Source: Methylacidiphilum infernorum V4
Lineage (GTDB): Bacteria > Verrucomicrobiota > Verrucomicrobiia > Methylacidiphilales > Methylacidiphilaceae
Direction of reading: 5' to 3'
Length of the DNA stretch: 64,000 bases
NCBI RefSeq assembly: GCF_000019665.1
Contig: NC_010794.1
Location: 1,240,001 to 1,304,000 of the forward strand
Shown: in pieces, positions 1-64,000 of the stretch
Layout of the letters: every line of letters begins with the position of its first letter
Position numbering within the stretch: position 1 is the first letter of the stretch
Translations under genes and position numbers: made by a program
The notes under the pieces: generated by a model
Database searches by the model: none
Seen by the model: the letters and a program-made list of their open reading frames with translations, nothing else
What the model was told of the DNA's origin: nothing

Positions 1-62
1 ACAGCTAATCCTCCAACGGCTATGGAATGAAGAGTTTCCCACGATAACATGGCAATTTTCAT
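1..62 (-). CDS. Glycosyltransferase (glycogen synthase-like), N-terminal fragment
   Basis: Reading leftwards from an ATG at 62, twenty codons are open to the window edge and contain the motif SWETLHSIAVGGLA. A short beta strand followed by a Ser-Trp-Glu and a Gly-Gly-Leu-Ala loop is the usual start of GT-B fold glycosyltransferases of the glycogen/starch synthase type, where the glycine loop contacts the nucleotide sugar. Only the N-terminus is visible, so donor and acceptor cannot be named. It is divergent from the aminotransferase at 515. The assignment rests on 20 residues and is an inference from family knowledge. Confidence 0.55.
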   Translation of the reverse strand, partial: MKIAMLSWETLHSIAVGGLA

Positions 63-514
63 AAGATAATAAAAAACCTAAGAGATTAATACGGTTAGAC
101 ATAATATAAACCCGGGACCCAGAGATAACACTACCTTAGGGTTAAATAAGAGTTTTGTTGCTTTTTTGATAGGTGTTTCTCTGTAACGATCAAAACCGCT
201 CCGCCAGGCTACTTCTGCTTAAAGAGGAACAATTCCAGTTCCTGCTTTGCTCAAGACGAATTCGCCCGGGCCGGGGAACCCGGAGCTGGGCCTTCTTCCC
301 CCCAGGGGAAGACCGTGATTCTGAAGGCCGATACTCGCCGAACATTCATGAAAGAGCATAAGGGCAAAAACTTGCTTTTGAACTGCCTACACCCCTTTCC
401 CTACCGGTGATTCCTTAACAAAATCTTTAAAAAACCCTTTGTTTTTTTACTCCTCTACTTATAAAACAATCCTATCGATAAATCAACTTGGTTTTCGCCT
501 ACAACTTGAACGAT
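63..514. other. Divergent intergenic region with GC-rich hairpin element
   Basis: This 450-base spacer separates two divergent genes and should hold both promoters. Most of it is AT-rich, but about 180-345 is clearly richer in GC. The strongest structure is at 289-329: GGCCTTC (289-295) can pair with GAAGGCC (323-329), and a TTCCCC/GGGGAA stem nests inside. A second GC-rich inverted pair (CCGGG/CCCGG) lies just upstream at about 266-283. A GC-rich structured island in AT-rich spacer is a common sign of a non-coding RNA or leader, but I do not recognise a known family. No convincing protein gene is present. Confidence 0.35.
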
Positions 515-1636
515 ATGAGCAGTTCGAAAATTTCTTCCCTTCAAATTCCCAAGCGGCTCTTGATGGGACCTGGCCCAAGCATTGTAGCCGACTCGATCCT
601 GGAAAAAATGGGCAAGGCTCCCGTAGGACATCTCGATCCCTATTTTCTCTCCTTGATGGATGAAATAAAAGTCATGCTAAGAGAAGTATTCCAAACGACA
701 AATGAATTTACCTTCCCGATCAGTGGAACGGGAAGCGCAGGCATGGAGTTTTGTCTCGTCAACCTTGTAGAACCGCAAGACACGATCTTGGTAGGGATAA
801 ACGGTCTATTTGGAAGGCGCATCGCTGATCTCGCCCTAAAGTTAGGAGCCCATGTTCATACCCTTGAAGTAGGATGGGGAGAAGCCATCGAAGCCGAACA
901 GCTCGAACAAGCCCTTAAAAAAGTAAAACCCAATCTTGTGGCCTTGGTCCATGCCGAAACTTCTACGGGAATCTGCAACCCCTTAGAAGAGCTTGCTCCA
1001 ATAATATCCAAAAGTGGCGCCCTTTTTATCCTTGATACCGTTACTTCCTTGGGGGGATGCCCGGTCTTTATCGACCGTTGGTCCGTTGACGCCACCTTCA
1101 GCGCTACACAAAAGTGCATTGGGGCTCCTCCAGGACTTTCCCCCGTTTCTTTTAGTCCCAAAGCCATGGAAAAGGTAGCGCAAAGGAAAACAAAAATTCC
1201 CAGTTGGTATTTTGATTGTTCTCTACTCTATGGTTATTGGGGATCTGAACGCTCTTACCACCATACCGCACCGATCAATAATAATTATGGTTTACATGAA
1301 GCCTTGAGGTTAATCCTCGAAGAGGGATTGCAAAAAAGGTGGGAACGGCACAAAAACGCCCATCTCCAACTCAAAAAAGCTCTTTCTGAACTTGGGCTTG
1401 AATTTTTTACCCCTGAAAATCGCAGGCTGTGGCAACTCAATGCCGTTAGGGTTCCCCAAGACAAGGACGAAGCCCTTTTGCGTAAGAAACTCCTTGATCA
1501 ATACGGTATCGAAATAGGTCCGGGGTTGGGACCTTTAAAAGGAAAAATATGGCGTATTGGACTGATGGCCGAGGGGGCTAATCAAGAAAATATCGCTAAA
1601 TTACTTGAAAGCTTAAAGCAGGTTTTAAAAAGTTAA
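515..1636 (+). CDS. Alanine-glyoxylate/serine-glyoxylate type aminotransferase (class V)
   Basis: A fold-type I PLP enzyme of about 373 residues, close to the usual length of the alanine-glyoxylate/serine-pyruvate aminotransferase family. The PLP phosphate-binding segment GTGSAGMEF is near residues 71-79. The Schiff-base lysine is in SATQKCIGAPPGL (about K200), and the Asp of LDTVTSLGG lies before it. The family moves an amino group from alanine or serine to glyoxylate. In a RuBisCO-using autotroph this would recycle glyoxylate made from phosphoglycolate; that role is inferred. The frame is open from a TTG at 488, but the ATG at 515 is preferred because the homologous part begins there. It converges on the ArsC-like gene with only 8 bases between the ends. 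Confidence 0.85.
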   Translation: MSSSKISSLQIPKRLLMGPGPSIVADSILEKMGKAPVGHLDPYFLSLMDEIKVMLREVFQTTNEFTFPISGTGSAGMEFCLVNLVEPQDTILVGINGLFGRRIADLALKLGAHVHTLEVGWGEAIEAEQLEQALKKVKPNLVALVHAETSTGICNPLEELAPIISKSGALFILDTVTSLGGCPVFIDRWSVDATFSATQKCIGAPPGLSPVSFSPKAMEKVAQRKTKIPSWYFDCSLLYGYWGSERSYHHTAPINNNYGLHEALRLILEEGLQKRWERHKNAHLQLKKALSELGLEFFTPENRRLWQLNAVRVPQDKDEALLRKKLLDQYGIEIGPGLGPLKGKIWRIGLMAEGANQENIAKLLESLKQVLKS

Positions 1637-1644
1637 AAAAGATA

Positions 1645-2010
1645 TTAACGGAGGGAATGGAGAAATTCTTTAATTTTTTCAGGAGGCCTCCCAAGAATGG
1701 CTCTCGTTCCATATTCAACAATGGGCCTTTGAATGAGCTCAGGATGTTTTAAGATGAGCTCCACAAGCTCTCCTTGCCGGAGTTGCCTTTTCCCCAGCCC
1801 GAGTTCGGAAAAAACTTCCTCTTTTGTCCTTAGGATTTCAGGAAATCCTACATCCAGTTTTTTTAAAAGTTCCGCCCATTTTTCCTTGCTTAGAGGATGG
1901 ATAAAATAATCTCTTTTTTCGTAATCCACCTTTAGTTCTTCAAGCAGGGCTACCGCTCTACGGCAAGTAGAGCAACTCGATTTTACATAGATAAAAAGTT
2001 TTTCCGCCAT
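1645..2010 (-). CDS. ArsC/Spx family thioredoxin-fold protein
   Basis: A 121-residue protein with the full length of the ArsC/Spx family. It opens with a beta strand and a CSTC redox pair at residues 13-16, followed by a helix (RRAVALLEELKVDYEKRDY) typical of glutaredoxin-like arsenate reductases. The family includes thiol-dependent arsenate reductases and Spx-type regulators. The sequence does not decide between them, and no ars operon lies nearby. The conserved RPIVEYG segment near residues 94-100 resembles the RP-[IV] region that holds the anion-binding Arg in ArsC. It is convergent with the aminotransferase. The family assignment is secure; the substrate is not. Confidence 0.8.
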   Translation of the reverse strand: MAEKLFIYVKSSCSTCRRAVALLEELKVDYEKRDYFIHPLSKEKWAELLKKLDVGFPEILRTKEEVFSELGLGKRQLRQGELVELILKHPELIQRPIVEYGTRAILGRPPEKIKEFLHSLR

Positions 2011-2049
2011 TTTCCCTATTTTTCCCTTTTTAACGCTCCAAAGTCAACT

Positions 2050-2500
2050 GTTCCTTTTTTGCACCTTTCAACCTTCAACGAATTAAATAGGTCCTCTTCA
2101 TAACAAGCGAGTGATGGACCGGAATCTCAAAACAATGTTGGATAAGGGACAAGAAATTCAAAAGGAATAACGAATCATCGCTTGCATCCAAAAAGGCATC
2201 TGGAGGGCGGCATACTCGAGGTTCGCGGTGCACGCGGGGGTGAAGCCGGGTGCTCCCGCGATCCAGTAGTGGTTGTCGGTGAAGTTGTAGAACCAGATCC
2301 GCGCCTCCCAGTGCTTGGCGGCGTAGAAGAAGCTCGCGTTCAAGGTATACCAGGCCGGCGCCCGGACGGAGTAGTCATAGGAGAGGAATTGGCCTCCCTG
2401 CGCGATCGCCCATAAGGAGGCGCCGAAGCCCGAGTCGGTCTTGTAGGTGAGCATCAGGTTGCCGTACTCCTTGGGAAAGCCGATGAAAGGATAGATGCCG
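2050..2500. repeat. Left copy of duplicated receptor 3' end and flank
   Basis: The segment from GTTCCTTTTTTGCACC at 2050 to about 2500 is nearly identical to 6872-7323. It covers the 3' flank and the last roughly 115 codons of a TonB-dependent receptor. Beyond 2500 similarity falls sharply. It marks the left end of a tandem duplication whose right unit is 6872-9723. The duplicated part is GC-rich compared with surrounding DNA. Confidence 0.9.
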
Positions 2501-2676
2501 TGGGGAAGGGATATAATCTGGCTAACGGGCAGATTATAAAGGGCGGCCACCGTGGCTGAACAAGGGGTAAGTTGGGGAAGAAGGGCCGACATGGGCGGCT
2601 TGGTAAGAAGTTTGAGTATAAGGAGTCCCTTCTGGGGGGAAATCTTCAACAAAATAAATACCCAAAGCAGATTCAA
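2158..2676 (-). pseudogene. TonB-dependent receptor, C-terminal barrel fragment
   Basis: The last roughly 125 residues are almost identical to the end of the intact receptor at 6981-9515, including FIGFPKEYGNLMLTYKT and the terminal beta strand ending MQAMIRYSF. A C-terminal aromatic strand is the outer-membrane insertion signal of beta barrels. The first 45 or so residues of the frame show no receptor homology, and there is no signal peptide or plug domain. It is therefore a remnant: the cut-off 3' end of the left receptor copy, whose 5' end survives at about 5455-6663. The gap between them is filled by another receptor gene. Expression as a functional protein is unlikely. Confidence 0.85.
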
Positions 2677-2811
2677 TGAGAGAAAGTTTTTTTCATTTTC
2701 CAGTTGAATTTAAATATCATAAGCTCCCTTATCCCAGGGAATGAAATATTCCCAATGCTTCTTTATTGGTCTTCTTCTCTTTTTTCCAGTCACCCTAGCT
2801 AAAAATGGCGA

Positions 2812-5800
2812 TTAGAATTTCCAGGCGATGGTGCCTTGGATCCAAAATGGCAGGCCGGCAACAATGCCGCCGTAATCGTTTGTCCGATCGGGCATGGAGC
2901 CAATGGCGTAGGGAAGCCAGTAGTGTTCGTTGGTGAGGTTGTAGATCCAGAGGGAAATTTCCCACTTCGGCTGGGAATAGAAGATGCGGCCGTTAATAAG
3001 GTATTGCCAGGGGATCGCCGTGGCGTAGTTGTAGCCGAGAAACTGCGGGCTCATCACGAGGGCACTTAAGGTTACGCCAAAGCCCGATTCGGCCTGGTAG
3101 GTCACCATGGCGTTGATAACCTGCTGGGGCCAGCCGATGAAAGGATAGGTACCGGGAGGAAAGCTCAAGTTGTCGTTGAGCGGCAGGTTGGCCCGTAGGG
3201 CAAGGGCAGTGGAATAAGTCTGTGACATAGGTGGCCCGGAGGGCAAGCCGGACCAATCTTCCACACCATGGCCAAAGAAATAGCCCGTGCGCATCCACCA
3301 GTGACGATTGGGTTGATAGGTGAGGTTAGCTTCAAGGCCGGTCACGGTCGCCGGGGTAGGTGGAACATTGACAAAGTTAAAGAGGGGAATTTGCTGTGAA
3401 AAGCCGGCCAGAGAGGCATAAAGCTTGTTATCGAGAAGGCTCCACTTGAAGCCTCCCTCGAAGAGTTGTTCCTTTAAATTGAAGCTGCTTGAAGGCAACC
3501 CGCTAGGATAGACGTTAAATCCCCCGACCGCCCCTACATTGGCGACATACATCCAATCGTAGGTAAAGTAAGCGGTCCACCAGGGAACGACCTTGTAGAT
3601 GACGCTAGCATTCACCATGGGAAGCTCTTGGATGGTTTGGGCTTGGATGAAAAGCTCGGGAGGAGTTCCCGGCGGAGTTTGGCTCGAAATGAAATAGGTA
3701 GTGGCGCGAGCCCCAACCAGGATTGAGATCTTATCGGTAACCTGGATATCATGCTGGTAGAAGGGTGCAACCGTCCAGTAGTTGGAATCGGTCGTTCCGG
3801 CACTTCCATTGAGCGGCTCGAAATAGACGCCGGGCATACCCGGGATCGGCCACTCTCCGCCTCCCGGGGCCGAGGGATTACGGATCAGGGATTGGAAGAA
3901 AGCGGTCTGGGTAAAGTTCCAGCTCGTGGGATTGGTTCGGAGGATATCCCAGGCGTTTGCACTGCCAAACCATAGTTGCGACTCATAATCGAGATTGTGT
4001 TCAAACCCCCATTCGACCCCGGCGTCAATCTGGTGTTGGACCAGGAGCTTACCAAGCAGCCTGTCTTCCCAAGAAGAGATTTTATCCGATAGGTCGTTAG
4101 AACCTCCAAACCGGGTTATGAGCTCGGTACGGTTGTCTATTTGATAATCTCCCATGGCTACTTCGGTGTAGTAGGAAGCCGGAGCGACTACCGCATTCCG
4201 TCCGTAGTAGGCAAAAGTGTTGTTGCGAAGTAGCAGGCCATCTCCCAGTTGAAGCTGTTGGACCAACTGGATGAATCCCGTGTAAGCTCGACCTTCCGAT
4301 TCAGGGTTGTTGGCAACCATTCTTCGGCTAATCGGCTCAAGAGGTCCCGCATAGGTAGCAAATCCCGGGTTATTGACCGTGCCGATTTGAATTTGAGATA
4401 GAGGCAAAGAACCGGTATTGTAGAGCCCATTCTGGATAAGAGCGGTGGTTGGCCGATTCATCCACTCCATCATGGGAGTGAAGTCGTAGGTTCCAAAATC
4501 GGAGTAGAAGTTGATCGAGTAGCTTTCGGTGGGTCGAGCGCCAAGGGTGAAATAAACGTTCTCCTGGTCGTTATGGACATTGGGCTGGTAGTAGCTTCCG
4601 TTTTCAATGCCCATGTAACTGAGCCGGTAAGCTGCCTTGTGTTCTTTATCCACGGGTCCTCCTAGATCCGCTCCCCACATGTAATTTTCATACATGCCCG
4701 TGGTGTCCCATAGCTGGCCGCGAAAGCGGTCGAAATAGGGCTGCTTGGTAATGTAGTTGACCGTTCCGCCTGCCGGCTGCTCTTGTCCGAAGACGGCGTT
4801 GGCTGGACCCTCTGTAATATCCTCGGACTCGACCATGTTCCAATTAAAAGGGGTAAGTGGCATTCCCGCTTGGAGAGCGGTCAATTGGATACCATTGATG
4901 TAGGGTTGTGCAGCCATGCCGCGAACGGAAGGGGCAGCCATCATACCACCGCTATTTTCGCTGATCGAGCCAGGGATCAAGAAAGCGGTGCTCAACGGAT
5001 CGATATAGCCTTGGGCAGCCATGCCGGAGGAACGGATGAGGGTTTGACTGACCTGAGTGAGTTGCCGCGGAGTGTCCAAAACAGAAAAGTCCATGCCGTA
5101 GACCGAGGAGCTTTCTGTCGGAAGAACATCCGACGCTGGCAGAGCCGCAGCCGTCACCGAGACTTCGGGGAGCATAATTTCTGTTCCCACAACGGATGAA
5201 GACGAATCAGGCGGAACTGTGTATCCGCAGTTCAAGCAAAGGGAAAAAAGGGAAAGGATCGTGGTTGAGACTAACTGAATCTTTCCCTCTTCTCGTCGAG
5301 CTGTTGACAAGGCAAGCTTTGAGCCCTGCCATCGAGGGTCCTCATGGTCCCTGCAGATAAAAAAGAGGGCATAATCCCCTCTACTAGCCTTGCGATTTTT
5401 ATACGACAGGTTGTGCAGGCAGGAAGCTTTCTTGGCACGCCCGCCCCTACCCTCATGTTGGGAGAATGATTTAGCTGGTATCTTTAGAAATAAGGCTAAT
5501 AAAGCTAGGCTAACAACTAAGGCATAAGAAAGGGGAAGGGATGCAAAGACAAAAGTTAGGGGGACAACCCTTTTTGCCTGGTTGGTTGTCGAATGCCAAC
5601 TTCCCGAATATTCCAAGTCTGTAAGGTAACGAAAAGCTACCCCGGTATCCAAGTTTTGCCAGAATTTTTTGGATCCTTTTCTCGCCTCGTTAAACCGTAG
5701 CTCAAGACGGTCGGCTACATCTATTCCATAAGGCATGACGACCCAGGTGGGGAAAAGCCACCTATTCACGAAAGCCCGCTCTTCTGTTAACTCAAGAGAA

Positions 5801-6663
5801 CTGATCGGCTGGCTGACCGCGTAGAGTTGGCATGAAAAATCAAAAGGGATGTTAAATATATTGGACTTAATGCTTAAGGGCACCAAGGGACCCCACAAGG
5901 TGGCATACCCAAAACCCGGAAGAGGTGTTCCTACCCCAGGATGAAATTGCCCAAAGGGGCTGGATGAAATAGCCGGCGGAGTATAGTAGCCAATCCAATT
6001 CCTGCTTTGGTAAAGTCCATTATCGATAAGGTTTTGAGTCGGCCGATCTATGCCCGTATAAGGAACAAGATCATTGAAATCCAGCTCCCCATTCCAATCC
6101 AACCGGAGGGTTCCCGATGGCTTCAAGCTTAAGGCAAGATAAGCACACTGCCGGTTCAAGTAGGAACCCTCATGGTAATTATAAGGCGCATAGCCGTCCT
6201 GGCCAAAGTAAACCAACCGGTAAGCTAACTCTCCTTCCTTAATGGGGCCACCCAGATCAATGTTCCAAAAGTTCGTCCCATACATCCCAAAAGTATAAAA
6301 AGCATCTTCCCGAAAACGGTCAAAATAAGTCTGCTTGGTCAGTTCATCGAGATAGCCTCCCGAAAATTCTTGCGGTCCATAGATCACGCCCACCGGCCCC
6401 GTAACCAGCTCCGGACCATAAACTGAAGAACGAGGGAGCTCTTCTGCCGTCGCTTGCCCTTCATTCTGGGGAGAAGTCGCGCTAACAAGGACTTCCGGCA
6501 TCAAGAAGAAAGAAGAAGAATTAACTCCTTGCTCATCCGCAGCAAGCATCAACCCTATGCCTAAGGGCTTAAGAGGCCAAAAAAGGAAGAAAAAAAACTG
6601 AAGAAAATAACCAAACCCCTTCTTGAAAAAATAGAAAGCAGCTACGGGCTTTTGAATCGTCAT
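2812..6663 (-). CDS. Chimeric ORF: truncated receptor fused to a complete TonB-dependent receptor
   Basis: One uninterrupted frame of 1283 codons, far longer than the 750-900 residues usual for the family. Residues 1 to about 400 match the N-terminal half of the receptor at 6981-9515, with an 86-residue deletion of the plug after SSVYGP and a further gap near residue 300. Residues about 400-450 resemble translated spacer. From about residue 452 a complete receptor begins: a signal-like segment (LVSTTILSLFSLCLNCG), a TonB-box-like LPEVSVTA, a plug (GPANAVFGQEQPAGGTVNYITKQPYF) and a 22-strand-type barrel ending TIAWKF. The second receptor has no ATG near its signal; a TTG at 5310 would give an 832-residue product with a normal signal peptide. 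The real product may therefore be 2812-5310 rather than the fusion. Such receptors import metal chelates or cofactors across the outer membrane with TonB; the ligand is unknown. Confidence 0.8.
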   Translation of the reverse strand: MTIQKPVAAFYFFKKGFGYFLQFFFFLFWPLKPLGIGLMLAADEQGVNSSSFFLMPEVLVSATSPQNEGQATAEELPRSSVYGPELVTGPVGVIYGPQEFSGGYLDELTKQTYFDRFREDAFYTFGMYGTNFWNIDLGGPIKEGELAYRLVYFGQDGYAPYNYHEGSYLNRQCAYLALSLKPSGTLRLDWNGELDFNDLVPYTGIDRPTQNLIDNGLYQSRNWIGYYTPPAISSSPFGQFHPGVGTPLPGFGYATLWGPLVPLSIKSNIFNIPFDFSCQLYAVSQPISSLELTEERAFVNRWLFPTWVVMPYGIDVADRLELRFNEARKGSKKFWQNLDTGVAFRYLTDLEYSGSWHSTTNQAKRVVPLTFVFASLPLSYALVVSLALLALFLKIPAKSFSQHEGRGGRAKKASCLHNLSYKNRKASRGDYALFFICRDHEDPRWQGSKLALSTARREEGKIQLVSTTILSLFSLCLNCGYTVPPDSSSSVVGTEIMLPEVSVTAAALPASDVLPTESSSVYGMDFSVLDTPRQLTQVSQTLIRSSGMAAQGYIDPLSTAFLIPGSISENSGGMMAAPSVRGMAAQPYINGIQLTALQAGMPLTPFNWNMVESEDITEGPANAVFGQEQPAGGTVNYITKQPYFDRFRGQLWDTTGMYENYMWGADLGGPVDKEHKAAYRLSYMGIENGSYYQPNVHNDQENVYFTLGARPTESYSINFYSDFGTYDFTPMMEWMNRPTTALIQNGLYNTGSLPLSQIQIGTVNNPGFATYAGPLEPISRRMVANNPESEGRAYTGFIQLVQQLQLGDGLLLRNNTFAYYGRNAVVAPASYYTEVAMGDYQIDNRTELITRFGGSNDLSDKISSWEDRLLGKLLVQHQIDAGVEWGFEHNLDYESQLWFGSANAWDILRTNPTSWNFTQTAFFQSLIRNPSAPGGGEWPIPGMPGVYFEPLNGSAGTTDSNYWTVAPFYQHDIQVTDKISILVGARATTYFISSQTPPGTPPELFIQAQTIQELPMVNASVIYKVVPWWTAYFTYDWMYVANVGAVGGFNVYPSGLPSSSFNLKEQLFEGGFKWSLLDNKLYASLAGFSQQIPLFNFVNVPPTPATVTGLEANLTYQPNRHWWMRTGYFFGHGVEDWSGLPSGPPMSQTYSTALALRANLPLNDNLSFPPGTYPFIGWPQQVINAMVTYQAESGFGVTLSALVMSPQFLGYNYATAIPWQYLINGRIFYSQPKWEISLWIYNLTNEHYWLPYAIGSMPDRTNDYGGIVAGLPFWIQGTIAWKF
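5455..6663 (-). pseudogene. TonB-dependent receptor, decayed N-terminal half (part of chimeric ORF)
   Basis: This is the 5' half of the left copy of the duplicated receptor, read in frame with the receptor downstream. It keeps a signal peptide close to that of the right copy (FFKKGFGYFLQFFFFLFW) and the motif LPRSSVYGP. It lacks 86 plug residues relative to the right copy and loses homology after the segment aligned to the right copy's SGSWHPTSNQA. Bases 6413-6663 are nearly identical to 9265-9515, whereas 5455-6400 has diverged and is less GC-rich than the matching part of the right copy. Without an intact plug or the C-terminal barrel strands it cannot form a receptor on its own. Confidence 0.75.
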
Positions 6664-6872
6664 TAAAAAAAGCTTATATAAAGAAAAGGCCCCTCACTGC
6701 TAACTCTTGCTTGTTCCATTTTTGACTCCATCTTGCAGTAATAATCACCCTTAGCCACTTTTTTCTCCTTTTCCCCAAGTAAAGGAAGGCTCTTGACCGT
6801 TCCTAAAAATGGACTTATAGAGCTCTTATTCCCCGTTGGAGGAGTCCTTTTACTACGGTTTTGTGCCGAAAG
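6664..6872 (-). promoter_or_regulatory. Structured 5' leader of receptor locus, copy A
   Basis: About 209 bases before the ATG at 6663 are almost identical to the leader of the right receptor copy (9516-9723). On the minus strand nested complementary segments can pair: ACCGT (rc of 6855-6859) with ACGGT (rc of 6796-6800), GGACT (6843-6847) with AGTCC (6811-6815), and a C-rich arm with GGGG (6831-6834). Nearer the start, TTACTGC can pair with GCAGTGA. No Shine-Dalgarno sequence precedes the start codon, which follows a T-run. One change between copies, C to T in the C-rich arm, keeps a G-U pair. I do not recognise a known riboswitch; a cis-regulatory RNA is an inference. Confidence 0.45.
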
Positions 6873-7323
6873 TTCCTTTTTTGCACCTTTCAACCCTCAA
6901 CGAATTAAATAGGTTCTCTTCATAACAAGCGGGTGATGGACTGAAATCTCAAAACGATCGTTGGATAAGGGACAAGAAATTCAAAAGGAATAACGAATCA
7001 TCGCTTGCATCCAAAAAGGCATCTGGAGGGCGGCATACTCGAGGTTCGCGGTGCGCGCGGGGGTGAAACCGGGTGCTCCCGCGATCCAGTAGTGGTTGTC
7101 GGTGAAGTTGTAGAACCAGATCCGCGCCTCCCAGTGCTTGGCGGCGTAGAAGAGGCTCGCGTTCAAGGTATACCAGGCCGGCGCCCGGACGGAGTAGTCA
7201 TAGGAGAGGAATTGGCCTCCCTGCGCGATCGCCCATAAGGAGACGCCGAAGCCCGAGTCGGTCTTGTAGGTGAGCATCAGGTTGCCGTACTCCTTGGGAA
7301 AGCCGATGAAGGGATAGATGCCC
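6872..7323. repeat. Right copy of duplicated receptor 3' end and flank
   Basis: This segment is nearly identical to 2050-2500 and directly abuts the leader copy that ends at 6872, so 6872 is the junction of the tandem duplication. It carries the 3' flank and C-terminal codons of the intact receptor at 6981-9515. One extra base in the flank shifts the offset between copies from 4822 to 4823. Confidence 0.9.
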
Positions 7324-9515
7324 GGGGCGAGGGAGACGATCTGGCTGACCGGCAGGCCGTACTGGGCGGCGACGTTTGCGGGATAGGGGGTAAAGGTGGT
7401 CGGGCCGACGCCGTCGGTGTTCGTCCAGTTCTCGTACCCTTGCATGTAGTTGAATCCGAAGTTCGCCCAAAAATGGCGGTCCGGCCGATAGCTCCCCTGA
7501 AGCTGAACCCCTTGGACATCGGCGGAAACGGTCGGGGTTGTGCCTCCCGGAAGGACGAAGGCCGGGATGAATCCAGACTGGGCATAGGCCGAAAGCCCGA
7601 GAAAGAGCGTATCGCGGAGGAGAGAGAGCTTGAGGCCCGTCTCGTAGAGGGTCTGGGTCTGGTGGTAGTAGGTGCTGGTGAACTCCGGAGCGAAGGAGCC
7701 GAAGATCGATTGGGCGGTCGTCTGCCCGAAGTAGTAGGTCGCATACCAGGAAAGCCAAGGGAAGATCCGGTAGGTGGGGCTGGCGGTGACCTGCGGCAGG
7801 AGGGCACTTGTCGAGGTCGCGTCGTAGCTCGGGCCGATGAGCTGTGCCGGGGTGCCGGAGGGCGGTTGGGCGTTGACGAAGTAGGCATCGACACGGGCGC
7901 CGAGGAAGAGGCTCGCCTTTTCTCCGAAGTGGAGGATGTCCTGGACGAAGGGGGAGATCTCCCAGAAGTTGCATTGGGTCGAGGCGAAGTTGTCGACGTT
8001 GTAATACTCTCCCGGATAGCCCGGAATCGGAATGTCCGTGAGAAACGGATTAGCGTAGGCGGGGCTGATTGCCAGCGAGTAGGGGACGATCGTGGAGGCG
8101 GAGGCGGGCGTCAATGGCTTGCTCATATCGGCCTGGTTGCTCGTCGGATGCCAGCTCCCCGAATACTCCTCGTCGCTCAGGAAGCGGAAGGCGAGGCCGC
8201 TATCGATGCTCTGCCAAAAGCTTTTTCTCTGCTGCTCCGGCTCCCAGCGGATTTCGAGCCGATCGGCGACATCGACCCCGTAGGGCAGGACGACCCAGGT
8301 CGGATCCGGGATCGGCTGGGCGGCATTCGCCTGGAAATACTCGAAGAGCGTGTTGTTGACGAGGGTGAGCTCGTCGCTCAGTCGGATCGTGGCGATCGCC
8401 TGGCTCACCGCGTAGAGCTGATGCGAGGAGTCGAGCGGGGTATTGAAGAGGTTGGCCCGGCCGCTGATCGGGACTTGGGACCCCCAGTCGATCGCGTATC
8501 CGGAGCCCGGCGGCGGCGTCCCTTGACCCGGGTGGAACTGGCCGAAGGGCTGTGCCGCGGTAGCCGGTGGGGTGTAATACCCGATCCAGGAGCCGGTCTG
8601 GTAGAGTCCGGAGTCGATGAGGGATTGAGTCGGCCGGTTGATTCCGGCGTAGGGAAGAAAGGAGTTCTGATCAAGCTCCGCATTCCAGTCGACTCGGATC
8701 TCCTCCGCGGGCTTCCAAGAAAGGGCGAGATAGGCGCACTCCCGGTTCAAGTAGGAGCCATCATAGTAGTTGTAGGGCGCGTAGCCCTCCTGCCCGAAGT
8801 AGTCGAGCCGGTAGGCGAGCTTCTTCTCCTTGTCGATCGGGCCGCCTATGTCGATGTTCCACATGTTGGTGTCGTACATCCCCAAGGTGTAATAGGCGGT
8901 GCCCCGGAAGCGGTCGAAGAAGGGCTGCTTGGTCACCTCGTCAACATATCCGCCCGCGAACTCTTGTGGCCCATAGACAATGCTCACCGGTCCCGTGACG
9001 ACATCGAGCGAGTCGTCCGCGTTGATATTGGGAAGGGGTCCCCAGTTCCCCCCACTTGAAAACCCCACCAATTGCCCATTGCGAAAAACCGTGGCCGGAA
9101 GTCCACGCATCACCGGTTCACTGACCACGTTTCCCGTGGCTTCGGTGGGGTTGATGGAAGGACTGAAAGCCACCAAGTCGTTAACCGTTTGGGTCATTAC
9201 CGTGTGGAGCTGTTCCTGGGAAATCAAAGTCACATCTCTGGGAATGTCTAACAAGGACAGATCCGGACCATAAACTGAAGAACGGGGGAGCTCTTCTGCC
9301 GTCGCTTGCCCTTCATTCTGGGGAGAAGTCGCGGTAACAAGGACTTCCGGCATCAAGGAGAAAGAAGAAGAATCAACTCCTTGCTCATCCGCAGCAAGCA
9401 TCAACCCTATGCCTAAGGGCTTAAGAGGCCAAAAAAGGAAGAAAAAAAACTGAAGAAAATAACCAAAACCCTTCTTGAAAAATTGGGAAGCAGCTACGGG
9501 ATTTTGAAGCGGCAT
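6981..9515 (-). CDS. TonB-dependent outer membrane receptor
   Basis: An 844-residue receptor of normal length. Residues 1 to about 41 form a long signal peptide with a Phe-rich core. A TonB-box-like MPEVLVTATS follows near residue 55, then the plug domain (IPRDVTLISQEQL, VMRGLPATVFRNG, VVTGPVSIVYGPQEFAGG) to about residue 210. The rest is beta barrel ending in MQAMIRYSF. It would take up a chelated nutrient using proton motive force through TonB-ExbBD, which is not encoded nearby. The central part, roughly 7005-9010, is strikingly GC-rich, while the first roughly 170 codons and the leader match local composition, suggesting a recombinant gene. The start has no Shine-Dalgarno and follows a structured leader. 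The ligand cannot be predicted. Confidence 0.9.
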   Translation of the reverse strand: MPLQNPVAASQFFKKGFGYFLQFFFFLFWPLKPLGIGLMLAADEQGVDSSSFSLMPEVLVTATSPQNEGQATAEELPRSSVYGPDLSLLDIPRDVTLISQEQLHTVMTQTVNDLVAFSPSINPTEATGNVVSEPVMRGLPATVFRNGQLVGFSSGGNWGPLPNINADDSLDVVTGPVSIVYGPQEFAGGYVDEVTKQPFFDRFRGTAYYTLGMYDTNMWNIDIGGPIDKEKKLAYRLDYFGQEGYAPYNYYDGSYLNRECAYLALSWKPAEEIRVDWNAELDQNSFLPYAGINRPTQSLIDSGLYQTGSWIGYYTPPATAAQPFGQFHPGQGTPPPGSGYAIDWGSQVPISGRANLFNTPLDSSHQLYAVSQAIATIRLSDELTLVNNTLFEYFQANAAQPIPDPTWVVLPYGVDVADRLEIRWEPEQQRKSFWQSIDSGLAFRFLSDEEYSGSWHPTSNQADMSKPLTPASASTIVPYSLAISPAYANPFLTDIPIPGYPGEYYNVDNFASTQCNFWEISPFVQDILHFGEKASLFLGARVDAYFVNAQPPSGTPAQLIGPSYDATSTSALLPQVTASPTYRIFPWLSWYATYYFGQTTAQSIFGSFAPEFTSTYYHQTQTLYETGLKLSLLRDTLFLGLSAYAQSGFIPAFVLPGGTTPTVSADVQGVQLQGSYRPDRHFWANFGFNYMQGYENWTNTDGVGPTTFTPYPANVAAQYGLPVSQIVSLAPGIYPFIGFPKEYGNLMLTYKTDSGFGVSLWAIAQGGQFLSYDYSVRAPAWYTLNASLFYAAKHWEARIWFYNFTDNHYWIAGAPGFTPARTANLEYAALQMPFWMQAMIRYSF

Positions 9516-9723
9516 TAAAAAAGCTTATATAAAGAAAAGGCCCCTCACTGCTAACTCTTGCTTGCTCCATTTTTGACTCCATCTTGCAGTAATAACCACC
9601 CTTAGCCACTTTTTTCTCCTTTTCCCCAAGTAAAGGAAGGCTCTTGACCGTTCCTAAAAATGGACTTATAGAGCACTTATTCCCCGTTGGGGGAGTCCTT
9701 TTACTACGGTTTTGTGCCGAAAG
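9516..9723 (-). promoter_or_regulatory. Structured 5' leader of receptor locus, copy B
   Basis: The counterpart of the leader at 6664-6872, differing at only a handful of positions. On the minus strand the possible nested stems are 9706-9710 with 9647-9651, 9694-9698 with 9662-9666, and 9689-9693 with 9682-9685. A further stem TTACTGC/GCAGTGA lies closer to the gene. One base fewer in the A-run before the start codon than in copy A shifts the overlapping upstream reading frame, which argues that the element acts as RNA rather than as a leader peptide. Similarity stops at 9723, the right end of the duplicated unit. Confidence 0.45.
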
Positions 9724-9923
9724 ATACATGGATTATCAAGGTTGTTTATCTTGAGATCGGCCAGCGTAGCCTTGAGATGCTTGCTACCCCGGATCCTTTG
9801 CCGAAACTTTCGCAATCCTAAATGAAAATTTTACTTATCAACCCATTAAAAAAATTTTTCTTTTCAGCTGTTTAATTTTAAAAGCTATGTCAGTATAAAT
9901 ACAGGACAACAACCCTGATCCTC

Positions 9924-10013
9924 ATGAAATTTCCCGTCTTTGTCTTTTTCTTTATTCTTCTTTTTGTCCTCGTTTGGGGATTTGCCATTTATTACCTTTC
10001 GACCCGCTTTTAG
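9924..10013 (+). CDS. Possible 29-residue single-pass membrane protein
   Basis: A short frame beginning MKFPVFVFFFILLFVL and ending YYLSTRF: one long hydrophobic helix with a Lys at the start and an Arg near the end, the expected form of a tiny inner-membrane protein. It lies alone in the spacer between the receptor leader and the repeat protein. There is no clear Shine-Dalgarno sequence, and the AT/T-rich base composition alone could produce such a frame. I do not recognise a family, so this is a candidate only. Confidence 0.3.
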   Translation: MKFPVFVFFFILLFVLVWGFAIYYLSTRF

Positions 10014-10174
10014 GTCCTCTTGCCCAGGGAGGCACTTGAAAGGCCTTGGATAAGGCAATCTTATCGAGGCATTTCTCTACAAGTACAAGATGAAAAAATT
10101 CTCCTTTTTTGCTAGGGCTGCTTTCTTAGTCTTTTACAACAAGCAACTTAGAAAGAAGAGTGGAGTTTCCCCTA

Positions 10175-10687
10175 TTATCTATAAACAATAACGGGTAGAG
10201 GTTTGCGAATCGGCTTTCCGTTATAATAACCTATCGTGCCAAAAGACATATTGCCTACATTTTGGATAAAAAGACGATGCTGCCCGACCCTGCCCATTTC
10301 GATATTCCCGATCTTTTGAATGAAGATCGATTCGTTACCTACATGGCCAATAAGCATATTCCCTACTCTTTGCGTAAAAAGGGGTCTATTGCCGAAATGC
10401 CCTATAGTGATGTTTCCGATTCGATTCTCAAAAAAAGGCTTCCCACCCACATTCCCAATAGTCATGTTCCCAATGGATTGAGAAAAAAAGGGCTTGCCCC
10501 CGATATTTCCTATGGATGTATTGCCGATTCTTTGAGAAAAAAACGAACGGTTCGCTGTCTGTCCATAATAACTTCTTTTCAAGCCGAAACTTTGCCGATT
10601 GCCTCCTGCTGAAGTAGTATATCCATCAAAAGCAAGAGAACTCAATATAAAACAAAACGTAAAACAAGAAGACAAAACCGTTTTCAT
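10175..10687 (-). CDS. Secreted protein with six ~18-residue IGN repeats
   Basis: A 170-residue protein with a signal peptide (MKTVLSSCFTFCFILSSLAF). After a short Gly/Ser/Tyr-rich linker come six tandem repeats at residues about 49-159. The consensus is FFxQxIGNxxIGxxGxxP with a strict 18-residue period, except for a 3-residue insertion in the last one. Each repeat reads as two nine-residue half units ending in Gly-Asn or Gly-Gly turns, as expected of a small beta-solenoid or stacked hairpins. The C-terminus is basic and proline-rich (KPIRKPLPVIVYR). I do not recognise a named family or enzyme residues; a structural or surface-binding role in the cell envelope is an inference. It stands alone, with gene-free DNA on both sides. 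Confidence 0.75.
   Translation of the reverse strand: MKTVLSSCFTFCFILSSLAFDGYTTSAGGNRQSFGLKRSYYGQTANRSFFSQRIGNTSIGNIGGKPFFSQSIGNMTIGNVGGKPFFENRIGNITIGHFGNRPLFTQRVGNMLIGHVGNESIFIQKIGNIEMGRVGQHRLFIQNVGNMSFGTIGYYNGKPIRKPLPVIVYR
10211..10543 (-). repeat. Array of six 54-bp coding repeats
   Basis: The DNA that encodes the six 18-residue units of the secreted repeat protein. Units are divergent at nucleotide level but keep the codons for IGN and the following Gly. The last unit is 63 bases long. Divergence between units suggests old duplication kept by selection rather than a recent slippage array. Confidence 0.7.
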
Positions 10688-11430
10688 ATCTAAGCTTATC
10701 TTTTTAATAAAATCTCGGGTAAAATTAAATGTTAAAAATTCTCTTGTACTCCAAAAAAAATAGAAAGACTAGATCCTCCCATTTTAATCTTTGCCCATAA
10801 TAGGTAGGAACTGCAGACTTGATAGTAGACTCATAGAAAAATGGAAGAGGATTATGAGCTTCCAAGAAGGTATCTTGTATCTGTTATTCATTACCAGGGA
10901 AATAAACATATTATTCGAACAGGATTAATAGGAAGAAATTCGGGGAGATAAAAAGGAGAAATATCATTTCATCCCCCTCTTTTTAATTTCTAAAGAAATG
11001 GCTTTAAAAACTTTTTATTCTTCAAAATAATCCGGTAATTAAGCTTATGAGAAGTTCTTATTTAAGAACATTTAAGATCAAAACCCGGAAACTCCCTTTA
11101 TTCGATATAAAACGTAGTTCAAAAATGAGGGATAAGTTAGCTGAGCGGGAAAGAAAAAAAAGGAACTGAATTTTAAAAATTGGAAATATTAAAATTTTTA
11201 CGATTTGTAAGTCTAACCTTGCCTCGTTTTTCTCAGCATCTAACAGTGAATTTTTTTTCAGTTCATCATACCTAACCCCTTTTGTCTTCTAGATGTCGAA
11301 TCGGTTTTTACTTCAAGCGAACAAATCTTGGTAAAAAAAAAATAGTTGATAAGAAAAGAGCAAAAAAGAGCTAAAAACGAAGCATTCCAAAGTTAGCAAG
11401 GAGGAATGGAAAGTCTATACTCCCCTTCTG
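10688..11430. other. AT-rich intergenic region without a clear gene
   Basis: About 740 bases of low-GC spacer between the repeat protein and the broken receptor. The best frame is 10841-10951 on the plus strand, 36 codons starting MEEDYELPRRYLVSVI. It has no ribosome site and no recognisable family, so I do not call it a gene. AAGGAGG occurs at 11399-11405, about 25 bases ahead of the receptor start at 11431, too far for normal spacing. No transposon ends or long inverted repeats were seen. Confidence 0.4.
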
Positions 11431-13850
11431 ATGAAAAAAAATTTTTTCTTTTCCTCAAATTCGATTTTCTCTTTTGGTTTATTTATTTTTATCTTTTCGA
11501 ACCCCTGGATTTTATTGCATGGCCTAAAAGCTGAACCCTTGTCTTCGGATTCCCTGCCCGCATCAGCCCTTCCCGAAGTCGTAGTCCAAGCTACAGCCGA
11601 ACAATCCGTCCTCCCTACAGAGCGACCCCTTTCTTCTGTTTACAACAGTCCTTTTAACATCATGGACATCCCCAGGTCCGTTACACCCATCAACAAAATT
11701 CTGATGGATTCAGCAGGTATTGGCTCTCAAGGTTGGCCTGATCCGCTGAGTATCACGATGGCCAGCCCCGCTGCCCAATTCGATGCTTCAGAACTTTACG
11801 AAATGTCCTCGCTATTATTAGGGGAAAACCTGGCCTTACCTTCATTAACGGCATTGAACAAAATGTCAACAATGACGGTTTTTTCAACCCCCCATGGAAC
11901 TTTAACATGGTAGAAAATTTTGACCTAGTCGAAGGGCCCCCTGGTGCGGTGTTTGGTGCAACCCAGCCCTCCAACGGATATGTCAATTATATTACCAAGC
12001 AACCCCATTTCGACAAATTCAGAGGTTATGTGTGGGATACTACCGGCATGTATGAAAACTACATGTGGGGGGCTGACATAGGAGGGCCAGTGGATAAAGA
12101 ACACAAGGTAGCTTACCGGTTCAGTTACATGGGCATTGAAAACGGAAGCTACTACCAGTACGTGCACAACAACCAGCAAAATTTTTACTTCGCCCTTGGA
12201 TACAATCCGTCGGAAAATTACCAGGCGGATCTTTATTTTGATTATGGGAACGCCGATTACACCCCGATAGAGGTACTCCTCGATAGACCAACCCAGTCTC
12301 TAATCGATAATGGCCTTTATATTACGGGATTTTTGCCCCCTTCCGCAGTGACCGCAGGAACTGAAAACAATCCCCCCGCCAACACTTACCTGAATGGAGA
12401 ACTGCCCATAAGCCGCCGAGCCACGGTAAAATATCCTGGAGACATCGGCCAAGCCAATTTTGCCATGACCCAACTGATTCAAAGAATACATGTGAATGAC
12501 AACCTGGAGATCGTCAATAACACCTTTTTCTGGTACCAAGATCAAACGGCTATCCGTTTTGAAACCTACGAAGCTAACGTTTTTAAAGGAGATTACGAAA
12601 TTGACAACCGAACCGAGGCCAGGACCCATTTCGATACAGATTTGGGAAGCGGTCATAACCTCCTTAACATAAAACACTTTATAGATTCGGGTTTTGAATT
12701 TCGTTTTCAACGTACCCTCGATTACCAATCCGAAGTCTATCTTGGCAACAGCTGGGATGCGATCACCGAAAACCCTCAACTCTACAACTTTCTTTTGTCG
12801 AACAACTTCGGATCCTTTGGGCTCTATCCCATTCCGGGCTCTCCAGCAGGGGGCTATTTCATTCCCCTAAATGACGAGACCAACCAAACCCAATTTTTTA
12901 GGCTTTCCCCATTTTACCAGCACCAAATGAATTTTTCTGACAAGATCATCCTCTTTGTTGGAACGAGAATGGACGGTTATTTTGTCCATTCACAAACCCC
13001 TCCCGGAACCCCAGGCTTTTTATTCCAATCTCTCAATACAACCCAACTCAACCCTCTTGTCAATGCGGCCATAACATACAGACCGGCCAGATTTGTAAGC
13101 CTCTATTTCAATTACAACTGGCAATACACAACCAATGCCTCGGGTGGAGGAGGATACTCTCCTCTCTTTCCCCCCACCGCTTTTCATCTTCTCAACCAGC
13201 TTATCGAAGGGGGAGTTAAATGGAATCTCCTTAATGAAAAGCTTTACATTTCCTTGGCAGGATTTTCCGAAGACACCTATTTAGGAAATATCGAGTTTCC
13301 TGCTACTCCCGCTTCTTTTAAAGGCTTGGAAGCTAACCTCACCTTTCAGCCGGACAAACATTTCTGGATAAGGCTTGGGTACCTTTTGGAGCAAGGAATC
13401 GAAGATTGGAGCGGATTCCCTGAAGGCCCGGAAATGGCGCAAACTTATTCTACCCAATTTGCCAAGCAGTATGGACTTCCCTTGAATAACGACTAAGCTT
13501 TTCCTCCCGGCAAGTACTCCCTGATCGGTTGGCCCGATCAAGTTTTTAGCGGGATGCTTACTTATAAATTCGACTTGGGCTTGGGACTGACCCTCGGGGC
13601 AATCGTTCTATCCGATCAGTATCTTGGTTACGATTACCGGACCAGGATTCCTCTCCAATTCGTTTTGAACAGCTCCCTTTTTTATTTCTCTCCCAAGTGG
13701 GAGATGCGGATTAACCTCTTTAATTTTACAAATGAAAAATATTGGCTTCCGGCAGGAGTAGGCATGTCACCCACGAGAGAATTGGACTATACTTCCATAG
13801 TCGCCGGCTATCCTTTTTGGGCACAGGGAACCGTTTCCTATAAGTTTTAA
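11431..13850 (+). pseudogene. TonB-dependent receptor, broken by a frameshift and a stop codon
   Basis: The parts add up to one receptor closely related to the one at 2812-5310. A signal peptide and a TonB-box-like ALPEVVVQATAE lie in frame 1. The plug continues in another frame from about 11790 (VLAIIRGKPGLTFINGIEQ), so a single-base-type frameshift lies at about 11770-11815. The barrel then runs without break to an in-frame TAA at 13494-13496, after LPLNND. The reading frame continues directly with AFPPGKYSLIGWP and ends in the proper barrel strand GTVSYKF at 13850. Two independent lesions make a sequencing error less likely and indicate a decaying gene. Shared motifs with its relative include WDTTGMYENYMWGAD and MGIENGSYY. 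Confidence 0.88.
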
Positions 13851-13970
13851 ACCGGTTTCTTATAGAGAGGAGCTGAAACCCTAAAAAAGGATAAAATACC
13901 CTTAATGAAACGTGGATGAAAAGAAAAAGTTCTTATTAAATAATAAAAACCGATTATTTTCTTCTCTCTA

Positions 13971-14231
13971 TTATCTCCGTTGATTGAGTCGAAGGGGACT
14001 TTTTTTAGGCGACACCGGCTTCGAGGATTTTTCTTTTAGCTCCAATTTTTCTTCTATTTTTCCTTCCGGAATAACTTGCTTTCTCATGCTGTTTTCCAAA
14101 GCCGAAATAATCGTTACAGCTATCTCCTCAGAAGGAACGTCGGCGATCCATTTCCCCTTGGAATCGATAAGGGCAATCAAGTGGGGTTGATAGGATGATT
14201 TTTGCCAGCTAATAGGTAGTTCGATGATCAT
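13971..14231 (-). CDS. Hypothetical protein, 86 residues
   Basis: I do not recognise this family. The first half reads like a small alpha/beta domain (LIALIDSKGKWIADVPSEEIAVTIISALE), and the C-terminal 30 residues are very basic and rich in Lys, Ser and Pro, which could bind nucleic acid. An AAGGAG ribosome site lies nine bases before the ATG, supporting translation. It is divergent from the 307-residue unknown protein, and both lie in markedly AT-rich DNA. Function is unknown. Confidence 0.6.
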   Translation of the reverse strand: MIIELPISWQKSSYQPHLIALIDSKGKWIADVPSEEIAVTIISALENSMRKQVIPEGKIEEKLELKEKSSKPVSPKKSPLRLNQRR

Positions 14232-14430
14232 TTTTTTTCTCCTTATATTCTTTTTATTAATACTTTTATTTTATTATATTTCTTTTTTTTTTAAAGAAAA
14301 CAAAATTTTTAAATAAAATAAATTATTTTCATTCTATTCTCTAAATAAAGATATTTAAACTACCGGTTCTTTTAAAATCTATATTTGTAATATTTTTTTA
14401 TTTTATATTCATTGCTATTTTTGTATAACT

Positions 14431-15354
14431 ATGCTATCCAGGAATCTAATGAATAGAGAAGTAATACGATCAGTTATTCCATTCAGGCTATTCAATGCAC
14501 AACAAGAAAAATGGCGTGAGGCTTTTTTAAAAGTAAGTTGGATGCTTGCCGAGGCCAATTGGCTTTATAAGTTGCTCGTCTTAAGTGCTAACCAAACCGA
14601 GGAAAAGGTAAAAGCGGAAAATGACGCCTCGCTTTGGTTGCGATTTCTTGTCCTGACAACCCTTTGTAGTAAGAGTCATGAAGGTTGGCTGATCCTTTCA
14701 GGTGAAAAAGACAAGAATGTCCATGAGGTTATAGAGGAATTACTTAAGTCTACCGACGATTCAGAAAAGAAACAAAAATTGCTGGAAATGCAAGAGAGTT
14801 TAAAAGAACAATTGGGAAATGACAAGGGGATAGCATTAATTAGGAATAACATAGGATTTCATTATCAATATAAAAAATTGAATTTTCCCCCTCTTCCGAT
14901 CCAAGAAAACTCTCCTATTTTATCCATGCTTTTTACACCTGAAACTTACTCAGGACCTGAAACTCACTCAGGTGATATTCTTCCGTTAATTTCCTTATAT
15001 CCTCTAGATCAAGCCATTATCGACTTATGGCCTAGACAAAAATCTGATGAAACAATGCAAAATGATGATGACGGAAAAATTTCAAAAACACCCGAAACAG
15101 GAGAATGGAAAGAAAAATTTTCAGAAGTTTTGAACGAATTGAGTTGTGTACAAACAAAATATAATGACTACTTGAAAGACATCTTCTTGCTTTTTATTGA
15201 AGACCTATGTAAGAAATACAATCCTATCGAAAATTTTCTCTCATCTGAAACAGTTCAAAATCCTCCTTCCCATAAGAATCAAAAGATTTATTTTTTTATG
15301 GAGCCTCCCTCACAGGATGAAATGCAATATTATCAATCAGAAATTACGCAATAG
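14431..15354 (+). CDS. Hypothetical protein, 307 residues
   Basis: I do not recognise this protein. It appears soluble and mostly helical, with charged segments (for example residues about 95-125) and no signal peptide or membrane helix. A small repeat, ETYSGPETHSGD, lies near residue 170. Low GC and Asn/Lys-rich composition differ from the housekeeping genes. A second start is possible at 14449, with AGGAAT before it. It sits between the broken receptor and a GC-rich hydrolase in a patchwork region, consistent with acquired DNA. No toxin, nuclease or phage motif could be seen. Confidence 0.6.
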   Translation: MLSRNLMNREVIRSVIPFRLFNAQQEKWREAFLKVSWMLAEANWLYKLLVLSANQTEEKVKAENDASLWLRFLVLTTLCSKSHEGWLILSGEKDKNVHEVIEELLKSTDDSEKKQKLLEMQESLKEQLGNDKGIALIRNNIGFHYQYKKLNFPPLPIQENSPILSMLFTPETYSGPETHSGDILPLISLYPLDQAIIDLWPRQKSDETMQNDDDGKISKTPETGEWKEKFSEVLNELSCVQTKYNDYLKDIFLLFIEDLCKKYNPIENFLSSETVQNPPSHKNQKIYFFMEPPSQDEMQYYQSEITQ

Positions 15355-15367
15355 GAGAAAAGAGATT

Positions 15368-15463
15368 ATGGATCCTTACAAGCGGATCAAAAAAACAAAG
15401 CTGAAGGAGGATTTCCAGGCCCTTTCCCAAGAAAGAACCTATTTGTTCCAACTCCCATTCTAA
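15368..15463 (+). CDS. Possible 31-residue basic protein
   Basis: An ATG follows AGGAGAAAAGAGATT, a fair ribosome site, just 13 bases after the stop of the 307-residue gene, so coupled translation is possible. The product is short, with a Lys-rich start (MDPYKRIKKTKLKEDF). There is no homology that I can recognise and the frame is too short to be convincing alone. Confidence 0.2.
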   Translation: MDPYKRIKKTKLKEDFQALSQERTYLFQLPF

Positions 15464-15582
15464 AACGAAGAGGGGGTCCAAAAGGGAAAACAATGCTGCC
15501 AATAACCCGCATTGACGGGCCAGCCAAGTTGCCTAAAAAGAAATCGCAGCTTAAAGGTGGCGTTACGGAAGAACTTGAGGGT

Positions 15583-16671
15583 TTAGGGACTTCCTCCTTG
15601 ATTGTCCCGGATATAGGAGCGGTAGGCTTCCAGTGCCGGGCGCGGCCTGATCTGGCCCTTGGCGGGCACAGCAAACAATCCCCAGCTATACTCGACCGGT
15701 CCATGAGTGCGACCCGGCGCATCAAAGGCAAAGGTCCAAAAAACTTTCTTTACCTGGGGATCGGAGAAGTTCGTCCGGAGGGTATCTAGCAGGTAACGGG
15801 CTTGGGCTTCCGGGCCACCCTGGTAACCTGAATCATTCTGCTCTTCTGGATTAGCAGGATAGGCAACCTCGTCAATCCATATGGGAAGCTCGCGACCTGC
15901 GTCCCTAGCCATTACTTCGCGGGCATCACGTAGCCACCGCGCTTGGGCCGAAGGGGGAATATCGTTATAGTGCATGTTAAAGGCATCGATGTTCTTGTAA
16001 AGAGGGTTTTGCGCATCATTGACGAGCGCCCTGTAGTAGCGCATGAGTGGTGCGGTAGGCGGCAGGTCCCACCATACGCATCCTGAAAGCACAATGGCTT
16101 CGGGCTCGACTCTGTGGATCTGCTTATAGGCGATGGCCAGGGCACGGGCATATGTTTGCGGTGTCCAAGCCGGGATGCGACGGTTCAAAAGACCGGGTTC
16201 GTTCATCACCTTCCATGCCGTGACGATCCCCTTGTACCTTGAGCTGACGCGCAAGACATACTCAGCCCAATTGTTCCAACTGCGTGGAGGATATTGGTAG
16301 GAGAGCGGCGATCCTGCAGGGGCAGAAGATGCCCAAGAGGGCACATCCCCCAGCTCGGCCAGGATACGCATGTGATGTCGCAAGGCTGCTTGCACAATGG
16401 CATCCGTCCGGCTGAATGTCCACTCACCCGGTCGGGGTTCTACCATGGTCCAAGAAAGGCCGATCCTAAGGTAGCCAATCCCCGCTTGTTCCAAGCCCTC
16501 GAGAAGAGGGTCTGCCATCTGTAACCCCAACTCGTTCTTCAGCACCACAAAGTTGATGTCCACTCCATAGGGACTGTCCGGCGGGATGGCGGCATCGAGG
16601 GGTGCCGCTTTGCAGGGAAAAAGGAATATTCCCAAAATGAGCAACGGAGCTATCGTCATGGCGGCAGTCAT
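15583..16671 (-). CDS. Clan GH-A glycoside hydrolase (GH5/GH39-like), exported
   Basis: A 362-residue protein with an N-terminal signal peptide (APLLILGIFLFPCKA) and a TIM-barrel glycosidase. The acid/base Glu is in KVMNEPG (about E158) and the nucleophile candidate is in PIWIDEVAYP (about E268). Their spacing and strand context fit clan A, which hydrolyses beta-linked glycans with retention. Aromatic residues around GLSWTMVEPRPGEW suit sugar stacking. The exact family and substrate cannot be decided by eye. The gene is richer in GC than its AT-rich neighbours on both sides and is isolated, which suggests acquisition. A start at the second Met (residue 5) is also possible. Confidence 0.8.
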   Translation of the reverse strand: MTAAMTIAPLLILGIFLFPCKAAPLDAAIPPDSPYGVDINFVVLKNELGLQMADPLLEGLEQAGIGYLRIGLSWTMVEPRPGEWTFSRTDAIVQAALRHHMRILAELGDVPSWASSAPAGSPLSYQYPPRSWNNWAEYVLRVSSRYKGIVTAWKVMNEPGLLNRRIPAWTPQTYARALAIAYKQIHRVEPEAIVLSGCVWWDLPPTAPLMRYYRALVNDAQNPLYKNIDAFNMHYNDIPPSAQARWLRDAREVMARDAGRELPIWIDEVAYPANPEEQNDSGYQGGPEAQARYLLDTLRTNFSDPQVKKVFWTFAFDAPGRTHGPVEYSWGLFAVPAKGQIRPRPALEAYRSYIRDNQGGSP

Positions 16672-17367
16672 GTTGGATAAGCCTTTTAGCAGAAACCGTA
16701 TGTATCCCTCTTTAGCTTAAGAAAAATAGCAGATCAAGCTAGCTTTCCTCAAAAGGAGAATTCTTTTCGGAAAAACAAGCCTCAAGGCCGACCTAGAAAT
16801 CGAACAGGCAAAATTGGACAGAGACGATTTGAGGGTGTCGATTCACAATCCTATCTCCCGTTGCATTACAGAGAGTGAACTTTTAACAGCCAGTTTTTTC
16901 AATTCCAGTATTTTTGTATCATCTATCAGTTGCTTTGACTGAGATGGGCTAATTATCCTTAGCCTAAGCTGTCAAATAAGGCCAATCATGATGTCAGGAT
17001 TGATCTCGGGCAAAAGGTTATTATTGATAGCACAAGAAAAAGGGATTATCCCCTCACTTTTAATTTTTGAACGACTTTAGCTTTGTGAATTTCAACTTCA
17101 AAGGGCTTAAGGAACAGCTCTCTAACCGTGAAAGCCCAAGTGCTAAAAGGGCAGAACTCTTAAGACTATCTCTAAAGTCGCTTTGCTTAATCTAGAAGAC
17201 TACAAAATTACAAAAAAGATAGCTTGAAATTCCCAGTATCGGGTATTGCACCTTCGGGCCGAATGGAGAGAGGCCAAGCTTCGGAACGAAATCCTTGCTC
17301 TAACTTAGCTTTTCGGTTTTTATAGAATCTTCGGATTTAAGAAAACAAAGGAAAAAAATGTTTTTTC
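16672..17367. other. Gene-free region with relic sequence
   Basis: About 700 bases with no open reading frame worth calling, holding the promoter side of the hydrolase gene and the 3' side of tRNA-Ala. A stretch at about 16784-16935 on the plus strand looks like degraded efflux-adaptor coding sequence and is listed separately. The remainder shows many stops in all frames. Confidence 0.4.
16784..16935 (+). pseudogene. Possible relic of an RND membrane-fusion (HlyD/AcrA) adaptor
   Basis: One frame reads KADLEIEQAKLDRDDLRVS followed by NPISRCITESELLTA, and then ISCFD before a stop. Adaptor proteins of RND pumps have a helix ending in LxxARLxLxxT, then APIDGRISR/TEGNLV, and shortly after VDPIYVYFDVDE. 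The order and spacing of the relic agree with this, but identity is weak and the frame is interrupted. It is offered as a low-confidence relic on the basis of pattern only. Confidence 0.3.
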
Positions 17368-17440
17368 TGGAGCCTAGGGGATTCGAACCCCTGACCTCCT
17401 CAATGCCATTGAGGCGCTCTACCAACTGAGCTAAGACCCC
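17368..17440 (-). tRNA. tRNA-Ala (GGC)
   Basis: The minus strand begins GGGGTCTTAGCTCAG and has the D-arm motif TTGGTAGAGC, an anticodon stem CCTCA/TGAGG with loop ATGGCAT (anticodon GGC) and the T arm with GGTTCGAATCC. The acceptor stem GGGGTCT pairs with AGGCTCC with two G-U pairs, and A73 follows. The CCA end is not encoded. A 73-base cloverleaf is complete. Confidence 0.95.
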
Positions 17441-17515
17441 ATAGTTTGGCTACAATACTCCTTCTTTTTTAATAAATAAAAAGACTTTTCCATGGCAAGA
17501 AAAACAACACCGCTG

Positions 17516-18583
17516 TTAGCTTTTAGCTACCGCACTTTGCTCTTCAAGCATCCTATGGCCCTCTAAAAGAAGTTCCTCGGTCAATTCCCAACCAATACAG
17601 GGATCCGTGATCGAAACCCCATACTTGAGTTGCGAGGGATGAGCCGGAATTTTTTGGTTTCCTTCAAAAAGATAGCTTTCGAGCATCGCCCCTATGATGT
17701 TCAAGTTGCCCTTGATTCGTTGCTCAAGGATGCTATACCAAACAGTCTTCTGGATATGGTGTTGTTTGCCGCAATTGGCATGACTGCAATCGATCATTAG
17801 CCTTGGAGGAAGGCCCGCCTGCTTGAGCCTTTCAACCGCATCTTTAATGCTTTCAGGATCATAGTTCGTCCGACTTCTTCCTCCCCGAAGGATCACATGC
17901 CCCCATTTATTACCCGTCGTTCTTATGATACTGGTCATCCCCTGCTCGTCTATTCCAAGAAAACTGTGAGGATACATCGCCGCCCCTAATGCATCCAGGG
18001 CTATCTGTAGGGAGCCGTCTGTCCCATTTTTAAAACCCACGGGCATAGACAATCCGCTGGCCATCTCCCTGTGATATTGAGATTCAATAGTTCTGGCTCC
18101 GATTGCCGCCCAACATACCAGATCAGAGATGTATTGCGGGGTAGTGGAATCTAAAAATTCCGTAGCCGTTGGAATTCCCATTCCCACAATATCCAACAGC
18201 AGCGTTCTTGCAAGCTTCAATCCCTGTTCGATGTCGCAGGAACCGTCAAGATAGGGATCGTTAATCAACCCTTTCCAGCCTACCGTCGTCCGTGGCTTTT
18301 CAAAATAAGTCCGCATGACAATAAAAATTTCTTTCTCTACTTTTTGCCTCAACTCTTTAAGCTTTTGGGCATATTCGATCGCTCCCTTTGGATCATGAAT
18401 AGAACAGGGACCTACGATCACCAAGAACCGGCTGTCTTCTCCTGATAAAATCGCCCGAATGGTCTGGCGTGCCTCAAAAACCCTCTTATACATGGCATCG
18501 GTAATCGGGAGCATCTTTTGCAGTTCAGCTGGAGAAATCAGCCTTTCTACCTGCCTGACGTGAACGTTAATCAGTGGAATCAT
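17516..18583 (-). CDS. aroF: 3-deoxy-7-phosphoheptulonate (DAHP) synthase, class I
   Basis: Condenses phosphoenolpyruvate and erythrose 4-phosphate in the first step of the shikimate pathway to aromatic amino acids. At 355 residues it matches the AroF/AroG/AroH length. Diagnostic segments are LVIVGPCSIHD (near residue 58), MRTYFEKPRTTVGWKGLINDP (PEP-binding Arg and Lys), GARTIESQYHREMASGLSMP, HVILRGGR and MIDCSHANCGKQH (metal-binding residues). The N-terminal extension is the one that binds the aromatic effector in feedback-inhibited enzymes. Whether Phe, Tyr or Trp regulates it cannot be read here. It stands alone, downstream of mutY on the same strand. Confidence 0.95.
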   Translation of the reverse strand: MIPLINVHVRQVERLISPAELQKMLPITDAMYKRVFEARQTIRAILSGEDSRFLVIVGPCSIHDPKGAIEYAQKLKELRQKVEKEIFIVMRTYFEKPRTTVGWKGLINDPYLDGSCDIEQGLKLARTLLLDIVGMGIPTATEFLDSTTPQYISDLVCWAAIGARTIESQYHREMASGLSMPVGFKNGTDGSLQIALDALGAAMYPHSFLGIDEQGMTSIIRTTGNKWGHVILRGGRSRTNYDPESIKDAVERLKQAGLPPRLMIDCSHANCGKQHHIQKTVWYSILEQRIKGNLNIIGAMLESYLFEGNQKIPAHPSQLKYGVSITDPCIGWELTEELLLEGHRMLEEQSAVAKS

Positions 18584-18631
18584 AAAGAAAAATACATTGT
18601 ATAGGGCTTTGGCACAAAAATCAAATGGAGT

Positions 18632-19699
18632 TCAAGGTTCTTTATTTATTTTATCCTTGGAGAGGAGCTGCAACCAGATTTTCCGGTGAGGAGAAGGCAG
18701 AGGCAGGGAGAAGATTTCCTTTTTTTTCACCCACTGTCCCTCCATCGGCATCATTTTTAATCTTTCTTTATTCCAAGAGGCTTCACAAACCTCGAGAAGA
18801 ATTTTGTACCTTGTAAACGAATGGCGAAGGGAAAAAAGGGGGGCCATCTCTTCCATGACATCGGGATCAAAATAGGGAAAAAGCCATAGACCCCTATACC
18901 TGTTCTGGTTTGAGTTGGCTTGCTGCAACCAAAACCGGTCATCTTCTCTTATAATCGCTATCTTTTCTTTTTTTTCTTCAATCTCTATCTTGGTTCTTAG
19001 GGGTAAAAGTTCAGGCTGCTTGGCCTTACACATTTCTTTTAAGACGCAAGCAGAACATCTTGGATATTTAGGCTTGCAAACGGCCCTTCCAAAATCCATA
19101 AGGGCTGAATTAAAAAGGGAGGCTTCTGCCTCACCCTGCATGAGACTGTCCACTACCTGGAAAATGGTCCTTATGGTTTCCTTTTTATGGATAGGTTGGT
19201 TGATATTCATCAATCGGGCCATAACCCGAATGACATTTCCATCGAGGGCGGGGATCTTCCTGCCGAAAGCCAGGCTGGCCACGGCGTTTGCCGTGTAAGG
19301 ACCGATACCTGGAAATTTCACAAGTTCTTCAGGATCCGAAGGCAGTTCCCCTTTTCTTTCATGATAAAGCATAACCGCTATCCTGTGCAGGTTTCTGGCC
19401 CTGGAATAATATCCAAGACCTTCCCAAGCTCTAAGAACTTCTTTTTCTTGAGCTTTAGCAAGGCTTTCCCAATCTGGAAATTTCTCCATCCAAGCCAAAA
19501 AATACGGCACCACCGTCTCGGCCTGGGTTTGCTGGAGCATGAATTCAGACACTACAACAGAATAGGGAGTGGGAGATTTTCTCCAAGGATATTTAAAGCC
19601 GTTTTCACCATACCACCGGGAAAGAAATTTCCAGAATTTTTTTTTGAAATTCGGTTCGATTGACGGAGCCAGCATAGCTATATTGTCTAGACTTTCCAT
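18632..19699 (-). CDS. mutY: A/G-specific adenine DNA glycosylase MutY
   Basis: Removes adenine mispaired with 8-oxoguanine. The 355-residue protein has the HhH-GPD glycosylase domain: catalytic Glu in EFMLQQTQAETVVPYF, the helix-hairpin-helix VKFPGIGPYTANAVA and Asp in ALDGNVIRV. A [4Fe-4S] site with spacing C-x6-C-x2-C-x5-C follows (CKPKYPRCSACVLKEMC). The C-terminal part is NUDIX-like, for recognition of oxidised guanine. The first start codon at 19699 overlaps the divergent rnhC start by two bases; the Met at residue 9 (19675) is an alternative start. Confidence 0.95.
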   Translation of the reverse strand: MESLDNIAMLAPSIEPNFKKKFWKFLSRWYGENGFKYPWRKSPTPYSVVVSEFMLQQTQAETVVPYFLAWMEKFPDWESLAKAQEKEVLRAWEGLGYYSRARNLHRIAVMLYHERKGELPSDPEELVKFPGIGPYTANAVASLAFGRKIPALDGNVIRVMARLMNINQPIHKKETIRTIFQVVDSLMQGEAEASLFNSALMDFGRAVCKPKYPRCSACVLKEMCKAKQPELLPLRTKIEIEEKKEKIAIIREDDRFWLQQANSNQNRYRGLWLFPYFDPDVMEEMAPLFSLRHSFTRYKILLEVCEASWNKERLKMMPMEGQWVKKKEIFSLPLPSPHRKIWLQLLSKDKINKEP

Positions 19700-20615
19700 G
19701 TCTTCTTCTTCCTATACCTTCAGCTTTGATGAGAAACAAACCGAAAAACTTAAAGAGATACTTCTCCAAAGGGGATTTGATATCTCTCCTCTAAACCACG
19801 GTTTGTTCAGGGCTACAACTCGAGGGGTAGTCATACAAGCCTATAAAACGGGGAAAATTCTTGTCCAGGGGAAAGAAGCTCTAGAATTTGCTCAAGGGGT
19901 CATTGAACCCGAAATTCTAGGGAAAGCAAGCATAGGTTATGAGGAAGTCCTTCATCCTGAATATTTTGAAGCCCATGCTGGGATTGATGAATGCGGGAAA
20001 GGGGATCTCTTCGGGCCCCTTGTTGTAGCCGCGGTTTTCGTGGATAAACAGAGCGCAAGATTCCTTGTCGATGCAGGAATAAAAGATAGCAAGCGGATTA
20101 AATCCGACAGTCGGTTATTCCAACTAGCCATGGAAGTCAAAAAAAAGGCCCCGTACGGTTTTTTTTCCCTTTCTCCTTTGCAATATAACGATCTTTACGA
20201 AAAAAAGTTTAAAAATCTAAACTTGTTATTAGCTTGGGCTCATGCCAAGGCCTACCAAAGACTTTTACAGGTCCAATCCGATTGCCATAGAGTCGTTTGC
20301 GACCGATTTGCTCATCCCTGGGTACTCAAGCAGTCTTTTGAAAAAATAGGGATGCAGGATGCCCTGGAACAGATGACCAAAGCCGAAAGCGATCCCGCTG
20401 TTGCGGCTGCTTCTATACTGGCAAGAGCCGTTTTCCTAGAAGAGCTGTCAAAGCTCGGAAAAGAAATCGGATTTTCTCTTCTCCGGGGAGCTTCTTCCAA
20501 AACGGTCGAGCAAGCCAGGGAAATATATTTGAATAAAGGCAAAGAAGCTCTTAGGAAAGTAGCCAAAATGCATTTCAAAACCATCCAGAAGATTTTACCC
20601 GAGACTTCCAGTTGA
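19698..20615 (+). CDS. rnhC: Ribonuclease HIII
   Basis: Cleaves the RNA strand of RNA-DNA hybrids. About 305 residues from the ATG at 19698, typical for RNase HIII. The first roughly 90 residues form the TBP-like substrate-binding domain (SYTFSFDEKQTEKLKEIL). The catalytic part begins HAGIDECGKGDLFGPL, where the DExGxGD signature with the third-position Cys distinguishes type III/II enzymes, and continues with GIKDSKRI and the distal Asp in KAESDPAVAAAS. The frame is open from 19569, but that stretch overlaps mutY and is not conserved. Its start overlaps that of the divergent mutY by two bases, so each promoter must lie inside the other gene. Confidence 0.92.
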   Translation: MSSSSYTFSFDEKQTEKLKEILLQRGFDISPLNHGLFRATTRGVVIQAYKTGKILVQGKEALEFAQGVIEPEILGKASIGYEEVLHPEYFEAHAGIDECGKGDLFGPLVVAAVFVDKQSARFLVDAGIKDSKRIKSDSRLFQLAMEVKKKAPYGFFSLSPLQYNDLYEKKFKNLNLLLAWAHAKAYQRLLQVQSDCHRVVCDRFAHPWVLKQSFEKIGMQDALEQMTKAESDPAVAAASILARAVFLEELSKLGKEIGFSLLRGASSKTVEQAREIYLNKGKEALRKVAKMHFKTIQKILPETSS

Positions 20616-20701
20616 GCTTTAAACCCCTCTAGCTAAGGGATAGCCAAAAACAGGCGAAGAACCTACAATACAACTCGTGCTGATCTATAAATCTTTTGAA
20701 G

Positions 20702-22780
20702 ATGAATGAACTGGCAAAACTTGAATATGTAGGACAAAGACGGGCTTTCCTCCTTGAGAAACTCGGGATTTCTTCCCTTAAAACCCTTCTTTTTTATTTA
20801 CCTTTTCGGTATGAAGATCGCCGCCTCCAAAAACCTCTTTCTCTTGCCGCTGACGATGAAAAGATTTTGTTTAAGGCTACGGTCGTGGAGGTTAAAAAAG
20901 AACGGCTCAAAGCCAGGAACATAATCAAAATTGTCCTCCTTTCTTTGGACGATCATAGGGAGAAGCTCGTAGGGATCTGGTTTTGGAAAGTGCTGCCGGA
21001 ATACCTTTCCGTGGGCAGAAAAGTCGCTGTGTATGGAACGGTGCGGAAATTCAAAGGGAAATGGACAATGTGGCAACCGGAGATCGAATGTTTCGAGGAG
21101 GAGATCCAGTTGCAAGCATCCCTTCATATTAGCCGGATTGTTCCCATATACTCTACAACCTCAGGCCTTTCACAAAAGATCTTAAGGCAGATCATCTACT
21201 CCCAACTTTTAAAAATTCCCATTGAATCTCCTGATCCCTATCCCATGCCCGCCGATACCCCCTTGCCTACCCTGGGTTTTGCCCTAAGAAAGATTCATTT
21301 TCCGGATACCCTTGAACAAATTCAGCCCTGTAAAGATCGTATCGCTTATCATGAATTTTTCATTGAACAGCTTCGAATGGCCTATAGGAAAAAAAAACGA
21401 GCCGAAATAAAAAAGCGGAGACCTTCTCGACGTTTCTCCCTTTGCCCGGGTTTTCTTTCTTCCCTTCCCTTCAATCCCACATCGGCCCAAAAGAAGGCCA
21501 TGGAAGAAATAGATCGGGATTTGGAATCAGCTTCGCCCATGAACAGGCTTCTTTTAGGAGACGTGGGATCGGGTAAAACTCTTGTTGCCGTTTATGCTGC
21601 AATCAAAACAGTCGAAAGGGGTCAAAATGTGTTGTTCATGTCTCCTACAGGAGCCCTAGCCAGCCAACATTACTTGACGCTAAAAAAATGGCTTAGCTCT
21701 CTAGCCGTCCCCCTTTTTTACATTGGCAGGGATGTCGGCCAAAAAGAAGAATTCCTGCCGACAGACAATGAAAATGTTTTTTTTCATGAACACCCTAGCG
21801 ATCTATCTCCAGGCTCTCTTCCAGGAAAAGTTTTCGTGGGAACCCATGCTTTACTTTTTCGCTCGTTCAATCCTGATTCCCTAGGGCTCGTTATTATTGA
21901 TGAGCAACATAAATTCGGAGTGGAGCAACGGGCCGCCCTGGCCAAAAAAGCGCTCTATCCCGATATCTTGACCATGACCGCTACTCCCATCCCTCGTACA
22001 CTGGCTTTGTCCTTGTATGGCGACCTGGACTTTTCCATTCTCGATGTTCCCCCGATAAATCGGGGCAAGATAATAACCGCCATCCGCTCCTCCGAATCCT
22101 TGCCCAAAATATGGGAATTTATGAAGCGGCTGCTTCGGCAGGGAACCCAAGCTTACGTGGTCTTTCCTACGATCCACGAATCAAATGATCCCGATCTGCC
22201 TTCCTTGGAAAAAGGATACGAGGAACTTAAAAAGATATTCAAGGAATTCCGGCTGGGCATGGTCCATGGAGAGATGCCCCCTCTTGAACGGGAAGTTGTC
22301 TTTGAATCATTTAGAAAGAATGAGATTCGGCTTTTAGCCGCCACCTCAATCATTGAAGTCGGCATAGATATACCGAATGCTCGTATCATGGTTGTTTTTG
22401 GAGCCCACCGGTTCGGACTTGCCCAGCTCCATCAAATTCGAGGCAGAGTGGGTCGTGGTCCCGGAGTCTCTTATTGTATCCTCCTTGCCGATAAGCAAAG
22501 TCAAGAAAGCAGAAAAAGGCTAAAGATCTTGGAACTTTCCAAAGATGGATTTGAAATTGCCAAAGAGGACATGAAATTGCGAGGGCTAGGAGAATTTTTT
22601 GGTTCTCAGCAAAGCGGCAAACACACCTACATAACCGCCGATCCCATAGCCCAAGAGTCGCTTCTACTCAAGGCGAGAGAACAAGCCTTAAAAATTCTCT
22701 CCGAGGATCCCGATCTTTCTTTAAATCCCAAGTTGCGCAAATATCTTAAAGAAGAAAACCTGGATCCTCGAGATACTTAA
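20702..22780 (+). CDS. recG: ATP-dependent DNA helicase RecG
   Basis: Remodels stalled replication forks and Holliday junctions. At about 692 residues it is the normal length. The N-terminal wedge/OB domain (to about residue 170) binds the branch. Walker A is LLLGDVGSGKT, motif II is VIIDEQHKFGVEQR (DEQH, as usual for RecG), motif III is LTMTATPIPRTL, and the second RecA-like domain holds ATSIIEVGIDIPNA and HQIRGRVGRG. The C-terminal RecG wrap domain carries LGEFFGSQQSG. The frame opens with a TTG at 20696, but the ATG two codons later is preferred. It lies just after rnhC on the same strand, so the two may share transcription and a genome-stability role. Confidence 0.95.
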   Translation: MNELAKLEYVGQRRAFLLEKLGISSLKTLLFYLPFRYEDRRLQKPLSLAADDEKILFKATVVEVKKERLKARNIIKIVLLSLDDHREKLVGIWFWKVLPEYLSVGRKVAVYGTVRKFKGKWTMWQPEIECFEEEIQLQASLHISRIVPIYSTTSGLSQKILRQIIYSQLLKIPIESPDPYPMPADTPLPTLGFALRKIHFPDTLEQIQPCKDRIAYHEFFIEQLRMAYRKKKRAEIKKRRPSRRFSLCPGFLSSLPFNPTSAQKKAMEEIDRDLESASPMNRLLLGDVGSGKTLVAVYAAIKTVERGQNVLFMSPTGALASQHYLTLKKWLSSLAVPLFYIGRDVGQKEEFLPTDNENVFFHEHPSDLSPGSLPGKVFVGTHALLFRSFNPDSLGLVIIDEQHKFGVEQRAALAKKALYPDILTMTATPIPRTLALSLYGDLDFSILDVPPINRGKIITAIRSSESLPKIWEFMKRLLRQGTQAYVVFPTIHESNDPDLPSLEKGYEELKKIFKEFRLGMVHGEMPPLEREVVFESFRKNEIRLLAATSIIEVGIDIPNARIMVVFGAHRFGLAQLHQIRGRVGRGPGVSYCILLADKQSQESRKRLKILELSKDGFEIAKEDMKLRGLGEFFGSQQSGKHTYITADPIAQESLLLKAREQALKILSEDPDLSLNPKLRKYLKEENLDPRDT

Positions 22781-22859
22781 AATTCATCGCGATCGAATAA
22801 TACTTTTATACAATAAAAAAGATTTCAATATTATATTTAATACTTGTAAAACATTCTCT

Positions 22860-24443
22860 ATGGTTTTTATGTTTTGGGGGACTAAAAATAAAGATTTTAT
22901 CCTTACCCTTTCTGGTTTTATAATCGCTGGACTTGTTGGCCTGCTTATTGGTCTATCGGCCCTTTTTTTCATAAAACCGGCTGCGCCCAAGACTACCCAA
23001 CCCACCCCCGTGGAAATTCCTGTTGCCCGAGCTTTGCCGGTCCATCCGGCCGAAATAGGAGTTTTTCGTCACAATCTTCTTGAAACTCTTAATGAAGAAT
23101 ATGTTAGAGTGATCGGTCAAGCTCTTCCTGCAGTTGTCAACATCTTTTCTGCTCGTCCGGTAGAAGGCTCTGTTGACTTGGAGGAAGGAAACCAAAAAGA
23201 GACGAAACAAAAAAGAAAAAGTTGGAAAAAATCTCCCATCGATGAAGAGACTTCACTCGGCTCCGGGATAATTCTGAGCTCTGACGGGAACATCTTGACC
23301 AACGCCCATCTTGTTAAAAATGCGAGGGAAATCAGGGTCCAGCTTTTTGACGGGCGCAGATACGAAGCAAAGCTGCTGGGCATCGATTCCCCCACGGATG
23401 TGGCCGTTCTTAAAATAGCCGCTCAACACCTTTCCATTCTGCATTGGGGAGATTCCGATGCTTTACAGGTAGGAGAGCAGGTATTTGCCGTGGGCAATCC
23501 TTTCGGACTCGCCGGTTCGGTTAGCCGAGGCATAGTCAGCGCCAAGGGGAGGAATCCTACCCTATCCTCTACCAGTTACGAGGATTTTATCCAGACCGAT
23601 GCGGCCATCAACCCGGGCAACTCAGGAGGAGCATTAATTAATGTCAAAGGAGAGCTAGTAGGCATCAATACGGCAATTTATTCTGGCAATGGAGGATCCA
23701 ATGGTATAGGTTTTGCCATTCCTAGTAAACTTGCCAAGTTCGCCTATGTGAGCCTGCTTGAAAAAGGGAAGGTTGTCCGTGGGTTTTTAGGTGTCGAAAC
23801 CCAAGAAGTGGATGAAGATCTCCAGCAGATTTTCGGTCTTCCCAACTCCGAAGGAGCCCTCGTTACCAAGATCGAACCTCGTTCCCCGGCTTCCAAGGCG
23901 GGTTTACAAAGAGGAGATATCATTGTCAGGTATAACGACATACCCGTCAAGGATCCCGCCGAATTAAGGATCTCTGTTTCCCAATCCCCTGCGGGCAGCA
24001 AAGTTCCCATCGTTTTTTACAGGGAAGGCCAGCGCCACCAAGTTTTTGTCGAAATCACCGAGCAACCCGACAACATGAATACCCTTTCGCCTGATGAACC
24101 CGGGGGGAATCCTTCTTGGAAAGTAACCGTCACAGGAGACCTTCAAAATGTTTTTGGGGGTCTTCACGTGGTCGATTTAGATCCTATATTGAGATCCAGG
24201 CTTTCTCTCAGTCCCCGAGCCAGTGGCATTTATCTTGTCGATGTCGAAGGGGGGTATCCCGCCTTCGACGTTCTCTATCCGGGTGATGTTATCGAAGAAA
24301 TACGCAGGCCGGGAAGCGCTCCCATAAAAATCCACTCCGTCGGTGAATTTCTTAAACTCATAAAAGAAATTCCCGCTTCGGAAAACGTGGCCGTCTTCCT
24401 CCAGCGGGGAAACAATCAAATGTTTGTCCTCCTCAAGCCCTAG
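22860..24443 (+). CDS. HtrA/DegP-type serine protease with PDZ domains
   Basis: A periplasmic quality-control protease. Residues about 13-38 form a single hydrophobic anchor, so the enzyme is probably tethered to the inner membrane. The trypsin-like domain has the triad H150 (ILTNAH), D180 (SPTDVAVLK) and S255 (NPGNSGGAL), all intact. A first PDZ domain follows at about 295-395 (GFLGVETQEV, ASKAGLQRGDIIVRYN). A second, diverged PDZ-like domain occupies the C-terminus (ASGIYLVDVEGGYPAFDVLYPGDVI). At 527 residues it is longer than DegS and similar to DegP/MucD with an anchor. A Lys-rich insertion precedes the protease domain at about 110-125. It follows recG after an 80-base gap, with a likely separate promoter. 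Confidence 0.92.
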   Translation: MVFMFWGTKNKDFILTLSGFIIAGLVGLLIGLSALFFIKPAAPKTTQPTPVEIPVARALPVHPAEIGVFRHNLLETLNEEYVRVIGQALPAVVNIFSARPVEGSVDLEEGNQKETKQKRKSWKKSPIDEETSLGSGIILSSDGNILTNAHLVKNAREIRVQLFDGRRYEAKLLGIDSPTDVAVLKIAAQHLSILHWGDSDALQVGEQVFAVGNPFGLAGSVSRGIVSAKGRNPTLSSTSYEDFIQTDAAINPGNSGGALINVKGELVGINTAIYSGNGGSNGIGFAIPSKLAKFAYVSLLEKGKVVRGFLGVETQEVDEDLQQIFGLPNSEGALVTKIEPRSPASKAGLQRGDIIVRYNDIPVKDPAELRISVSQSPAGSKVPIVFYREGQRHQVFVEITEQPDNMNTLSPDEPGGNPSWKVTVTGDLQNVFGGLHVVDLDPILRSRLSLSPRASGIYLVDVEGGYPAFDVLYPGDVIEEIRRPGSAPIKIHSVGEFLKLIKEIPASENVAVFLQRGNNQMFVLLKP

Positions 24444-24532
24444 AAAAATAAAGGGGATAAATTAAATGGATCTTTACAATTTGTTTAAAAAAGAAAAAGA
24501 TTATTTACCAAAGAAAGATATGGGTCAAAATT

Positions 24533-25384
24533 ATGAATATGCCGTACTGGTCGAATGAACAGGGCGGCGAACCCCTGTTTTGGGTTAAAAATAGACCGGT
24601 TTATTTAACCGGCCTTCTTATCATTATTCATTGTTGTACCTTTATAATTGGGGTTTTAGCTGCCGCTTTTGATTTTTCTCCTTGGTTTGTTGAACTCTCT
24701 TTCAATACTCGATCAGTTCTTCTCCACACCAAGGTCTGGCAGCTCTTAACCTATCCCTGGGTGCATACGCCTTCGTTGGCATTTGCCTTGGATATGCTTG
24801 TCCTTTACTGGTTTGGTCATGACGTGGAACATGTTCTTGGGAGAACCAAGTACCTTCTCCTTTATTTTTCCCTGATCTTCCTTCCTGCTGTTTTGTCATT
24901 AAGCATTACGGCCATCGATCCCACCTTAACCGGTATCATGAATGGATCGGATTTAATCCATTTTTCACTTTTCATCGCTTTCAGTTGCTTGTTTCCTTCA
25001 TCAGAACTCTTTTTAGGGATTCAATCAAAATGGGTGGCCATCATTTTCCTTGCCCTCTTTTCTTTAATCGATATCGCTTCTAAATCCTGGATGCATTTAT
25101 TCTGGTTCTGGTGTTCAGTGGCTATTGCGGCTTACTCTATTTATGGAAGAAAAGTTTTTCATTTTCTTTCCCCCCTCAAAACGAAGATAGCTGCTCGCAA
25201 GATACAAAAACCCAAGGATCAAGAATCCAGCCCGTTATACAAGAAAAAAACTGACGGGGATGAAACGATAGATGCGATCTTGGACAAAATAGCGAAAAAG
25301 GGGATGGGCAGTTTAACCAAGTCCGAACGTGCTGCCTTGGAAAGAGCCAGGATCGCCCTGTTAAAAAAAGACCAGAAAAAATGA
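24533..25384 (+). CDS. Rhomboid-family membrane protein, probably protease-inactive
   Basis: A 283-residue integral membrane protein with about six hydrophobic segments in the first 205 residues, in the rhomboid layout (TYPWVHTPSLAFALDMLVLYWFG). The C-terminal tail, TIDAILDKIAKKGMGSLTKSERAALERA, is the soluble helical domain often attached to bacterial rhomboids. The catalytic Ser motif GxSGA is replaced by GIMNGSD, aligning Asn with the Ser. A His is kept in the last helix (SWMHLFWF). A pseudoprotease or chaperone-like role is therefore more likely than proteolysis. It converges on glpX with 22 bases between the ends. Confidence 0.75.
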   Translation: MNMPYWSNEQGGEPLFWVKNRPVYLTGLLIIIHCCTFIIGVLAAAFDFSPWFVELSFNTRSVLLHTKVWQLLTYPWVHTPSLAFALDMLVLYWFGHDVEHVLGRTKYLLLYFSLIFLPAVLSLSITAIDPTLTGIMNGSDLIHFSLFIAFSCLFPSSELFLGIQSKWVAIIFLALFSLIDIASKSWMHLFWFWCSVAIAAYSIYGRKVFHFLSPLKTKIAARKIQKPKDQESSPLYKKKTDGDETIDAILDKIAKKGMGSLTKSERAALERARIALLKKDQKK

Positions 25385-25406
25385 AATACCTTAGAGAAAA
25401 TCGCCT

Positions 25407-26510
25407 TCAAAGAAAGGCTTCGGATTTAGGCATACTTACGAACTTTTCTCCTTTTTCACTGCGCAAACGGATGGTTTTATAGTTAAGGTTGTGATAAGTT
25501 TCTATTTTTCTAATCGTTCTGTTTTTTGCCCTCATCAAAAGAGATGTTGTAATGGCATACTTGTCGGTAAATCGGACCCCGGGGATTCCCGGGCAATCCG
25601 TAATCGCCGTTGCACAGAAAATGATGTTCCCTCCTTTGGCCAGATCATCGGTATAAAAAATCTGATCCAACCGATCCCCCCATCCCTGCTCAACCAAATA
25701 TTGCCTTTCTCTTTCATCCTTAGGCCACAACCGGATTTGAATTTCTCCCCCCAAGCATTTAATCGCTGCTGCGGCTAAAACCGCTTCAGGAGCTCCTCCA
25801 ATACCAATATAAACATCAATGCTCCCGCCCGGAAGGGAAGGCAGCATGGCGGCCGTAACATCTCCATCCCCAATCAATCGCAAGGCGCATCCCATCGATC
25901 GGATTTCTGCAATAAGCCGTTCATGCCTAGGCCTGTCCAAGACACATACCACCAGGTCGGTCAATCTTTTTCTAAGCCCCCTGGCGATTATGGGAAGAAG
26001 TTCATCTACTGGACTTGTCAACTTCAGGCAATCCACCCCCAAAGACCGAATGTAATTTTTGACTTGTGGTCCATAAGCAAGCTTCATGACATAAAAACAG
26101 GGAATATCTAGAAGGGCACATTCCACGCCCGGTTCGGGAGAAGCCGCAGCTATTACAGAGAGCGAGCTGCCCGTTCCCTTGGATACGTTGGTCGTCCCAT
26201 CTATGGGATCTACGGCTATATCATATAAGGGAGCCTGAGGAGTCCACTTTCCCAGTTTTTCGCCTTTAAAAATGCCGGGAGCTTGATCTTTAAGCCCTTC
26301 TCCAATAACAACTTCTCCCCTAATATCCATAAGATCAAACATACCCCGGATAGCATCTGAAGCAGCAGCATCGGCTTTTTCTTTGTCTCCACGGCCTAAC
26401 CACCGATAAACAGTTAAGGCGGCTCCTTCCGTCGCACGAACAAAATCAAACTGGATTATCCTTTCGATATCCGGGTAATTTTCTACTTGGTTGCTTGCCA
26501 TGGTTTTCAT
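25407..26510 (-). CDS. glpX: Fructose-1,6-bisphosphatase, class II (GlpX)
   Basis: Hydrolyses fructose 1,6-bisphosphate, and in some bacteria also sedoheptulose 1,7-bisphosphate, in gluconeogenesis and the Calvin cycle. The 367-residue protein carries the class II signatures: DAAASDAIRGMFD, GEVVIGEGLKDQAP, the metal-binding AVDPIDGTTN and the later GIGGAPEAVLAAAA. The GT-rich segment SKGTGSSLSV follows the metal site. The enzyme fits a Calvin-cycle autotroph, although no other Calvin gene lies in the window. The second Met (26501) is an alternative start. tRNA-Pro lies just upstream on the same strand. Confidence 0.95.
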   Translation of the reverse strand: MKTMASNQVENYPDIERIIQFDFVRATEGAALTVYRWLGRGDKEKADAAASDAIRGMFDLMDIRGEVVIGEGLKDQAPGIFKGEKLGKWTPQAPLYDIAVDPIDGTTNVSKGTGSSLSVIAAASPEPGVECALLDIPCFYVMKLAYGPQVKNYIRSLGVDCLKLTSPVDELLPIIARGLRKRLTDLVVCVLDRPRHERLIAEIRSMGCALRLIGDGDVTAAMLPSLPGGSIDVYIGIGGAPEAVLAAAAIKCLGGEIQIRLWPKDERERQYLVEQGWGDRLDQIFYTDDLAKGGNIIFCATAITDCPGIPGVRFTDKYAITTSLLMRAKNRTIRKIETYHNLNYKTIRLRSEKGEKFVSMPKSEAFL

Positions 26511-26628
26511 AGCTTAATGAAGAGAGAGTTTTGGCTTTTTCCAAACAATAAAATTAAGGGAATTATTAAAAACAATAAATAAAAGATATTGAAGTGGGAA
26601 AGAAATAAAACGAAAAAAAACAAAATAA

Positions 26629-26702
<74 letters not shown>

Positions 26703-26791
26703 TTTCTTCTTTTTTAACTACAAAAAGTATTCAATGACTAACAAATCCGATTTGCACTCGCAATGTCAATTATAATTTATTTCCTTGCTTT

Positions 26792-27406
26792 ATGATCAAG
26801 AAAACAACTTCATTTCGTCTGGCCATATTTGGAGGCAGTTTTGATCCCATCCATTATGGGCATCTCATTTGCGCAATGGATTGCCTGGAGCAAATTTCTT
26901 TAAACAAAATTATCTTCATGCCCTGTTCCCGCTCACCGTTTAAGAAACAAAATCCGGTTGCCTCGGCCCTGCAGCGCCTGGAAATGATCCAGTTGGCCAT
27001 AAAACCTTTTAAAAACTTCGAGGTTTCTTCCTTTGAGGTGCAAAGTCCAGCCCCTTCCTATTCTATCAGAACGGTACAAGAATTCCATAAGCTTTATCCC
27101 CATGCCGAGCTTTTCTGGATTATCGGCTCCGATCAAGTTCCCGGTCTGCCTCGTTGGAAAGATTATGCCGAACTGATCCAAATCGTTAAATTCATCGTTG
27201 TATCAAGGTCTAATTATTATCCTTATGAAAAAAGAGATTATCTTGTTCCCTTGCCTAAAATCCGCTACGTGGATATATCTTCGACGGAAATTCGTGAAAG
27301 AGTTAAAAAAGAGTTGCCGATTTTCCATCTTTTGCCTCAAGCCGTTTTCCAATATATTAAAGAAAATTCGATTTATATCCCTAACAGAACAGTTCATGAA
27401 AAGTAG
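26792..27406 (+). CDS. nadD: Nicotinate-nucleotide adenylyltransferase
   Basis: Joins nicotinate mononucleotide and ATP to make deamido-NAD, late in NAD synthesis. The 204-residue product has the nucleotidyltransferase signature FGGSFDPIHYGHL near residues 13-25, the substrate segment FMPCSRSPFKK, FWIIGSDQ, and the C-terminal ISSTEIRERVKK motif (ISSTxIR) that binds the triphosphate. All key elements are present. It is followed by rsfS on the same strand, a neighbour pairing seen in very many bacteria. Confidence 0.95.
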   Translation: MIKKTTSFRLAIFGGSFDPIHYGHLICAMDCLEQISLNKIIFMPCSRSPFKKQNPVASALQRLEMIQLAIKPFKNFEVSSFEVQSPAPSYSIRTVQEFHKLYPHAELFWIIGSDQVPGLPRWKDYAELIQIVKFIVVSRSNYYPYEKRDYLVPLPKIRYVDISSTEIRERVKKELPIFHLLPQAVFQYIKENSIYIPNRTVHEK

Positions 27407-27511
27407 GCCGGAGGACTTGACTCAAGCTTTTCAAGCCCTTTTGCACAGGCTTCCGTTTCCCGTCTTCTTTTCAATATACAGAAGCTCAACAGCCGACAAT
27501 AAGTCCATTTC

Positions 27512-27958
27512 ATGAGTTCAAGAAAAACATCCTCTAAAAACAAGAAGGCTATGAATATTCTAACCCAAAAAGTAAACATCTCTTTATCCCCAAGCCCGGC
27601 TTCCCCTGATTCTCCAACTGAAGAGGAAGCTCTTTTGCTTGCACAAAGCTGTAAGAAAGTCATCCTCGAAAAGAAAGGGATCTCTCCGATTATCTTGGAT
27701 TTAAGGAAAATATCTTCATTTGTTGATTTCTTTGTCGTTTGTACGGCCACCTCCGAGCCTCACTTGAAAGCTCTAGCCTTTGGATTAGAGCAAAAAATCC
27801 GTGAAGAGTTTAATCTCCATCCTCTTCACATAGAAGGCTCTCCCAAAAGCCACTGGGTAATTATCGATTATGGACCCGTCCTGGTGCATGTATTTATGGA
27901 AGAAGAAAGGGCCTTTTATGAATTGGAAAAACTCTGGGGTGATGCTCCCGTACTCTAA
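27512..27958 (+). CDS. rsfS: Ribosomal silencing factor RsfS
   Basis: Binds ribosomal protein uL14 and blocks subunit joining when nutrients are short. The DUF143/Iojap domain occupies residues about 35-145, with ILDLRKISSFVDFFVVCTA, HIEGSPKSHWVIIDYG and the acidic DYGPVLVHVFMEEER strand. A Ser/Lys-rich tail of about 30 residues precedes it, longer than in short homologues; part of it could be outside the true start, for example if translation begins at a later Met near 27551. It follows nadD by about 105 bases. Confidence 0.92.
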   Translation: MSSRKTSSKNKKAMNILTQKVNISLSPSPASPDSPTEEEALLLAQSCKKVILEKKGISPIILDLRKISSFVDFFVVCTATSEPHLKALAFGLEQKIREEFNLHPLHIEGSPKSHWVIIDYGPVLVHVFMEEERAFYELEKLWGDAPVL

Positions 27959-27990
27959 CCTTAAACTCTAAGCCAACGAGGCCCGGTCCC

Positions 27991-29022
27991 TTGGTTGCAA
28001 TCCCTAATCCAAAAGCCTCTTCAAAAAAATTTAAACTCGCCTTTTTTATTCTTTGCCTTCTTCTCTTCACCGGTGCTTTAGGCTACCGCTTCATTGAAAA
28101 AATTTCTCTTCTAGATTCCATCTACATGACCGTTATTACCTTAAGCACCGTCGGATACAAAGAGGTTGTCCCCCTTTCAATCCCTGGAAAAATATTTACC
28201 ATTTTTCTTATTGTCAGCGGGGTGAGCCTCGCCGGATATTCGGCTTCTACGGCCTTGGCCTACTTTTCTTCCGGAGAGTGGAAAGAAGATATTGAAAGGA
28301 AGCGGAGAGACAAAATGATTCGAAAATTAACAAACCATTATATCGTTTGCGGTTATGGCCGCACGGGAAGGTATGTTGTAGAAGAACTCAAAGCCGAAGG
28401 GAAAAGCTACGTGATCATTGACACCGATCCGGAAAAAATATCTCATCTTAGCGCAAGGGGAGAACTGGCTATTTTAGGAAGCGGTTCCGATGAAGAGGTT
28501 TTAATCGAGGCCAAGATCAAGGAAGCCAAGGGCGTGGCTGCCGTAACCTCCATCGATAATGAAAATATTTTAATCGTGTTGACCGCAAGATTTCTCAATC
28601 CTTCTATCCTTATCGTGTCAAGAGCTTCTTCAAAGAATTTTGAGCAAAAGTTAATAAAAGCGGGAGCAAACCACGTTCTTTTACCCCAAAAAGTGGCGGC
28701 TTGGAGAATTACTTCGATGCTAATCCGTCCGGAAGTCGCTGATTTTTTCTGTGAAGTAGCCAATGTAGAAGGCAACGAACTTGTTGTTGAACAGATCCTT
28801 GTTTCCCCTTCTTCCTCCCTCGTAGGTCAAACTCTTGCCCAGTCCCAACTCCATAGTAACCTTAATGTAACCATTTTGGCCTGCAAATCGCCAGACGGGA
28901 CATGGATGCATGCTGTTGGAGGAAAAACTACCCTTTGTGCAGGAATGACCTTGATTGCTCTCGGAAGTCGAGAAAACTTGCATAAGCTTTTAAAAATAGC
29001 CAATCCCGGCTCATTTTCCTAA
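27991..29022 (+). CDS. Two-helix potassium channel with RCK (TrkA-N/TrkA-C) domains
   Basis: A Kch/MthK-like channel subunit of 343 residues. Two membrane helices flank a pore loop with the selectivity filter LSTVGYKEV near residues 47-56. A cytoplasmic TrkA-N domain follows with the Rossmann signature YIVCGYGRTGRYVVEEL (about 120) and an acidic strand end VIIDTDPEK. A TrkA-C domain occupies the last roughly 80 residues. It should pass K+ across the inner membrane under ligand control. The only available start is TTG, since the next in-frame Met lies in the pore region. Upstream is rsfS, with a 32-base gap. Confidence 0.9.
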   Translation: MVAIPNPKASSKKFKLAFFILCLLLFTGALGYRFIEKISLLDSIYMTVITLSTVGYKEVVPLSIPGKIFTIFLIVSGVSLAGYSASTALAYFSSGEWKEDIERKRRDKMIRKLTNHYIVCGYGRTGRYVVEELKAEGKSYVIIDTDPEKISHLSARGELAILGSGSDEEVLIEAKIKEAKGVAAVTSIDNENILIVLTARFLNPSILIVSRASSKNFEQKLIKAGANHVLLPQKVAAWRITSMLIRPEVADFFCEVANVEGNELVVEQILVSPSSSLVGQTLAQSQLHSNLNVTILACKSPDGTWMHAVGGKTTLCAGMTLIALGSRENLHKLLKIANPGSFS

Positions 29023-29214
29023 AAAAGTGTACAAAGAGAAAAAAAAAATTAAAAATATTAATTAATTTTAAGTTTCATCCTCTTTTCCAAGTCCGGGAGA
29101 TCAAAAAAAATATTTCTTATGATTTTCTTTCTTCATCGTATCGTTAAGCTTTAATTCCCATTTAGAATTTTGGAAAATGAAGAAAAAAGATTAACCTTAA
29201 AAAAATTGAATTTT

Positions 29215-30153
29215 ATGAAAACTGCGGTTGTTACAGGAGCAGCGGGGTTCCTTGGTAGCCATTTGGTCGATAAACTTCTTGCTTCGGATTATCGTGTCAT
29301 TGGCTTAGACAACCTTATTACCGGCAGCTTGGCCAACCTTGAACACCTCAAGCACGACTCAAGATTCGAATTAATTATTCAAGATGTAACCGAATATCTC
29401 GACATTCCCGGGAAAGTGGACATTGTCTTTCATTTTGCTTCTCCGGCGAGTCCCATCGATTATTTGGAGTTGCCCATCCAGACATTAAAAGTCGGCTCCC
29501 TGGGAACTTACCGGGCTTTAGGAATGGCCAAGGTCAAAAACAGCTCCTTTTGTTTAGCTTCCACCTCCGAATGTTACGGAGATCCCCTGGTGCATCCTCA
29601 AACTGAAGACTATTGGGGAAATGTCAATCCTATTGGACCTAGGGGAGTTTACGACGAAGCCAAGAGATTTGCCGAGGCCTTGACGATGGCCTACCATCGC
29701 GTTCACAGAATTCCCACCTATATCGTGAGAATTTTCAACACTTTTGGTCCACGGATGAGATTAAGGGATGGACGGGTGGTTCCCACCTTCATATCCCAAG
29801 CACTTGAAGGAAAACCCCTGACCGTTTTCGGCAATGGCTCTCAAACACGCAGTTTCTGTTATGTTTCTGATTTAATTGATGGCGTATATGCCCTTGCCCA
29901 TTCGGATTACCATGAGCCGGTAAATTTAGGAAATCCCAAGGAAATGACTATTCTTGAATTTGCAAAAACCATATGCAGGTTAACAGGAGTTCCAGAAAAC
30001 ATTATTTTTGAACCCCTCCCCGTTGACGATCCCAAGCAAAGAAAACCCGATATCACCCGAGCAATGAGAATTTTAGGGTGGAAACCCTGTGTCGATACAG
30101 AAGAAGGGCTAAAAATAACCATCCAGTGGTTTAAAGAAAGATTAAAAAAATAA
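29215..30153 (+). CDS. NAD-dependent sugar epimerase/decarboxylase (UDP-glucuronate decarboxylase type)
   Basis: A 312-residue short-chain dehydrogenase of the extended type. The NAD site is [12 protein letters not shown] near the start, and the catalytic pair is in YDEAKR after the Ser/Thr of [11 protein letters not shown]. The segments [16 protein letters not shown] and [16 protein letters not shown] are hallmarks of UDP-xylose synthases, which make UDP-xylose from UDP-glucuronate for envelope polysaccharide. A related 4-epimerase cannot be fully excluded. The ATG at 29215 is chosen over the upstream TTG at 29170 because the conserved fold begins there. Confidence 0.88.
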
Positions 30154-30190
30154 ATATCCTCTTCCTTTTAATATTCAAAGGTAATTGTTT

Positions 30191-31246
30191 ATGCTCTGGC
30201 TTGGAATCGAGTCTTCTTGCGATGAAACAGCTATCGCTCTTGTCAAGACCATTGCCGGCAAAAATGTGGTCATGGCCGACCGATGTATTACTCAAGCCCC
30301 CCTTCATAAGCCTTTCGGTGGCATAGTCCCCGAATATGCTGTCAGGGAGCATTCTAAAAACCTCCCCCTGCTTCTCCAAAGCATGATCAGGAGCAAAAGC
30401 TTAAATCTTAAAGAGGTGCAAGCCATAGCCGTAACTGAAGGCCCCGGGCTGATGGCTTCTCTACTTGTAGGCAATGCGTTTGCAAGGGGACTTGCTCTAG
30501 GGCTTGGAATACCGGTCTTTGGAGTAAACCACTTGGAGGGGCATCTCTTTTCCCCTTTTATCGGAAGAGAAGAAAAGCTAAAATTTCCTTTTCTTGGCCT
30601 CGTTGTGAGCGGCGGTCATACTCTCTTAGCACGGGTGGAAGGCCCAAGACAATACAGCATGATCGGTTCAACCATAGACGACGCTGCAGGTGAAGCGTTC
30701 GACAAAGTAGCTCGCCTTCTGGGGTTAAGCTATCCTGGAGGCCCGGAAATTGAAAAACAGGCTGAGCGGGGCAATCCCCATTCCCATAACTTCCCCATAA
30801 GTTTAATTGAAAAAAATAATTATAATTTTAGCTTTAGCGGTTTGAAAACGGCCGTTAAATATTTTTTAGAAAAAAACAAAGAGAGCCTCTCCAAAAATAA
30901 AGAATTTTTGGCTGATGTTTGTGCTTCTTTCCAAGAATCTGTCGCAAGGGTCATTCAAGAAAAAACGATCGCTGCAGCCAAGAGCTTTTCTCTCTCTCTC
31001 ATTGCCGCATCGGGAGGAGTCCTTGCCAACAAAAGAATCCGAGAACTTTTAGAAAAGAAAGCCCTTGAAGAAGGAATAGAAGTTCTTTTTGCCAAGCGAC
31101 AGTTTTGCACGGATAATGCCGTGATGATTGCTTTTGCAGGAGCCTTATTTTATGCTTTGGGATTGCCGATAACGAAAAGTTTTGAACTGAACCCAAACTT
31201 TTCATTGTCCGATTTCAAAACCCAGGCAAATATAAACAGATTTTGA
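30191..31246 (+). CDS. tsaD: tRNA N6-adenosine threonylcarbamoyltransferase TsaD
   Basis: Transfers the threonylcarbamoyl group to A37 of ANN-reading tRNAs. The 351-residue protein has the ASKHA ATPase features: LGIESSCDETAIA at the N-terminus, the metal-binding HxxxH in NHLEGHLFSP, VVSGGHTLL, DDAAGEAFDKVARLLG, and SGGVLANKRIRE near the end. Length and motif order are those of bacterial TsaD. The frame has a TTG two codons earlier, but the ATG at 30191 is preferred. TsaB/C/E are not in the window. Confidence 0.95.
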   Translation: MLWLGIESSCDETAIALVKTIAGKNVVMADRCITQAPLHKPFGGIVPEYAVREHSKNLPLLLQSMIRSKSLNLKEVQAIAVTEGPGLMASLLVGNAFARGLALGLGIPVFGVNHLEGHLFSPFIGREEKLKFPFLGLVVSGGHTLLARVEGPRQYSMIGSTIDDAAGEAFDKVARLLGLSYPGGPEIEKQAERGNPHSHNFPISLIEKNNYNFSFSGLKTAVKYFLEKNKESLSKNKEFLADVCASFQESVARVIQEKTIAAAKSFSLSLIAASGGVLANKRIRELLEKKALEEGIEVLFAKRQFCTDNAVMIAFAGALFYALGLPITKSFELNPNFSLSDFKTQANINRF

Positions 31247-31315
31247 CAGGACAAAATAACAAAAAAATAGTAATAATCATAAAACTTTTAAGAAATTCAA
31301 CGATACAGAAAGTCT

Positions 31316-32485
31316 ATGGCACAAGAACTCAGTTATGTTATCATCAATCCTTATACACTCTATAAATCAAGAACCGGAGTCATTCTTTCAAGACTCCTTT
31401 CCCAAAGTTCTCTTGAACTGGCGGCTGCAGCGATGTATTCCCCAAGCGCGGATCTCGTTATCGAGTATTCTAAAATGATTGTTACGGAAAACGATCCTCA
31501 AGACAGGCAAATCCAAGAATTGATTCGGGACTATGTTCTTGAAAATTATATGCCTAATCCGTTGACCGGAGAACGCCAACGAGTCATGGTCCTGCTTTTC
31601 AAGGGAGAAAATGCCGTGACCAAGACAAGGGAAGTCGTAGGCAACATTAGCCACCGCAGCAAAGGAGGAGAAACGATCCGAGACACTTTTGGCGACCTTA
31701 TTTTCAACCGGGATGGTTCGGTAAAATATTTTGAACCGGCTGTTCTCGCCCCTCCCTCAGTAGAAGAAGCTAAAGCTAAGCTCCTCCTTTGGAAAAAATA
31801 CTTCGATCGGGACTCAGGCATTCTCTCCCCTATTCTTCCTACTTATAATCAACCCGGCCATCAAAGAGCGGTGGTTATTTTAAAACCCGACAACTTTCGC
31901 TTTCCCAGCGGAAGACCGGGATACGTAATCGACATGTTTTCTCGGACGGAGCTGGCGATTTCGGCCATCAAGGTCCATCACATGAGTGTCGCAGAAGCCG
32001 AAGAGTTTTATGCCCCGGTAAGGATAGCACTCCAAGAAAAACTGAAAAAGCCCGCAGCAACCAAGGCCAAGGAACTTCTTGAATCGGCCCTAGGGATTAA
32101 TATCGATTCAGCTCGAGAAGAAGAACTGGGTAGGCTTGTTGGCCCTCTTTATGCCGAGGGACAATTCAACGCCATAGTTCAATTTATGACCGGGATCGAT
32201 CCCAAAACTTGTTCTCCATTACAGAAAAAAATGCCAGGCAAAGAAAAATGCATTGTGTTAATTTACGAAGGGATCGATGCGGTCAAAAAAGTCCGGGAAG
32301 TACTCGGACCTACAGATCCTGCAAAAGCTCCCCCAGGTTCTATTCGAAGGGAGTTTGGCCAAAGCATCATGATTAATGCCGCTCATGCTTCTGATTCCCC
32401 TGAGAATGCGGAAAGAGAGATAAAAATCTTGAACATGCACCAGAATAATTTTGTCTCGATCATACAAGAAACTTACGGAAGCTAA
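31316..32485 (+). CDS. Tandem nucleoside diphosphate kinase-like protein
   Basis: A 389-residue protein made of two NDK-like halves, against about 140-150 residues for a normal NDK. The second half holds the signature LGPTDPAKAPPGSIRREFG and the active-site segment INAAHASDSPENAEREI, with the phosphorylatable His at about H357. The first half has matching secondary structure (VMVLLFKGENAVTKTREVVG, GGETIRDTFGD), but its equivalent active segment has no His. It probably transfers phosphate among nucleoside di- and triphosphates with one active and one structural half. It is followed after 36 bases by the aminotransferase. The family call is good; activity is inferred from the kept His. Confidence 0.82.
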   Translation: MAQELSYVIINPYTLYKSRTGVILSRLLSQSSLELAAAAMYSPSADLVIEYSKMIVTENDPQDRQIQELIRDYVLENYMPNPLTGERQRVMVLLFKGENAVTKTREVVGNISHRSKGGETIRDTFGDLIFNRDGSVKYFEPAVLAPPSVEEAKAKLLLWKKYFDRDSGILSPILPTYNQPGHQRAVVILKPDNFRFPSGRPGYVIDMFSRTELAISAIKVHHMSVAEAEEFYAPVRIALQEKLKKPAATKAKELLESALGINIDSAREEELGRLVGPLYAEGQFNAIVQFMTGIDPKTCSPLQKKMPGKEKCIVLIYEGIDAVKKVREVLGPTDPAKAPPGSIRREFGQSIMINAAHASDSPENAEREIKILNMHQNNFVSIIQETYGS

Positions 32486-32521
32486 CCCTGAAATTTCAAA
32501 AGAAACAACAAGGAAAACATT

Positions 32522-33685
32522 ATGGAAGTTTCATCTCGAGTCAGAAAGATCAGTCCTTCCCTTACCCTGGCTTTAGACAGTAAAGCCAAAGCCATGGCTC
32601 AAAAAGGAGAAGATGTCGTCAATTTCACCTCTGGAGAACCCGATTTTGATACCCCAGAACACATACGAGCCGCGGCAATGGGTTCCCTCGACGCTAACTT
32701 TACCCGCTATACCCCCTCTTCGGGAATTCCCGAGTTAAAAATGGCCATTTGTGAAAAGTTAAAAAAAGACAACGGCTTAGAATATAGCCCAGAGCAAATT
32801 AACGTGAGTTGCGGGGCCAAGCATGCCTGTATCAATGTTATTTTAGCTACGGTGGATCCGGGCGACGAAGTGATTATTCCCGCCCCTTATTGGGTGAGCT
32901 ATCCTGAAATGGTGAAGATTGCCGGTGCCGAGCCCGTTATTGTCCAAACCACGGCTGAAAATGGGTATAAGATAACTCCCCAACAGTTTGAAGAGGCGAT
33001 GACTCCAAAAACAAAAATGATCATCATCAACACTCCGTCTAATCCTACAGGCAGCGTTTATTCCAGGGAAGAATTAGAAGCCATCGCCCACGTAGCCCTC
33101 GAAGAAGATATTCTTATCCTGTCGGATGAAATTTATGAAAAACTCATCTACGATGATTTGACTCATTACAGTATAGCTTCATTGAGCAAGGAAATTTACA
33201 ACCTTACCTTTACGATCAACGGCTTTAGCAAAACCTATGCCATGACCGGTTGGAGGCTTGGTTATTCGGCCTCTCCTCTTTGGGCAGCCAAACAGATCAT
33301 CTCTTTGCAAAGTCATATGACTTCAAATGCGACTTCATTTGCCCAAAAAGGGGCGCTTGCCGCCTACAAGGGACCACAAGACTGCGTTGTCAGCATGCTT
33401 GAAGAATACAAACAAAGGCGGGAATATATCCTTAAAGTCCTTTCGAACATCGGCAAAATTTCTTACACAACGCCACAAGGCGCTTTTTACATTTACATTA
33501 ACATCGCCCGCACCGGAATGAGTTCTACAGATTTTGCCCAGAAATTACTGGAAGAGGAAAAAGTGGCCGTAGTCCCGGGAATCGCTTTTGGAGATGATCA
33601 ATCTATCCGGCTTTCCTATGCTACGCACATGGAAAGAATTAAAACGGGACTGGAGCGGTTTCGCCGGTTCATAGAAAGGCTATAA
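32522..33685 (+). CDS. Aspartate aminotransferase (class I, subgroup Ib)
   Basis: A PLP enzyme that interconverts aspartate and oxaloacetate with glutamate and 2-oxoglutarate; prephenate is also used by some members. The 387-residue sequence has FTSGEPDFDTPEHI near the N-terminus, GAKHACINVI (phosphate binding), INTPSNPTGSVYS, LSDEIYEKLIYD and the Schiff-base Lys in INGFSKTYAMTGWRLGY, followed by the C-terminal Arg in IRLSYAT that binds the substrate carboxylate. All catalytic residues are present. It is closely spaced after the NDK-like gene, so co-transcription is likely. DAHP synthase elsewhere in the window would fit a link to aromatic synthesis, but that is not shown. Confidence 0.92.
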   Translation: MEVSSRVRKISPSLTLALDSKAKAMAQKGEDVVNFTSGEPDFDTPEHIRAAAMGSLDANFTRYTPSSGIPELKMAICEKLKKDNGLEYSPEQINVSCGAKHACINVILATVDPGDEVIIPAPYWVSYPEMVKIAGAEPVIVQTTAENGYKITPQQFEEAMTPKTKMIIINTPSNPTGSVYSREELEAIAHVALEEDILILSDEIYEKLIYDDLTHYSIASLSKEIYNLTFTINGFSKTYAMTGWRLGYSASPLWAAKQIISLQSHMTSNATSFAQKGALAAYKGPQDCVVSMLEEYKQRREYILKVLSNIGKISYTTPQGAFYIYINIARTGMSSTDFAQKLLEEEKVAVVPGIAFGDDQSIRLSYATHMERIKTGLERFRRFIERL

Positions 33686-33754
33686 AAGAGAGCCTCTTTG
33701 AAAAGTTTTTTCCTCCCTTTAGATTGTCCCCTATAAGTATAGGGATCAATCCTG

Positions 33755-34156
33755 ATGAAAAAAAATTTTGGCGATCATTCGGCCAACGAAAGGACCTTTT
33801 TAGCCTGGATCAGGACAGGAATAGCCATTATGGCATTCGGGTTTCTTGTTGAAAAATTCACCCTTTTCCTTGATTACATCGGTATCGTATTTGAAAAAAA
33901 CCCCCAATCTCATTCCCGGTTCTTTGATCCACTTGTACCCTGGATGGGTTTTATATTCATGGCTCTTGGGGTTATAGCCATCCTGGTTGCCTCTGCACGA
34001 TTCTATTGGAATGCCAAACAGATTGACAGCGAGAGCTTATTCGTAGCCGAAAAAGCTTGGATGAATGTTTTGCTTGGCATTTTAATCGGTTTAGCCGGCC
34101 TTGTTCTTGCTTTTCTAGTAGGCAAAAATATTCTCTTTTCGGCTGAAGCTCCTTAA
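33755..34156 (+). CDS. DUF202/YidH-family membrane protein
   Basis: A 133-residue inner-membrane protein with three hydrophobic helices. The N-terminus holds the DUF202 signature ANERTFLAWIRTGIAIMAFGF, with a charged Arg in the first helix. The function of YidH-like proteins is not established. It has no obvious partner: it follows the aspartate aminotransferase and overlaps the convergent gene by 4 bases. Confidence 0.88.
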   Translation: MKKNFGDHSANERTFLAWIRTGIAIMAFGFLVEKFTLFLDYIGIVFEKNPQSHSRFFDPLVPWMGFIFMALGVIAILVASARFYWNAKQIDSESLFVAEKAWMNVLLGILIGLAGLVLAFLVGKNILFSAEAP

Positions 34157-35343
34157 AACTTTCCCTGTACACTGAAAAGAAAATACCTGTTGGGAATCTG
34201 CAGAGATTCATATTTCATATCCGGTTCGCCCAATAAATATTTCATGTCCAGCCTGGCTGAAAAATCTTTAGAAAGTTGAACTTGGGGGCCAAAAGAAAGG
34301 TAAAGCCGGCTTCCTTGATCTGTATAGAGGAGTTCTTGGGAACCGGCAGTATATTTGCAATCTTGGAAGTCTGTACCAAAATTCAAAGAGGCTTTTGAAG
34401 AAACCACCTGTTTCCATTCTCCAAAAAAATCGTTGAAATTTTCATAACCTAATCCTTGGTCAAAAACAAGCTTGGAAAACGAGGTTCCCACGGTCACATA
34501 ACCTTTGGAATTGACCGCCCAGTTTATCCCCTCTCTTAGGCTTGGCATTGTCCAACCGTAGTTATAGTTGAGGGCTTCAAAGCTTGAAAGGGCGGTTGCC
34601 TGGTTAAAAGAACCTTCTGTCCAAAACGTTAGAGGAGTATTCCGGATCGCCTGTTCGACCCTGACTGACAACAAAGAATCGGATTGGTTGTAGATATAAG
34701 ACCAATCCGGGATAACCATTCCATACTCATTAAGGGAGTTGCTTAGGGAAAGAGAAAAAGAGGTCTGCAGCGGAGATTTATAGGACAGGTCTATACCGCT
34801 GCCTTCCGTCATAACATTATAGGTTTGCCAATTGTTAAAAGTAGAGGACTGGTTAATCCATGCCTTGGTAGAAAGACCGTCAAGTTCCCAAGAAAGAGAA
34901 GCTGAGTTGACCGTATTGAGATTATTGAGAAGGGGTGAAGAAGCGGCCAATCTAAAAATTGGAGCTTGGGTGCCATTCAAAGGATCAACATTTTGAATCG
35001 ATGTCGAAGGACTGATAACAAAAGAGAAATGATCCGCGGGTTTGCTTTCAAAAGTCAAACCATAGCCTCCTTGATCTTCGATAAGTTGAAAATTTTTTCC
35101 TCCGGAAGAGTTAAATTGGGTGTCGCCCGTAGAAACCCGAGAAAAAATTCTTGTTCGGGAACTTTGGTATATCTCATTATCAGAAAAAAGGATAGGAGTT
35201 TGGAATATTTCCCTAAGATCTTTTTCCTTGATATCCATGTCCTCATCCAATAAAGATTGACTGTTCAACATCCTTGGAAAAAGTAAAACAACAAAAAGAA
35301 AGACTATCCAAAAAGGCACAAAGGAAGTTTGTAGAAAATTCAT
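34153..35343 (-). CDS. Predicted outer-membrane beta-barrel protein
   Basis: A 396-residue exported protein. The N-terminus is a signal peptide (VPFWIVFLFVVLLFPRMLNSQ) and the body is made of alternating polar and hydrophobic strands rich in Ser, Asn, Tyr and Trp. It ends in YFLFSVQGKF, the C-terminal Phe expected for barrel assembly by BamA. I do not recognise a named family, and there are no porin or receptor plug motifs. It could be a small porin-like or surface protein. It is convergent with the DUF202 gene and divergent from mdh. Confidence 0.7.
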   Translation of the reverse strand: MNFLQTSFVPFWIVFLFVVLLFPRMLNSQSLLDEDMDIKEKDLREIFQTPILFSDNEIYQSSRTRIFSRVSTGDTQFNSSGGKNFQLIEDQGGYGLTFESKPADHFSFVISPSTSIQNVDPLNGTQAPIFRLAASSPLLNNLNTVNSASLSWELDGLSTKAWINQSSTFNNWQTYNVMTEGSGIDLSYKSPLQTSFSLSLSNSLNEYGMVIPDWSYIYNQSDSLLSVRVEQAIRNTPLTFWTEGSFNQATALSSFEALNYNYGWTMPSLREGINWAVNSKGYVTVGTSFSKLVFDQGLGYENFNDFFGEWKQVVSSKASLNFGTDFQDCKYTAGSQELLYTDQGSRLYLSFGPQVQLSKDFSARLDMKYLLGEPDMKYESLQIPNRYFLFSVQGKF

Positions 35344-35429
35344 TTTTTTTCAAAAGTATTTTTAAAGTCCTTGGAATAACAACAAATAGGAAATAAAGGT
35401 GCTTAATATAAAAGAAATTTATAATTAAA

Positions 35430-36359
35430 ATGAAAATATCAATTATTGGAGCAGGATTCGTTGGGGCTACGACAGCACAAAGAATTTGGGAAAAAAACCT
35501 TGGAGATGTTTTTCTTTATGACATCGTTGAAGACATGCCTCAAGGGAAAGCCTTGGACATGATGGAATCGGCTCCTTTACTAGGGGTCGAATCCAAGATC
35601 GTGGGGACAAATAGGTTCGAAGATTGTCAAAATTCGGATATTTTTATAATCACCAGCGGATTGGCAAGGCAGCCGGGAATGTCAAGAGATGATCTCCTGA
35701 ACAGAAATGCAGAAATAGTCAGTGGAATCGCCGAAAACATTCAGCGTTTTTCTCAGGATTCTATAATTATTGTCGTTTCTAACCCCGTTGACGTGTTGAC
35801 CTATCTCATGGCGTATAAAACAAAGTTCCCAAAGAATAGAGTCATGGGCATGGCCGGCGTTTTGGATTCTGCAAGATTTCGTTATTTCATTGCTGAGGAA
35901 CTGGGGATAGCTCCTCAAGAAGTTCAGGCAATGGTTTTAGGCGGTCACGGCGATGAAATGGTTCCTCTTTCAAGGTTTGCAACTGTATCCGGTGTAGGAA
36001 TAGAACATTTTCTTCCAAGAGAAAAAATAGATCAGCTTATAAAGAGAACCCGAGAAGGAGGAGCGGAAATCGTTAAACTCCTCAAAAAAGGGAGCGCTTA
36101 TTACGCTCCCTCTGCAGCGATAATGGAAATGGTGGAAAGTATCGTTAAAGATCAAAAACGGCTTTTACCCTGCTCTGCCTGGTGTGAGGGACAATACGGG
36201 ATTCATGACCAATATGTTGGCGTACCCGTAATTCTTGGGAAAAACGGGATCGAAAAAATAGTCGAACTTCCCCTTACCGGGAAAGAGCTTGGAGAACTTC
36301 AAGAAAGTGCCCGACACCTGGCCGCAAACATAGCGAAATTAAATCTCAGCCACAGGTAA
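35430..36359 (+). CDS. mdh: Malate dehydrogenase (LDH-like type)
   Basis: Oxidises malate to oxaloacetate with NAD in the TCA cycle. The 309-residue protein has the NAD site IIGAGFVGATTAQRI, the catalytic loop TSGLARQPGMSRDDLL (two Args, as in malate rather than lactate enzymes), VVSNPVDVLTYL, MAGVLDSARFRYFIAEE and the catalytic His in VLGGHGDEMVPL. This is the LDH-like malate dehydrogenase of many bacteria. It is divergent from the outer-membrane protein gene. Confidence 0.95.
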   Translation: MKISIIGAGFVGATTAQRIWEKNLGDVFLYDIVEDMPQGKALDMMESAPLLGVESKIVGTNRFEDCQNSDIFIITSGLARQPGMSRDDLLNRNAEIVSGIAENIQRFSQDSIIIVVSNPVDVLTYLMAYKTKFPKNRVMGMAGVLDSARFRYFIAEELGIAPQEVQAMVLGGHGDEMVPLSRFATVSGVGIEHFLPREKIDQLIKRTREGGAEIVKLLKKGSAYYAPSAAIMEMVESIVKDQKRLLPCSAWCEGQYGIHDQYVGVPVILGKNGIEKIVELPLTGKELGELQESARHLAANIAKLNLSHR

Positions 36360-36382
36360 ACAAAATCAAGCTGTTTTACTCC

Positions 36383-36736
36383 TTACGGACTTGACTCGGA
36401 AAAAACGAGATTGGAACGCAAAAGAAAATCGGCAAGGGTGTTTTTAAGAAGGATGCGGTGAATGAGAACCCCATAGTCCGTTTTTTCAAAATATATTCTA
36501 AATTCTTTATAGCGAAACCGATAAATATTCCGGTTGTCTCTTTCAGCTTTGCCAATGCTCTCTGGATCAGCCGAAGATAGGGCTTGAGGCAAGTTTCCCA
36601 GTCCATCCATAACTTGGAACTGCATGGGTTTTGAAAGCTGTGAAAGATCCTGTTCGCTTTGATAACTAAAGACAATCTGAAAAGGTTTCTTATCCTCTAT
36701 CCGTTTCTCAAACAAACTTTCTAGATCTATCTGCAT
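36383..36736 (-). CDS. RelE/ParE-like small protein
   Basis: A 117-residue basic protein whose C-terminal half, IYRFRYKEFRIYFEKTDYGVLIHRILLKN, resembles the strand-turn-strand core of RelE/ParE toxins; a similar pattern also occurs in their non-toxic relatives. The Arg and Tyr residues used by RelE for mRNA cleavage could be those of this segment, but this is not certain. No antitoxin gene lies next to it, since the neighbours are mdh and the NamZ-like gene, so an active toxin is doubtful. The gene lies just 20 bases after NamZ on the same strand. Confidence 0.55.
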   Translation of the reverse strand: MQIDLESLFEKRIEDKKPFQIVFSYQSEQDLSQLSKPMQFQVMDGLGNLPQALSSADPESIGKAERDNRNIYRFRYKEFRIYFEKTDYGVLIHRILLKNTLADFLLRSNLVFSESSP

Positions 36737-36756
36737 AGTTTAAATAAACCTTAACC

Positions 36757-38013
36757 TTATTGCTGGTGGTCCTGGGAAGAATATAACAGGTATTTTTTCC
36801 TCTTCTCTTTGAAATTTTGTATATAATTGTCCCAACCTTCAACTATTTCTTGTATCCTTTTGCCGGAAAGGAAGCCTCGCCTGATCTCATCGCTACCACA
36901 GTACCTGTCGAAATACTCTATCTGATCGGCATTAAGGGAAGCCAGAGGAGCTTGATTGAGTTCGATCATCAACTCCTGAAGCAAATTAAGAGCTATGTCT
37001 ACAAGTTTAACCTTAGAAAATTCTTGGATGTGGACCTGGCATCCCCCCACTCTCCTTTCTCGAAACTTTCCAAAAAATGGCCAATAAACAACGGGGCTAA
37101 AATAACAAAAAGGCAGCTTTCTTTTGTTCATTTGGCGACTAAAAACATAGGGATCGAGCCGTGGGGATCCTATGAATTTGTAAGGGAAAGCTGTTCCCAT
37201 CCCGATGTCGATTTCAGGGCTTATACCTAAAAAGGAGCTGACGGCAAAATAAAAAGGACTATCTTCATCAGGCAAATAGGGAGAAGGAGGATACCAACTC
37301 AAACCGGTATCCTTCCACAGCATGGCTCTATTCCATCCTTTCATGGGCACAAGCGTTAGCTTTGGTTTTTTAAAAATCCAGTTTTCACCGTTAATCATTC
37401 CGGCCATTTCACAAGGAGTCATCCCATGGATATAAGGAATATCCCATTCACTATAAAAAGAACGAAAGCGGTTATCAAAGGGGATTCCTTCAACGCGTTC
37501 TCCACCTAAAGGGTTAGGGCGGTCAAGAACGTAAAATTCTATGCCGTTTTCAGCTGCAGCCTCCATGGCAAGCCCCATCGTACTTAAAAAAGTAAAACTT
37601 CTCGTGCCGATATCCTGCAAGTCAAATACAAGAACGTCAACATCACGAAGCATTTCAGGGGTCGGTTTAAGATCATCACCGTATAAGGGATACACGGGAA
37701 GGTTGGTATGGGGATCGACATAAGATGAAGCAGTTGCCTTGAGGGGTTCTAAACCAAACAAGCCATATTCAGGAGTAAACAAAGCTACAAGTTTTACTTG
37801 TGGAGAATGAAAAAATAGGTCTATGGTAGAGATCCCATTTTTATTGACAGCAGAACGATTAGTAATTAAACCAATTCTTTTTGTTTCCAATCCATGAAAA
37901 TGATTTTCTACAAGCACATCAATTCCCAAATCGATGGCTGCTGCTTGCAAATCATCCAGATAAATGGAAAGTATAATAAGGAAAGCATAAAAGGATATTG
38001 ACACAATACGCAT
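36757..38013 (-). CDS. NamZ-like exo-beta-N-acetylmuramidase (DUF1343/YbbC)
   Basis: A 418-residue exported protein with an N-terminal signal peptide (SFYAFLIILSIYLDDLQAA). The DUF1343 domain follows directly: RIGLITNRSAVNKNG, LFTPEYGLFG, VFDLQDIGTRSFTF, VLDRPNPLGGERVEG and GMTPCEMAGMINGE. Characterised members (NamZ) remove MurNAc from the non-reducing end of peptidoglycan fragments, and the conserved acidic and aromatic residues above fit. It probably acts in the periplasm in wall recycling. It precedes the RelE-like gene on the minus strand and is divergent from the M50 protease. Confidence 0.9.
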   Translation of the reverse strand: MRIVSISFYAFLIILSIYLDDLQAAAIDLGIDVLVENHFHGLETKRIGLITNRSAVNKNGISTIDLFFHSPQVKLVALFTPEYGLFGLEPLKATASSYVDPHTNLPVYPLYGDDLKPTPEMLRDVDVLVFDLQDIGTRSFTFLSTMGLAMEAAAENGIEFYVLDRPNPLGGERVEGIPFDNRFRSFYSEWDIPYIHGMTPCEMAGMINGENWIFKKPKLTLVPMKGWNRAMLWKDTGLSWYPPSPYLPDEDSPFYFAVSSFLGISPEIDIGMGTAFPYKFIGSPRLDPYVFSRQMNKRKLPFCYFSPVVYWPFFGKFRERRVGGCQVHIQEFSKVKLVDIALNLLQELMIELNQAPLASLNADQIEYFDRYCGSDEIRRGFLSGKRIQEIVEGWDNYIQNFKEKRKKYLLYSSQDHQQ

Positions 38014-38080
38014 GAAAAGAAACCTACCGCTTTTTATTTTTCAATGAACAGTTGTTCAATCCCCTAAAGATTTTTTTCCC

Positions 38081-38722
38081 ATGAATCCTTCTCTAGATAA
38101 ACTCTATGTCTTTCTCCTCCTTATTCCTCTTGTTACAATCCATGAACTTGCCCATGCTTTTGTAGCAACCTTGATGGGCGATAGCACCCCTAAAGAAGAA
38201 GGTCGATTGACCTTCAATCCTCTTGCTCACATGGATCTTTTTGGGACCTTGATCATACCCGCTATCAACATTTTCGTCCTTCCCGGAGGATTCGGTTTTT
38301 TTGCTTGGGGCAGGCCCGTTCCTACCGATCCACACCGGCTAAAAAACCCGAGGGTTCAAGGAATTCTGATCGCCCTTGCCGGGCCTCTTGCCAACGTTGT
38401 TGTGGCATTCCTACTCCTTGTAGTCGCCAGGCTGGTCATTCCCCATGACCATAAACTGGGTGAACTTTTTGCAACCTTGGTACTCGCTTCTATTTTTCTT
38501 TCTGTTTTTCATCTTCTTCCCATTATGCCTTTTGACGGTTGGACTATTATCAAAAATATTTTTAAAATCAGTGATCAATGGGAACGCCAAATGGGTCTCT
38601 TTTGGTTTATAGCTATTTTAATTTTCCTCAATCTTCCCCCAGTTTATCATTTTTTGGAATTCTCGGCCTATCAACTCTTCATATTATTAAACCACCTTTC
38701 AGGCTCTCCATTGAGCCGATAA
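38081..38722 (+). CDS. Site-2 protease family (M50) membrane protein
   Basis: A 213-residue protein with about five membrane helices. The metal-binding motif HELAH is at residues about 21-25 in the first helix, and the third ligand should be the Asp of MPFDGW near residue 150, a variant of the NPxDG motif. The segment FNPLAHMDLFGTL is typical of compact S2P proteins. It lacks PDZ or CBS domains. It would cleave transmembrane substrates in the bilayer; the substrate is unknown. Mrp follows after 17 bases. Confidence 0.9.
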   Translation: MNPSLDKLYVFLLLIPLVTIHELAHAFVATLMGDSTPKEEGRLTFNPLAHMDLFGTLIIPAINIFVLPGGFGFFAWGRPVPTDPHRLKNPRVQGILIALAGPLANVVVAFLLLVVARLVIPHDHKLGELFATLVLASIFLSVFHLLPIMPFDGWTIIKNIFKISDQWERQMGLFWFIAILIFLNLPPVYHFLEFSAYQLFILLNHLSGSPLSR

Positions 38723-38739
38723 GAAACACGCTTTGAATT

Positions 38740-39774
38740 ATGTCCATACTTAGCAAGGAACTCATTTTAAATCAACTGAAACAGGTCCGTTATCCTGGGT
38801 TCAGCAGGGATATTGTCTCTTTTGGCCTTGTCAAAGAAATAGAATCGCTTGAAGGGGAAGTTCGTATTAAACTTGAACTTTCCAGTCCTAATCCCGATGT
38901 TCCCGGACAACTGGAAAAAGAAATCAAATCAAAACTCTCTACCCTTGAAGGTATCGGTAATGTCCAGGTTGTCATTAAACGACCGGAATCTCGGTCCCTT
39001 CCTAAACCTTCACCCACAGGCTCGGAAATTAAACATATTATAGCCATTGCCAGCGGCAAAGGAGGTGTCGGGAAGTCCACCGTTGCCGCCAATCTTGCCT
39101 GTGCACTTTATAAGAAAGGCCTGGATGTTGGACTCTGCGATTGTGATATATATGGCCCCAGCATTTCCATGATGTTTGGCACGATAGAATCTCCCCAGAT
39201 TACTCCCGATGAGAGGCTTATCCCGGTAGAACGCTACGGTCTAAAACTAATGAGCATGGGCTTTTTGCTCGAAGCTGACCAACCTGCCGTTTTAAGAGGA
39301 CCCTTGGTCACCCGTTATACGCAAGAGTTTCTTAAAAACGTGGATTGGGGAAATCTCGATTTTCTAGTCCTCGATTTACCTCCCGGCACAGGGGATATCC
39401 AACTGACGATCGTCCAGACGGTTAGGCTTTCAGGGGCGGTTATCGTGACTACTCCTCAAGAAGTAGCTCTCGTCGATGCCAGGAAAGCGGTCAGCATGTT
39501 CAAAAAAGTAAATGTTCCTATCCTGGGGATTATAGAAAATATGAGCTATTTTCTTTGCCCAAGCGATAACCAAAAATATGACCTTTTTGGTTGTGGTGGA
39601 GGCAAAAGAGAAGCTGAAAAACAAAATGTTCCCTTTTTAGGGGAAATTCCTATTGAACCCGAACTGCGTATATCCTCTGATCAGGGACTGCCCATCGTTT
39701 TGTCCGATCCGGATAGAAAAACAAGCCGGGTTTTCCTCGAAGCGGCAAAAAAAATTATTGACTTTTTGAAATAA
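38740..39774 (+). CDS. apbC: Mrp/ApbC family iron-sulfur cluster carrier ATPase
   Basis: A 344-residue P-loop protein that carries Fe-S clusters to target proteins. An N-terminal MIP18/DUF59 domain (about 5-80) is followed by the deviant Walker A SGKGGVGKST near 105-114, then CDCDIYGPS, LDLPPGTGDIQLT and the TPQEVALVDARKA segment. The CxxC that bridges clusters in many members is altered here to CPSDNQ, leaving one Cys plus a later one in FGCGGG. Such variants occur in the family, so cluster binding is plausible but not certain. Confidence 0.92.
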   Translation: MSILSKELILNQLKQVRYPGFSRDIVSFGLVKEIESLEGEVRIKLELSSPNPDVPGQLEKEIKSKLSTLEGIGNVQVVIKRPESRSLPKPSPTGSEIKHIIAIASGKGGVGKSTVAANLACALYKKGLDVGLCDCDIYGPSISMMFGTIESPQITPDERLIPVERYGLKLMSMGFLLEADQPAVLRGPLVTRYTQEFLKNVDWGNLDFLVLDLPPGTGDIQLTIVQTVRLSGAVIVTTPQEVALVDARKAVSMFKKVNVPILGIIENMSYFLCPSDNQKYDLFGCGGGKREAEKQNVPFLGEIPIEPELRISSDQGLPIVLSDPDRKTSRVFLEAAKKIIDFLK

Positions 39775-39883
39775 CATCTTAGCATCCCATTTTTAATAAA
39801 TATTGCCCCACTGAAGACAATTTATTGTAGTATTTTATTAATAGGATTTCATGTGAAGAATCGTGAAGATTCGGAGGGATAGA

Positions 39884-40111
39884 ATGGAGGAAAACAAAGA
39901 GATGGAGTGTATTTCTACGCTGCTAAAAAATTCGACTCTTTATCAAGAATTTCTACTCGAAAGAGAGGAAATTTTAAAGCACAAGTGGATTGAAAGTGAA
40001 AAAAAAGGCTACGATATAGGTTTTGAAAAAGCCCTGCTCGATTGGGTCATTAATCATCGGAGCAAGTGGCTGGCCAGTCGAAAAAAAAGCATTGATCAGA
40101 GCAAGAGCTGA
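39884..40111 (+). CDS. Hypothetical protein, 75 residues
   Basis: A small, charged, helical protein: LYQEFLLEREEILKHKWIESEKKGYDIGFEKALLDW reads as one long amphipathic helix with a conserved-looking Trp and Tyr. The preferred ATG at 39884 is preceded by GGAGGG at ideal spacing; the longer frame from a GTG at 39863 would include that site and is less likely. I do not recognise the family with confidence. A small soluble regulatory or adaptor protein is possible. Confidence 0.65.
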   Translation: MEENKEMECISTLLKNSTLYQEFLLEREEILKHKWIESEKKGYDIGFEKALLDWVINHRSKWLASRKKSIDQSKS

Positions 40112-40268
40112 ACAGGGTTCAGGGTTTGTTTTTTAATCTTTTTAAATTTCGAAGATTGACCAAGGGACTTTATCTCCATAAAGGAACTTTTTCCCGGAAG
40201 GATAGTTAATTAAATAATAATATTATTCTCTGCGTTTTTTCGAATCTCTAGGGTGCAGAGGAAATCCT

Positions 40269-41693
40269 ATGGAAATCTTTATCGTCTTATCCGGGAAAAA
40301 AGAGGGTCCTTATTCCATGGAGGAAGTCCTTCAGCTCCTCGAAAAAGGAACTATCAATACTCAAACCCTGGCTTGGCGCAAAGGATTAAAAGATTGGGAG
40401 CCCCTTGGAAAATTAATTCAAGAAGTTCAAGAAGCCGAGCAAAAAGGATCTTCTCCAGGTGAAGAAAAAAATGTACAAAAGGAAGAACCTGTAACCCAAG
40501 GAGAGATTCCAGGAAAAGAACCTAAAACTGATCCATTAATCCAGTTACTTAAGGCCTCTGAACAGGTTGAAGCTTGGATGGGCCAAGAGCTGGCTAATTT
40601 TGGGCTGCAAGTCAGCCCCACTAAATCGCATCCTTTAGAACCCAAAGTTTGGCTCGAGTACCATCTGGAATTTCCCCATCCCAACTCTCAAGAGATAACC
40701 GCTCGATCATCGGCCCTATTTCAATTTCTATACACCCCTTTTCGCCAATTCGAACAGGAGGTTCGCCTTTCATTATCCATAATGGGGCAAACGAAACGTT
40801 TCTGTGTCGTCGATCTTACCCAAGAACACGTTAAACAAATTGTAAAAACCCTTCTACTCAAATTTCCTGACCCTTCTTCTCCTTTTTCCCTTTGCCATTT
40901 TCATCAGAAAAGAGCCTTTCCCTGGCAACTGTGGTTAACTCCTAACAAAATTACCCGCATCCAACCTATCAATACGGTCAATTGGGCTAGGCTGCTTTGG
41001 ATAATCGGCCTTCTCTTTATCCCCTATTATGGAGTAGGCTTCCTCATTCTGCTTTCTGGATGGTTTCTCTATCAATCCGCTTTTCATAATGGATACTATG
41101 TGATTCGATCCGCCTGGCCTTCCTTTGCTCCCTTGATTCCCAAGAACCTCATTTTGCGCAGCTTAGTGCTAAGATCAAAGGCAACCGAATTAAGTCAAAT
41201 AAAGGAATTTTTAGAAAAGGAATATGCCCAAAAGTTGTCTCCAAGCGTTGAGCCGCTGCCTCCTGATTATACATTTTTTTTGCACAGGCAGAATAGAATT
41301 TATTACAAAAGGGATCAATCGTTCGGTTTTATCGAGTTAGCCCCTCAAAAAGAGGATTTGAGGCTCACTGTCGCTGCTTATGAAAATTCCGGGGCATGGA
41401 AGGAAAAAGCGATCGGTTATGGGAAAGATCTCCTCACCCATTCTTTCTGCGTTCTTGTCGAACCCAAAGAAACGATTAAAACCGGTGATCTCCAAAAATC
41501 AGCCCTTGAGGCTTACACCTTTGCCCACAGCCTCTATATTCATGTAGTACAAGCGATTGAAAAATTATACGAAAGACCTATTCTTTCTCTAGATGTATAC
41601 CAGGACTGCGATTTTCAAAAATACGAAGTAAACAAAGAAACCTCGCTGGTAGACCTCCTAAAGTCGGGATCAAGGTGGATATTTCCCTTATAA
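40269..41693 (+). CDS. GYF_2-domain membrane protein
   Basis: A 474-residue protein. Residues 1-50 are a GYF_2 (DUF4339) domain with its usual GPYSMEEVLQLLEKGTI, LAWRKGLKDWEPLG pattern. A Lys/Glu-rich linker follows (about 55-95). A pair of hydrophobic segments near residues 240-275 (LLWIIGLLFIPYYGVGFLIL) spans the membrane. The C-terminal half, about 200 residues, has no family that I can recognise and seems to be soluble. GYF_2 domains usually bind peptides or proteins, so a scaffold role in the inner membrane is an inference. A ribosome site (GAGGAA) precedes the ATG. Confidence 0.7.
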   Translation: MEIFIVLSGKKEGPYSMEEVLQLLEKGTINTQTLAWRKGLKDWEPLGKLIQEVQEAEQKGSSPGEEKNVQKEEPVTQGEIPGKEPKTDPLIQLLKASEQVEAWMGQELANFGLQVSPTKSHPLEPKVWLEYHLEFPHPNSQEITARSSALFQFLYTPFRQFEQEVRLSLSIMGQTKRFCVVDLTQEHVKQIVKTLLLKFPDPSSPFSLCHFHQKRAFPWQLWLTPNKITRIQPINTVNWARLLWIIGLLFIPYYGVGFLILLSGWFLYQSAFHNGYYVIRSAWPSFAPLIPKNLILRSLVLRSKATELSQIKEFLEKEYAQKLSPSVEPLPPDYTFFLHRQNRIYYKRDQSFGFIELAPQKEDLRLTVAAYENSGAWKEKAIGYGKDLLTHSFCVLVEPKETIKTGDLQKSALEAYTFAHSLYIHVVQAIEKLYERPILSLDVYQDCDFQKYEVNKETSLVDLLKSGSRWIFPL

Positions 41694-41736
41694 AAGATAA
41701 AGATTACACAAAGATCTCATGGTCGTGTTATCTTTT
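41692..41736. terminator. Candidate bidirectional terminator
   Basis: AAAAGATAA (41692-41700) is a perfect inverted match of TTATCTTTT (41728-41736), with 27 bases between. The site lies exactly between two convergent genes, and the arms provide T-rich ends in both directions. The stem is AT-rich, so termination strength is uncertain. Confidence 0.35.
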
Positions 41737-41765
41737 CCCTGGACAAAGGTCTTTCCCCGCTCCAT

Positions 41766-42329
41766 TTATTGAAGCAAGGCTGCTGAAAACACGATCAATC
41801 CTCCCATAGCTAAAGAGACCGCCAAGTACCATACCGGTTTTTTTTTCATCAATGCCGAAACGGAGGACAAGGCGATTCCAACCTGGACAAGGATGCCCGC
41901 CATTCTAAAAATATGATGCTTGTGGTAATGCCGATCGCTTTCCTTGATCCTTTCTGTAACTTGTTCTTCGAGGAGCTTGGCTTTTTGCTCAATTTCCTTT
42001 TTTTCTTTTTTGTATCTTTCTATCTCCTGCTCAAACTCCGGCCTAGGGTTTAAAATATTGGCGATGCGATAACCCGCTTCTCGCATGGATTTAGCCTGGA
42101 AAAAATTCCACATGTCCGTTGCCTTGTCTTGTAATAAAATAGCTTCGTTCCTTAAAATAATCGCTTCGGTAACACTATTCTCCGAATCCGCCGCCACAAT
42201 CGTTCCCAGCACCGCCATGAGGATGATCGAAAAAGAAACATGAAAGAGCCATTTTTCTTTTTTTCTTTCTTCCTCAAGCCTTTCTTCAATAATCTCGTTG
42301 GCTTTTTCTTCAATCGGATTTTCAGGCAT
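41766..42329 (-). CDS. DUF4337-type membrane protein
   Basis: About 187 residues from the Met at 42329. A first membrane helix (HVSFSIILMAVLGTIVA) is followed by a coiled-coil segment (residues about 85-140, ERYKKEKKEIEQKAKLLEEQ) and two further hydrophobic helices at the C-terminus (FRMAGILVQVGIALSSVSALM and VSLAMGGLIVFSAALL). This layout matches DUF4337, whose function is unknown. The frame extends upstream to 42422, but the extra 31 residues are AT-rich spacer-like and no motif supports them. Confidence 0.78.
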   Translation of the reverse strand: MPENPIEEKANEIIEERLEEERKKEKWLFHVSFSIILMAVLGTIVAADSENSVTEAIILRNEAILLQDKATDMWNFFQAKSMREAGYRIANILNPRPEFEQEIERYKKEKKEIEQKAKLLEEQVTERIKESDRHYHKHHIFRMAGILVQVGIALSSVSALMKKKPVWYLAVSLAMGGLIVFSAALLQ

Positions 42330-42558
42330 ATCTCTTTTTAAATCTATTGATATAATTGATAAACTTAAAAAAAAAGAATTGCTTATCATTCTTTTAAATT
42401 CTTTTTTATGAAAATAAATCAAAAGTATCCTCCATTTTCGATTTCAAAACGACTTTGCACGGATTTCCTATCGCTAACATTTTATGCAATTTTTATTTAT
42501 TCTTATTTGCTTTTTATTTGGTTTATATCATAATATTTTCTAATCAATGGAGTAAACT

Positions 42559-42783
42559 ATGAATATTAATGATGTAATTGCCTTTATTGTTTCTTCCTTT
42601 GGTACTCTTGTAGGACTTATCGTTCTTTTTCTTCTGTTTGGTGGATGGATTTTAGCTCTAGTTGGAGCAACCGTTTTCAGTAGCTTTTTTGCCGCCACAC
42701 CCTCCAGGAGCACAACAACCAAAAAACAAGAAGAGCAGTTAGCCATCAAAGAAGAAATCGAAACGGGTTTACCGGCCAAATAA
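42559..42783 (+). CDS. Small membrane protein, 74 residues
   Basis: Residues about 5-45 form two close hydrophobic segments with a Gly-Gly pair (FLLFGGWILALVGATVF), and the tail is Thr/Lys-rich and charged. AATGGAG lies at good spacing before the ATG, so translation is likely. I do not recognise a family. It sits between the DUF4337 gene, which is divergent, and the ABC permease, which converges on it. Confidence 0.6.
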   Translation: MNINDVIAFIVSSFGTLVGLIVLFLLFGGWILALVGATVFSSFFAATPSRSTTTKKQEEQLAIKEEIETGLPAK

Positions 42784-42856
42784 CGCACCATGGTCTGCAA
42801 GTTTTGAACCCAAGGGATGTGAAGAGCGGGCGGGTGCTGAAGAAGAGTGAAAAAGT

Positions 42857-43648
42857 TCATTGCGTGCCTAATTTCACAAGAAGACCTTTTTCTTTGGCAA
42901 TCGAAAAAAAGAACTTAAAAAGAAGGAAAGAAAGGGTCAAATAACAAAGGTTTAAAAGGGTTGCCCACAAGAGGTGACTGTAGGCATAGTTTCCCTGAAG
43001 GCCACTTCTCAGGCCCTCAAATACATGTGTTGCAGGGATAAGAAAAGAAAAAGGGCGTATGGAGGAAGGAAGAACTTCCAGGGGATAAAAGACGGCAGCA
43101 AAGGGTTGGAATAGAATCGGTATAGCCCAAGCCAGGGACTCGGCGGCTTGACCCCACCTTATTAACAAGGATATCGTTAAAATTCCGCAGGCGGATCCCA
43201 TCAAGAAAAGGTTGCCAAGGAGAGGTAGTATGTAACTGCCCAGTTGCATCAAGTTAAAATGATATAAAAAAGCCGCTATCACTCCCAAAAGTCCCAGTAT
43301 GATAAGAGACTTTATGACGCCTACGAGAATGGCCGCTGCGAAAAACTCCTCAATAGTTATCGGGCTGACGAAAAGATTGATCAAGTTCTTTGACCATACA
43401 TCTTCTAAGAAAGATACCGTAATTCCCAACTGTGTCCTATAAAGCACATCCCAAAGGATCATGGCTCCGATCAGAAATTGAAAGGGCCCGGACAGATTGT
43501 TAGATGAGCCCGAGAGATAAAGGGTAAGGTATCCCCAAACAAGGAGGTCCATGACCGGCCAGAAAATGAACTCTAGGATACGAATCCAGCTCCTTCTATA
43601 AATGTAGGTATACCGTAAAAAAAGACCCAAAATCCTTTCTTTGTTCAT
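42857..43648 (-). CDS. ABC-2 type transporter permease
   Basis: About 263 residues with six membrane helices of the ABC-2 type (for example IFWPVMDLLVWGYLTLYL, AMILWDVLYRTQLG, PILFQPFAAVFYPLEVLP). The last segment before the C-terminal helix, IPATHVFEGLRS, is a typical ABC-2 re-entrant region. It pairs with the ATPase just upstream. ABC-2 exporters move polysaccharides, lipids or drugs out of the cell; the substrate is unknown. The Met at 43648 is chosen because the longer frame (to 43741) overlaps the ATPase gene. Confidence 0.9.
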   Translation of the reverse strand: MNKERILGLFLRYTYIYRRSWIRILEFIFWPVMDLLVWGYLTLYLSGSSNNLSGPFQFLIGAMILWDVLYRTQLGITVSFLEDVWSKNLINLFVSPITIEEFFAAAILVGVIKSLIILGLLGVIAAFLYHFNLMQLGSYILPLLGNLFLMGSACGILTISLLIRWGQAAESLAWAIPILFQPFAAVFYPLEVLPSSIRPFSFLIPATHVFEGLRSGLQGNYAYSHLLWATLLNLCYLTLSFLLFKFFFSIAKEKGLLVKLGTQ

Positions 43649-43673
43649 CGTTGAAAAGAAAATAACCTTGGGA

Positions 43674-44399
43674 TTATTTTCTAACCAATTGAATAAAAAG
43701 CTCTTCCAGGCTTTTTTGCTTAAATTGCCGAACAATCTCAAGAGGGATTCCCTGGGTAATGATTTTCCCCGATTTCATAAAAATAATCCGATCACAAAGT
43801 CTTTCTACATCTCGCATGTTGTGGGAAGTGTAAACAATGGTTAGTCCTGTTTCCCTTCTCAAATTGAGCAATAACTCACAGACTTTATCGGCTATGCTGG
43901 GATCAAGACCAGCCGTTGGTTCATCTAAAAATAAGAGCCTGGGCTCATTGAGCAAGGCCTTACACAAGCAGGTTCGAGTCAATTCTCCTGCGGATAGAAA
44001 ACCCGTAATTTTGTTTTGTAAGTGGGCAATCTCCAACTGGTTAAGAAGAGAAAGGATTTTCTTCTCCGGGTTTTTAACTTGGTAAAGGCGGGAAAAGACG
44101 AGCAGATTTTCTTTTACAGTTAAATTGGAAGGCAAGCTGGTGTAACCCGAAGCAAAATTTGAAAAGGATAAGATTTCTCTTCTTGAAGAACCGGGGGACA
44201 AGCCGAAAATCCGGATGGAGCCGGAACTGGGTGTTAAGAGACCGAGTAAAAGATGGATTAAAGTGGTTTTACCCGCCCCATTGGCTCCCAAAAACCCGAC
44301 AATTTCCGATTCCATGACCGTAAAGGAAACTTGATCTACGGCAACAACCTTTCCAAATTCCTTTCTTAAATCCTTTACTTCAATGGCTACGTCTTGCAT
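43674..44399 (-). CDS. ABC transporter ATP-binding protein
   Basis: The 241-residue ATPase of an ABC-2 exporter. It has Walker A FLGANGAGKTTLIHLLLGLL, the Q-loop after it, a signature LSAGELTRTCLCKALL near residue 140, Walker B LLFLDEPTAGLDP and the switch His in TSHNMRDVERLC. The signature replaces the usual SGGQ with SAGE, an accepted variant. The end lies 25 bases before the permease start, so the two genes form one unit. It follows dtd on the same strand. Confidence 0.92.
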   Translation of the reverse strand: MQDVAIEVKDLRKEFGKVVAVDQVSFTVMESEIVGFLGANGAGKTTLIHLLLGLLTPSSGSIRIFGLSPGSSRREILSFSNFASGYTSLPSNLTVKENLLVFSRLYQVKNPEKKILSLLNQLEIAHLQNKITGFLSAGELTRTCLCKALLNEPRLLFLDEPTAGLDPSIADKVCELLLNLRRETGLTIVYTSHNMRDVERLCDRIIFMKSGKIITQGIPLEIVRQFKQKSLEELFIQLVRK

Positions 44400-44453
44400 A
44401 AAAAAGAACTCCTAAGCTTTTCTTGGGTAACCTCTTTTACCTATGGGGTTGGG

Positions 44454-44891
44454 CTAACATTTAAGCCAAAACGTAACAGGCCCGTCGTTAATCAAGTATA
44501 CAGACATATCCGCTCCAAAATAGCCTTTCTTCACCGCTTTATATTTATTCTCTATTTGCCCGCTGACATAATCGAAAAGTTTTTTTGCAACTTCTGCAGG
44601 GGCTGCCATGTCAAAACTAGGCCTTTTGCCCTTAGCGATCTTCCCTGCCAAGGTAAATTCAGGGACGATCAACAACTCCCCACGGATATCAAGCAAAGAA
44701 AGGTTCATTTTTCCCGATTGATCGGAAAATATTCTGCAGTTCAAAACCTTTTCGATTAAGAGGTCTCCATTTTTTTCGTTATCCCCTTTCTCAATGGCCA
44801 AAAACAATAAAATGCCCCTGCCGATAGCACACACAGGGAGTTGATCGATCTCCACGGCCGCTTGCTTTACTCTCTGGACCAAGCCGATCAT
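44454..44891 (-). CDS. dtd: D-aminoacyl-tRNA deacylase
   Basis: Hydrolyses D-amino acids and glycine mischarged on tRNA. The 145-residue length is exact for DTD1. The active-site motif SQFTLA is present as PEFTLAG (a Ser-Gln to Pro-Glu change), and the cross-subunit GP motif as NDGPVTFWL at the C-terminus. The dimer-forming strands are otherwise normal (MIGLVQRVKQAAVEI). The altered SQ pair may affect activity, but the Thr and the Gly-cisPro, which hold the substrate, are kept. Confidence 0.92.
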   Translation of the reverse strand: MIGLVQRVKQAAVEIDQLPVCAIGRGILLFLAIEKGDNEKNGDLLIEKVLNCRIFSDQSGKMNLSLLDIRGELLIVPEFTLAGKIAKGKRPSFDMAAPAEVAKKLFDYVSGQIENKYKAVKKGYFGADMSVYLINDGPVTFWLKC

Positions 44892-45119
44892 ACCTAATTT
44901 TACTTTATCTCTTGTTATCTCTTTGCTCAGTATGATTTTTAAAAATTTCTCTGTAAGCAGGATTTGCGGCTTGACGGCTTGAAATTTTATTCCTAATAAA
45001 ACTGGGTTGCAATGGAACTCGGCATTCCAGTTCTTGGGAAAATCCTTCTTTTTTTATAGAAAGAATTGTTCCCGGGCCATTGCTTTTTTATACGGTACAC
45101 CGATAAGAATTTTTTTTTC

Positions 45120-46289
45120 ATGGAGTACAACTGGTTTTTGGCTTGTTTGTGGATGGGACTGGCTATCCTTTCCGCTATCCTAGCCCAAAAGTTGAGGATA
45201 TCCGCTTCCCTCATCGAAATCATCCTGGGAATATTGGGGCAGTCAGCGGCCTGCTTCATATTGGGAAAAAGCGGACTCAATCCCAAAGAAGGATGGGTCA
45301 GTTTTATTGCTGGACTAGGAGCCATCATGCTTACCTTTATGGCCGGAGCGGAGCTTGAACCTAATGCTTTTCGAAAACAATGGAAGGAATCCACCCTGAT
45401 CGGTTTAATTACCTTTTTCGTCCCCTTTCTTTGTTGTGCTTTATTTGCCCATTTTTTGTTTCATTGGAATTGGAAAGGCTCCCTCCTTGCTGGAATCGCC
45501 CTTTCGGCAACTTCGGTTGCCGTGATGTACACGGTCCTCCTTGAATTTGGATTAAACCGCACTACTTACGGCAAAGGGCTTCTCATCGGCTGCTTTGTCA
45601 ATGATCTCAGCTCCGTCCTTATGCTCGGATTTATTTTTTCCCCTTTCGGCTGGAAAACCGCGGTACTTTCTTTCAGCATTCTTTCCTGTGCTATCCTCAT
45701 GGCTAAAATTACGCCTCTTTTCCTAAAAAAATACGGGAATAAACCTGCAGAACTGGAAACAAAATATCTTTTGTTTTTCCTACTTGGACTTGGAGCGATT
45801 GCCGTATGGGCAGGCTCAGAAGCCGTTTTACCCGCCTACATCATCGGAATGGTCATGGCACAATCCTTCGGACAAAACCACGAGCTTGTAAAAAGATTGC
45901 GTACTTTTACCCTGGGATTCTTGACTCCCTTCTATTTTATTAGGGCCGGCTCCTTCGTCGATTTAACCTCTCTACTCGGCGGTCTTGTCCCCTTTTTTCT
46001 CTTTTTTGTTATTCAACAACTGGCTAAATTTGTTGGAACCTTTCCTTTGCTCATCAAAAGAAAAGGATTACAAGAAGCCGCTTACACCACCTTGTTGATG
46101 TCAACGGGACTGACCTTCAATGTGATCTGCGCTCTTTTTGGTCTTTCTCATGGTATTATTACCCCAAGCCAGTATTCAATATTAATTCCCGTAATCATCT
46201 CTACCGCCATTTTTCCTACTCTGATCGCCAATCGATTCTTCCTGCCCAAGCACCTCTTAAAACACGACATCTTGTTCAAGGGAAACTAG
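45120..46289 (+). CDS. CPA2-type monovalent cation:proton antiporter
   Basis: A 389-residue protein with about 12 membrane helices in the Na+/H+ or K+/H+ exchanger fold: LRISASLIEIILGILG near the N-terminus, FGLNRTTYGKGLLIGCFVNDLSSVLMLGF with an Asn-Asp pair that matches the ion-binding ND motif, and FLTPFYFIRAGSFVDL. No RCK or TrkA domain follows, unlike KefB/KefC. It would exchange protons for Na+ or K+, useful in an acidophile; the ion is not known. A start at 45066 (TTG) is open but adds a non-conserved leader. Confidence 0.88.
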   Translation: MEYNWFLACLWMGLAILSAILAQKLRISASLIEIILGILGQSAACFILGKSGLNPKEGWVSFIAGLGAIMLTFMAGAELEPNAFRKQWKESTLIGLITFFVPFLCCALFAHFLFHWNWKGSLLAGIALSATSVAVMYTVLLEFGLNRTTYGKGLLIGCFVNDLSSVLMLGFIFSPFGWKTAVLSFSILSCAILMAKITPLFLKKYGNKPAELETKYLLFFLLGLGAIAVWAGSEAVLPAYIIGMVMAQSFGQNHELVKRLRTFTLGFLTPFYFIRAGSFVDLTSLLGGLVPFFLFFVIQQLAKFVGTFPLLIKRKGLQEAAYTTLLMSTGLTFNVICALFGLSHGIITPSQYSILIPVIISTAIFPTLIANRFFLPKHLLKHDILFKGN

Positions 46290-46357
46290 GTTTTCTATCG
46301 ACAAGCCAAGCAAGAAAAGATAACTTTTTTGTTTACGATAGTTTCACAAGAAAAAGA

Positions 46358-46440
46358 GCCGGTGTGGCGGAATGGCAGACGCGCCAGACTCAAAATCTGG
46401 TCCGGGCAACCGGGTGTGGGTTCGACTCCCTCCACCGGCA
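46358..46440 (+). tRNA. tRNA-Leu (CAA)
   Basis: An 83-base class II tRNA beginning GCCGGTGTGGCGGAATGG. The anticodon stem CCAGA/TCTGG encloses loop CTCAAAA (anticodon CAA). A variable arm (TCCGGGCAACCGGG) follows, then the T arm GGGTTCGACTCCC, and the acceptor GCCGGTG pairs with CACCGGC before A73. CCA is not encoded. Confidence 0.95.
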
Positions 46441-46550
46441 GAAGGACATAAGACACTCTAGGTTTTATTACTCGATGTATTGAAACTAAAAAAAAAGACT
46501 TCCTTTCCAACCCGCTTATTCCTAGGGCTCTTTAAGCAAGGAAAAAAGAT

Positions 46551-47546
46551 TCAAAGAGGGTTTCGCCTTCGACGGTCCGCGTCAGCCAAAAGCTCAACGT
46601 ATTGCAGCCTAAAGAAACGAGAAGGGCTTGCCCCTCCTTGTTGGCTTAAGCTCCCACGCCAATCTTCTAAAGAGGAAAAACGATGTCTTTCCATCCATTC
46701 CACGATTTCTTTTTCCATCACGGGGATATATCCGATGCCTTTTTCCAAGATAGCCGAACAGACCATAACGACGGAAGCCCCGGCAAGAATCAACCGAATG
46801 GCATCAACGGCCTCCATAACTCCTCCTGTGGCCGCTAAATCCAATTTAAGACGGTTATATAAAAAAGCTATCCAGGATAGGGCAAGGCGATTATCACGAC
46901 TGGTTCCCAGCTGAATCCCACGCTTGATCTCAAAATTTTCTACGTCGATATCCGGCTGAAGAAAACGGTTAAATAACGCAAGCCCGTTTACTCCAGCCGC
47001 CTGGAACCTCTGAGCCATGTTCCCCACGTTCGTGTAGTAGGGGTATATTTTAACCCCAAGGGGAATTTGAATCTCTTTCCTTACCAGTCGAACGATCTCC
47101 AGAGTATCCATCTCGATCGAATCGGAAGGCTGGTTGATGTCTAAAGGGAATGGATATATATTGAGTTCAATGCCGTCTGCTCCGGCTTCTTCTATTTGCT
47201 TGGCATACCGGCACCACCATCCAGGAGATCTCCCATTGAGACTGGCAATAATAGGTATCCTTGCTTTTCGCTTAGCCTCCCTTATAAAATCGAGGTAAGA
47301 TTCCGAAGTGAGTAAATACTCGCTAGACATCGGAAATTCCGAGTAATTGCCGCTGAAATCAAGATAGGGGTTTTCGGCAATGGCTTCTTTAACGATCTGC
47401 TCTTCAAACAAGGAAGGGAGAACCACGGCTGCCGCTCCCGCTTTTTCTAGTTCCTGGATTCCCTCAAGACTACCGGATAGAGGTGAAGCTCCCACGATTA
47501 TCGGAGATCGTAAAGAAAGCCCCAAGTAGGTGGCCTTTAAGTTCAT
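46551..47546 (-). CDS. Dihydroorotate dehydrogenase-like FMN protein
   Basis: A 331-residue TIM-barrel protein of the DHOD-like group that is distinct from PyrD. It has TYLGLSLRSPIIVGASPLSG at the N-terminus, PIIASLNGRSPGWWCRYA, GADGIELNIYPFP and LAATGGVMEAVDAIRLILAGA, where the latter binds the FMN phosphate. The catalytic Cys or Ser loop of true PyrD is not evident. The family is common in bacteria next to unrelated genes and its substrate is unknown, so pyrimidine synthesis should not be assumed. It is convergent with tRNA-Leu. Confidence 0.88.
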   Translation of the reverse strand: MNLKATYLGLSLRSPIIVGASPLSGSLEGIQELEKAGAAAVVLPSLFEEQIVKEAIAENPYLDFSGNYSEFPMSSEYLLTSESYLDFIREAKRKARIPIIASLNGRSPGWWCRYAKQIEEAGADGIELNIYPFPLDINQPSDSIEMDTLEIVRLVRKEIQIPLGVKIYPYYTNVGNMAQRFQAAGVNGLALFNRFLQPDIDVENFEIKRGIQLGTSRDNRLALSWIAFLYNRLKLDLAATGGVMEAVDAIRLILAGASVVMVCSAILEKGIGYIPVMEKEIVEWMERHRFSSLEDWRGSLSQQGGASPSRFFRLQYVELLADADRRRRNPL

Positions 47547-47647
47547 ATCTATAAAAACATAGGCTTTGTCTTCTTCTTAAGCAATAGGATAACCATTCCC
47601 CCTTTTCTTTTAAAAAAAATATTTGGAAAGAGGAATCCAAGACGGGA

Positions 47648-48454
47648 CTATTTTCCAAAGTTTATAGATTTTAGCCTTTCAAGGTTGATTCCTTTTTTGG
47701 CCTCTCTAGCTATGTGTTGGTTCTTCAAAGCTTCGGTATAATCAGGCTTAAGACTAAGGGCTTTCTCAAAATCCCGTAGGGCATCGTCAAACTTTTCCAA
47801 ATCGGTTAAAACGACTCCCCTGTCATTGTAAAACTCAGGATTGTTCGGCTCAAGCTGGATGGCCCGGCTTAAATCCCTAAGAGCCTCCTCCCTTTCTCCT
47901 TTCCTAAAGCGAACCCAGCCCCGGTTATCGTAAGCGAGGGCATACCGAGGATTAAGTTTAATGGCCTGGTCAAAATCTCTTATTGCCGCATCAAAATTTC
48001 TTTCCTTATAATAAGCCCATCCCCTGTTATTGTAGACATAGGCCTTGGTCTTGTCTCTTTTTATAGACTCCGAATAATCCTTTATCGCCTTGTCATACTG
48101 TTCCAACTTCGCTTCTAGGATTCCCCGCCGGTTAAAATAACTGGCGCGTGGATCTAGTTTAATGGCCTCGTTATAATCGATGAGGGCCTTGTAATAATGA
48201 GCTGTAGCCACCCAGGCATCGGCCCTATTATTGTAGGCAAGGGCGAGAGACTCCTTGGAAAGCTCACCTGAATCGATCGCCTGGGTATAATACTCAAGGG
48301 CTTTTTCATAATTTTTCTTGTACTGGGCATTAATCCCTTCTTGTAATGCTTTCAGCCCCAGGGGAACAGCGGCCAAACACAACTCAACCAAAAAAATGGA
48401 CCAAAACATCACGTTCAACCTCCTCATCGATAACCCGGTAATCGTCTTAGACAA
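47648..48454 (-). CDS. Exported TPR-repeat protein
   Basis: A 268-residue protein with a hydrophobic N-terminal segment (MFWSIFLVELCLAAVPLG) consistent with a signal peptide or anchor. About six tetratricopeptide repeats follow, each with the A-x-x-x-x-x-G-x-x-x-x-A-x-x-D-x-x-x-A-I-x-L-x-P pattern (for example AYDNRGWVRFRKGEREEALRD). The repeats form a helical superhelix for protein-protein contact. No enzyme domain is fused. A second possible start is the Met at residue 10. Its partner is not evident. Confidence 0.88.
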   Translation of the reverse strand: MSKTITGLSMRRLNVMFWSIFLVELCLAAVPLGLKALQEGINAQYKKNYEKALEYYTQAIDSGELSKESLALAYNNRADAWVATAHYYKALIDYNEAIKLDPRASYFNRRGILEAKLEQYDKAIKDYSESIKRDKTKAYVYNNRGWAYYKERNFDAAIRDFDQAIKLNPRYALAYDNRGWVRFRKGEREEALRDLSRAIQLEPNNPEFYNDRGVVLTDLEKFDDALRDFEKALSLKPDYTEALKNQHIAREAKKGINLERLKSINFGK

Positions 48455-48509
48455 GTCTTCAAATAAGATAATTCTCTTATTTTTTCTATATTTTTTTTAG
48501 AAAAAAGAG

Positions 48510-48586
48510 AGCTGGCGGTTCCCTGCAATCGAAATCCTACGATCAGAAGGAGGAGAGCAAGATGGATCTTATCGAGACCGCCAGCT
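48510..48586. repeat. 10-bp inverted repeat with 57-base loop
   Basis: AGCTGGCGGT (48510-48519) is the reverse complement of ACCGCCAGCT (48577-48586). The element lies between the receptor at 48626 and the TPR gene, both on the minus strand, and could form a long stem in the transcript. Inside, AGGAGGAG precedes an ATG at 48561 that starts MDLIETASLRKVYR, an ABC-ATPase-like beginning that soon runs off into antisense receptor sequence. Confidence 0.5.
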
Positions 48587-48625
48587 TACGAAAGGTCTAC
48601 CGAGTTCTTTTTTTTACTAACGGTT

Positions 48626-51343
48626 TTAAAATTTCCAAGCCACAGTCCCTTCTATCCAAAAGGGCCATCCTGCAATGATACTGCTCATATTAAACGCTCG
48701 AGATCCGGCAGAACCCAAGCCAAAAGGAAGCCAATACTTCTCATCGGTAAAGTTATAAAGATAGAGCCTGGCCTCCCACTTGGGCTGGGAATAAAATATC
48801 TGGGCATTGAGGATGAACTGGGTCGGAATCTTGGTGTTATACCAATAATTGAGATACTGGTCACTCATCACGATCGCCCCCAGGGTAACACCCAGGCCTA
48901 CATCAGAGGTATAGGTAACGGTACCGCTAAAGTATTGATCGGGAAATCCAATGAAAGCGTAATTTGATGAAGGCATTGTTCCAGAAATGGGAAAGGGTAA
49001 ATTGATAAAGGGTCCTCCTGCAATCGGCACCCCCGTGTAATAGGGTAATATGGGAGTGAGCTGCCTCATACTTGGACCATGAAGACCCGGAGGAAAGCTC
49101 GACCACTCTTCTACCGCCCTCATGTAGATGTAGCCCAACCTTGCCCAGAAATGACGATCCGGTTGGTAAGAAGCGTTGATTTCAAAACCCTCGACGGTCG
49201 TGGGGGTGGCCGGTAAGGGAGCCCCGTTGGGCAAAAAGCCCAAGTTGTTCAGGATCTGGTTCTGGGTAAAAGCCGCGGTCGTGATATACATCTTATCTTT
49301 AAGAATGTTAAATTTCACCCCCCCTTCGATCAGTTGGTTCACTTCACTGAAAGAATTCGGTTGAAAGGTGGGCGCATAACCTCCAATGACCGCTGCGTTG
49401 GTTGTTTGGAGCCAGTTGTAATCGAAATATGCGGTCATCCAAGGGAAAGGTTTATACACCGGGCTTATGTTGACCAAGGGGGCGAAAGCGGCGGTACTGA
49501 AGTGGGCGAACGGCGCTCCTACAGGTCCCGGTGGGGTGGAAGCATCGACAAAGTAGAAGTTTGCCCTCGCTCCAAAAAGGAGACTAAACTTGCTCGTCCA
49601 ATCGATGTTATGCTGGTAGAAGGGATTCACCGTCCAGTAATTACAATCGGTGCTTCCCGATGCCCCGTTCAAGGGTTCATAAAACCAGCCTGGAGGAGCT
49701 CCCGGGATCTGCCATTCTCCTCCCGCAGGTCCCTTGGGATTATTTACCGCTTTTACAAAGGGGATCAGCATGGTCGCGTTCCAAGTCAGAGGATTAGTGG
49801 TCATCATGCTCCATACGTTCCCCGCATTCCAGAAAGCATCACCAAAATAGTCAAGATTCCTCTGGTAATGCCATTCAATACCCGCATCGATGTTATGACG
49901 CATCAGCATCTCCCCGATAGCCCCTTCCCAAAACGACTTTTTCACTTCCTCATCCCCCTCGCTCTTTGCGGTTTCCTTGTATTCCTTCATCTCCTTCTGA
50001 CCCTTTTCCGGGGCCGTTTGTTCGAGAGGGGTTTCGAAATTGACCCTTATCTCTGTCCTGTTATCCACCTCGTAATCCCCGGAAAGATAGGCGGCAACAT
50101 AAAGGGAGGGTTCAATCCATGCACTCCGGGTATACCAGAAAAAGGTATTGTTGACGACCTCGATATTATCCGAAACTTTAACATGCTGGATAAGCTGGAG
50201 CATCCCGGTCATCGCCTCACCCCCTCCTTCCGGGTTCACTATATCGGCCCTCCTATTGACGGGCACAAAAAAGGGACTAACCAAGGTTCCTGCCAGGGCT
50301 CCGGGTGGAAGCATGCCCGCGGTGTAAAGTCCATTATCAATAAGGGCATTGGTGGGCCTATTGATCTGGTCGGCAAGCTGGGGCATGAATGAATACGTTC
50401 CAAAGTCGCCGTAGAAATCGACCGTGTAATTTTCGTAGGGCTTGGCTCCTATCGCCACGTAAAAGTTCTGCTGATTATTATAGATATTATTATAATAACT
50501 GCCCTGTTCCTGGCCCATGTAACTAAATCGCCAAGCCACCTTGTCGTTCACAGGCCCTCCCACATCGGCTCCCCATAAGTATTGGCTATACATCCCCGTG
50601 GTATCCCACACATAACCCCTGAATTTGTCAAAATAAGGCTGCTTGGTAATATAATTGACACTGCCTGGGGTCGGTTGGGTTGCCCCGAACACCGCGTTGG
50701 CCGGACCCTCGGTAATATCCATCGATTCAATCATGTTCCAGCTAAAGGGCACACCCGCCATGGAGTCGTTTTGTAGGGTCATTTCAATGCCGTTAAAGTA
50801 AGGTAGGGCCTGTCTTCCTCGAATCGTCACTGCATTGCCCATTCCCCAGTTTAATTCCGTATAAGCCGTGGGAAGAAGCTGGGAAACACTTAACGGATCA
50901 AGATAGCCTTGATAAACCACCCCTGAAGCTTTCATCATCGTCTGGTTCACCGGTGTTACCTGCCTGGGTGTATCCATTACACTCATGGGTATCCCGTAAG
51001 TAGAAGACAATGGTCCCTGTTCGGTGGGAAGGACGGCGGCGTTGGGAGCCCCAAAGGTTTCCGCCGAGCTGGGTGGAGTCGTTGTTTGAACGGTCACCTC
51101 GGGCATGCTGATCCTTCCTCCGGGAGCTTCCCGCTGGTTGTAAACGGGAGGATAGCCCTGTTCTGCTTGATCTGCTTGCTTTTTCTTCTTTTTTCCCTGC
51201 TGCTGGCCCCCCTCGCCAGAGGCACCTTCCGTAGTCGACGCAGTAGGATTATTTTCTTGCTCCTGGGCAAAAAGATTCCCATGGACAAGGAAACAAACGG
51301 ACAAAAATAATATAATCCACCTCTCTATGCTTTTATTTATCAT
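48626..51343 (-). CDS. TonB-dependent outer membrane receptor
   Basis: A 905-residue intact receptor. The ATG at 51343 has an ideal AGGAGG site; the frame extends to 51385, but that leader contains the site. Residues 1 to about 26 are a signal peptide. A long Gln/Lys-rich low-complexity tract (about 28-65) precedes a TonB-box-like MPEVTVQTT near residue 80. The plug holds YGIPMSVMDTPRQVTPVN and GPANAVFGATQPTPGSVNY. The barrel ends TVAWKF. An Asp/Glu/Lys-rich loop near residues 440-475 is surface-exposed in prediction. It belongs to the same subfamily as the receptors at 2812-5310 and 11431-13850. The ligand is unknown. Confidence 0.92.
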   Translation of the reverse strand: MINKSIERWIILFLSVCFLVHGNLFAQEQENNPTASTTEGASGEGGQQQGKKKKKQADQAEQGYPPVYNQREAPGGRISMPEVTVQTTTPPSSAETFGAPNAAVLPTEQGPLSSTYGIPMSVMDTPRQVTPVNQTMMKASGVVYQGYLDPLSVSQLLPTAYTELNWGMGNAVTIRGRQALPYFNGIEMTLQNDSMAGVPFSWNMIESMDITEGPANAVFGATQPTPGSVNYITKQPYFDKFRGYVWDTTGMYSQYLWGADVGGPVNDKVAWRFSYMGQEQGSYYNNIYNNQQNFYVAIGAKPYENYTVDFYGDFGTYSFMPQLADQINRPTNALIDNGLYTAGMLPPGALAGTLVSPFFVPVNRRADIVNPEGGGEAMTGMLQLIQHVKVSDNIEVVNNTFFWYTRSAWIEPSLYVAAYLSGDYEVDNRTEIRVNFETPLEQTAPEKGQKEMKEYKETAKSEGDEEVKKSFWEGAIGEMLMRHNIDAGIEWHYQRNLDYFGDAFWNAGNVWSMMTTNPLTWNATMLIPFVKAVNNPKGPAGGEWQIPGAPPGWFYEPLNGASGSTDCNYWTVNPFYQHNIDWTSKFSLLFGARANFYFVDASTPPGPVGAPFAHFSTAAFAPLVNISPVYKPFPWMTAYFDYNWLQTTNAAVIGGYAPTFQPNSFSEVNQLIEGGVKFNILKDKMYITTAAFTQNQILNNLGFLPNGAPLPATPTTVEGFEINASYQPDRHFWARLGYIYMRAVEEWSSFPPGLHGPSMRQLTPILPYYTGVPIAGGPFINLPFPISGTMPSSNYAFIGFPDQYFSGTVTYTSDVGLGVTLGAIVMSDQYLNYWYNTKIPTQFILNAQIFYSQPKWEARLYLYNFTDEKYWLPFGLGSAGSRAFNMSSIIAGWPFWIEGTVAWKF

Positions 51344-52415
51344 TATTTCCTCCTCAAGAACGGTATCAAAATAAAATTCGCCCAATTACGGCTCTTTATT
51401 TATCCTAGAAGCAGAAAAAAGGGGAGTTACATTTGTGTTAAATAATTATGACAAAATGATGACGTTTTATTTTTGTCTAATTACTTCATTATAAATAACT
51501 TATTAATGATGTTTTAAATTGTATTTTCTTTGTTACGATTATTGAAAACCTTTAATGTTCTTTCTCAGCAAAAAAGTAAGTAAAAGGAACTATCTTTTGA
51601 TCTCATCAAAAAATACTTTTTTGGCCGTTTTATCGAATGGCGCGGTAAGCTTCTTTTTTTCCTTCATCCCATGGGGAATAGGGGAAGATGATTAAAACCT
51701 GGACATTTCAAAAGGGATTTTCTGATTGAATGGCCCAAGGACACGGTCAATCCAACCTCCTGGAGGATCTTGATTAAGCGACAAAAAAAAAGCGGGGAAT
51801 TCTTCATTTTTTTAATACTACAGAAAATCGATCGGGGCACATAGAGGCTAAAAGAGTCAAAACTCTACCTCAATCACAGGTTGGATACTTTCCAAGGGTT
51901 CTCTTGCTTTCATCTTTTTAAAGCACAACGATCGACCCCGCCAGGTATTGATAGCCAAAAGTACTCGGTTTGCTCGAAGAAGGGTTGAGGGCAGAACTAA
52001 GGCAGGTCAATAGGCAACGGTCCCTTGGGCCAATGACCATGGTATCCTCTAAATAAACCAGGCCTATTTGACTCTTCTTTCCTTAAAACGATCCCTTAAG
52101 CCTAGGAAATCCACCCCATTGCCTGCTCCCTATAATGGAAAAGCCAACTTCCCTACTCCTGAACCAACCCAAGGCAGAAGGAAAAGCCCTCCCTAAAGCT
52201 CGATCTTGAATCGGACAGGTGAATAGAGGACGGTCCAATCAAAAAAAAGAAGACCGAAAGAATCCGAACAGCGGAAAAAGGGGGAGAGCAAAACCCATCA
52301 AGAAGTTAGCTTGAGCTCTCTTTTAACAAGCTTTTTTTATAAAAAAGATAGGCAAACAACGAAAGGATTGCCCTAAAGCTGTATTTTCCTTGAAAGAAAA
52401 TCATCCTTAAAAAAT
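51344..52415. other. Gene-poor 1-kb intergenic region
   Basis: No reading frame over about 60 codons and no recognisable relic was found. The part next to the receptor (51344-51560) is AT-rich and must hold its promoter. The rest is more mixed in composition, with stops in all frames. A hairpin with a T-run lies near its right end at 52308-52338. No insertion-sequence ends were seen. Confidence 0.45.
52308..52338 (+). terminator. Candidate intrinsic terminator
   Basis: AGCTTG (52308-52313) can pair with CAAGCT (52327-52332), and the stem runs into seven T residues. The orientation would end a plus-strand transcript, yet no plus-strand gene precedes it, so either an unknown RNA ends here or the match is chance. 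Confidence 0.3.
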
Positions 52416-55400
52416 TCAATAAGAGGAGACTTTTTCTTCTTGGAGCCACTCTTCAAGGTCGATCGGAGGCTTACCCCCGACCTTTGACACAAGGCTATAA
52501 ATACAGGGAACAACAAACAAGGAAAAGGAAGTAGAAACGAGTATTCCGCCAATGACCACGATAACTAAAGGGACCCTGACTTCGGCCCCGGGTCCCAAGC
52601 CAAGGGCTGCAGGAATCGCAGAGGATATCGTTGCCAGGGAAGTCATCAGAATCGGCCTAAGTCGAATATAAGAAGCCTCTAGGATCGCTTCCTTCGTTTC
52701 CAAGCCTTCTTCAAACCGTTTTTTATTGATAAATTCAACAAGAAGAATGGAATTTTTCATGGCTAAGCCCATGAGCAAAATCATCCCTATTCCGCTATAG
52801 AGATTAAGAGAAAGATGGGAAAGGTAGAGGAAAAGAATTGCCCCTGTAATGGAAAAAGGAATGGCACAAAGAATAATGAGGGGAAAAAGAAAGCTGTTAA
52901 ATTGAATGCCCATCACCATGTAGGCTATAATGATTCCAAAACCGAGAGCATAGGGGAAAGCGGAAAAAGTTTCTTTTGCCGTTTGAGAAGCCCCAGCGGG
53001 CTGGACGGTGTAAGTTGGGGGCAAATATTTCCTGCATATTTCCATCGCATAATCAAGAGCCCTAGCCTGGCTATATTCAGGCTTGACATTGGCAAACAGG
53101 GTGATGACACGACGCCTATTTTCCCTCGTCATATTCATGAGCTTGGGAACTATCCTCAAGCTTGCTACATCTTTAAGATGAATAGGCTCACCCCCATAAT
53201 TAGTCCAAAGAGGAATATCTTCGAGATCTCTTGGTTCTCTCCACTGTTCGGGAATAAACCGAATGCGTATATCATACCTGCGGATATCCTTCTCGTTGGT
53301 GTACATTCCTTGCCTACCTCCTCCAATCGAATAGCGGACGGCATCGACAAGTTGTTGCATGGAAATGTTGGAAAGGGCGCATTTGTCCCTATCGGGAATG
53401 ATCTGAACCTCGGGCATTCCCTCTCGATAATCGGTATCCAAATCGGTATACATCCCACTTTTGTCAAGCTCACCGAGTATTTTTTGAGAAACATCTTTCA
53501 AAACCGAATATTCAGATCCCAATAAACTTAATTCGATATTCGTTCCCCGCTTGGAGCTAAAAGCACTCTGGCTAATATCGATGATTTTTATGTGAAGATC
53601 TTGGTATTCGGCTTTCTTAAATTCCTTTCTCCATATCTTAAAAATCTCTTGCAGCCGCAATTTTCTTTCCTTTCTTGGTGTCAGGGTAATAAATAAGGCC
53701 CCGAAATTGACCTGGCCACCGCTATATCCTCCTACACTGCTAAAAACATGGGCCACATAGGGTTGCTTTCTCAGGTAATCTTCGAGGAAACGAACCCTAC
53801 CTCCCGTGTATTCCAAGGAAGAGCCTACGGGAGTTTCGATCCTGATCAAAGCTATACCCATGTCTTCAGAAGGAGAAAGCTCCTTGTGCAAAACGGGGAA
53901 GAGCCGCAGGGAAAGGAAAAATATCGAAAAGGAAAGAATGAGCACTATCCCTCTTTTTTTCAGTGCTAAAGCAAGGAGTCTTTTATAAACAGCGGCAAAT
54001 TTCCAAAAAAAATGATCAAGCCAGGTTTCAAAAAAATTTCTTCGTTCTTCTCCTCCTACGTTCAAAAATTCGGCAACCCGCATCGGAGCCAAGGTCAATG
54101 CCTCCAAAAGAGAAATAAGAACAGCAATGCTCAAGGTCAGTCCAAACTGGGATAAAAACTTGCCTACAACACCCCCAACAAAAAGGATGGGACAAAAAAC
54201 AGAAACGATCGAAAGGGTAGCGGCAAGAGCGGCAAAAGAGACTTCGTTAGCCCCATCCAGGGCAGCCGACCTGGGATCTTTACCCAAGTTTTTGTGCCGG
54301 GTGATGTTCTCAAGCACCATGATGGAGTCGTCCACGACGATCCCCACCGCAAGGGATAAAGCCAGAAGGGTAAAAAAATTGAGTGTATATCCCAAGAATT
54401 TAAAAAAAATAAAACTTCCAAGTATAGAAATAGGGATCGAAAAAAGGACATTAAGAGTGGTCCGCAAAGAACCAAGGAACAACAAGCAGACAGATGCGGT
54501 AAAAAAGATAGTGAGTAAAAGGGTAAACTCCGTTTCATGGACGGCTTCTTGCGTATATACCGAGGAATCAAAACGCGGGCCTATCGACATCCCTTCAGGC
54601 AGTTCTTTCTTTAGCTCTTTGACAAGCTCTTTGACTTCCCGGGCAACGGCAATTTCATTATATCCTCTAAGCTTTTGTAACCCAAGGCCGATAGCCGCTT
54701 TCCCATCACTTCGGGAAAGCCGGGTAGGATCCATAATCCCGTCTTCTACCTCCGCAACCAACGACAGGGGAAGATATACCGAAGAAGCGCCTCGAGTATT
54801 GGACAGCAAGTTTGATGCAGCGCTGGTCATCGCGGGATTGGTTAAAAACTGGTTGCTTCCTGCTCCCGTAGTACCCATGCCTCCTCCTTGACTTCCTCCT
54901 ACCCCGGTAATGGGAATCCCCCCCGCACCCGAAGCCCTATGGTTGAGTGCAAGAGAGCGCATCTCATATTCTGACCTGGCTTCTCCCATAACCCTGACGT
55001 TAATTTCGTTGGTTTTGCTTTCGAGATAACCCGCTCCCAGTTCAAGATTTTCAGCTTGAAGCGTGTCCCGAATATCCGTAGGAGAAAGCTGGAACAAATC
55101 GAGTTTCTTCCTGTCCAACCATATCCTAAAATTTCTATCCGCCCAGCCGCCGAGCTGGATGTCTCCAATGCCATGAACAAGCATGAACCGGTCACGAATA
55201 TGGTTATCAACGTACCGGACAAGATTTTTAAAAGGCTTATCCCAAGTAACGGCAAGCCACATGATGGGATTATCATCTTGATTTATTTTAAAAATCTGGG
55301 GAGGATTCACATCCGTGGGAAGGCGCACGCTGCGCACCTTGGAGTTGACTTCCTGCAAAGCGGCATCAATGTCCTTATCGATATAAAACTCAAGCTTGAT

Positions 55401-55670
55401 ATTGGCTATCCCGGGAAGCATCGTCGATTCGATATCTTTAATACCTTGGACGGAAACAAGAACGTTTTCCAGGGGATCAACAATCTCCGATTCCATGACT
55501 TCGGGAGCTGCTCCAGGCCATTGGGTAACCACGGTAATGACCGGATAAGTCACATCGGGAAACCGACTTATCCCCAAGGAAAATAGGGAAAGCAAACCGA
55601 AAAAAACCAAGGCTGCCATAAGCATCCATGCGGCAACCGGCCTACGAATGGCAAACTCAGGAAAGCTCAT
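52416..55670 (-). CDS. RND efflux pump permease (AcrB/MdtBC type), second of a pair
   Basis: An inner-membrane proton-driven efflux pump of 1084 residues, the normal size for HAE-type RND proteins. Twelve membrane helices and two large periplasmic loops are present. The proton-relay Asp pair is in AVGIVVDDSIMVLENI and the partner Lys in GLAMKNSILLVEF. A Gly/Ser/Asn-rich insertion of about 45 residues (GGSQGGGMGTTGAGSNQF onward) lies in the first periplasmic loop near residue 260. It starts 11 bases after the upstream RND gene and is surely co-transcribed, as in MdtB/MdtC heteromers. The substrate is unknown. Confidence 0.94.
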   Translation of the reverse strand: MSFPEFAIRRPVAAWMLMAALVFFGLLSLFSLGISRFPDVTYPVITVVTQWPGAAPEVMESEIVDPLENVLVSVQGIKDIESTMLPGIANIKLEFYIDKDIDAALQEVNSKVRSVRLPTDVNPPQIFKINQDDNPIMWLAVTWDKPFKNLVRYVDNHIRDRFMLVHGIGDIQLGGWADRNFRIWLDRKKLDLFQLSPTDIRDTLQAENLELGAGYLESKTNEINVRVMGEARSEYEMRSLALNHRASGAGGIPITGVGGSQGGGMGTTGAGSNQFLTNPAMTSAASNLLSNTRGASSVYLPLSLVAEVEDGIMDPTRLSRSDGKAAIGLGLQKLRGYNEIAVAREVKELVKELKKELPEGMSIGPRFDSSVYTQEAVHETEFTLLLTIFFTASVCLLFLGSLRTTLNVLFSIPISILGSFIFFKFLGYTLNFFTLLALSLAVGIVVDDSIMVLENITRHKNLGKDPRSAALDGANEVSFAALAATLSIVSVFCPILFVGGVVGKFLSQFGLTLSIAVLISLLEALTLAPMRVAEFLNVGGEERRNFFETWLDHFFWKFAAVYKRLLALALKKRGIVLILSFSIFFLSLRLFPVLHKELSPSEDMGIALIRIETPVGSSLEYTGGRVRFLEDYLRKQPYVAHVFSSVGGYSGGQVNFGALFITLTPRKERKLRLQEIFKIWRKEFKKAEYQDLHIKIIDISQSAFSSKRGTNIELSLLGSEYSVLKDVSQKILGELDKSGMYTDLDTDYREGMPEVQIIPDRDKCALSNISMQQLVDAVRYSIGGGRQGMYTNEKDIRRYDIRIRFIPEQWREPRDLEDIPLWTNYGGEPIHLKDVASLRIVPKLMNMTRENRRRVITLFANVKPEYSQARALDYAMEICRKYLPPTYTVQPAGASQTAKETFSAFPYALGFGIIIAYMVMGIQFNSFLFPLIILCAIPFSITGAILFLYLSHLSLNLYSGIGMILLMGLAMKNSILLVEFINKKRFEEGLETKEAILEASYIRLRPILMTSLATISSAIPAALGLGPGAEVRVPLVIVVIGGILVSTSFSLFVVPCIYSLVSKVGGKPPIDLEEWLQEEKVSSY

Positions 55671-55681
55671 GTTCTTGTCCT

Positions 55682-58600
55682 TTATCGCCTCGCTTTGGTT
55701 ATCTCTCCATTTTTCTCCACCAAAACCTTCTCTTCCGCCATAGGTCCTTTTGGAGGAGCCTTGAACGGGCTTGGTTTTTCAAACCGAGAAAGCAGAAGGT
55801 AAGCTGAAGGAACGACGAAAAGAGTAAATACGGTAGAAACGACGATGCCTCCTAAGAGAGTAATCGCCATGGGAATACGGCTCTCGGCTCCAGGGCCTAA
55901 AGCAAAAGCCGGAGGCAGGGCGGCTGCAACCGTGGCCATCGAGGTCATTAAAATGGGTCTAAGTCGGATGGGGGCCGCTTCCAGCAATGCCTCCTTAATA
56001 GGCATTCCCTTCTCTCTGAGCTGATTGGTAAACTCAACCAAAAGAATCGAATTTTTTTTGGCTATTCCCATCAGAAGGATAAGGCCGATCATGCTGTAGA
56101 GATTGATCGACTGGTGGGTGAACCATAAAGCCAATAGAGCCCCACTTAAGCTGAAGGGCAGAGCGAGGAGAACCGAAAAGGGATGAACAAAACTATTGAA
56201 TTGAGAAGCTAAAACCATGTAAGCGATCACGACTCCTACCCAGAGGGCAAAAGCAAGGCTCTGGAATGTTTCTTCGAATGAAGCTGCTCCTCCGCTCAGA
56301 TAAAGGCGATAACCCTTGGGAAGGTGCTTTGAGCATATTTTTTTTGCCACGGCTAAAGCTTCGGCTTGGGACTTATCCGTAGCCACGTTTGAAAAAATGG
56401 TGATAGCCCTTTCCCTCATCTTCCTTGTCAAGGTTTGATAGGTTTTAACGGTCTGGAGCTTTGCCACGGCTGTTATCGGCATAAATTCGTTTGTATTGGT
56501 CCTGACCCCTAGCCGGGCAATATCTTCTGGCCCCACCCTTTCTTTTCCCTGAAGCCTGATGCGGATGTCATAGCGCCTTTCTCCATTGGTAAATTGTCCC
56601 TGGGCAACCCCTCCAATAGCGATAGCCACCGTGTTGGCTATGTTTTGTATAGGAATCGAACAAGCATTGGCCGCAAACCGGTCGGGATACACCCTTACTT
56701 CTGGCATTCCATCTCTGAAATCCGTGTCCAGGTCAACGAAGTAACCGCTTTGTTTCATCTCCTCGATATCTTGTTGGACGATTTTCTGGAGAACTTTGTA
56801 GTCTTCGCCTCGAATCGTCAATTCGACGGGGAAACCCCTTCCCGTAGTAAAGCCTCGGATGGAAAGATCTTGAGGAGCAGCACGCAGATCTCCAATGGAA
56901 TTTAACTCCTTCCGTATCTTCTCCATGAAAAGTTTCTGAGAAATGGCCCTTTCTCTCCTATCTTTAAGAGTTACGTAGAGGGTGCCCACGTTGACTTCGC
57001 TATCGACAAGGTTCCCGTCCGTCGCCCCGGTCCTTTGGATCATTCCTCCTACCGCGCCAAAAACTTTATCTACCTCTTTATGGGCAAGTATCCGCTTTTC
57101 ACACTCCTTGAGCTTTTCTTCGGTAAAATAGATTGAAGAGCCGACAGGGGTTTGAATCCTCACAATGAAGGAGGACTCATCCTGGGTAGGGATTAATTCC
57201 TGGGGTAAAAAACTAAAAAGTTTTAGAGAAAAGAGAAACAAGCCAAGGGCTACAACAAGCACAAGCCAAGAATAGGAAAGAGAAAACTTTAAAAGGTATT
57301 TATAAAACTTCGCAAGATACTTGAAGGCGTAATCCACCAGGAAAGCTAACCCCTTCCTTTTATTTCTATCGTCCATGATCTGGGAACAGCGCATCGGGGT
57401 AAGGGTTATAGCTTCAAGGAGGGAAAGGGCGACGGCAGCGGAAATGGTAAGACCAAACTGGTAAAAATACTTACCAATTACCCCTTTCATGAAGGCCACA
57501 GGGAGAAAAATGGCGATGATGGCCACGGTTGCCGCCATCGCTGCAAAGGTAATTTCCCTGGCCCCATCTCTCGAGGCGATGACCCTATTCTTACCCAGGT
57601 CTCGATGCCTATAGATATTTTCAAGGACCATAATCGCATCATCAACGATAATGCCAATGGCTAGGGATAGGCCCAAAAGGGTAAAAAAGTTCAAGGTAAA
57701 TCCCAAAAAATAGATGACGACGAACGTGCCAAGAACCGAGGTGGGAATGGACAAAAGAACATTCACCGTGGCTGTCCAACTCCCTAAAAAAAGATAACAA
57801 ACAATGCTTGTTATAACAGCCGAAAGCAAAAGCGTAAAAAGAGTTTCCTTTATAGAATCTTCAATGTACTGGGTCCTGTCATAAACGACCTCGGTATGAA
57901 TTCCCTTAGGAAGAAAGGGTTGGAGCTCTTGCAACTTTTTTTTAACCAGCCGTGCTACCTCTACCGAATTAGCTCCAGGCTGCTTTTTGATCCCGATACC
58001 TAGAGAAGTTTTCCCATTCGTTGCAGCAATCCTGCGGATATCGTCCAATCCGTCTTCGACCTTTGCTACATCCTTGATTCGAATGTTTGACCTGTAAATC
58101 AGCTCTGAACCTCTTTTTTTGATCTGAATATCGCCCACTTCTTCCGGCGTTAGCCCCTCCCCCATCGCCCTGACATTGAACTGGTTTCGGGAGTTCTCAA
58201 GATCCCCTGCAGCGACTTCTACATGTTCCTGCATAATGGCCGTTTGAACATCCTGAACGGTCAACTGGTAGCTGGCCAGCTTTTGTCCATCTACCCATAT
58301 CCTTAAATTTCTTATGTTATAGCCCGCCAATACAATTTGGCCCACCCCAGGGACAATCTGCAGTTCGTCATGCAGGACAAGATCCACAAAACTGACCAAG
58401 TCATGAAGCGATTTTCCCTCTCCAGAAACACCGATTAAAAGGATAGGCTGTTCTTCAGGATTGTCTTTGACCAGAATCGGTTGAGGGACGGGTGTAGGCA
58501 CTTGTTGCATTCCTACTTGTTGTGTTGGATCCATGGGGAGTTTGACAGAGCTGATCTTCGATTGGACCTCGGTAAGAGCTGAATCGATATTCCTTCCTAA

Positions 58601-58888
58601 CTCAAATTCCAATATTATGGATGCCTGTCCCAACTGAATATAAGAGCTTACTCCTTTGAGGCCCTGGGCGGATATGACAGCCTGCTCAATCGGATCGACC
58701 AATTCGGTTTCAAGAATTTCTGGTGAAGCCCCGTTCCATTGGAGGTTAACGGTAATAATGGGAAAATCAATTTCAGGTAACTGGCTTATTCCCAATCGAC
58801 CGAGAGAGATAGCCCCAAAAAATATCAACCCGATCATCAGCATCCACGCAAATACTGGTCTTCGAATAGAAAGATCAGAAAGGGTCAT
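55682..58888 (-). CDS. RND efflux pump permease (AcrB/MdtBC type), first of a pair
   Basis: A 1068-residue RND pump. Proton-relay residues are in AIGIIVDDAIMVLENI (two Asp) and GIAKKNSILLVEF (Lys). The N-terminal helix carries the family's SIRRPVFAWMLMIGL. Porter and docking regions show no large insertions except a Gln/Pro-rich stretch (QVGMQQVPTPVPQPI) near residue 120-140. It is followed closely by the second RND gene and preceded by a small secreted-protein gene and a sigma-factor gene. Tripartite function needs an adaptor, which is not in the cluster. Confidence 0.94.
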   Translation of the reverse strand: MTLSDLSIRRPVFAWMLMIGLIFFGAISLGRLGISQLPEIDFPIITVNLQWNGASPEILETELVDPIEQAVISAQGLKGVSSYIQLGQASIILEFELGRNIDSALTEVQSKISSVKLPMDPTQQVGMQQVPTPVPQPILVKDNPEEQPILLIGVSGEGKSLHDLVSFVDLVLHDELQIVPGVGQIVLAGYNIRNLRIWVDGQKLASYQLTVQDVQTAIMQEHVEVAAGDLENSRNQFNVRAMGEGLTPEEVGDIQIKKRGSELIYRSNIRIKDVAKVEDGLDDIRRIAATNGKTSLGIGIKKQPGANSVEVARLVKKKLQELQPFLPKGIHTEVVYDRTQYIEDSIKETLFTLLLSAVITSIVCYLFLGSWTATVNVLLSIPTSVLGTFVVIYFLGFTLNFFTLLGLSLAIGIIVDDAIMVLENIYRHRDLGKNRVIASRDGAREITFAAMAATVAIIAIFLPVAFMKGVIGKYFYQFGLTISAAVALSLLEAITLTPMRCSQIMDDRNKRKGLAFLVDYAFKYLAKFYKYLLKFSLSYSWLVLVVALGLFLFSLKLFSFLPQELIPTQDESSFIVRIQTPVGSSIYFTEEKLKECEKRILAHKEVDKVFGAVGGMIQRTGATDGNLVDSEVNVGTLYVTLKDRRERAISQKLFMEKIRKELNSIGDLRAAPQDLSIRGFTTGRGFPVELTIRGEDYKVLQKIVQQDIEEMKQSGYFVDLDTDFRDGMPEVRVYPDRFAANACSIPIQNIANTVAIAIGGVAQGQFTNGERRYDIRIRLQGKERVGPEDIARLGVRTNTNEFMPITAVAKLQTVKTYQTLTRKMRERAITIFSNVATDKSQAEALAVAKKICSKHLPKGYRLYLSGGAASFEETFQSLAFALWVGVVIAYMVLASQFNSFVHPFSVLLALPFSLSGALLALWFTHQSINLYSMIGLILLMGIAKKNSILLVEFTNQLREKGMPIKEALLEAAPIRLRPILMTSMATVAAALPPAFALGPGAESRIPMAITLLGGIVVSTVFTLFVVPSAYLLLSRFEKPSPFKAPPKGPMAEEKVLVEKNGEITKARR

Positions 58889-58977
58889 AAAAAGTCATTT
58901 TTGTTCAAGAAAGCCCATGAAACAAAGCGGGTTTTGAAATCAAATATACTTATTTTTTTAGATTTTTAAAAAAGGAC

Positions 58978-59487
58978 TTAACGGGGAGGCTGAGAACCCG
59001 TAGCCAGCGCTGAAACAAAAGGAGGAACGGTAATACCGGTTGTTGGAACGAACTGGTTTTTTGCCGGTGAAAAGCTTATCCCCGAAGTAGGGCCAAAGCG
59101 TCCCAGCCCCACGTAGGTCGAACCCAGGTAATTCGTAGATATCGATATAGTCGCCGATCCAGGACGTGTCCCTCGAATAAATTGCCCGGATCTAAATTGG
59201 GTATAACTCGGAAAGACCGACTCCCGGAGATGCCTGATCCCATGTAAGCCAGCAGGATAACTTTTATAAGAAGGGAATAGCGGATTTTGAGCCTTGATTG
59301 TCGATGCCGATCTATACAGTTTCGTCTTTTCAGTCGTAACTTTAACTTTCGGTCCACGGCCAAGTCCACTTCCTCTTCCCCCTCGTGCAAGACTCAAAGA
59401 AGTAAAAATGTGAAACAAAAACAAAATGATAAAAACTTTAAAGAATAAAAGCGGAATCTTTTTCACAGGGACATTTTCTTCAATCAC
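58978..59487 (-). CDS. Small exported Gly/Ser/Arg-rich protein
   Basis: A 169-residue protein with an N-terminal signal (LLFFKVFIILFLFHIFTSLSLA) and then a low-complexity mature part, starting RGGRGSGLGRGPKVKV and rich in Ser, Thr, Gly and Tyr. I recognise no domain. It lies between the sigma factor and the first RND gene on the same strand, with 47- and 89-base gaps, so it may be co-transcribed with the efflux genes. A periplasmic accessory role is an inference from position only. Confidence 0.6.
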   Translation of the reverse strand: MIEENVPVKKIPLLFFKVFIILFLFHIFTSLSLARGGRGSGLGRGPKVKVTTEKTKLYRSASTIKAQNPLFPSYKSYPAGLHGIRHLRESVFPSYTQFRSGQFIRGTRPGSATISISTNYLGSTYVGLGRFGPTSGISFSPAKNQFVPTTGITVPPFVSALATGSQPPR

Positions 59488-59534
59488 CCTTACCTACAAA
59501 CCATGGAACAAAAGAAAAGTTTCGAAGATTTTCC

Positions 59535-60128
59535 CTAGTCTTTAGTTGTCAGATTCTGCTCCCATTTTCGGAATGCCTCCCTTAATGTTTCTCTTGCTCG
59601 AAAAAGAAGTGATTTTGTCGCCGGAACACTCACCCCAAGAATCCGGGCTATTTCTTCGTAGGAAAGATCTTCATAACTTTTCAAAATAACGGCCATCCTT
59701 TGGCGCGGGGGCAACCCATCTATACTTTTTTCTATCCATTCCATCTGTTCTTGCTTCATCAGGTGATCCAAGGGTGAAGTCGTCGATTGATAAGTAGTAA
59801 TATCTCTATCTTCTCCCTTCTCCGTGACAAGGGGAGATGACTGGATCTCTTTCTTCCGGAACTGGTTAAAAACAAGCCTTCTTAAAATGGTATAAAGCCA
59901 GGTTCTTAGCTTCGCCCTCGGCTCATAGCGGCCAGCCGCTCTATAGGCTTGAAGAAAAACCTTTTGAGTAATTTCTTCCGCCAGGTATCTATCTTTTAAC
60001 ATTTTTACCGCTGCACCGAATATCGCTTGGTAGTGTCTTTGGACAAGAAGGCTGTAGGCTTCGTCATCCCCTTTGGCCGTCAGTTCCATGAGCATAGAAT
60101 CAGTATATTCCATATTTTTCTCCATCAA
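59535..60128 (-). CDS. ECF-type RNA polymerase sigma factor
   Basis: A 197-residue sigma-70 family factor. Region 2 is about residues 20-90 (EAYSLLVQRHYQAIFGAAVKML, AEEITQKVFLQAYRAAGRYEPRAKLRTWLYTI), and region 4 is about 130-185 (GLPPRQRMAVILKSYEDLSYEEIARILGVSVPATKSLLFRARETL). Region 3 is absent, as in ECF factors. No anti-sigma gene is adjacent; the small exported protein next to it has no cytoplasmic domain. It probably directs transcription of the efflux genes or of an envelope stress regulon. This is inferred from position. Start codons at residues 2 and 6 are alternatives. Confidence 0.92.
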   Translation of the reverse strand: MMEKNMEYTDSMLMELTAKGDDEAYSLLVQRHYQAIFGAAVKMLKDRYLAEEITQKVFLQAYRAAGRYEPRAKLRTWLYTILRRLVFNQFRKKEIQSSPLVTEKGEDRDITTYQSTTSPLDHLMKQEQMEWIEKSIDGLPPRQRMAVILKSYEDLSYEEIARILGVSVPATKSLLFRARETLREAFRKWEQNLTTKD

Positions 60129-60244
60129 TGACAGTTTATAAACCGTTCCTTCAGCGACTAATGGTTCATTTTACCGCCTCTTAAAGATAATAACAACTAA
60201 AAAAAGATCGTGGAGTTAAAAAGGACCTTTCAACCGACGGATTG

Positions 60245-61771
60245 TTAAGGAGAATTGATGGGTTGGGTTTCAGAGGTCCTTGAATCCAAGATGATTTTTT
60301 TAACCGGCATAGCCGATCCTTCAGGATTTCTAGGGACGGTTCCCGCGGCTACAAAAAGATTGACCAGTTGCATTCTTGCCCCCATTTCCGCCTGGAAAAG
60401 GTTTAACCTTGCGGTTTGATAGGTATTCAAAGCAACCAGGACATCGAGCAAAGCAGCAACTCCCCTCTGAAAATCATCTCTTTGAGCCGCATAGTAAAGT
60501 GCTCCCACTTCCACTTCTTCTCTCAACTGAACCACTTGGCTGATCGCCGCATTAAAAAGAGAAAAAGAAATGCGCACATTTTCGTCAGCCTGTCTTTTTA
60601 AGTCCTCTAATTGCAACTGGACCTGGTGAACCAGGGCTTCTTGTTGCCTAATGGTTGATGTATAAAGGCCGCCATTAAAAATAGGCATAGAGGTAATGAC
60701 ATTGACATTCCAAACATTAGGAACCGGAGGATCATGCGTTAAAAGATAAAACCCATTGACAGAAATGGTCGGCCCAAGCATACCCCTCGCCACGGCAAGG
60801 CCGGCTTTTTGTGCCCTTAAAAGCTGCACTTGGGCAAGCACATCCGGTCTAGACCCTACTTGAGCAAGGTATTCTTCCAGGTTTTTTGTCGAAGGCAAGC
60901 TTTGGGTATCCTTTATGTTGATCTTTTCAGGAGGTATTCCCAAGTAGTATGTAAGGAGGGCAAGAAACTGATTATAAAAACCCTTGTAATTTTCCCTTTG
61001 AGCCACGGTCGCCGCCAGATTGGTCTGGGTTTGAAACACGTCTGCCGGTCTTGACCTCCCAATTTTCTGCCGGAACTCCAATTCATTGACAAGGGACTGA
61101 AGGATGTCTATCTGGTCATTCAATATGGCGATGCTGCCTTCATACATCAATGCACTGTAAAAGGCTGAAGCCAAATTGGCGTAAAGGAGCTGGTAATCCC
61201 TTTCCATGTGGTAGGTCGAATAGGCAGCCGATGCCCGAGCCGCATTGAGCCGGTTGACATTCTGAAAACTATTGAAAATGGTCCACGTTCCACTAAGGGA
61301 ATTCAAAGAAAAGTAGGTGCTTGGAGCTACGCCAAAGGCAATACCTCCTAAGGTTGGAGCAAATCCAACGCTATTTTGAAAACTCTGCTCGTTTAAGAAA
61401 GAAACCTGGGGGTAAAATTGGGCAAGGGTTTGGGATACGACCGCTTGTTGGGCCAGAATACCTTGATAATCGATCTTGAGCTGGTTCCAACGGGCTGCGG
61501 CCAATTGAAAACATTGGAAGAGATCGAGGGCTGTTTTATCCGCCGCTTTATAGGCAATAGGGGATACACTTTTAAGGAGCTCTTCGAGAGGCGGAGTGTA
61601 GGAAGGGGCAATTCGGCCGGGAACCGGTTGAGTTACAGGGGGAAGAGCCCTCGGTGGAGGTTTCCCTTCATCAGACGCAGAAAAAGGAGCTGCTCTATAG
61701 GTCTGTTCCTCTTCAGCCCATGATTTGGAGGAATAACCCATTATCAAGAAAAGGACTATTAAAAGAATCAT
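60245..61771 (-). CDS. TolC-family outer membrane efflux channel
   Basis: A 508-residue exported protein with an N-terminal signal (LLIVLFLIMGYSSKSWA) and a Pro-rich linker (KPPPRALPPVTQPVPGRI) before the channel domain. Two long helical OEP domains follow, with the repeats AARWNQLKIDYQGILAQQAVVSQTLAQFYPQVSF and DVLAQVQLLRAQKAGLAVARGMLGPTISV, the paired pattern of TolC. Trimers form the outer-membrane exit duct for RND or ABC pumps. It heads the minus-strand cluster of sigma factor, small exported protein and two RND pumps and probably serves those pumps. Confidence 0.92.
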   Translation of the reverse strand: MILLIVLFLIMGYSSKSWAEEEQTYRAAPFSASDEGKPPPRALPPVTQPVPGRIAPSYTPPLEELLKSVSPIAYKAADKTALDLFQCFQLAAARWNQLKIDYQGILAQQAVVSQTLAQFYPQVSFLNEQSFQNSVGFAPTLGGIAFGVAPSTYFSLNSLSGTWTIFNSFQNVNRLNAARASAAYSTYHMERDYQLLYANLASAFYSALMYEGSIAILNDQIDILQSLVNELEFRQKIGRSRPADVFQTQTNLAATVAQRENYKGFYNQFLALLTYYLGIPPEKINIKDTQSLPSTKNLEEYLAQVGSRPDVLAQVQLLRAQKAGLAVARGMLGPTISVNGFYLLTHDPPVPNVWNVNVITSMPIFNGGLYTSTIRQQEALVHQVQLQLEDLKRQADENVRISFSLFNAAISQVVQLREEVEVGALYYAAQRDDFQRGVAALLDVLVALNTYQTARLNLFQAEMGARMQLVNLFVAAGTVPRNPEGSAMPVKKIILDSRTSETQPINSP

Positions 61772-61987
61772 GGGTCCTTCCCTTAGAATTTATGATCTTT
61801 AAAAAACTTTTCCACAAAACCATTGATGAAATACTACGATGTTCTTTTCAGTTGAAAGAAATAACTTTTCCTTTTCCCTTTTTCACTAAAATTAAAATAA
61901 AAAAAATTTCAAAAAAACTTTTTTTTCTTTTAAAAAGGTTTCTTTAGGCAAAAGCGATTGGCTTTGTTTTATTTAATTTAAGAACCC

Positions 61988-63100
61988 ATGTCCAACGAAG
62001 AAAAATTTGATTGCCTCTCTATATTATCTGAAAAGACCATACGCCAAGGAACTCTCCAAGGCACAATTCGCTGCCAGGTTTTATCCATCAAAGAATCCAC
62101 ATCTAAAAACGGTTCGGTTTTCCTTGATATAGAGGTTGCAGATCAATCCGGCAACAAAAGAATCAAAATATGGCCTGAGTCTCAAGCTTATTCTGCTTTC
62201 CTCTCCTTGCCACAAAACGCTTTCATTGAACTATCCGCGATTTTTCGTTATACCCCTTTCGGCTTACAAGCTTATGCTCATGCTCTAAGAACCCTCAATC
62301 TCGAAGAAATAGAAGGATTGTTGAATACAAAGGGGAATATCCAGGTAGAGAAAGACTGGGAATTTCTTCATGCAAAAATAGCTACCCTAAAAGATCCACG
62401 CCTGCGAGTTCTCTGCCAGCAATTTCTTTTGCTCTACGGCGAGAAGCTGAGAAGAGCCGCCGCAGCAAGAGAATATCATCATAATTTTCGAGGGGGACTT
62501 CTTCGCCATGTTTGTCAAATGATCGAAGCGGCGGATGCCCTGATGCTAGCCTATCCCTCTTATAACTGGGACCTTGTCAAAGCGGGTATACTTTTCCATG
62601 ATTGTGGGAAGCTTTGGGAAAACGATTTCCAGGAAAAAGGTTTTGCCATGAAAAGGAATAAGTCCGCGGAACTGATCGGTCATATTCCACTTGGAGTAGA
62701 AGTCGTCAATTCATTGTGGAGAAGCTTGCAAAAAAACGAGGAATTTCTCAATAACTCGATTCCTCCCACAGAAGAGGTTCGCATCCATCTTCTTCATTTG
62801 ATTATTGCGCACCACGGTCTTAAAGAACACGGTTCTCCGATTACTCCCCGGACTCCCGAAGCTTGGATTATCCATGTACTGGATAATCTTGACGCCAAGT
62901 TAGAGATGTTCCGCTGTGCCTATGCTGAAGGAAAAGAAATTTCACCCGGAATCTTTGAAAGGAAGCCTCCTCTTGAAGGAAACCCTGTTGCCCCGCTCGA
63001 CAAGTATTCTTCCTTTTCAACTCCCCCAGAACAATCTAACCCCTTTTTGGACGCCTATGATCTGCCAAAAAAGGCTTCTGAAAAGCCATCAGAAGGATAA
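61988..63100 (+). CDS. YhaM-type 3'-5' exoribonuclease (OB fold plus HD domain)
   Basis: A 370-residue protein. An N-terminal OB-fold domain (about 20-105) binds single-stranded nucleic acid. An HD domain follows with AREYHHNFRGGLLRHVCQMI, FHDCGKLWEND and IAHHGLKEHG as the metal ligands, the order seen in YhaM/CBF1. YhaM degrades RNA and DNA from the 3' end. A Pro-rich tail of about 40 residues is extra. It is convergent with purC, 9 bases apart. Family membership is clear; substrate preference is inferred. Confidence 0.85.
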   Translation: MSNEEKFDCLSILSEKTIRQGTLQGTIRCQVLSIKESTSKNGSVFLDIEVADQSGNKRIKIWPESQAYSAFLSLPQNAFIELSAIFRYTPFGLQAYAHALRTLNLEEIEGLLNTKGNIQVEKDWEFLHAKIATLKDPRLRVLCQQFLLLYGEKLRRAAAAREYHHNFRGGLLRHVCQMIEAADALMLAYPSYNWDLVKAGILFHDCGKLWENDFQEKGFAMKRNKSAELIGHIPLGVEVVNSLWRSLQKNEEFLNNSIPPTEEVRIHLLHLIIAHHGLKEHGSPITPRTPEAWIIHVLDNLDAKLEMFRCAYAEGKEISPGIFERKPPLEGNPVAPLDKYSSFSTPPEQSNPFLDAYDLPKKASEKPSEG

Positions 63101-63109
63101 GGGAAAGAC

Positions 63110-64000
63110 TTAATCGATCAGCGAAATGACCTTTTCGAACCTTTCCGGGAAAAGTCTCGCCAGCACTTCTTTGTACCTGGCTTGCATTTCTTTTATTATT
63201 TCTTCACTCAACCTCGGGGGAGGAGGTTGTTTATTCCATCCTGTTTTTTCAAGATAATGCCTAAGGATCTGCTTGTCGTAATGTGGGCAACGATCTTTAT
63301 CCCTTTCAAAATCTTCGCGCAGCCAGAAACGAGAACTGTCAGGAGTCATTAGTTCATCGATCAAAAAAATTTTTCCTTCTCTTATTCCAAATTCGAATTT
63401 CGTATCCAAAAGGATAAGACCTTTATTGAAGGCATAACTTTTGCCATGAAGGTAAAGTTCAAGGGTCAGGTTTTTCAGCAATTCGTAGTTTTCGCCAATA
63501 ATTTCTTTTGCCGATTCTTCATCCAGGGGGAGGTCATGCCCTTGCTTCGCTTTTGTTGTGGGTGTAAAAAGAGGTTCTGGCAGTGGACTCCCATAAGTCA
63601 ACCCTCTTGGCAACTTGTAGCCTCCGGCGGTCCCTTTTTCCAAGTATTCCTTCCAAGCTCCTCCCACTACATATCCACGCGCTATAAATTCTACGGGTAA
63701 AGGATCACAGGGTAGAACGCGCATTAGTCTTCCCTCCCATTCGGGAAGGTCAATTTCCAGGGGCAACTCTTCGCTGAGCAAGGCACTTGGACAGATTACA
63801 GATGTTCTCTCGAACCAGCCTAAGGCAATCTGGTTCAAAACTATTCCTTTTGAGGGAATCTCTTCTGCTAAAACACAATCAAAGGCGGATACCCTGTCTG
63901 AAGTGACCATCCAGAGTTCATTTTTCCAGTGATAAAGATCCCTCACTTTACCACTTCTTACTTTTCGAATCCCGTATTTTTCCAAGGTCTTGGATAAAGG
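63110..64000 (-). CDS. purC: Phosphoribosylaminoimidazole-succinocarboxamide synthase (5' end at window edge)
   Basis: The seventh-step enzyme of purine synthesis: it joins CAIR and aspartate with ATP. The sequence has SGKVRDLYHW, TSDRVSAFD, PVEFIARGYVVGGAWKEY, GLTYGSPLPEPLFTPTTKA and DELMTPDSSRFW, all signatures of PurC. The length of about 290 residues is usual for the long bacterial form. A TTG at 63985 is the only start codon inside, but the frame is open to the window edge (LSKT before it), so the true start is probably just outside. The feature is therefore treated as partial at its 5' end. Confidence 0.95.
   Translation of the reverse strand, partial: PLSKTLEKYGIRKVRSGKVRDLYHWKNELWMVTSDRVSAFDCVLAEEIPSKGIVLNQIALGWFERTSVICPSALLSEELPLEIDLPEWEGRLMRVLPCDPLPVEFIARGYVVGGAWKEYLEKGTAGGYKLPRGLTYGSPLPEPLFTPTTKAKQGHDLPLDEESAKEIIGENYELLKNLTLELYLHGKSYAFNKGLILLDTKFEFGIREGKIFLIDELMTPDSSRFWLREDFERDKDRCPHYDKQILRHYLEKTGWNKQPPPPRLSEEIIKEMQARYKEVLARLFPERFEKVISLID

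Follow-up and report, generated by a model that had tools for sequence, protein, structure and literature searches.

How did Methylacidiphilum infernorum V4 come to carry two adjoining TonB-dependent receptor units that are nearly identical at their ends and strongly divergent in between, with a frame of 1283 codons lying open across the left one? The window that we analysed, a stretch of 64,000 nucleotides, covers positions 1,240,001-1,304,000 of the 2,287,145-bp chromosome of this acid-loving methane-eater (chromosome size from passages of the genome paper, PMC2474590). It was compared with 12 relatives, making 13 genomes searched with V4 itself: the own-genus genomes G001-G004, of which G001 is Methylacidiphilum sp. 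Yel and G004 is Methylacidiphilum kamchatkense Kam1, and genomes of Methylacidimicrobium including G006, G007, G008 (strain LP2A), G010 (Methylacidimicrobium tartarophylax) and G011 (Methylacidimicrobium cyclopophantes). DAHP synthase, a core protein encoded 8 kb away, served as a yardstick of relatedness and gives the normal order, with 88-90% identity to the own genus and 65-66% to Methylacidimicrobium. Calling the receptor of the right unit A, its left counterpart A' and the receptor of another subfamily B, the locus is made up as follows:

2050-2157, minus strand: 3' flank of the left unit, a copy of the right-unit flank
2158-2480, minus strand: C-terminal remnant of the left unit, donor type, 98.8% identical to the right gene over ~320 nt
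2480-2575, minus strand: C-terminal remnant of the left unit, own-genus type (TPxSATVAALYxLPVS), with TPCSATVAALYNLPVS as in Kam1
2812-5310, minus strand: receptor B, complete and constrained, of a different subfamily
5173-5463, minus strand: B's own 5' region, aligning with DNA upstream of B in G008 and G007
5464-6405, minus strand: left fragment A', own-genus type, matching right codons ~172-496, decaying
6406-6872, minus strand: left leader, signal peptide and codons 1-86, a repeat of the right leader
6872, no strand: tandem-duplication joint, where the units meet with a 1-bp overlap
6872-6980, minus strand: 3' flank of the right unit, with a copy at 2050-2157; unlike the donor
6981-9515, minus strand: complete hybrid TonB-dependent receptor A of 844 codons, ending IRYSF like the own-genus orthologues (the donor ends IQVSF)
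6997-9050, minus strand: body of receptor A, codons ~155-840, Methylacidimicrobium type, GC about 62%
9050-9258, minus strand: codons ~87-155 of receptor A, not donor-like, 66-70% identical to Methylacidimicrobium G007
9258-9723, minus strand: right-unit leader (5' noncoding DNA, signal peptide, TonB-box-like stretch, codons 1-86), AT-rich

Comparison of the window with itself bears out the duplicated ends where the original prediction had put them: positions 2050-2570, with 3' flank and C-terminus, return as 6872-7393 (direct repeat, 93.3% over 522 nt), and 6406-6872, with leader and N-terminus, return as 9258-9723 (direct repeat, 96.4% over 467 nt), E being about 0 in both cases. The two units had also been said to abut at 6872, and so they do, sharing a single base, as in illegitimate tandem duplication with nearly no homology. 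Between these conserved ends the units diverge strongly, 5803-6405 being only 67% identical to 8394-8999, and most of the remaining left unit is taken up by receptor B. The duplicated leader has no Rfam match (positions 1-16000 of the window were scanned), and a promoter and terminator scan gave a signal close to chance level. Among the 13 genomes the leader sequence occurs in two copies only, both in this locus; the right one, taken as 9240-9760, has no match in any of the 12 relatives.

Breakpoints were located by segment trees, windowed DNA identity, GC content and the sites that separate the two genera. Over positions 7000-9000 the right gene shares 95.6% of its nucleotides with receptor A of Methylacidimicrobium G007, whereas its identity to the own-genus orthologues is only ~68-72%. 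The alignment with G007 runs ungapped over 2225 nt (6997-9221) at 93.3%, within which 9053-9221 reaches only 69.8% (Fisher p 3e-24 against the body); towards the 3' end of the gene, similarity to the donor breaks off at 6997. At the genus-separating sites the body is almost wholly of donor type, and the last informative sites (3/3) are of own-genus type. GC content is 60-64% in the right body, about 40-45% in the leader and ~48% in A'. Segment trees place the right body and the left C-terminus inside Methylacidimicrobium, keep right codons 79-150 apart from the donor clade, and group A' with the own genus, as sister to Kam1, G003 and Yel. From the identity breaks, the GC content, the end residues and the segment trees, the right gene is thus a hybrid, in which the latter half of the plug and nearly all of the barrel stem from the donor; the sequence indicates that codons ~155-840 were acquired from a Methylacidimicrobium. 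Conflicting segment phylogeny and sharp identity breaks mark an interspecies recombinant (mosaic) gene, and right A has both. The leader and the first 155 codons we call resident, judging by their GC content and their mismatch to the donor.

The N-terminal plug domain of right A matches Pfam Plug (PF07715, E 7e-9) above the cut-off, and among solved receptors the gene matches the pyochelin receptor (3qlb, E 2e-14) and FoxA (6z8a, E 2e-12) over the plug region and the start of the barrel. Its C-terminal phenylalanine would fit an outer-membrane barrel; as regards the 22-strand beta-barrel expected of such receptors, an AlphaFold model of the hybrid has a pLDDT of only 26 (from a 7-row alignment). 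This hybrid is probably the working copy. Receptor A has 22 matching stretches in the V4 genome. In one Methylacidimicrobium (G006:C1:1513119-1515478) receptor A is split into frames of 690 and 301 codons, by a frameshift or a sequencing error.

The left unit had been described as holding N-terminal and C-terminal codons of the same receptor. Both are present, but A' and the right gene agree at only about 67% of positions, which makes A' a different, own-genus-type version rather than a recent copy; moreover, 86 plug codons are missing and the C-terminus switches type. The plug codons are absent at the 6405/6406 join, with a second loss, of ~13 codons, further in. The counterpart of right codons ~497-705 is absent too, receptor B standing in the place of these ~210 middle codons, and the roughly 230 nt that follow B match nothing. 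Measured at the 169 positions that are invariant in eight orthologues, A' has changed at 27 (16%), against 1-11 in orthologues tested alike. With its plug incomplete and its constraint lost, A' would fail as a functional receptor. The A' frame is still open and the 86-codon deletion is in frame, neither of which is required of a plain pseudogene, and this counts against decay. The C-terminal piece changes type near 2480-2500, with 4/323 differences from the right gene below and 20-57% mismatch above; the left end has probably been converted from the right copy, most simply by gene conversion.

We consider it probable that a resident duplication was followed by a body swap from Methylacidimicrobium on the right and, on the left, by decay, insertion of B and conversion of the end. 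In the first step a resident TonB-dependent receptor gene would have been duplicated in tandem, the joint at 6872 forming nearly without homology. Recombination with homologous Methylacidimicrobium DNA would then have swapped codons ~155-840, the body of the right copy, while its promoter region, signal peptide, TonB box, first plug half, last few codons and 3' flank stayed resident. Third, the left copy would have lost its function through the plug deletion, B replacing the ~210 middle codons, and fourth, its last ~320 nt would have been converted to the right-hand sequence. From the segments we thus infer both the succession of events and its mechanisms, homologous recombination and gene conversion. 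The original prediction had proposed duplication followed by replacement, and this holds in outline; the copy had been wrongly assigned, the clean body swap being in the right gene (6981-9515).

The order given is the simplest, and the few differences between the copies lean weakly towards it. The shared donor piece (4/323) differs less than the 3' flank (6/87, p 0.008), and its difference from the pooled noncoding flanks (10/294) is not significant (p 0.10). The reverse order, with the hybrid formed first and then duplicated, the left copy later regaining own-genus sequence together with B from another strain, would account for the donor-type C-terminus in both copies. It requires an extra gain of own-genus sequence on the left, and the tendency of the noncoding flanks to exceed the shared donor piece in divergence, though not significant when pooled, speaks against it; we regard this order as rather unlikely.

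What, then, of receptor B, which on the preferred account, with duplication first, was inserted into the decaying left copy? A complete receptor of a different subfamily, read in the same frame, had been placed in the middle of the left unit: B is indeed complete, its amino acid identity to A is ~36% and the frame is open, but B's ancestral ATG is out of frame. B has changed at 21 of 572 invariant positions, similarly to its orthologues, and looks intact. On the fused frame its plug domain gives PF07715 an E of 1e-4 (23.2 bits against a cut-off of 23.9), and its PDB matches are again 3qlb and FoxA (E 1e-7 to 1e-5). Although B is 82% identical to G007 and 74% to the own genus, so that a recent transfer from Methylacidimicrobium was considered, the tree joins it with own-genus genes. 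About 290 bp before B (5462-5173 of the window) can be aligned with G008 DNA lying upstream of its B gene. The ancestral start, which Methylacidimicrobium conserves as M(R/K)PxRR, is an ATG at 5345 and is frameshifted relative to B, so that B may be without a proper start codon. Perhaps B begins at the in-frame TTG at 5310, which would yield MSTARREEGKIQLVSTTILSLFSLCL, a plausible signal peptide; the hydrophobic signal-like stretch downstream of this TTG is conserved and in frame. Most likely B would be a working receptor, translated from a start of its own with its own signal peptide and not as part of a 1283-residue fusion.

The frame at 2812-6663 (minus strand) is indeed open for 1283 codons, as the original prediction had it. 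Its expression as one chimeric receptor, with the leader and half-barrel of A' ahead of B, would agree with the openness of the frame throughout, with the 96% conservation of the left leader and with the displaced ATG of B. We nevertheless judge a fusion protein unlikely: the A' part is without 86 plug codons and broken at 16% of invariant positions, B comes with a 5' region of its own and with a signal-like stretch after an in-frame TTG, and G008, where there is no fusion, has 1043 open codons at B, so that an open frame upstream of B is weak evidence of one. Most likely the 1283 open codons arose by accident and do not form one protein. Very unlikely, in our estimate, is an expressed double receptor, a truncated A' half-barrel before a full B, kept open since B could be translated only from the A' start. 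Nor is there need of a replacement that kept the host leader and signal peptide in the left copy, as had been supposed, because B arrived together with its 5' region and the copy that holds it is degraded.

The locus had further been called a possible receptor-switching locus; in such a cassette the repeats would recombine to place either receptor behind the leader. Two direct repeats of ~470-520 nt do flank different receptor bodies, and sequence has probably moved between the copies. However, recombination between direct repeats deletes one unit irreversibly; the repeats between the copies are direct only, none being inverted, the reading frames around them showed no recognisable recombinase or invertible element, and the relatives are without such an arrangement. 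A switching cassette is thus highly improbable, and the locus is clearly a case of ordinary receptor evolution. Least credible of all is an assembly artefact, which could be suspected from the Sanger shotgun with 3-kb inserts only (as stated in passages of PMC2474590), near the 2.85-kb unit, but the copies are 4-7% apart, easily separated by Sanger reads, and the mosaic breakpoints lie inside unique sequence.

In the relatives, receptors A and B are separate single genes at other chromosomal sites, without duplication or hybrid; the arrangement in V4 is therefore derived. Separate, unduplicated receptors in related strains had been expected to speak against the duplication, and they were found, yet they show a derived arrangement and do not falsify it. 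The flanking aminotransferase/ArsC-like pair is present in G002-G004, where the 19-kb stretches around it hold no match to receptors A and B; the A orthologues of the relatives lie elsewhere (loci L076-L078). In G002 and G003, whose frames were read, the next genes differ and include an operon of DUF692-type/bufferin-like genes, a family recognised by eye. The syntenic interval of the relatives has a DUF692 (MNIO-like) protein and a partner protein (L082 11681-13729, L083 4252-6031) and, in G002, also a Cys-rich small secreted peptide (bufferin-like); no such genes were seen at this place in V4.

The neighbourhood in V4 contains further genes. Receptor C, of the B-like subfamily (11431-13850, plus strand), is disrupted twice, by a frameshift near 11.9 kb and by a TAA at 13494-13496; it has orthologues of 79-84% identity in Yel, G003 and G002, the last of these with a TAG as well. 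The G003 orthologue lies in the same interval, so that the interval itself is a receptor-bearing, plastic region. A 221-nt stretch is shared between B (4541-4761) and C (11982-12199) at 81% DNA identity, the proteins being ~52% identical overall, possibly from an older exchange between receptors. Adjoining the receptor cluster, 10175-10687 (minus strand) encodes a secreted-looking protein of 170 residues in ~20-residue repeats (IGNxxIGNxGGKPFFxQ). The hypothetical protein at 14431-15354 (plus strand) looks similar, on visual comparison, to the one encoded downstream of G002's B orthologue (L085 10028-10858), a hint that the former surroundings of B may be present in this region.

The locus offers a well-resolved snapshot of a possible change of specificity in outer-membrane nutrient receptors, in which the expression and export signals and the energy-coupling end remain those of the host and another genus within the same family supplies the barrel. 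It is a record of DNA exchange between Methylacidiphilum and Methylacidimicrobium, and it carries a warning for annotation, in that a 1283-residue open frame is not to be called one receptor without evidence. Our literature search found no publication on mosaic receptors in verrucomicrobial methanotrophs. Receptors A and B belong to the expansion of TonB-dependent receptors reported in V4, with at least 19 paralogues according to passages of the genome paper (PMC2474590); unlike here, those passages do not mention mosaic structure or replacement of a receptor body across genera. The same receptor A exists as a single gene in the own genus (G001-G004) and in Methylacidimicrobium (G007, G008 and M. 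tartarophylax), and, unlike that of V4, it is there unduplicated, non-hybrid and at other chromosomal sites. Mosaic genes for outer-membrane proteins are already known. In Pseudomonas, the mosaic oprD gene and the types of the pyoverdine receptor fpvA under selection (PMC2777410) are likewise outer-membrane genes whose diversity comes from block-wise DNA exchange or from selection on the type of receptor. Exchange there is mostly within species or between near relatives, whereas the V4 locus is a new example in which it has passed between genera, within a tandem duplicate and in an acidophilic methanotroph.

Follow-up and report, generated by a model that had tools for sequence, protein, structure and literature searches.

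Putative AraC/XylS-type operator and promoter upstream of TonB-dependent receptor genes in Methylacidiphilum infernorum and its relatives

Among the AraC-type transcription factors, PchR, YbtA and their relatives are regulators of siderophore receptors. The architecture of AraC/XylS-type operators has been described for XylS, whose site was written as TGCA-N6-GGNTA-N6-TGCA-N6-GGNTA (PMC4514859), with the second XylS site sharing two bases with the -35 box (PMC4225500) and with 6 bp between box A (TGCA) and box B (GGTA) (PMC5481539). With regard to translation starts, a TANNNT hexamer located approximately 12 bp before the start was presented as the mark of leaderless genes (PMC3160421).

Here, we analyzed a window of 64,000 nucleotides from M. 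infernorum V4 (NC_010794.1, positions 1,240,001 to 1,304,000), to which all positions given below refer unless another contig is named. Two near-identical regions of this window, located in front of receptor genes, had been proposed to form nested stems and to represent an undescribed cis-regulatory RNA (hereafter the original prediction). On the basis of sequence comparisons, it is quite probable that the 209-nt region concerned is instead a promoter with an AraC/XylS-type operator for TonB-dependent receptors. The features are listed in Table 1.

Examination of the two leaders (6666-6872 and 9517-9723) confirmed that they are nearly identical (98% over 207 nt) and that both lie upstream of minus-strand TonB-dependent receptor ORFs. 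An identity of 95-98% spans the first receptor codons as well as the leader and falls to ∼71% inside the genes. At 6872/9723 the identity is lost abruptly (18% across the next 60 nt), most likely because a tandem-duplication breakpoint lies there: the sequence directly past 6872 matches that from 2050 onward, which is the 3′ flank of the other copy, and positions 2050, 6872 and 9723 look like the breakpoints of such an event. Since the 5′ end of the 'leader' coincides with a breakpoint, its near-identity is silent on RNA selection; it is due to duplication and is no evidence of constraint on an RNA. The case shows that tandem duplication is able to mimic a conserved RNA leader. When the whole leader was used as a DNA query, it was present solely in M. 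infernorum's own genome, the short box described below being under the reach of this search, and the exact leader pattern had no matches in the genome contigs. The homopolymer just before the starts at 9515 and 6663 differs in length (six versus seven T), so that a short upstream ORF changes its reading frame from one copy to the other. This ORF begins with GTG behind an AAGGAG-like sequence, runs through the leader and meets the receptor start of copy B as TAATG, but is out of frame in copy A. It was dropped as it spans both the box and the -10 element.

A shared string first became visible when the upstream regions of receptor A orthologues were compared. The conserved element is a stretch of 38-39 bp of DNA with two direct half-sites, nGCA-N6-nGYYA and nGCA-N6-nGNTAGC, which lie 21 or 22 bp apart; in the 22 instances aligned (copy B set aside), the spacer between them was 7 bp in 11 and 6 bp in 11. 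A pattern taken from the first leaders was found in 10 of the 13 genomes of the family, with about one site each and mostly before receptor A orthologues, compared with 1 match in total for the reversed-pattern control. We also scanned 103 receptor upstream regions (three from the window and 100 others), 13 of which contained the element with at most three mismatches; the opposite strand gave none and the reversed sequence two. With a stringent two-half-site pattern, 17 matches were obtained in the 13 family genomes, each in front of a receptor gene (for one of them, the contig ends soon after the start of the gene), and the reversed control gave 1; as the motif was found by eye and its instances are related by descent, these counts are not independent. 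Two genomes (G003 and G005) had no stringent match, and a variant was found in G003 when mismatches were allowed. Matches of relaxed patterns next to non-receptor genes (L081, L083, L097, L107 and others) were treated as chance; the L107 match adjoins a DUF6607-like gene, but the two are oppositely oriented. The idea of an undescribed cis-regulatory element that recurs before receptors in related genomes was well founded; it is the RNA nature of this element that is very unlikely to hold.

It could also be argued that there is no regulatory element at all, and that recent duplication together with leftover homology of receptor upstream regions produced the similarity. For the leaders within the window, duplication is indeed the source of identity. 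However, the box is common to two receptor clades whose proteins are 35-38% identical, and to the two genera Methylacidiphilum and Methylacidimicrobium, whereas the flanking DNA could not be aligned; this makes it extremely improbable that there is no regulatory element.

Table 1. Features of the receptor cluster in the window, and genes associated with box matches outside the family
Feature	Position	Strand	Remarks
Box A, distal half-site TGCAAGATGGAGTCA (nGCA-N6-nGYYA)	9574..9588	-	Alignment includes 21 further instances from the family
Box A, proximal half-site AGCAAGCAAGAGTTAGC (nGCA-N6-nGNTAGC)	9550..9566	-	Instance alignment and pattern search
Box B, duplicate of box A	6699..6737	-	Among its substitutions, near-invariant GCAA of proximal half-site to ACAA
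Box C, before next receptor	11359..11397	+	Pattern match
Decayed box-like remnant	5371..5402	-	Before second receptor inside ORF B; compared by eye
-10-like TATAAG, copy A	9524..9529	-	20 nt after box, 14 nt before ATG
-10-like TATAAG, copy B	6673..6678	-	Upstream of ORF B
-10-like TATACT of box C	11416..11421	+	TANNNT scan
Receptor A ORF	6981..9515	-	844 aa, Plug domain; the cluster's only intact boxed receptor
Chimeric ORF B	2812..6663	-	Decayed receptor without plug region, fused in frame to second receptor
Receptor C	11431..13847	+	Frameshift near 11.8-11.9 kb and in-frame stop
Duplicated block	6406..6872	.	Twin at 9258-9723; 95-98% identical; breakpoint 6872 is the 'leader' end
Three nested stems, copy A	9647..9710	-	ACCGT/ACGGT, GGACT/AGTCC, C-rich/GGGG; not conserved
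Same three nested stems, copy B	6796..6859	-	ACCGT/ACGGT, GGACT/AGTCC, C-rich/GGGG
Target gene at L316			TonB siderophore-type receptor (Pfam or NCBIfam)
Target genes at L315			EfeO-like protein (weak, 27 bits), then Ftr1/EfeU-type permease (Pfam or NCBIfam)
Target gene at L313			OprB porin (Pfam or NCBIfam); two more alike by eye
Target gene at L311			DUF6607 protein with divergent AraC gene (Pfam or NCBIfam)
L312			AraC gene directly upstream of box; MauG-like di-haem gene further on

Downstream of the box, a TANNNT hexamer was present at a distance of 17-21 nt in 21 of the 22 instances (exactly 20 nt in 16 of them), whereas 2000 trials with shuffled downstream sequence averaged 2.6 instances and never exceeded 7. 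The sole miss is receptor A's own TATAAG, which occupies the same slot and agrees with TATAAT at five of six letters. The -35 slot, into which the end of the proximal half-site extends, matched TTGACA at 0-4 of 6 positions (21 instances). A generic sigma-70 scan found nothing near the receptor starts, as expected because there is no -35 element. In 12 of the 22 family instances, an ATG follows 33-35 nt after the box; those with the ATG elsewhere would have 5′-UTRs of some length. As stated in the original prediction, the receptor ATG has no Shine-Dalgarno sequence, which could be explained because transcription would start almost at the ATG and give a leaderless mRNA. Judging from this geometry, the 5′ end of the receptor A mRNA is probably the ATG itself or a position just ahead of it, ∼130 bp or more downstream of the stems, and such a start is what the original prediction had named as evidence against itself.

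We then consider the proposal of a structured, riboswitch-like RNA leader, formed either by the three nested stems plus a 7-bp stem nearer the start or by a GYYAA/NTAGC hairpin inside the conserved box. The stem sequences named do exist, the conserved box lies less than 80 nt from the start in many instances, and some members allow a GYUAA/UUAGC hairpin to be drawn. However, three nested stems of like size also appeared in 151 of 300 dinucleotide shuffles, the whole leaders folded slightly worse than shuffles (z of +1.16 and +1.02), and the minimum-energy folds differed between the two near-identical copies. The region 9635-9780, which reaches 57 nt past the leader and belongs to copy A only, had a slightly better fold than its shuffles (z -1.51), 13 of 200 of which were equally good. 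The nested stems are therefore at chance level, and they are not kept in relatives. In copy A they would lie ∼130 to 195 bp upstream of the predicted transcription start, and the 7-bp stem (9545-9592) consists of bases from the box and its edges. The change in the C-rich arm that keeps a G-U pair, pointed out in the original prediction, amounts to one substitution between duplicate copies.

The comparative checks that had been suggested gave a similar picture. No Rfam family matched the leaders at the gathering threshold, and one chance snoRNA match (E 2.6) appeared at relaxed E. A covariance model built from the leader pair and run against the 13 family genomes found the copies themselves; on the orthologous promoters of G001 and G004 its matches were weak (E 0.13 and 0.16) and restricted to box columns, with the stems absent, and three further weak matches had E values from 0.31 to 0.84. 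When pairs of the putative hairpin inside the box were counted in 21 of the 22 instances (G011_C was omitted, its distal site being out of register), no pair had changed on both sides and one was broken in 9 of 21 sequences. Moreover, the -10-like hexamer sits between the box and the ATG. The RNA leader was rejected on the basis of the Rfam search, the folds of shuffled sequences, the chance test of nested stems, the covariance model and the pair counts, none of which supported it, and it is very unlikely that the element before the receptors is an RNA; what is conserved is a DNA direct repeat with a -10-like hexamer.

A clear Plug-domain match was obtained for receptor A, whereas that of ORF B was just below the cut-off; the best named relatives of the receptors were of FoxA/FhuA type, far below cut-off. 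Between 6997 and 9221, the DNA of receptor A is 93% identical to that of G007, a member of the GC-rich sister genus Methylacidimicrobium (g3), and has ∼62% GC compared with 40-48% in its surroundings. A Methylacidimicrobium-like donor probably supplied the barrel, which was then joined to an AT-rich 5′ end and a promoter of native origin, so that a receptor appears to be replaceable by an imported one while the native promoter stays. ORF B is open over 1283 aa and combines an N-terminal piece of a decayed receptor with a nearly full second receptor whose own box has decayed. The promoter box of receptor C looks intact despite the frameshift and stop; this gene may have become a pseudogene recently, or its lesions may be a sequencing artefact. 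A 170-aa protein composed of short IGNxxGKPFF-like repeats is encoded at 10175-10687 (minus strand) and had no Pfam match.

To find a candidate activator, AraC-family genes were identified by PF12833. The M. infernorum genome (G000) contains exactly one (G000 C1:725808-726764), and the protein it encodes is likely to be the activator at this locus. An AraC gene of this type (type a) occurred in 11 of the 12 family genomes that carry the box, but not in the box-free G005; the remaining box-bearing genome, G012, is 83% complete. The G000 gene does not adjoin a receptor. In g1, the gene adjoining this AraC gene codes for a methyltransferase that is 45% identical to the one encoded directly upstream of receptor A in G007. 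At the order level, a full-length AraC relative (E below 1e-60) occurred in all 5 genomes with box matches and in 6 of 20 others queried, for which the hypergeometric chance is ∼0.009 if kinship is ignored. These links between AraC and the box are suggestive, not proof. A GCCPC cysteine cluster follows the second helix-turn-helix in an AraC-family protein (L227:5309-6265, plus strand) and is found in all 11 type-a members of the family; it is a possible metal or redox site.

In the mechanism we propose, a dimeric AraC-family activator would bind the two direct repeats on one helix face of a two-half-site operator located ∼35-73 bp before the start codon. Its proximal half-site would cover the missing -35 element, and the activator would recruit RNA polymerase to the -10-like hexamer, such that transcription would begin at the ATG or a few bases from it and yield a leaderless mRNA. 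The targets would be TonB-dependent receptors of two related clades, with iron or a metal chelate as the probable signal.

Alternatively, the activator that recognizes the direct repeat may not belong to the AraC family; an OmpR-type response regulator and an unusual sigma factor are examples. Direct repeats spaced by two helical turns are bound by many activators, the AraC assignment relies on motif resemblance and co-occurrence, and a response-regulator gene, by eye of OmpR type, precedes the AraC gene in g1. On the other hand, PhoB-type sites are 11-bp repeats, whereas the half-site contents and the 21-bp period found here fit XylS, and two distant genomes have AraC genes next to the box. 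We regard a non-AraC activator as unlikely, and an AraC-family protein as the better candidate.

The search was extended to 384 genomes of the class. Outside the family, 20 pattern matches were obtained against 30 for the reversed-pattern control, so the count alone shows nothing, and only the start-codon spacing and the context single out some of the matches. An ATG lay 32-35 nt downstream in 9 of the 20 (compared with 1.1 on average and at most 4 across 64 other offset windows), with the reservation that this window was widened post hoc from 33-35 nt, which gives 6 of 20. Two of the 20 matches adjoin an AraC gene. When 49 AraC loci were searched for boxes with a more stringent distal site, none was found; the boxes of G182 and G378 have a distal site that this pattern disallows. 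DUF6607-type proteins lie behind the same box in distant Verrucomicrobiae (L311:2341-3276, minus strand, and, by eye, L278). At L280/L317 the box has no clear target gene, and feoB-like and feoA-like frames nearby point in the wrong direction (by eye). Because of the target genes of the box in other Verrucomicrobiota (Table 1), we lean to iron or a metal chelate as the signal. A bolder and rather doubtful extension would be an ancient metal-uptake regulon of the whole class Verrucomicrobiae, in which one AraC-family activator, acting through XylS-like operators, would control leaderless targets (TonB receptors, EfeO/Ftr1-like iron uptake, OprB porins and DUF6607 proteins), with the barrel swapped for one of the sister genus under a retained operator at the present locus.

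Our results name a concrete putative operator, a -10-like element and a candidate activator for the metal-chelate-type receptors of acidophilic verrucomicrobial methanotrophs. A literature search on AraC and TonB-dependent regulons of Verrucomicrobia gave no prior account, as judged by titles and abstract openings. The promoter and operator appear to be a further case of the known AraC/XylS-type layout, and may belong to a wider regulon. The locus resembles the PchR and YbtA systems in that an AraC-family protein, here a candidate, would activate TonB-dependent receptor genes, which is a likeness of target type; no genes for siderophore synthesis were noticed beside the boxes examined. As in the published leaderless genes (PMC3160421), many instances have a TANNNT-like hexamer ahead of the ATG, here at ∼14 bp; the difference is that here it is combined with an activator box, and the start is predicted from sequence. 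The layout resembles that of the XylS-dependent Pm promoter: both have two direct GCA/GNTA-like half-sites with parts 6-7 bp apart and a period of 21 or 22 bp, and in both the proximal site abuts or overlaps the -35 slot with the -10 downstream. In contrast with Pm, the distal box here is GYYA instead of GGNTA and the proximal site extends to TAGC, and the presumed targets are TonB receptor genes, predicted to be often leaderless and in a different phylum, rather than a catabolic operon.
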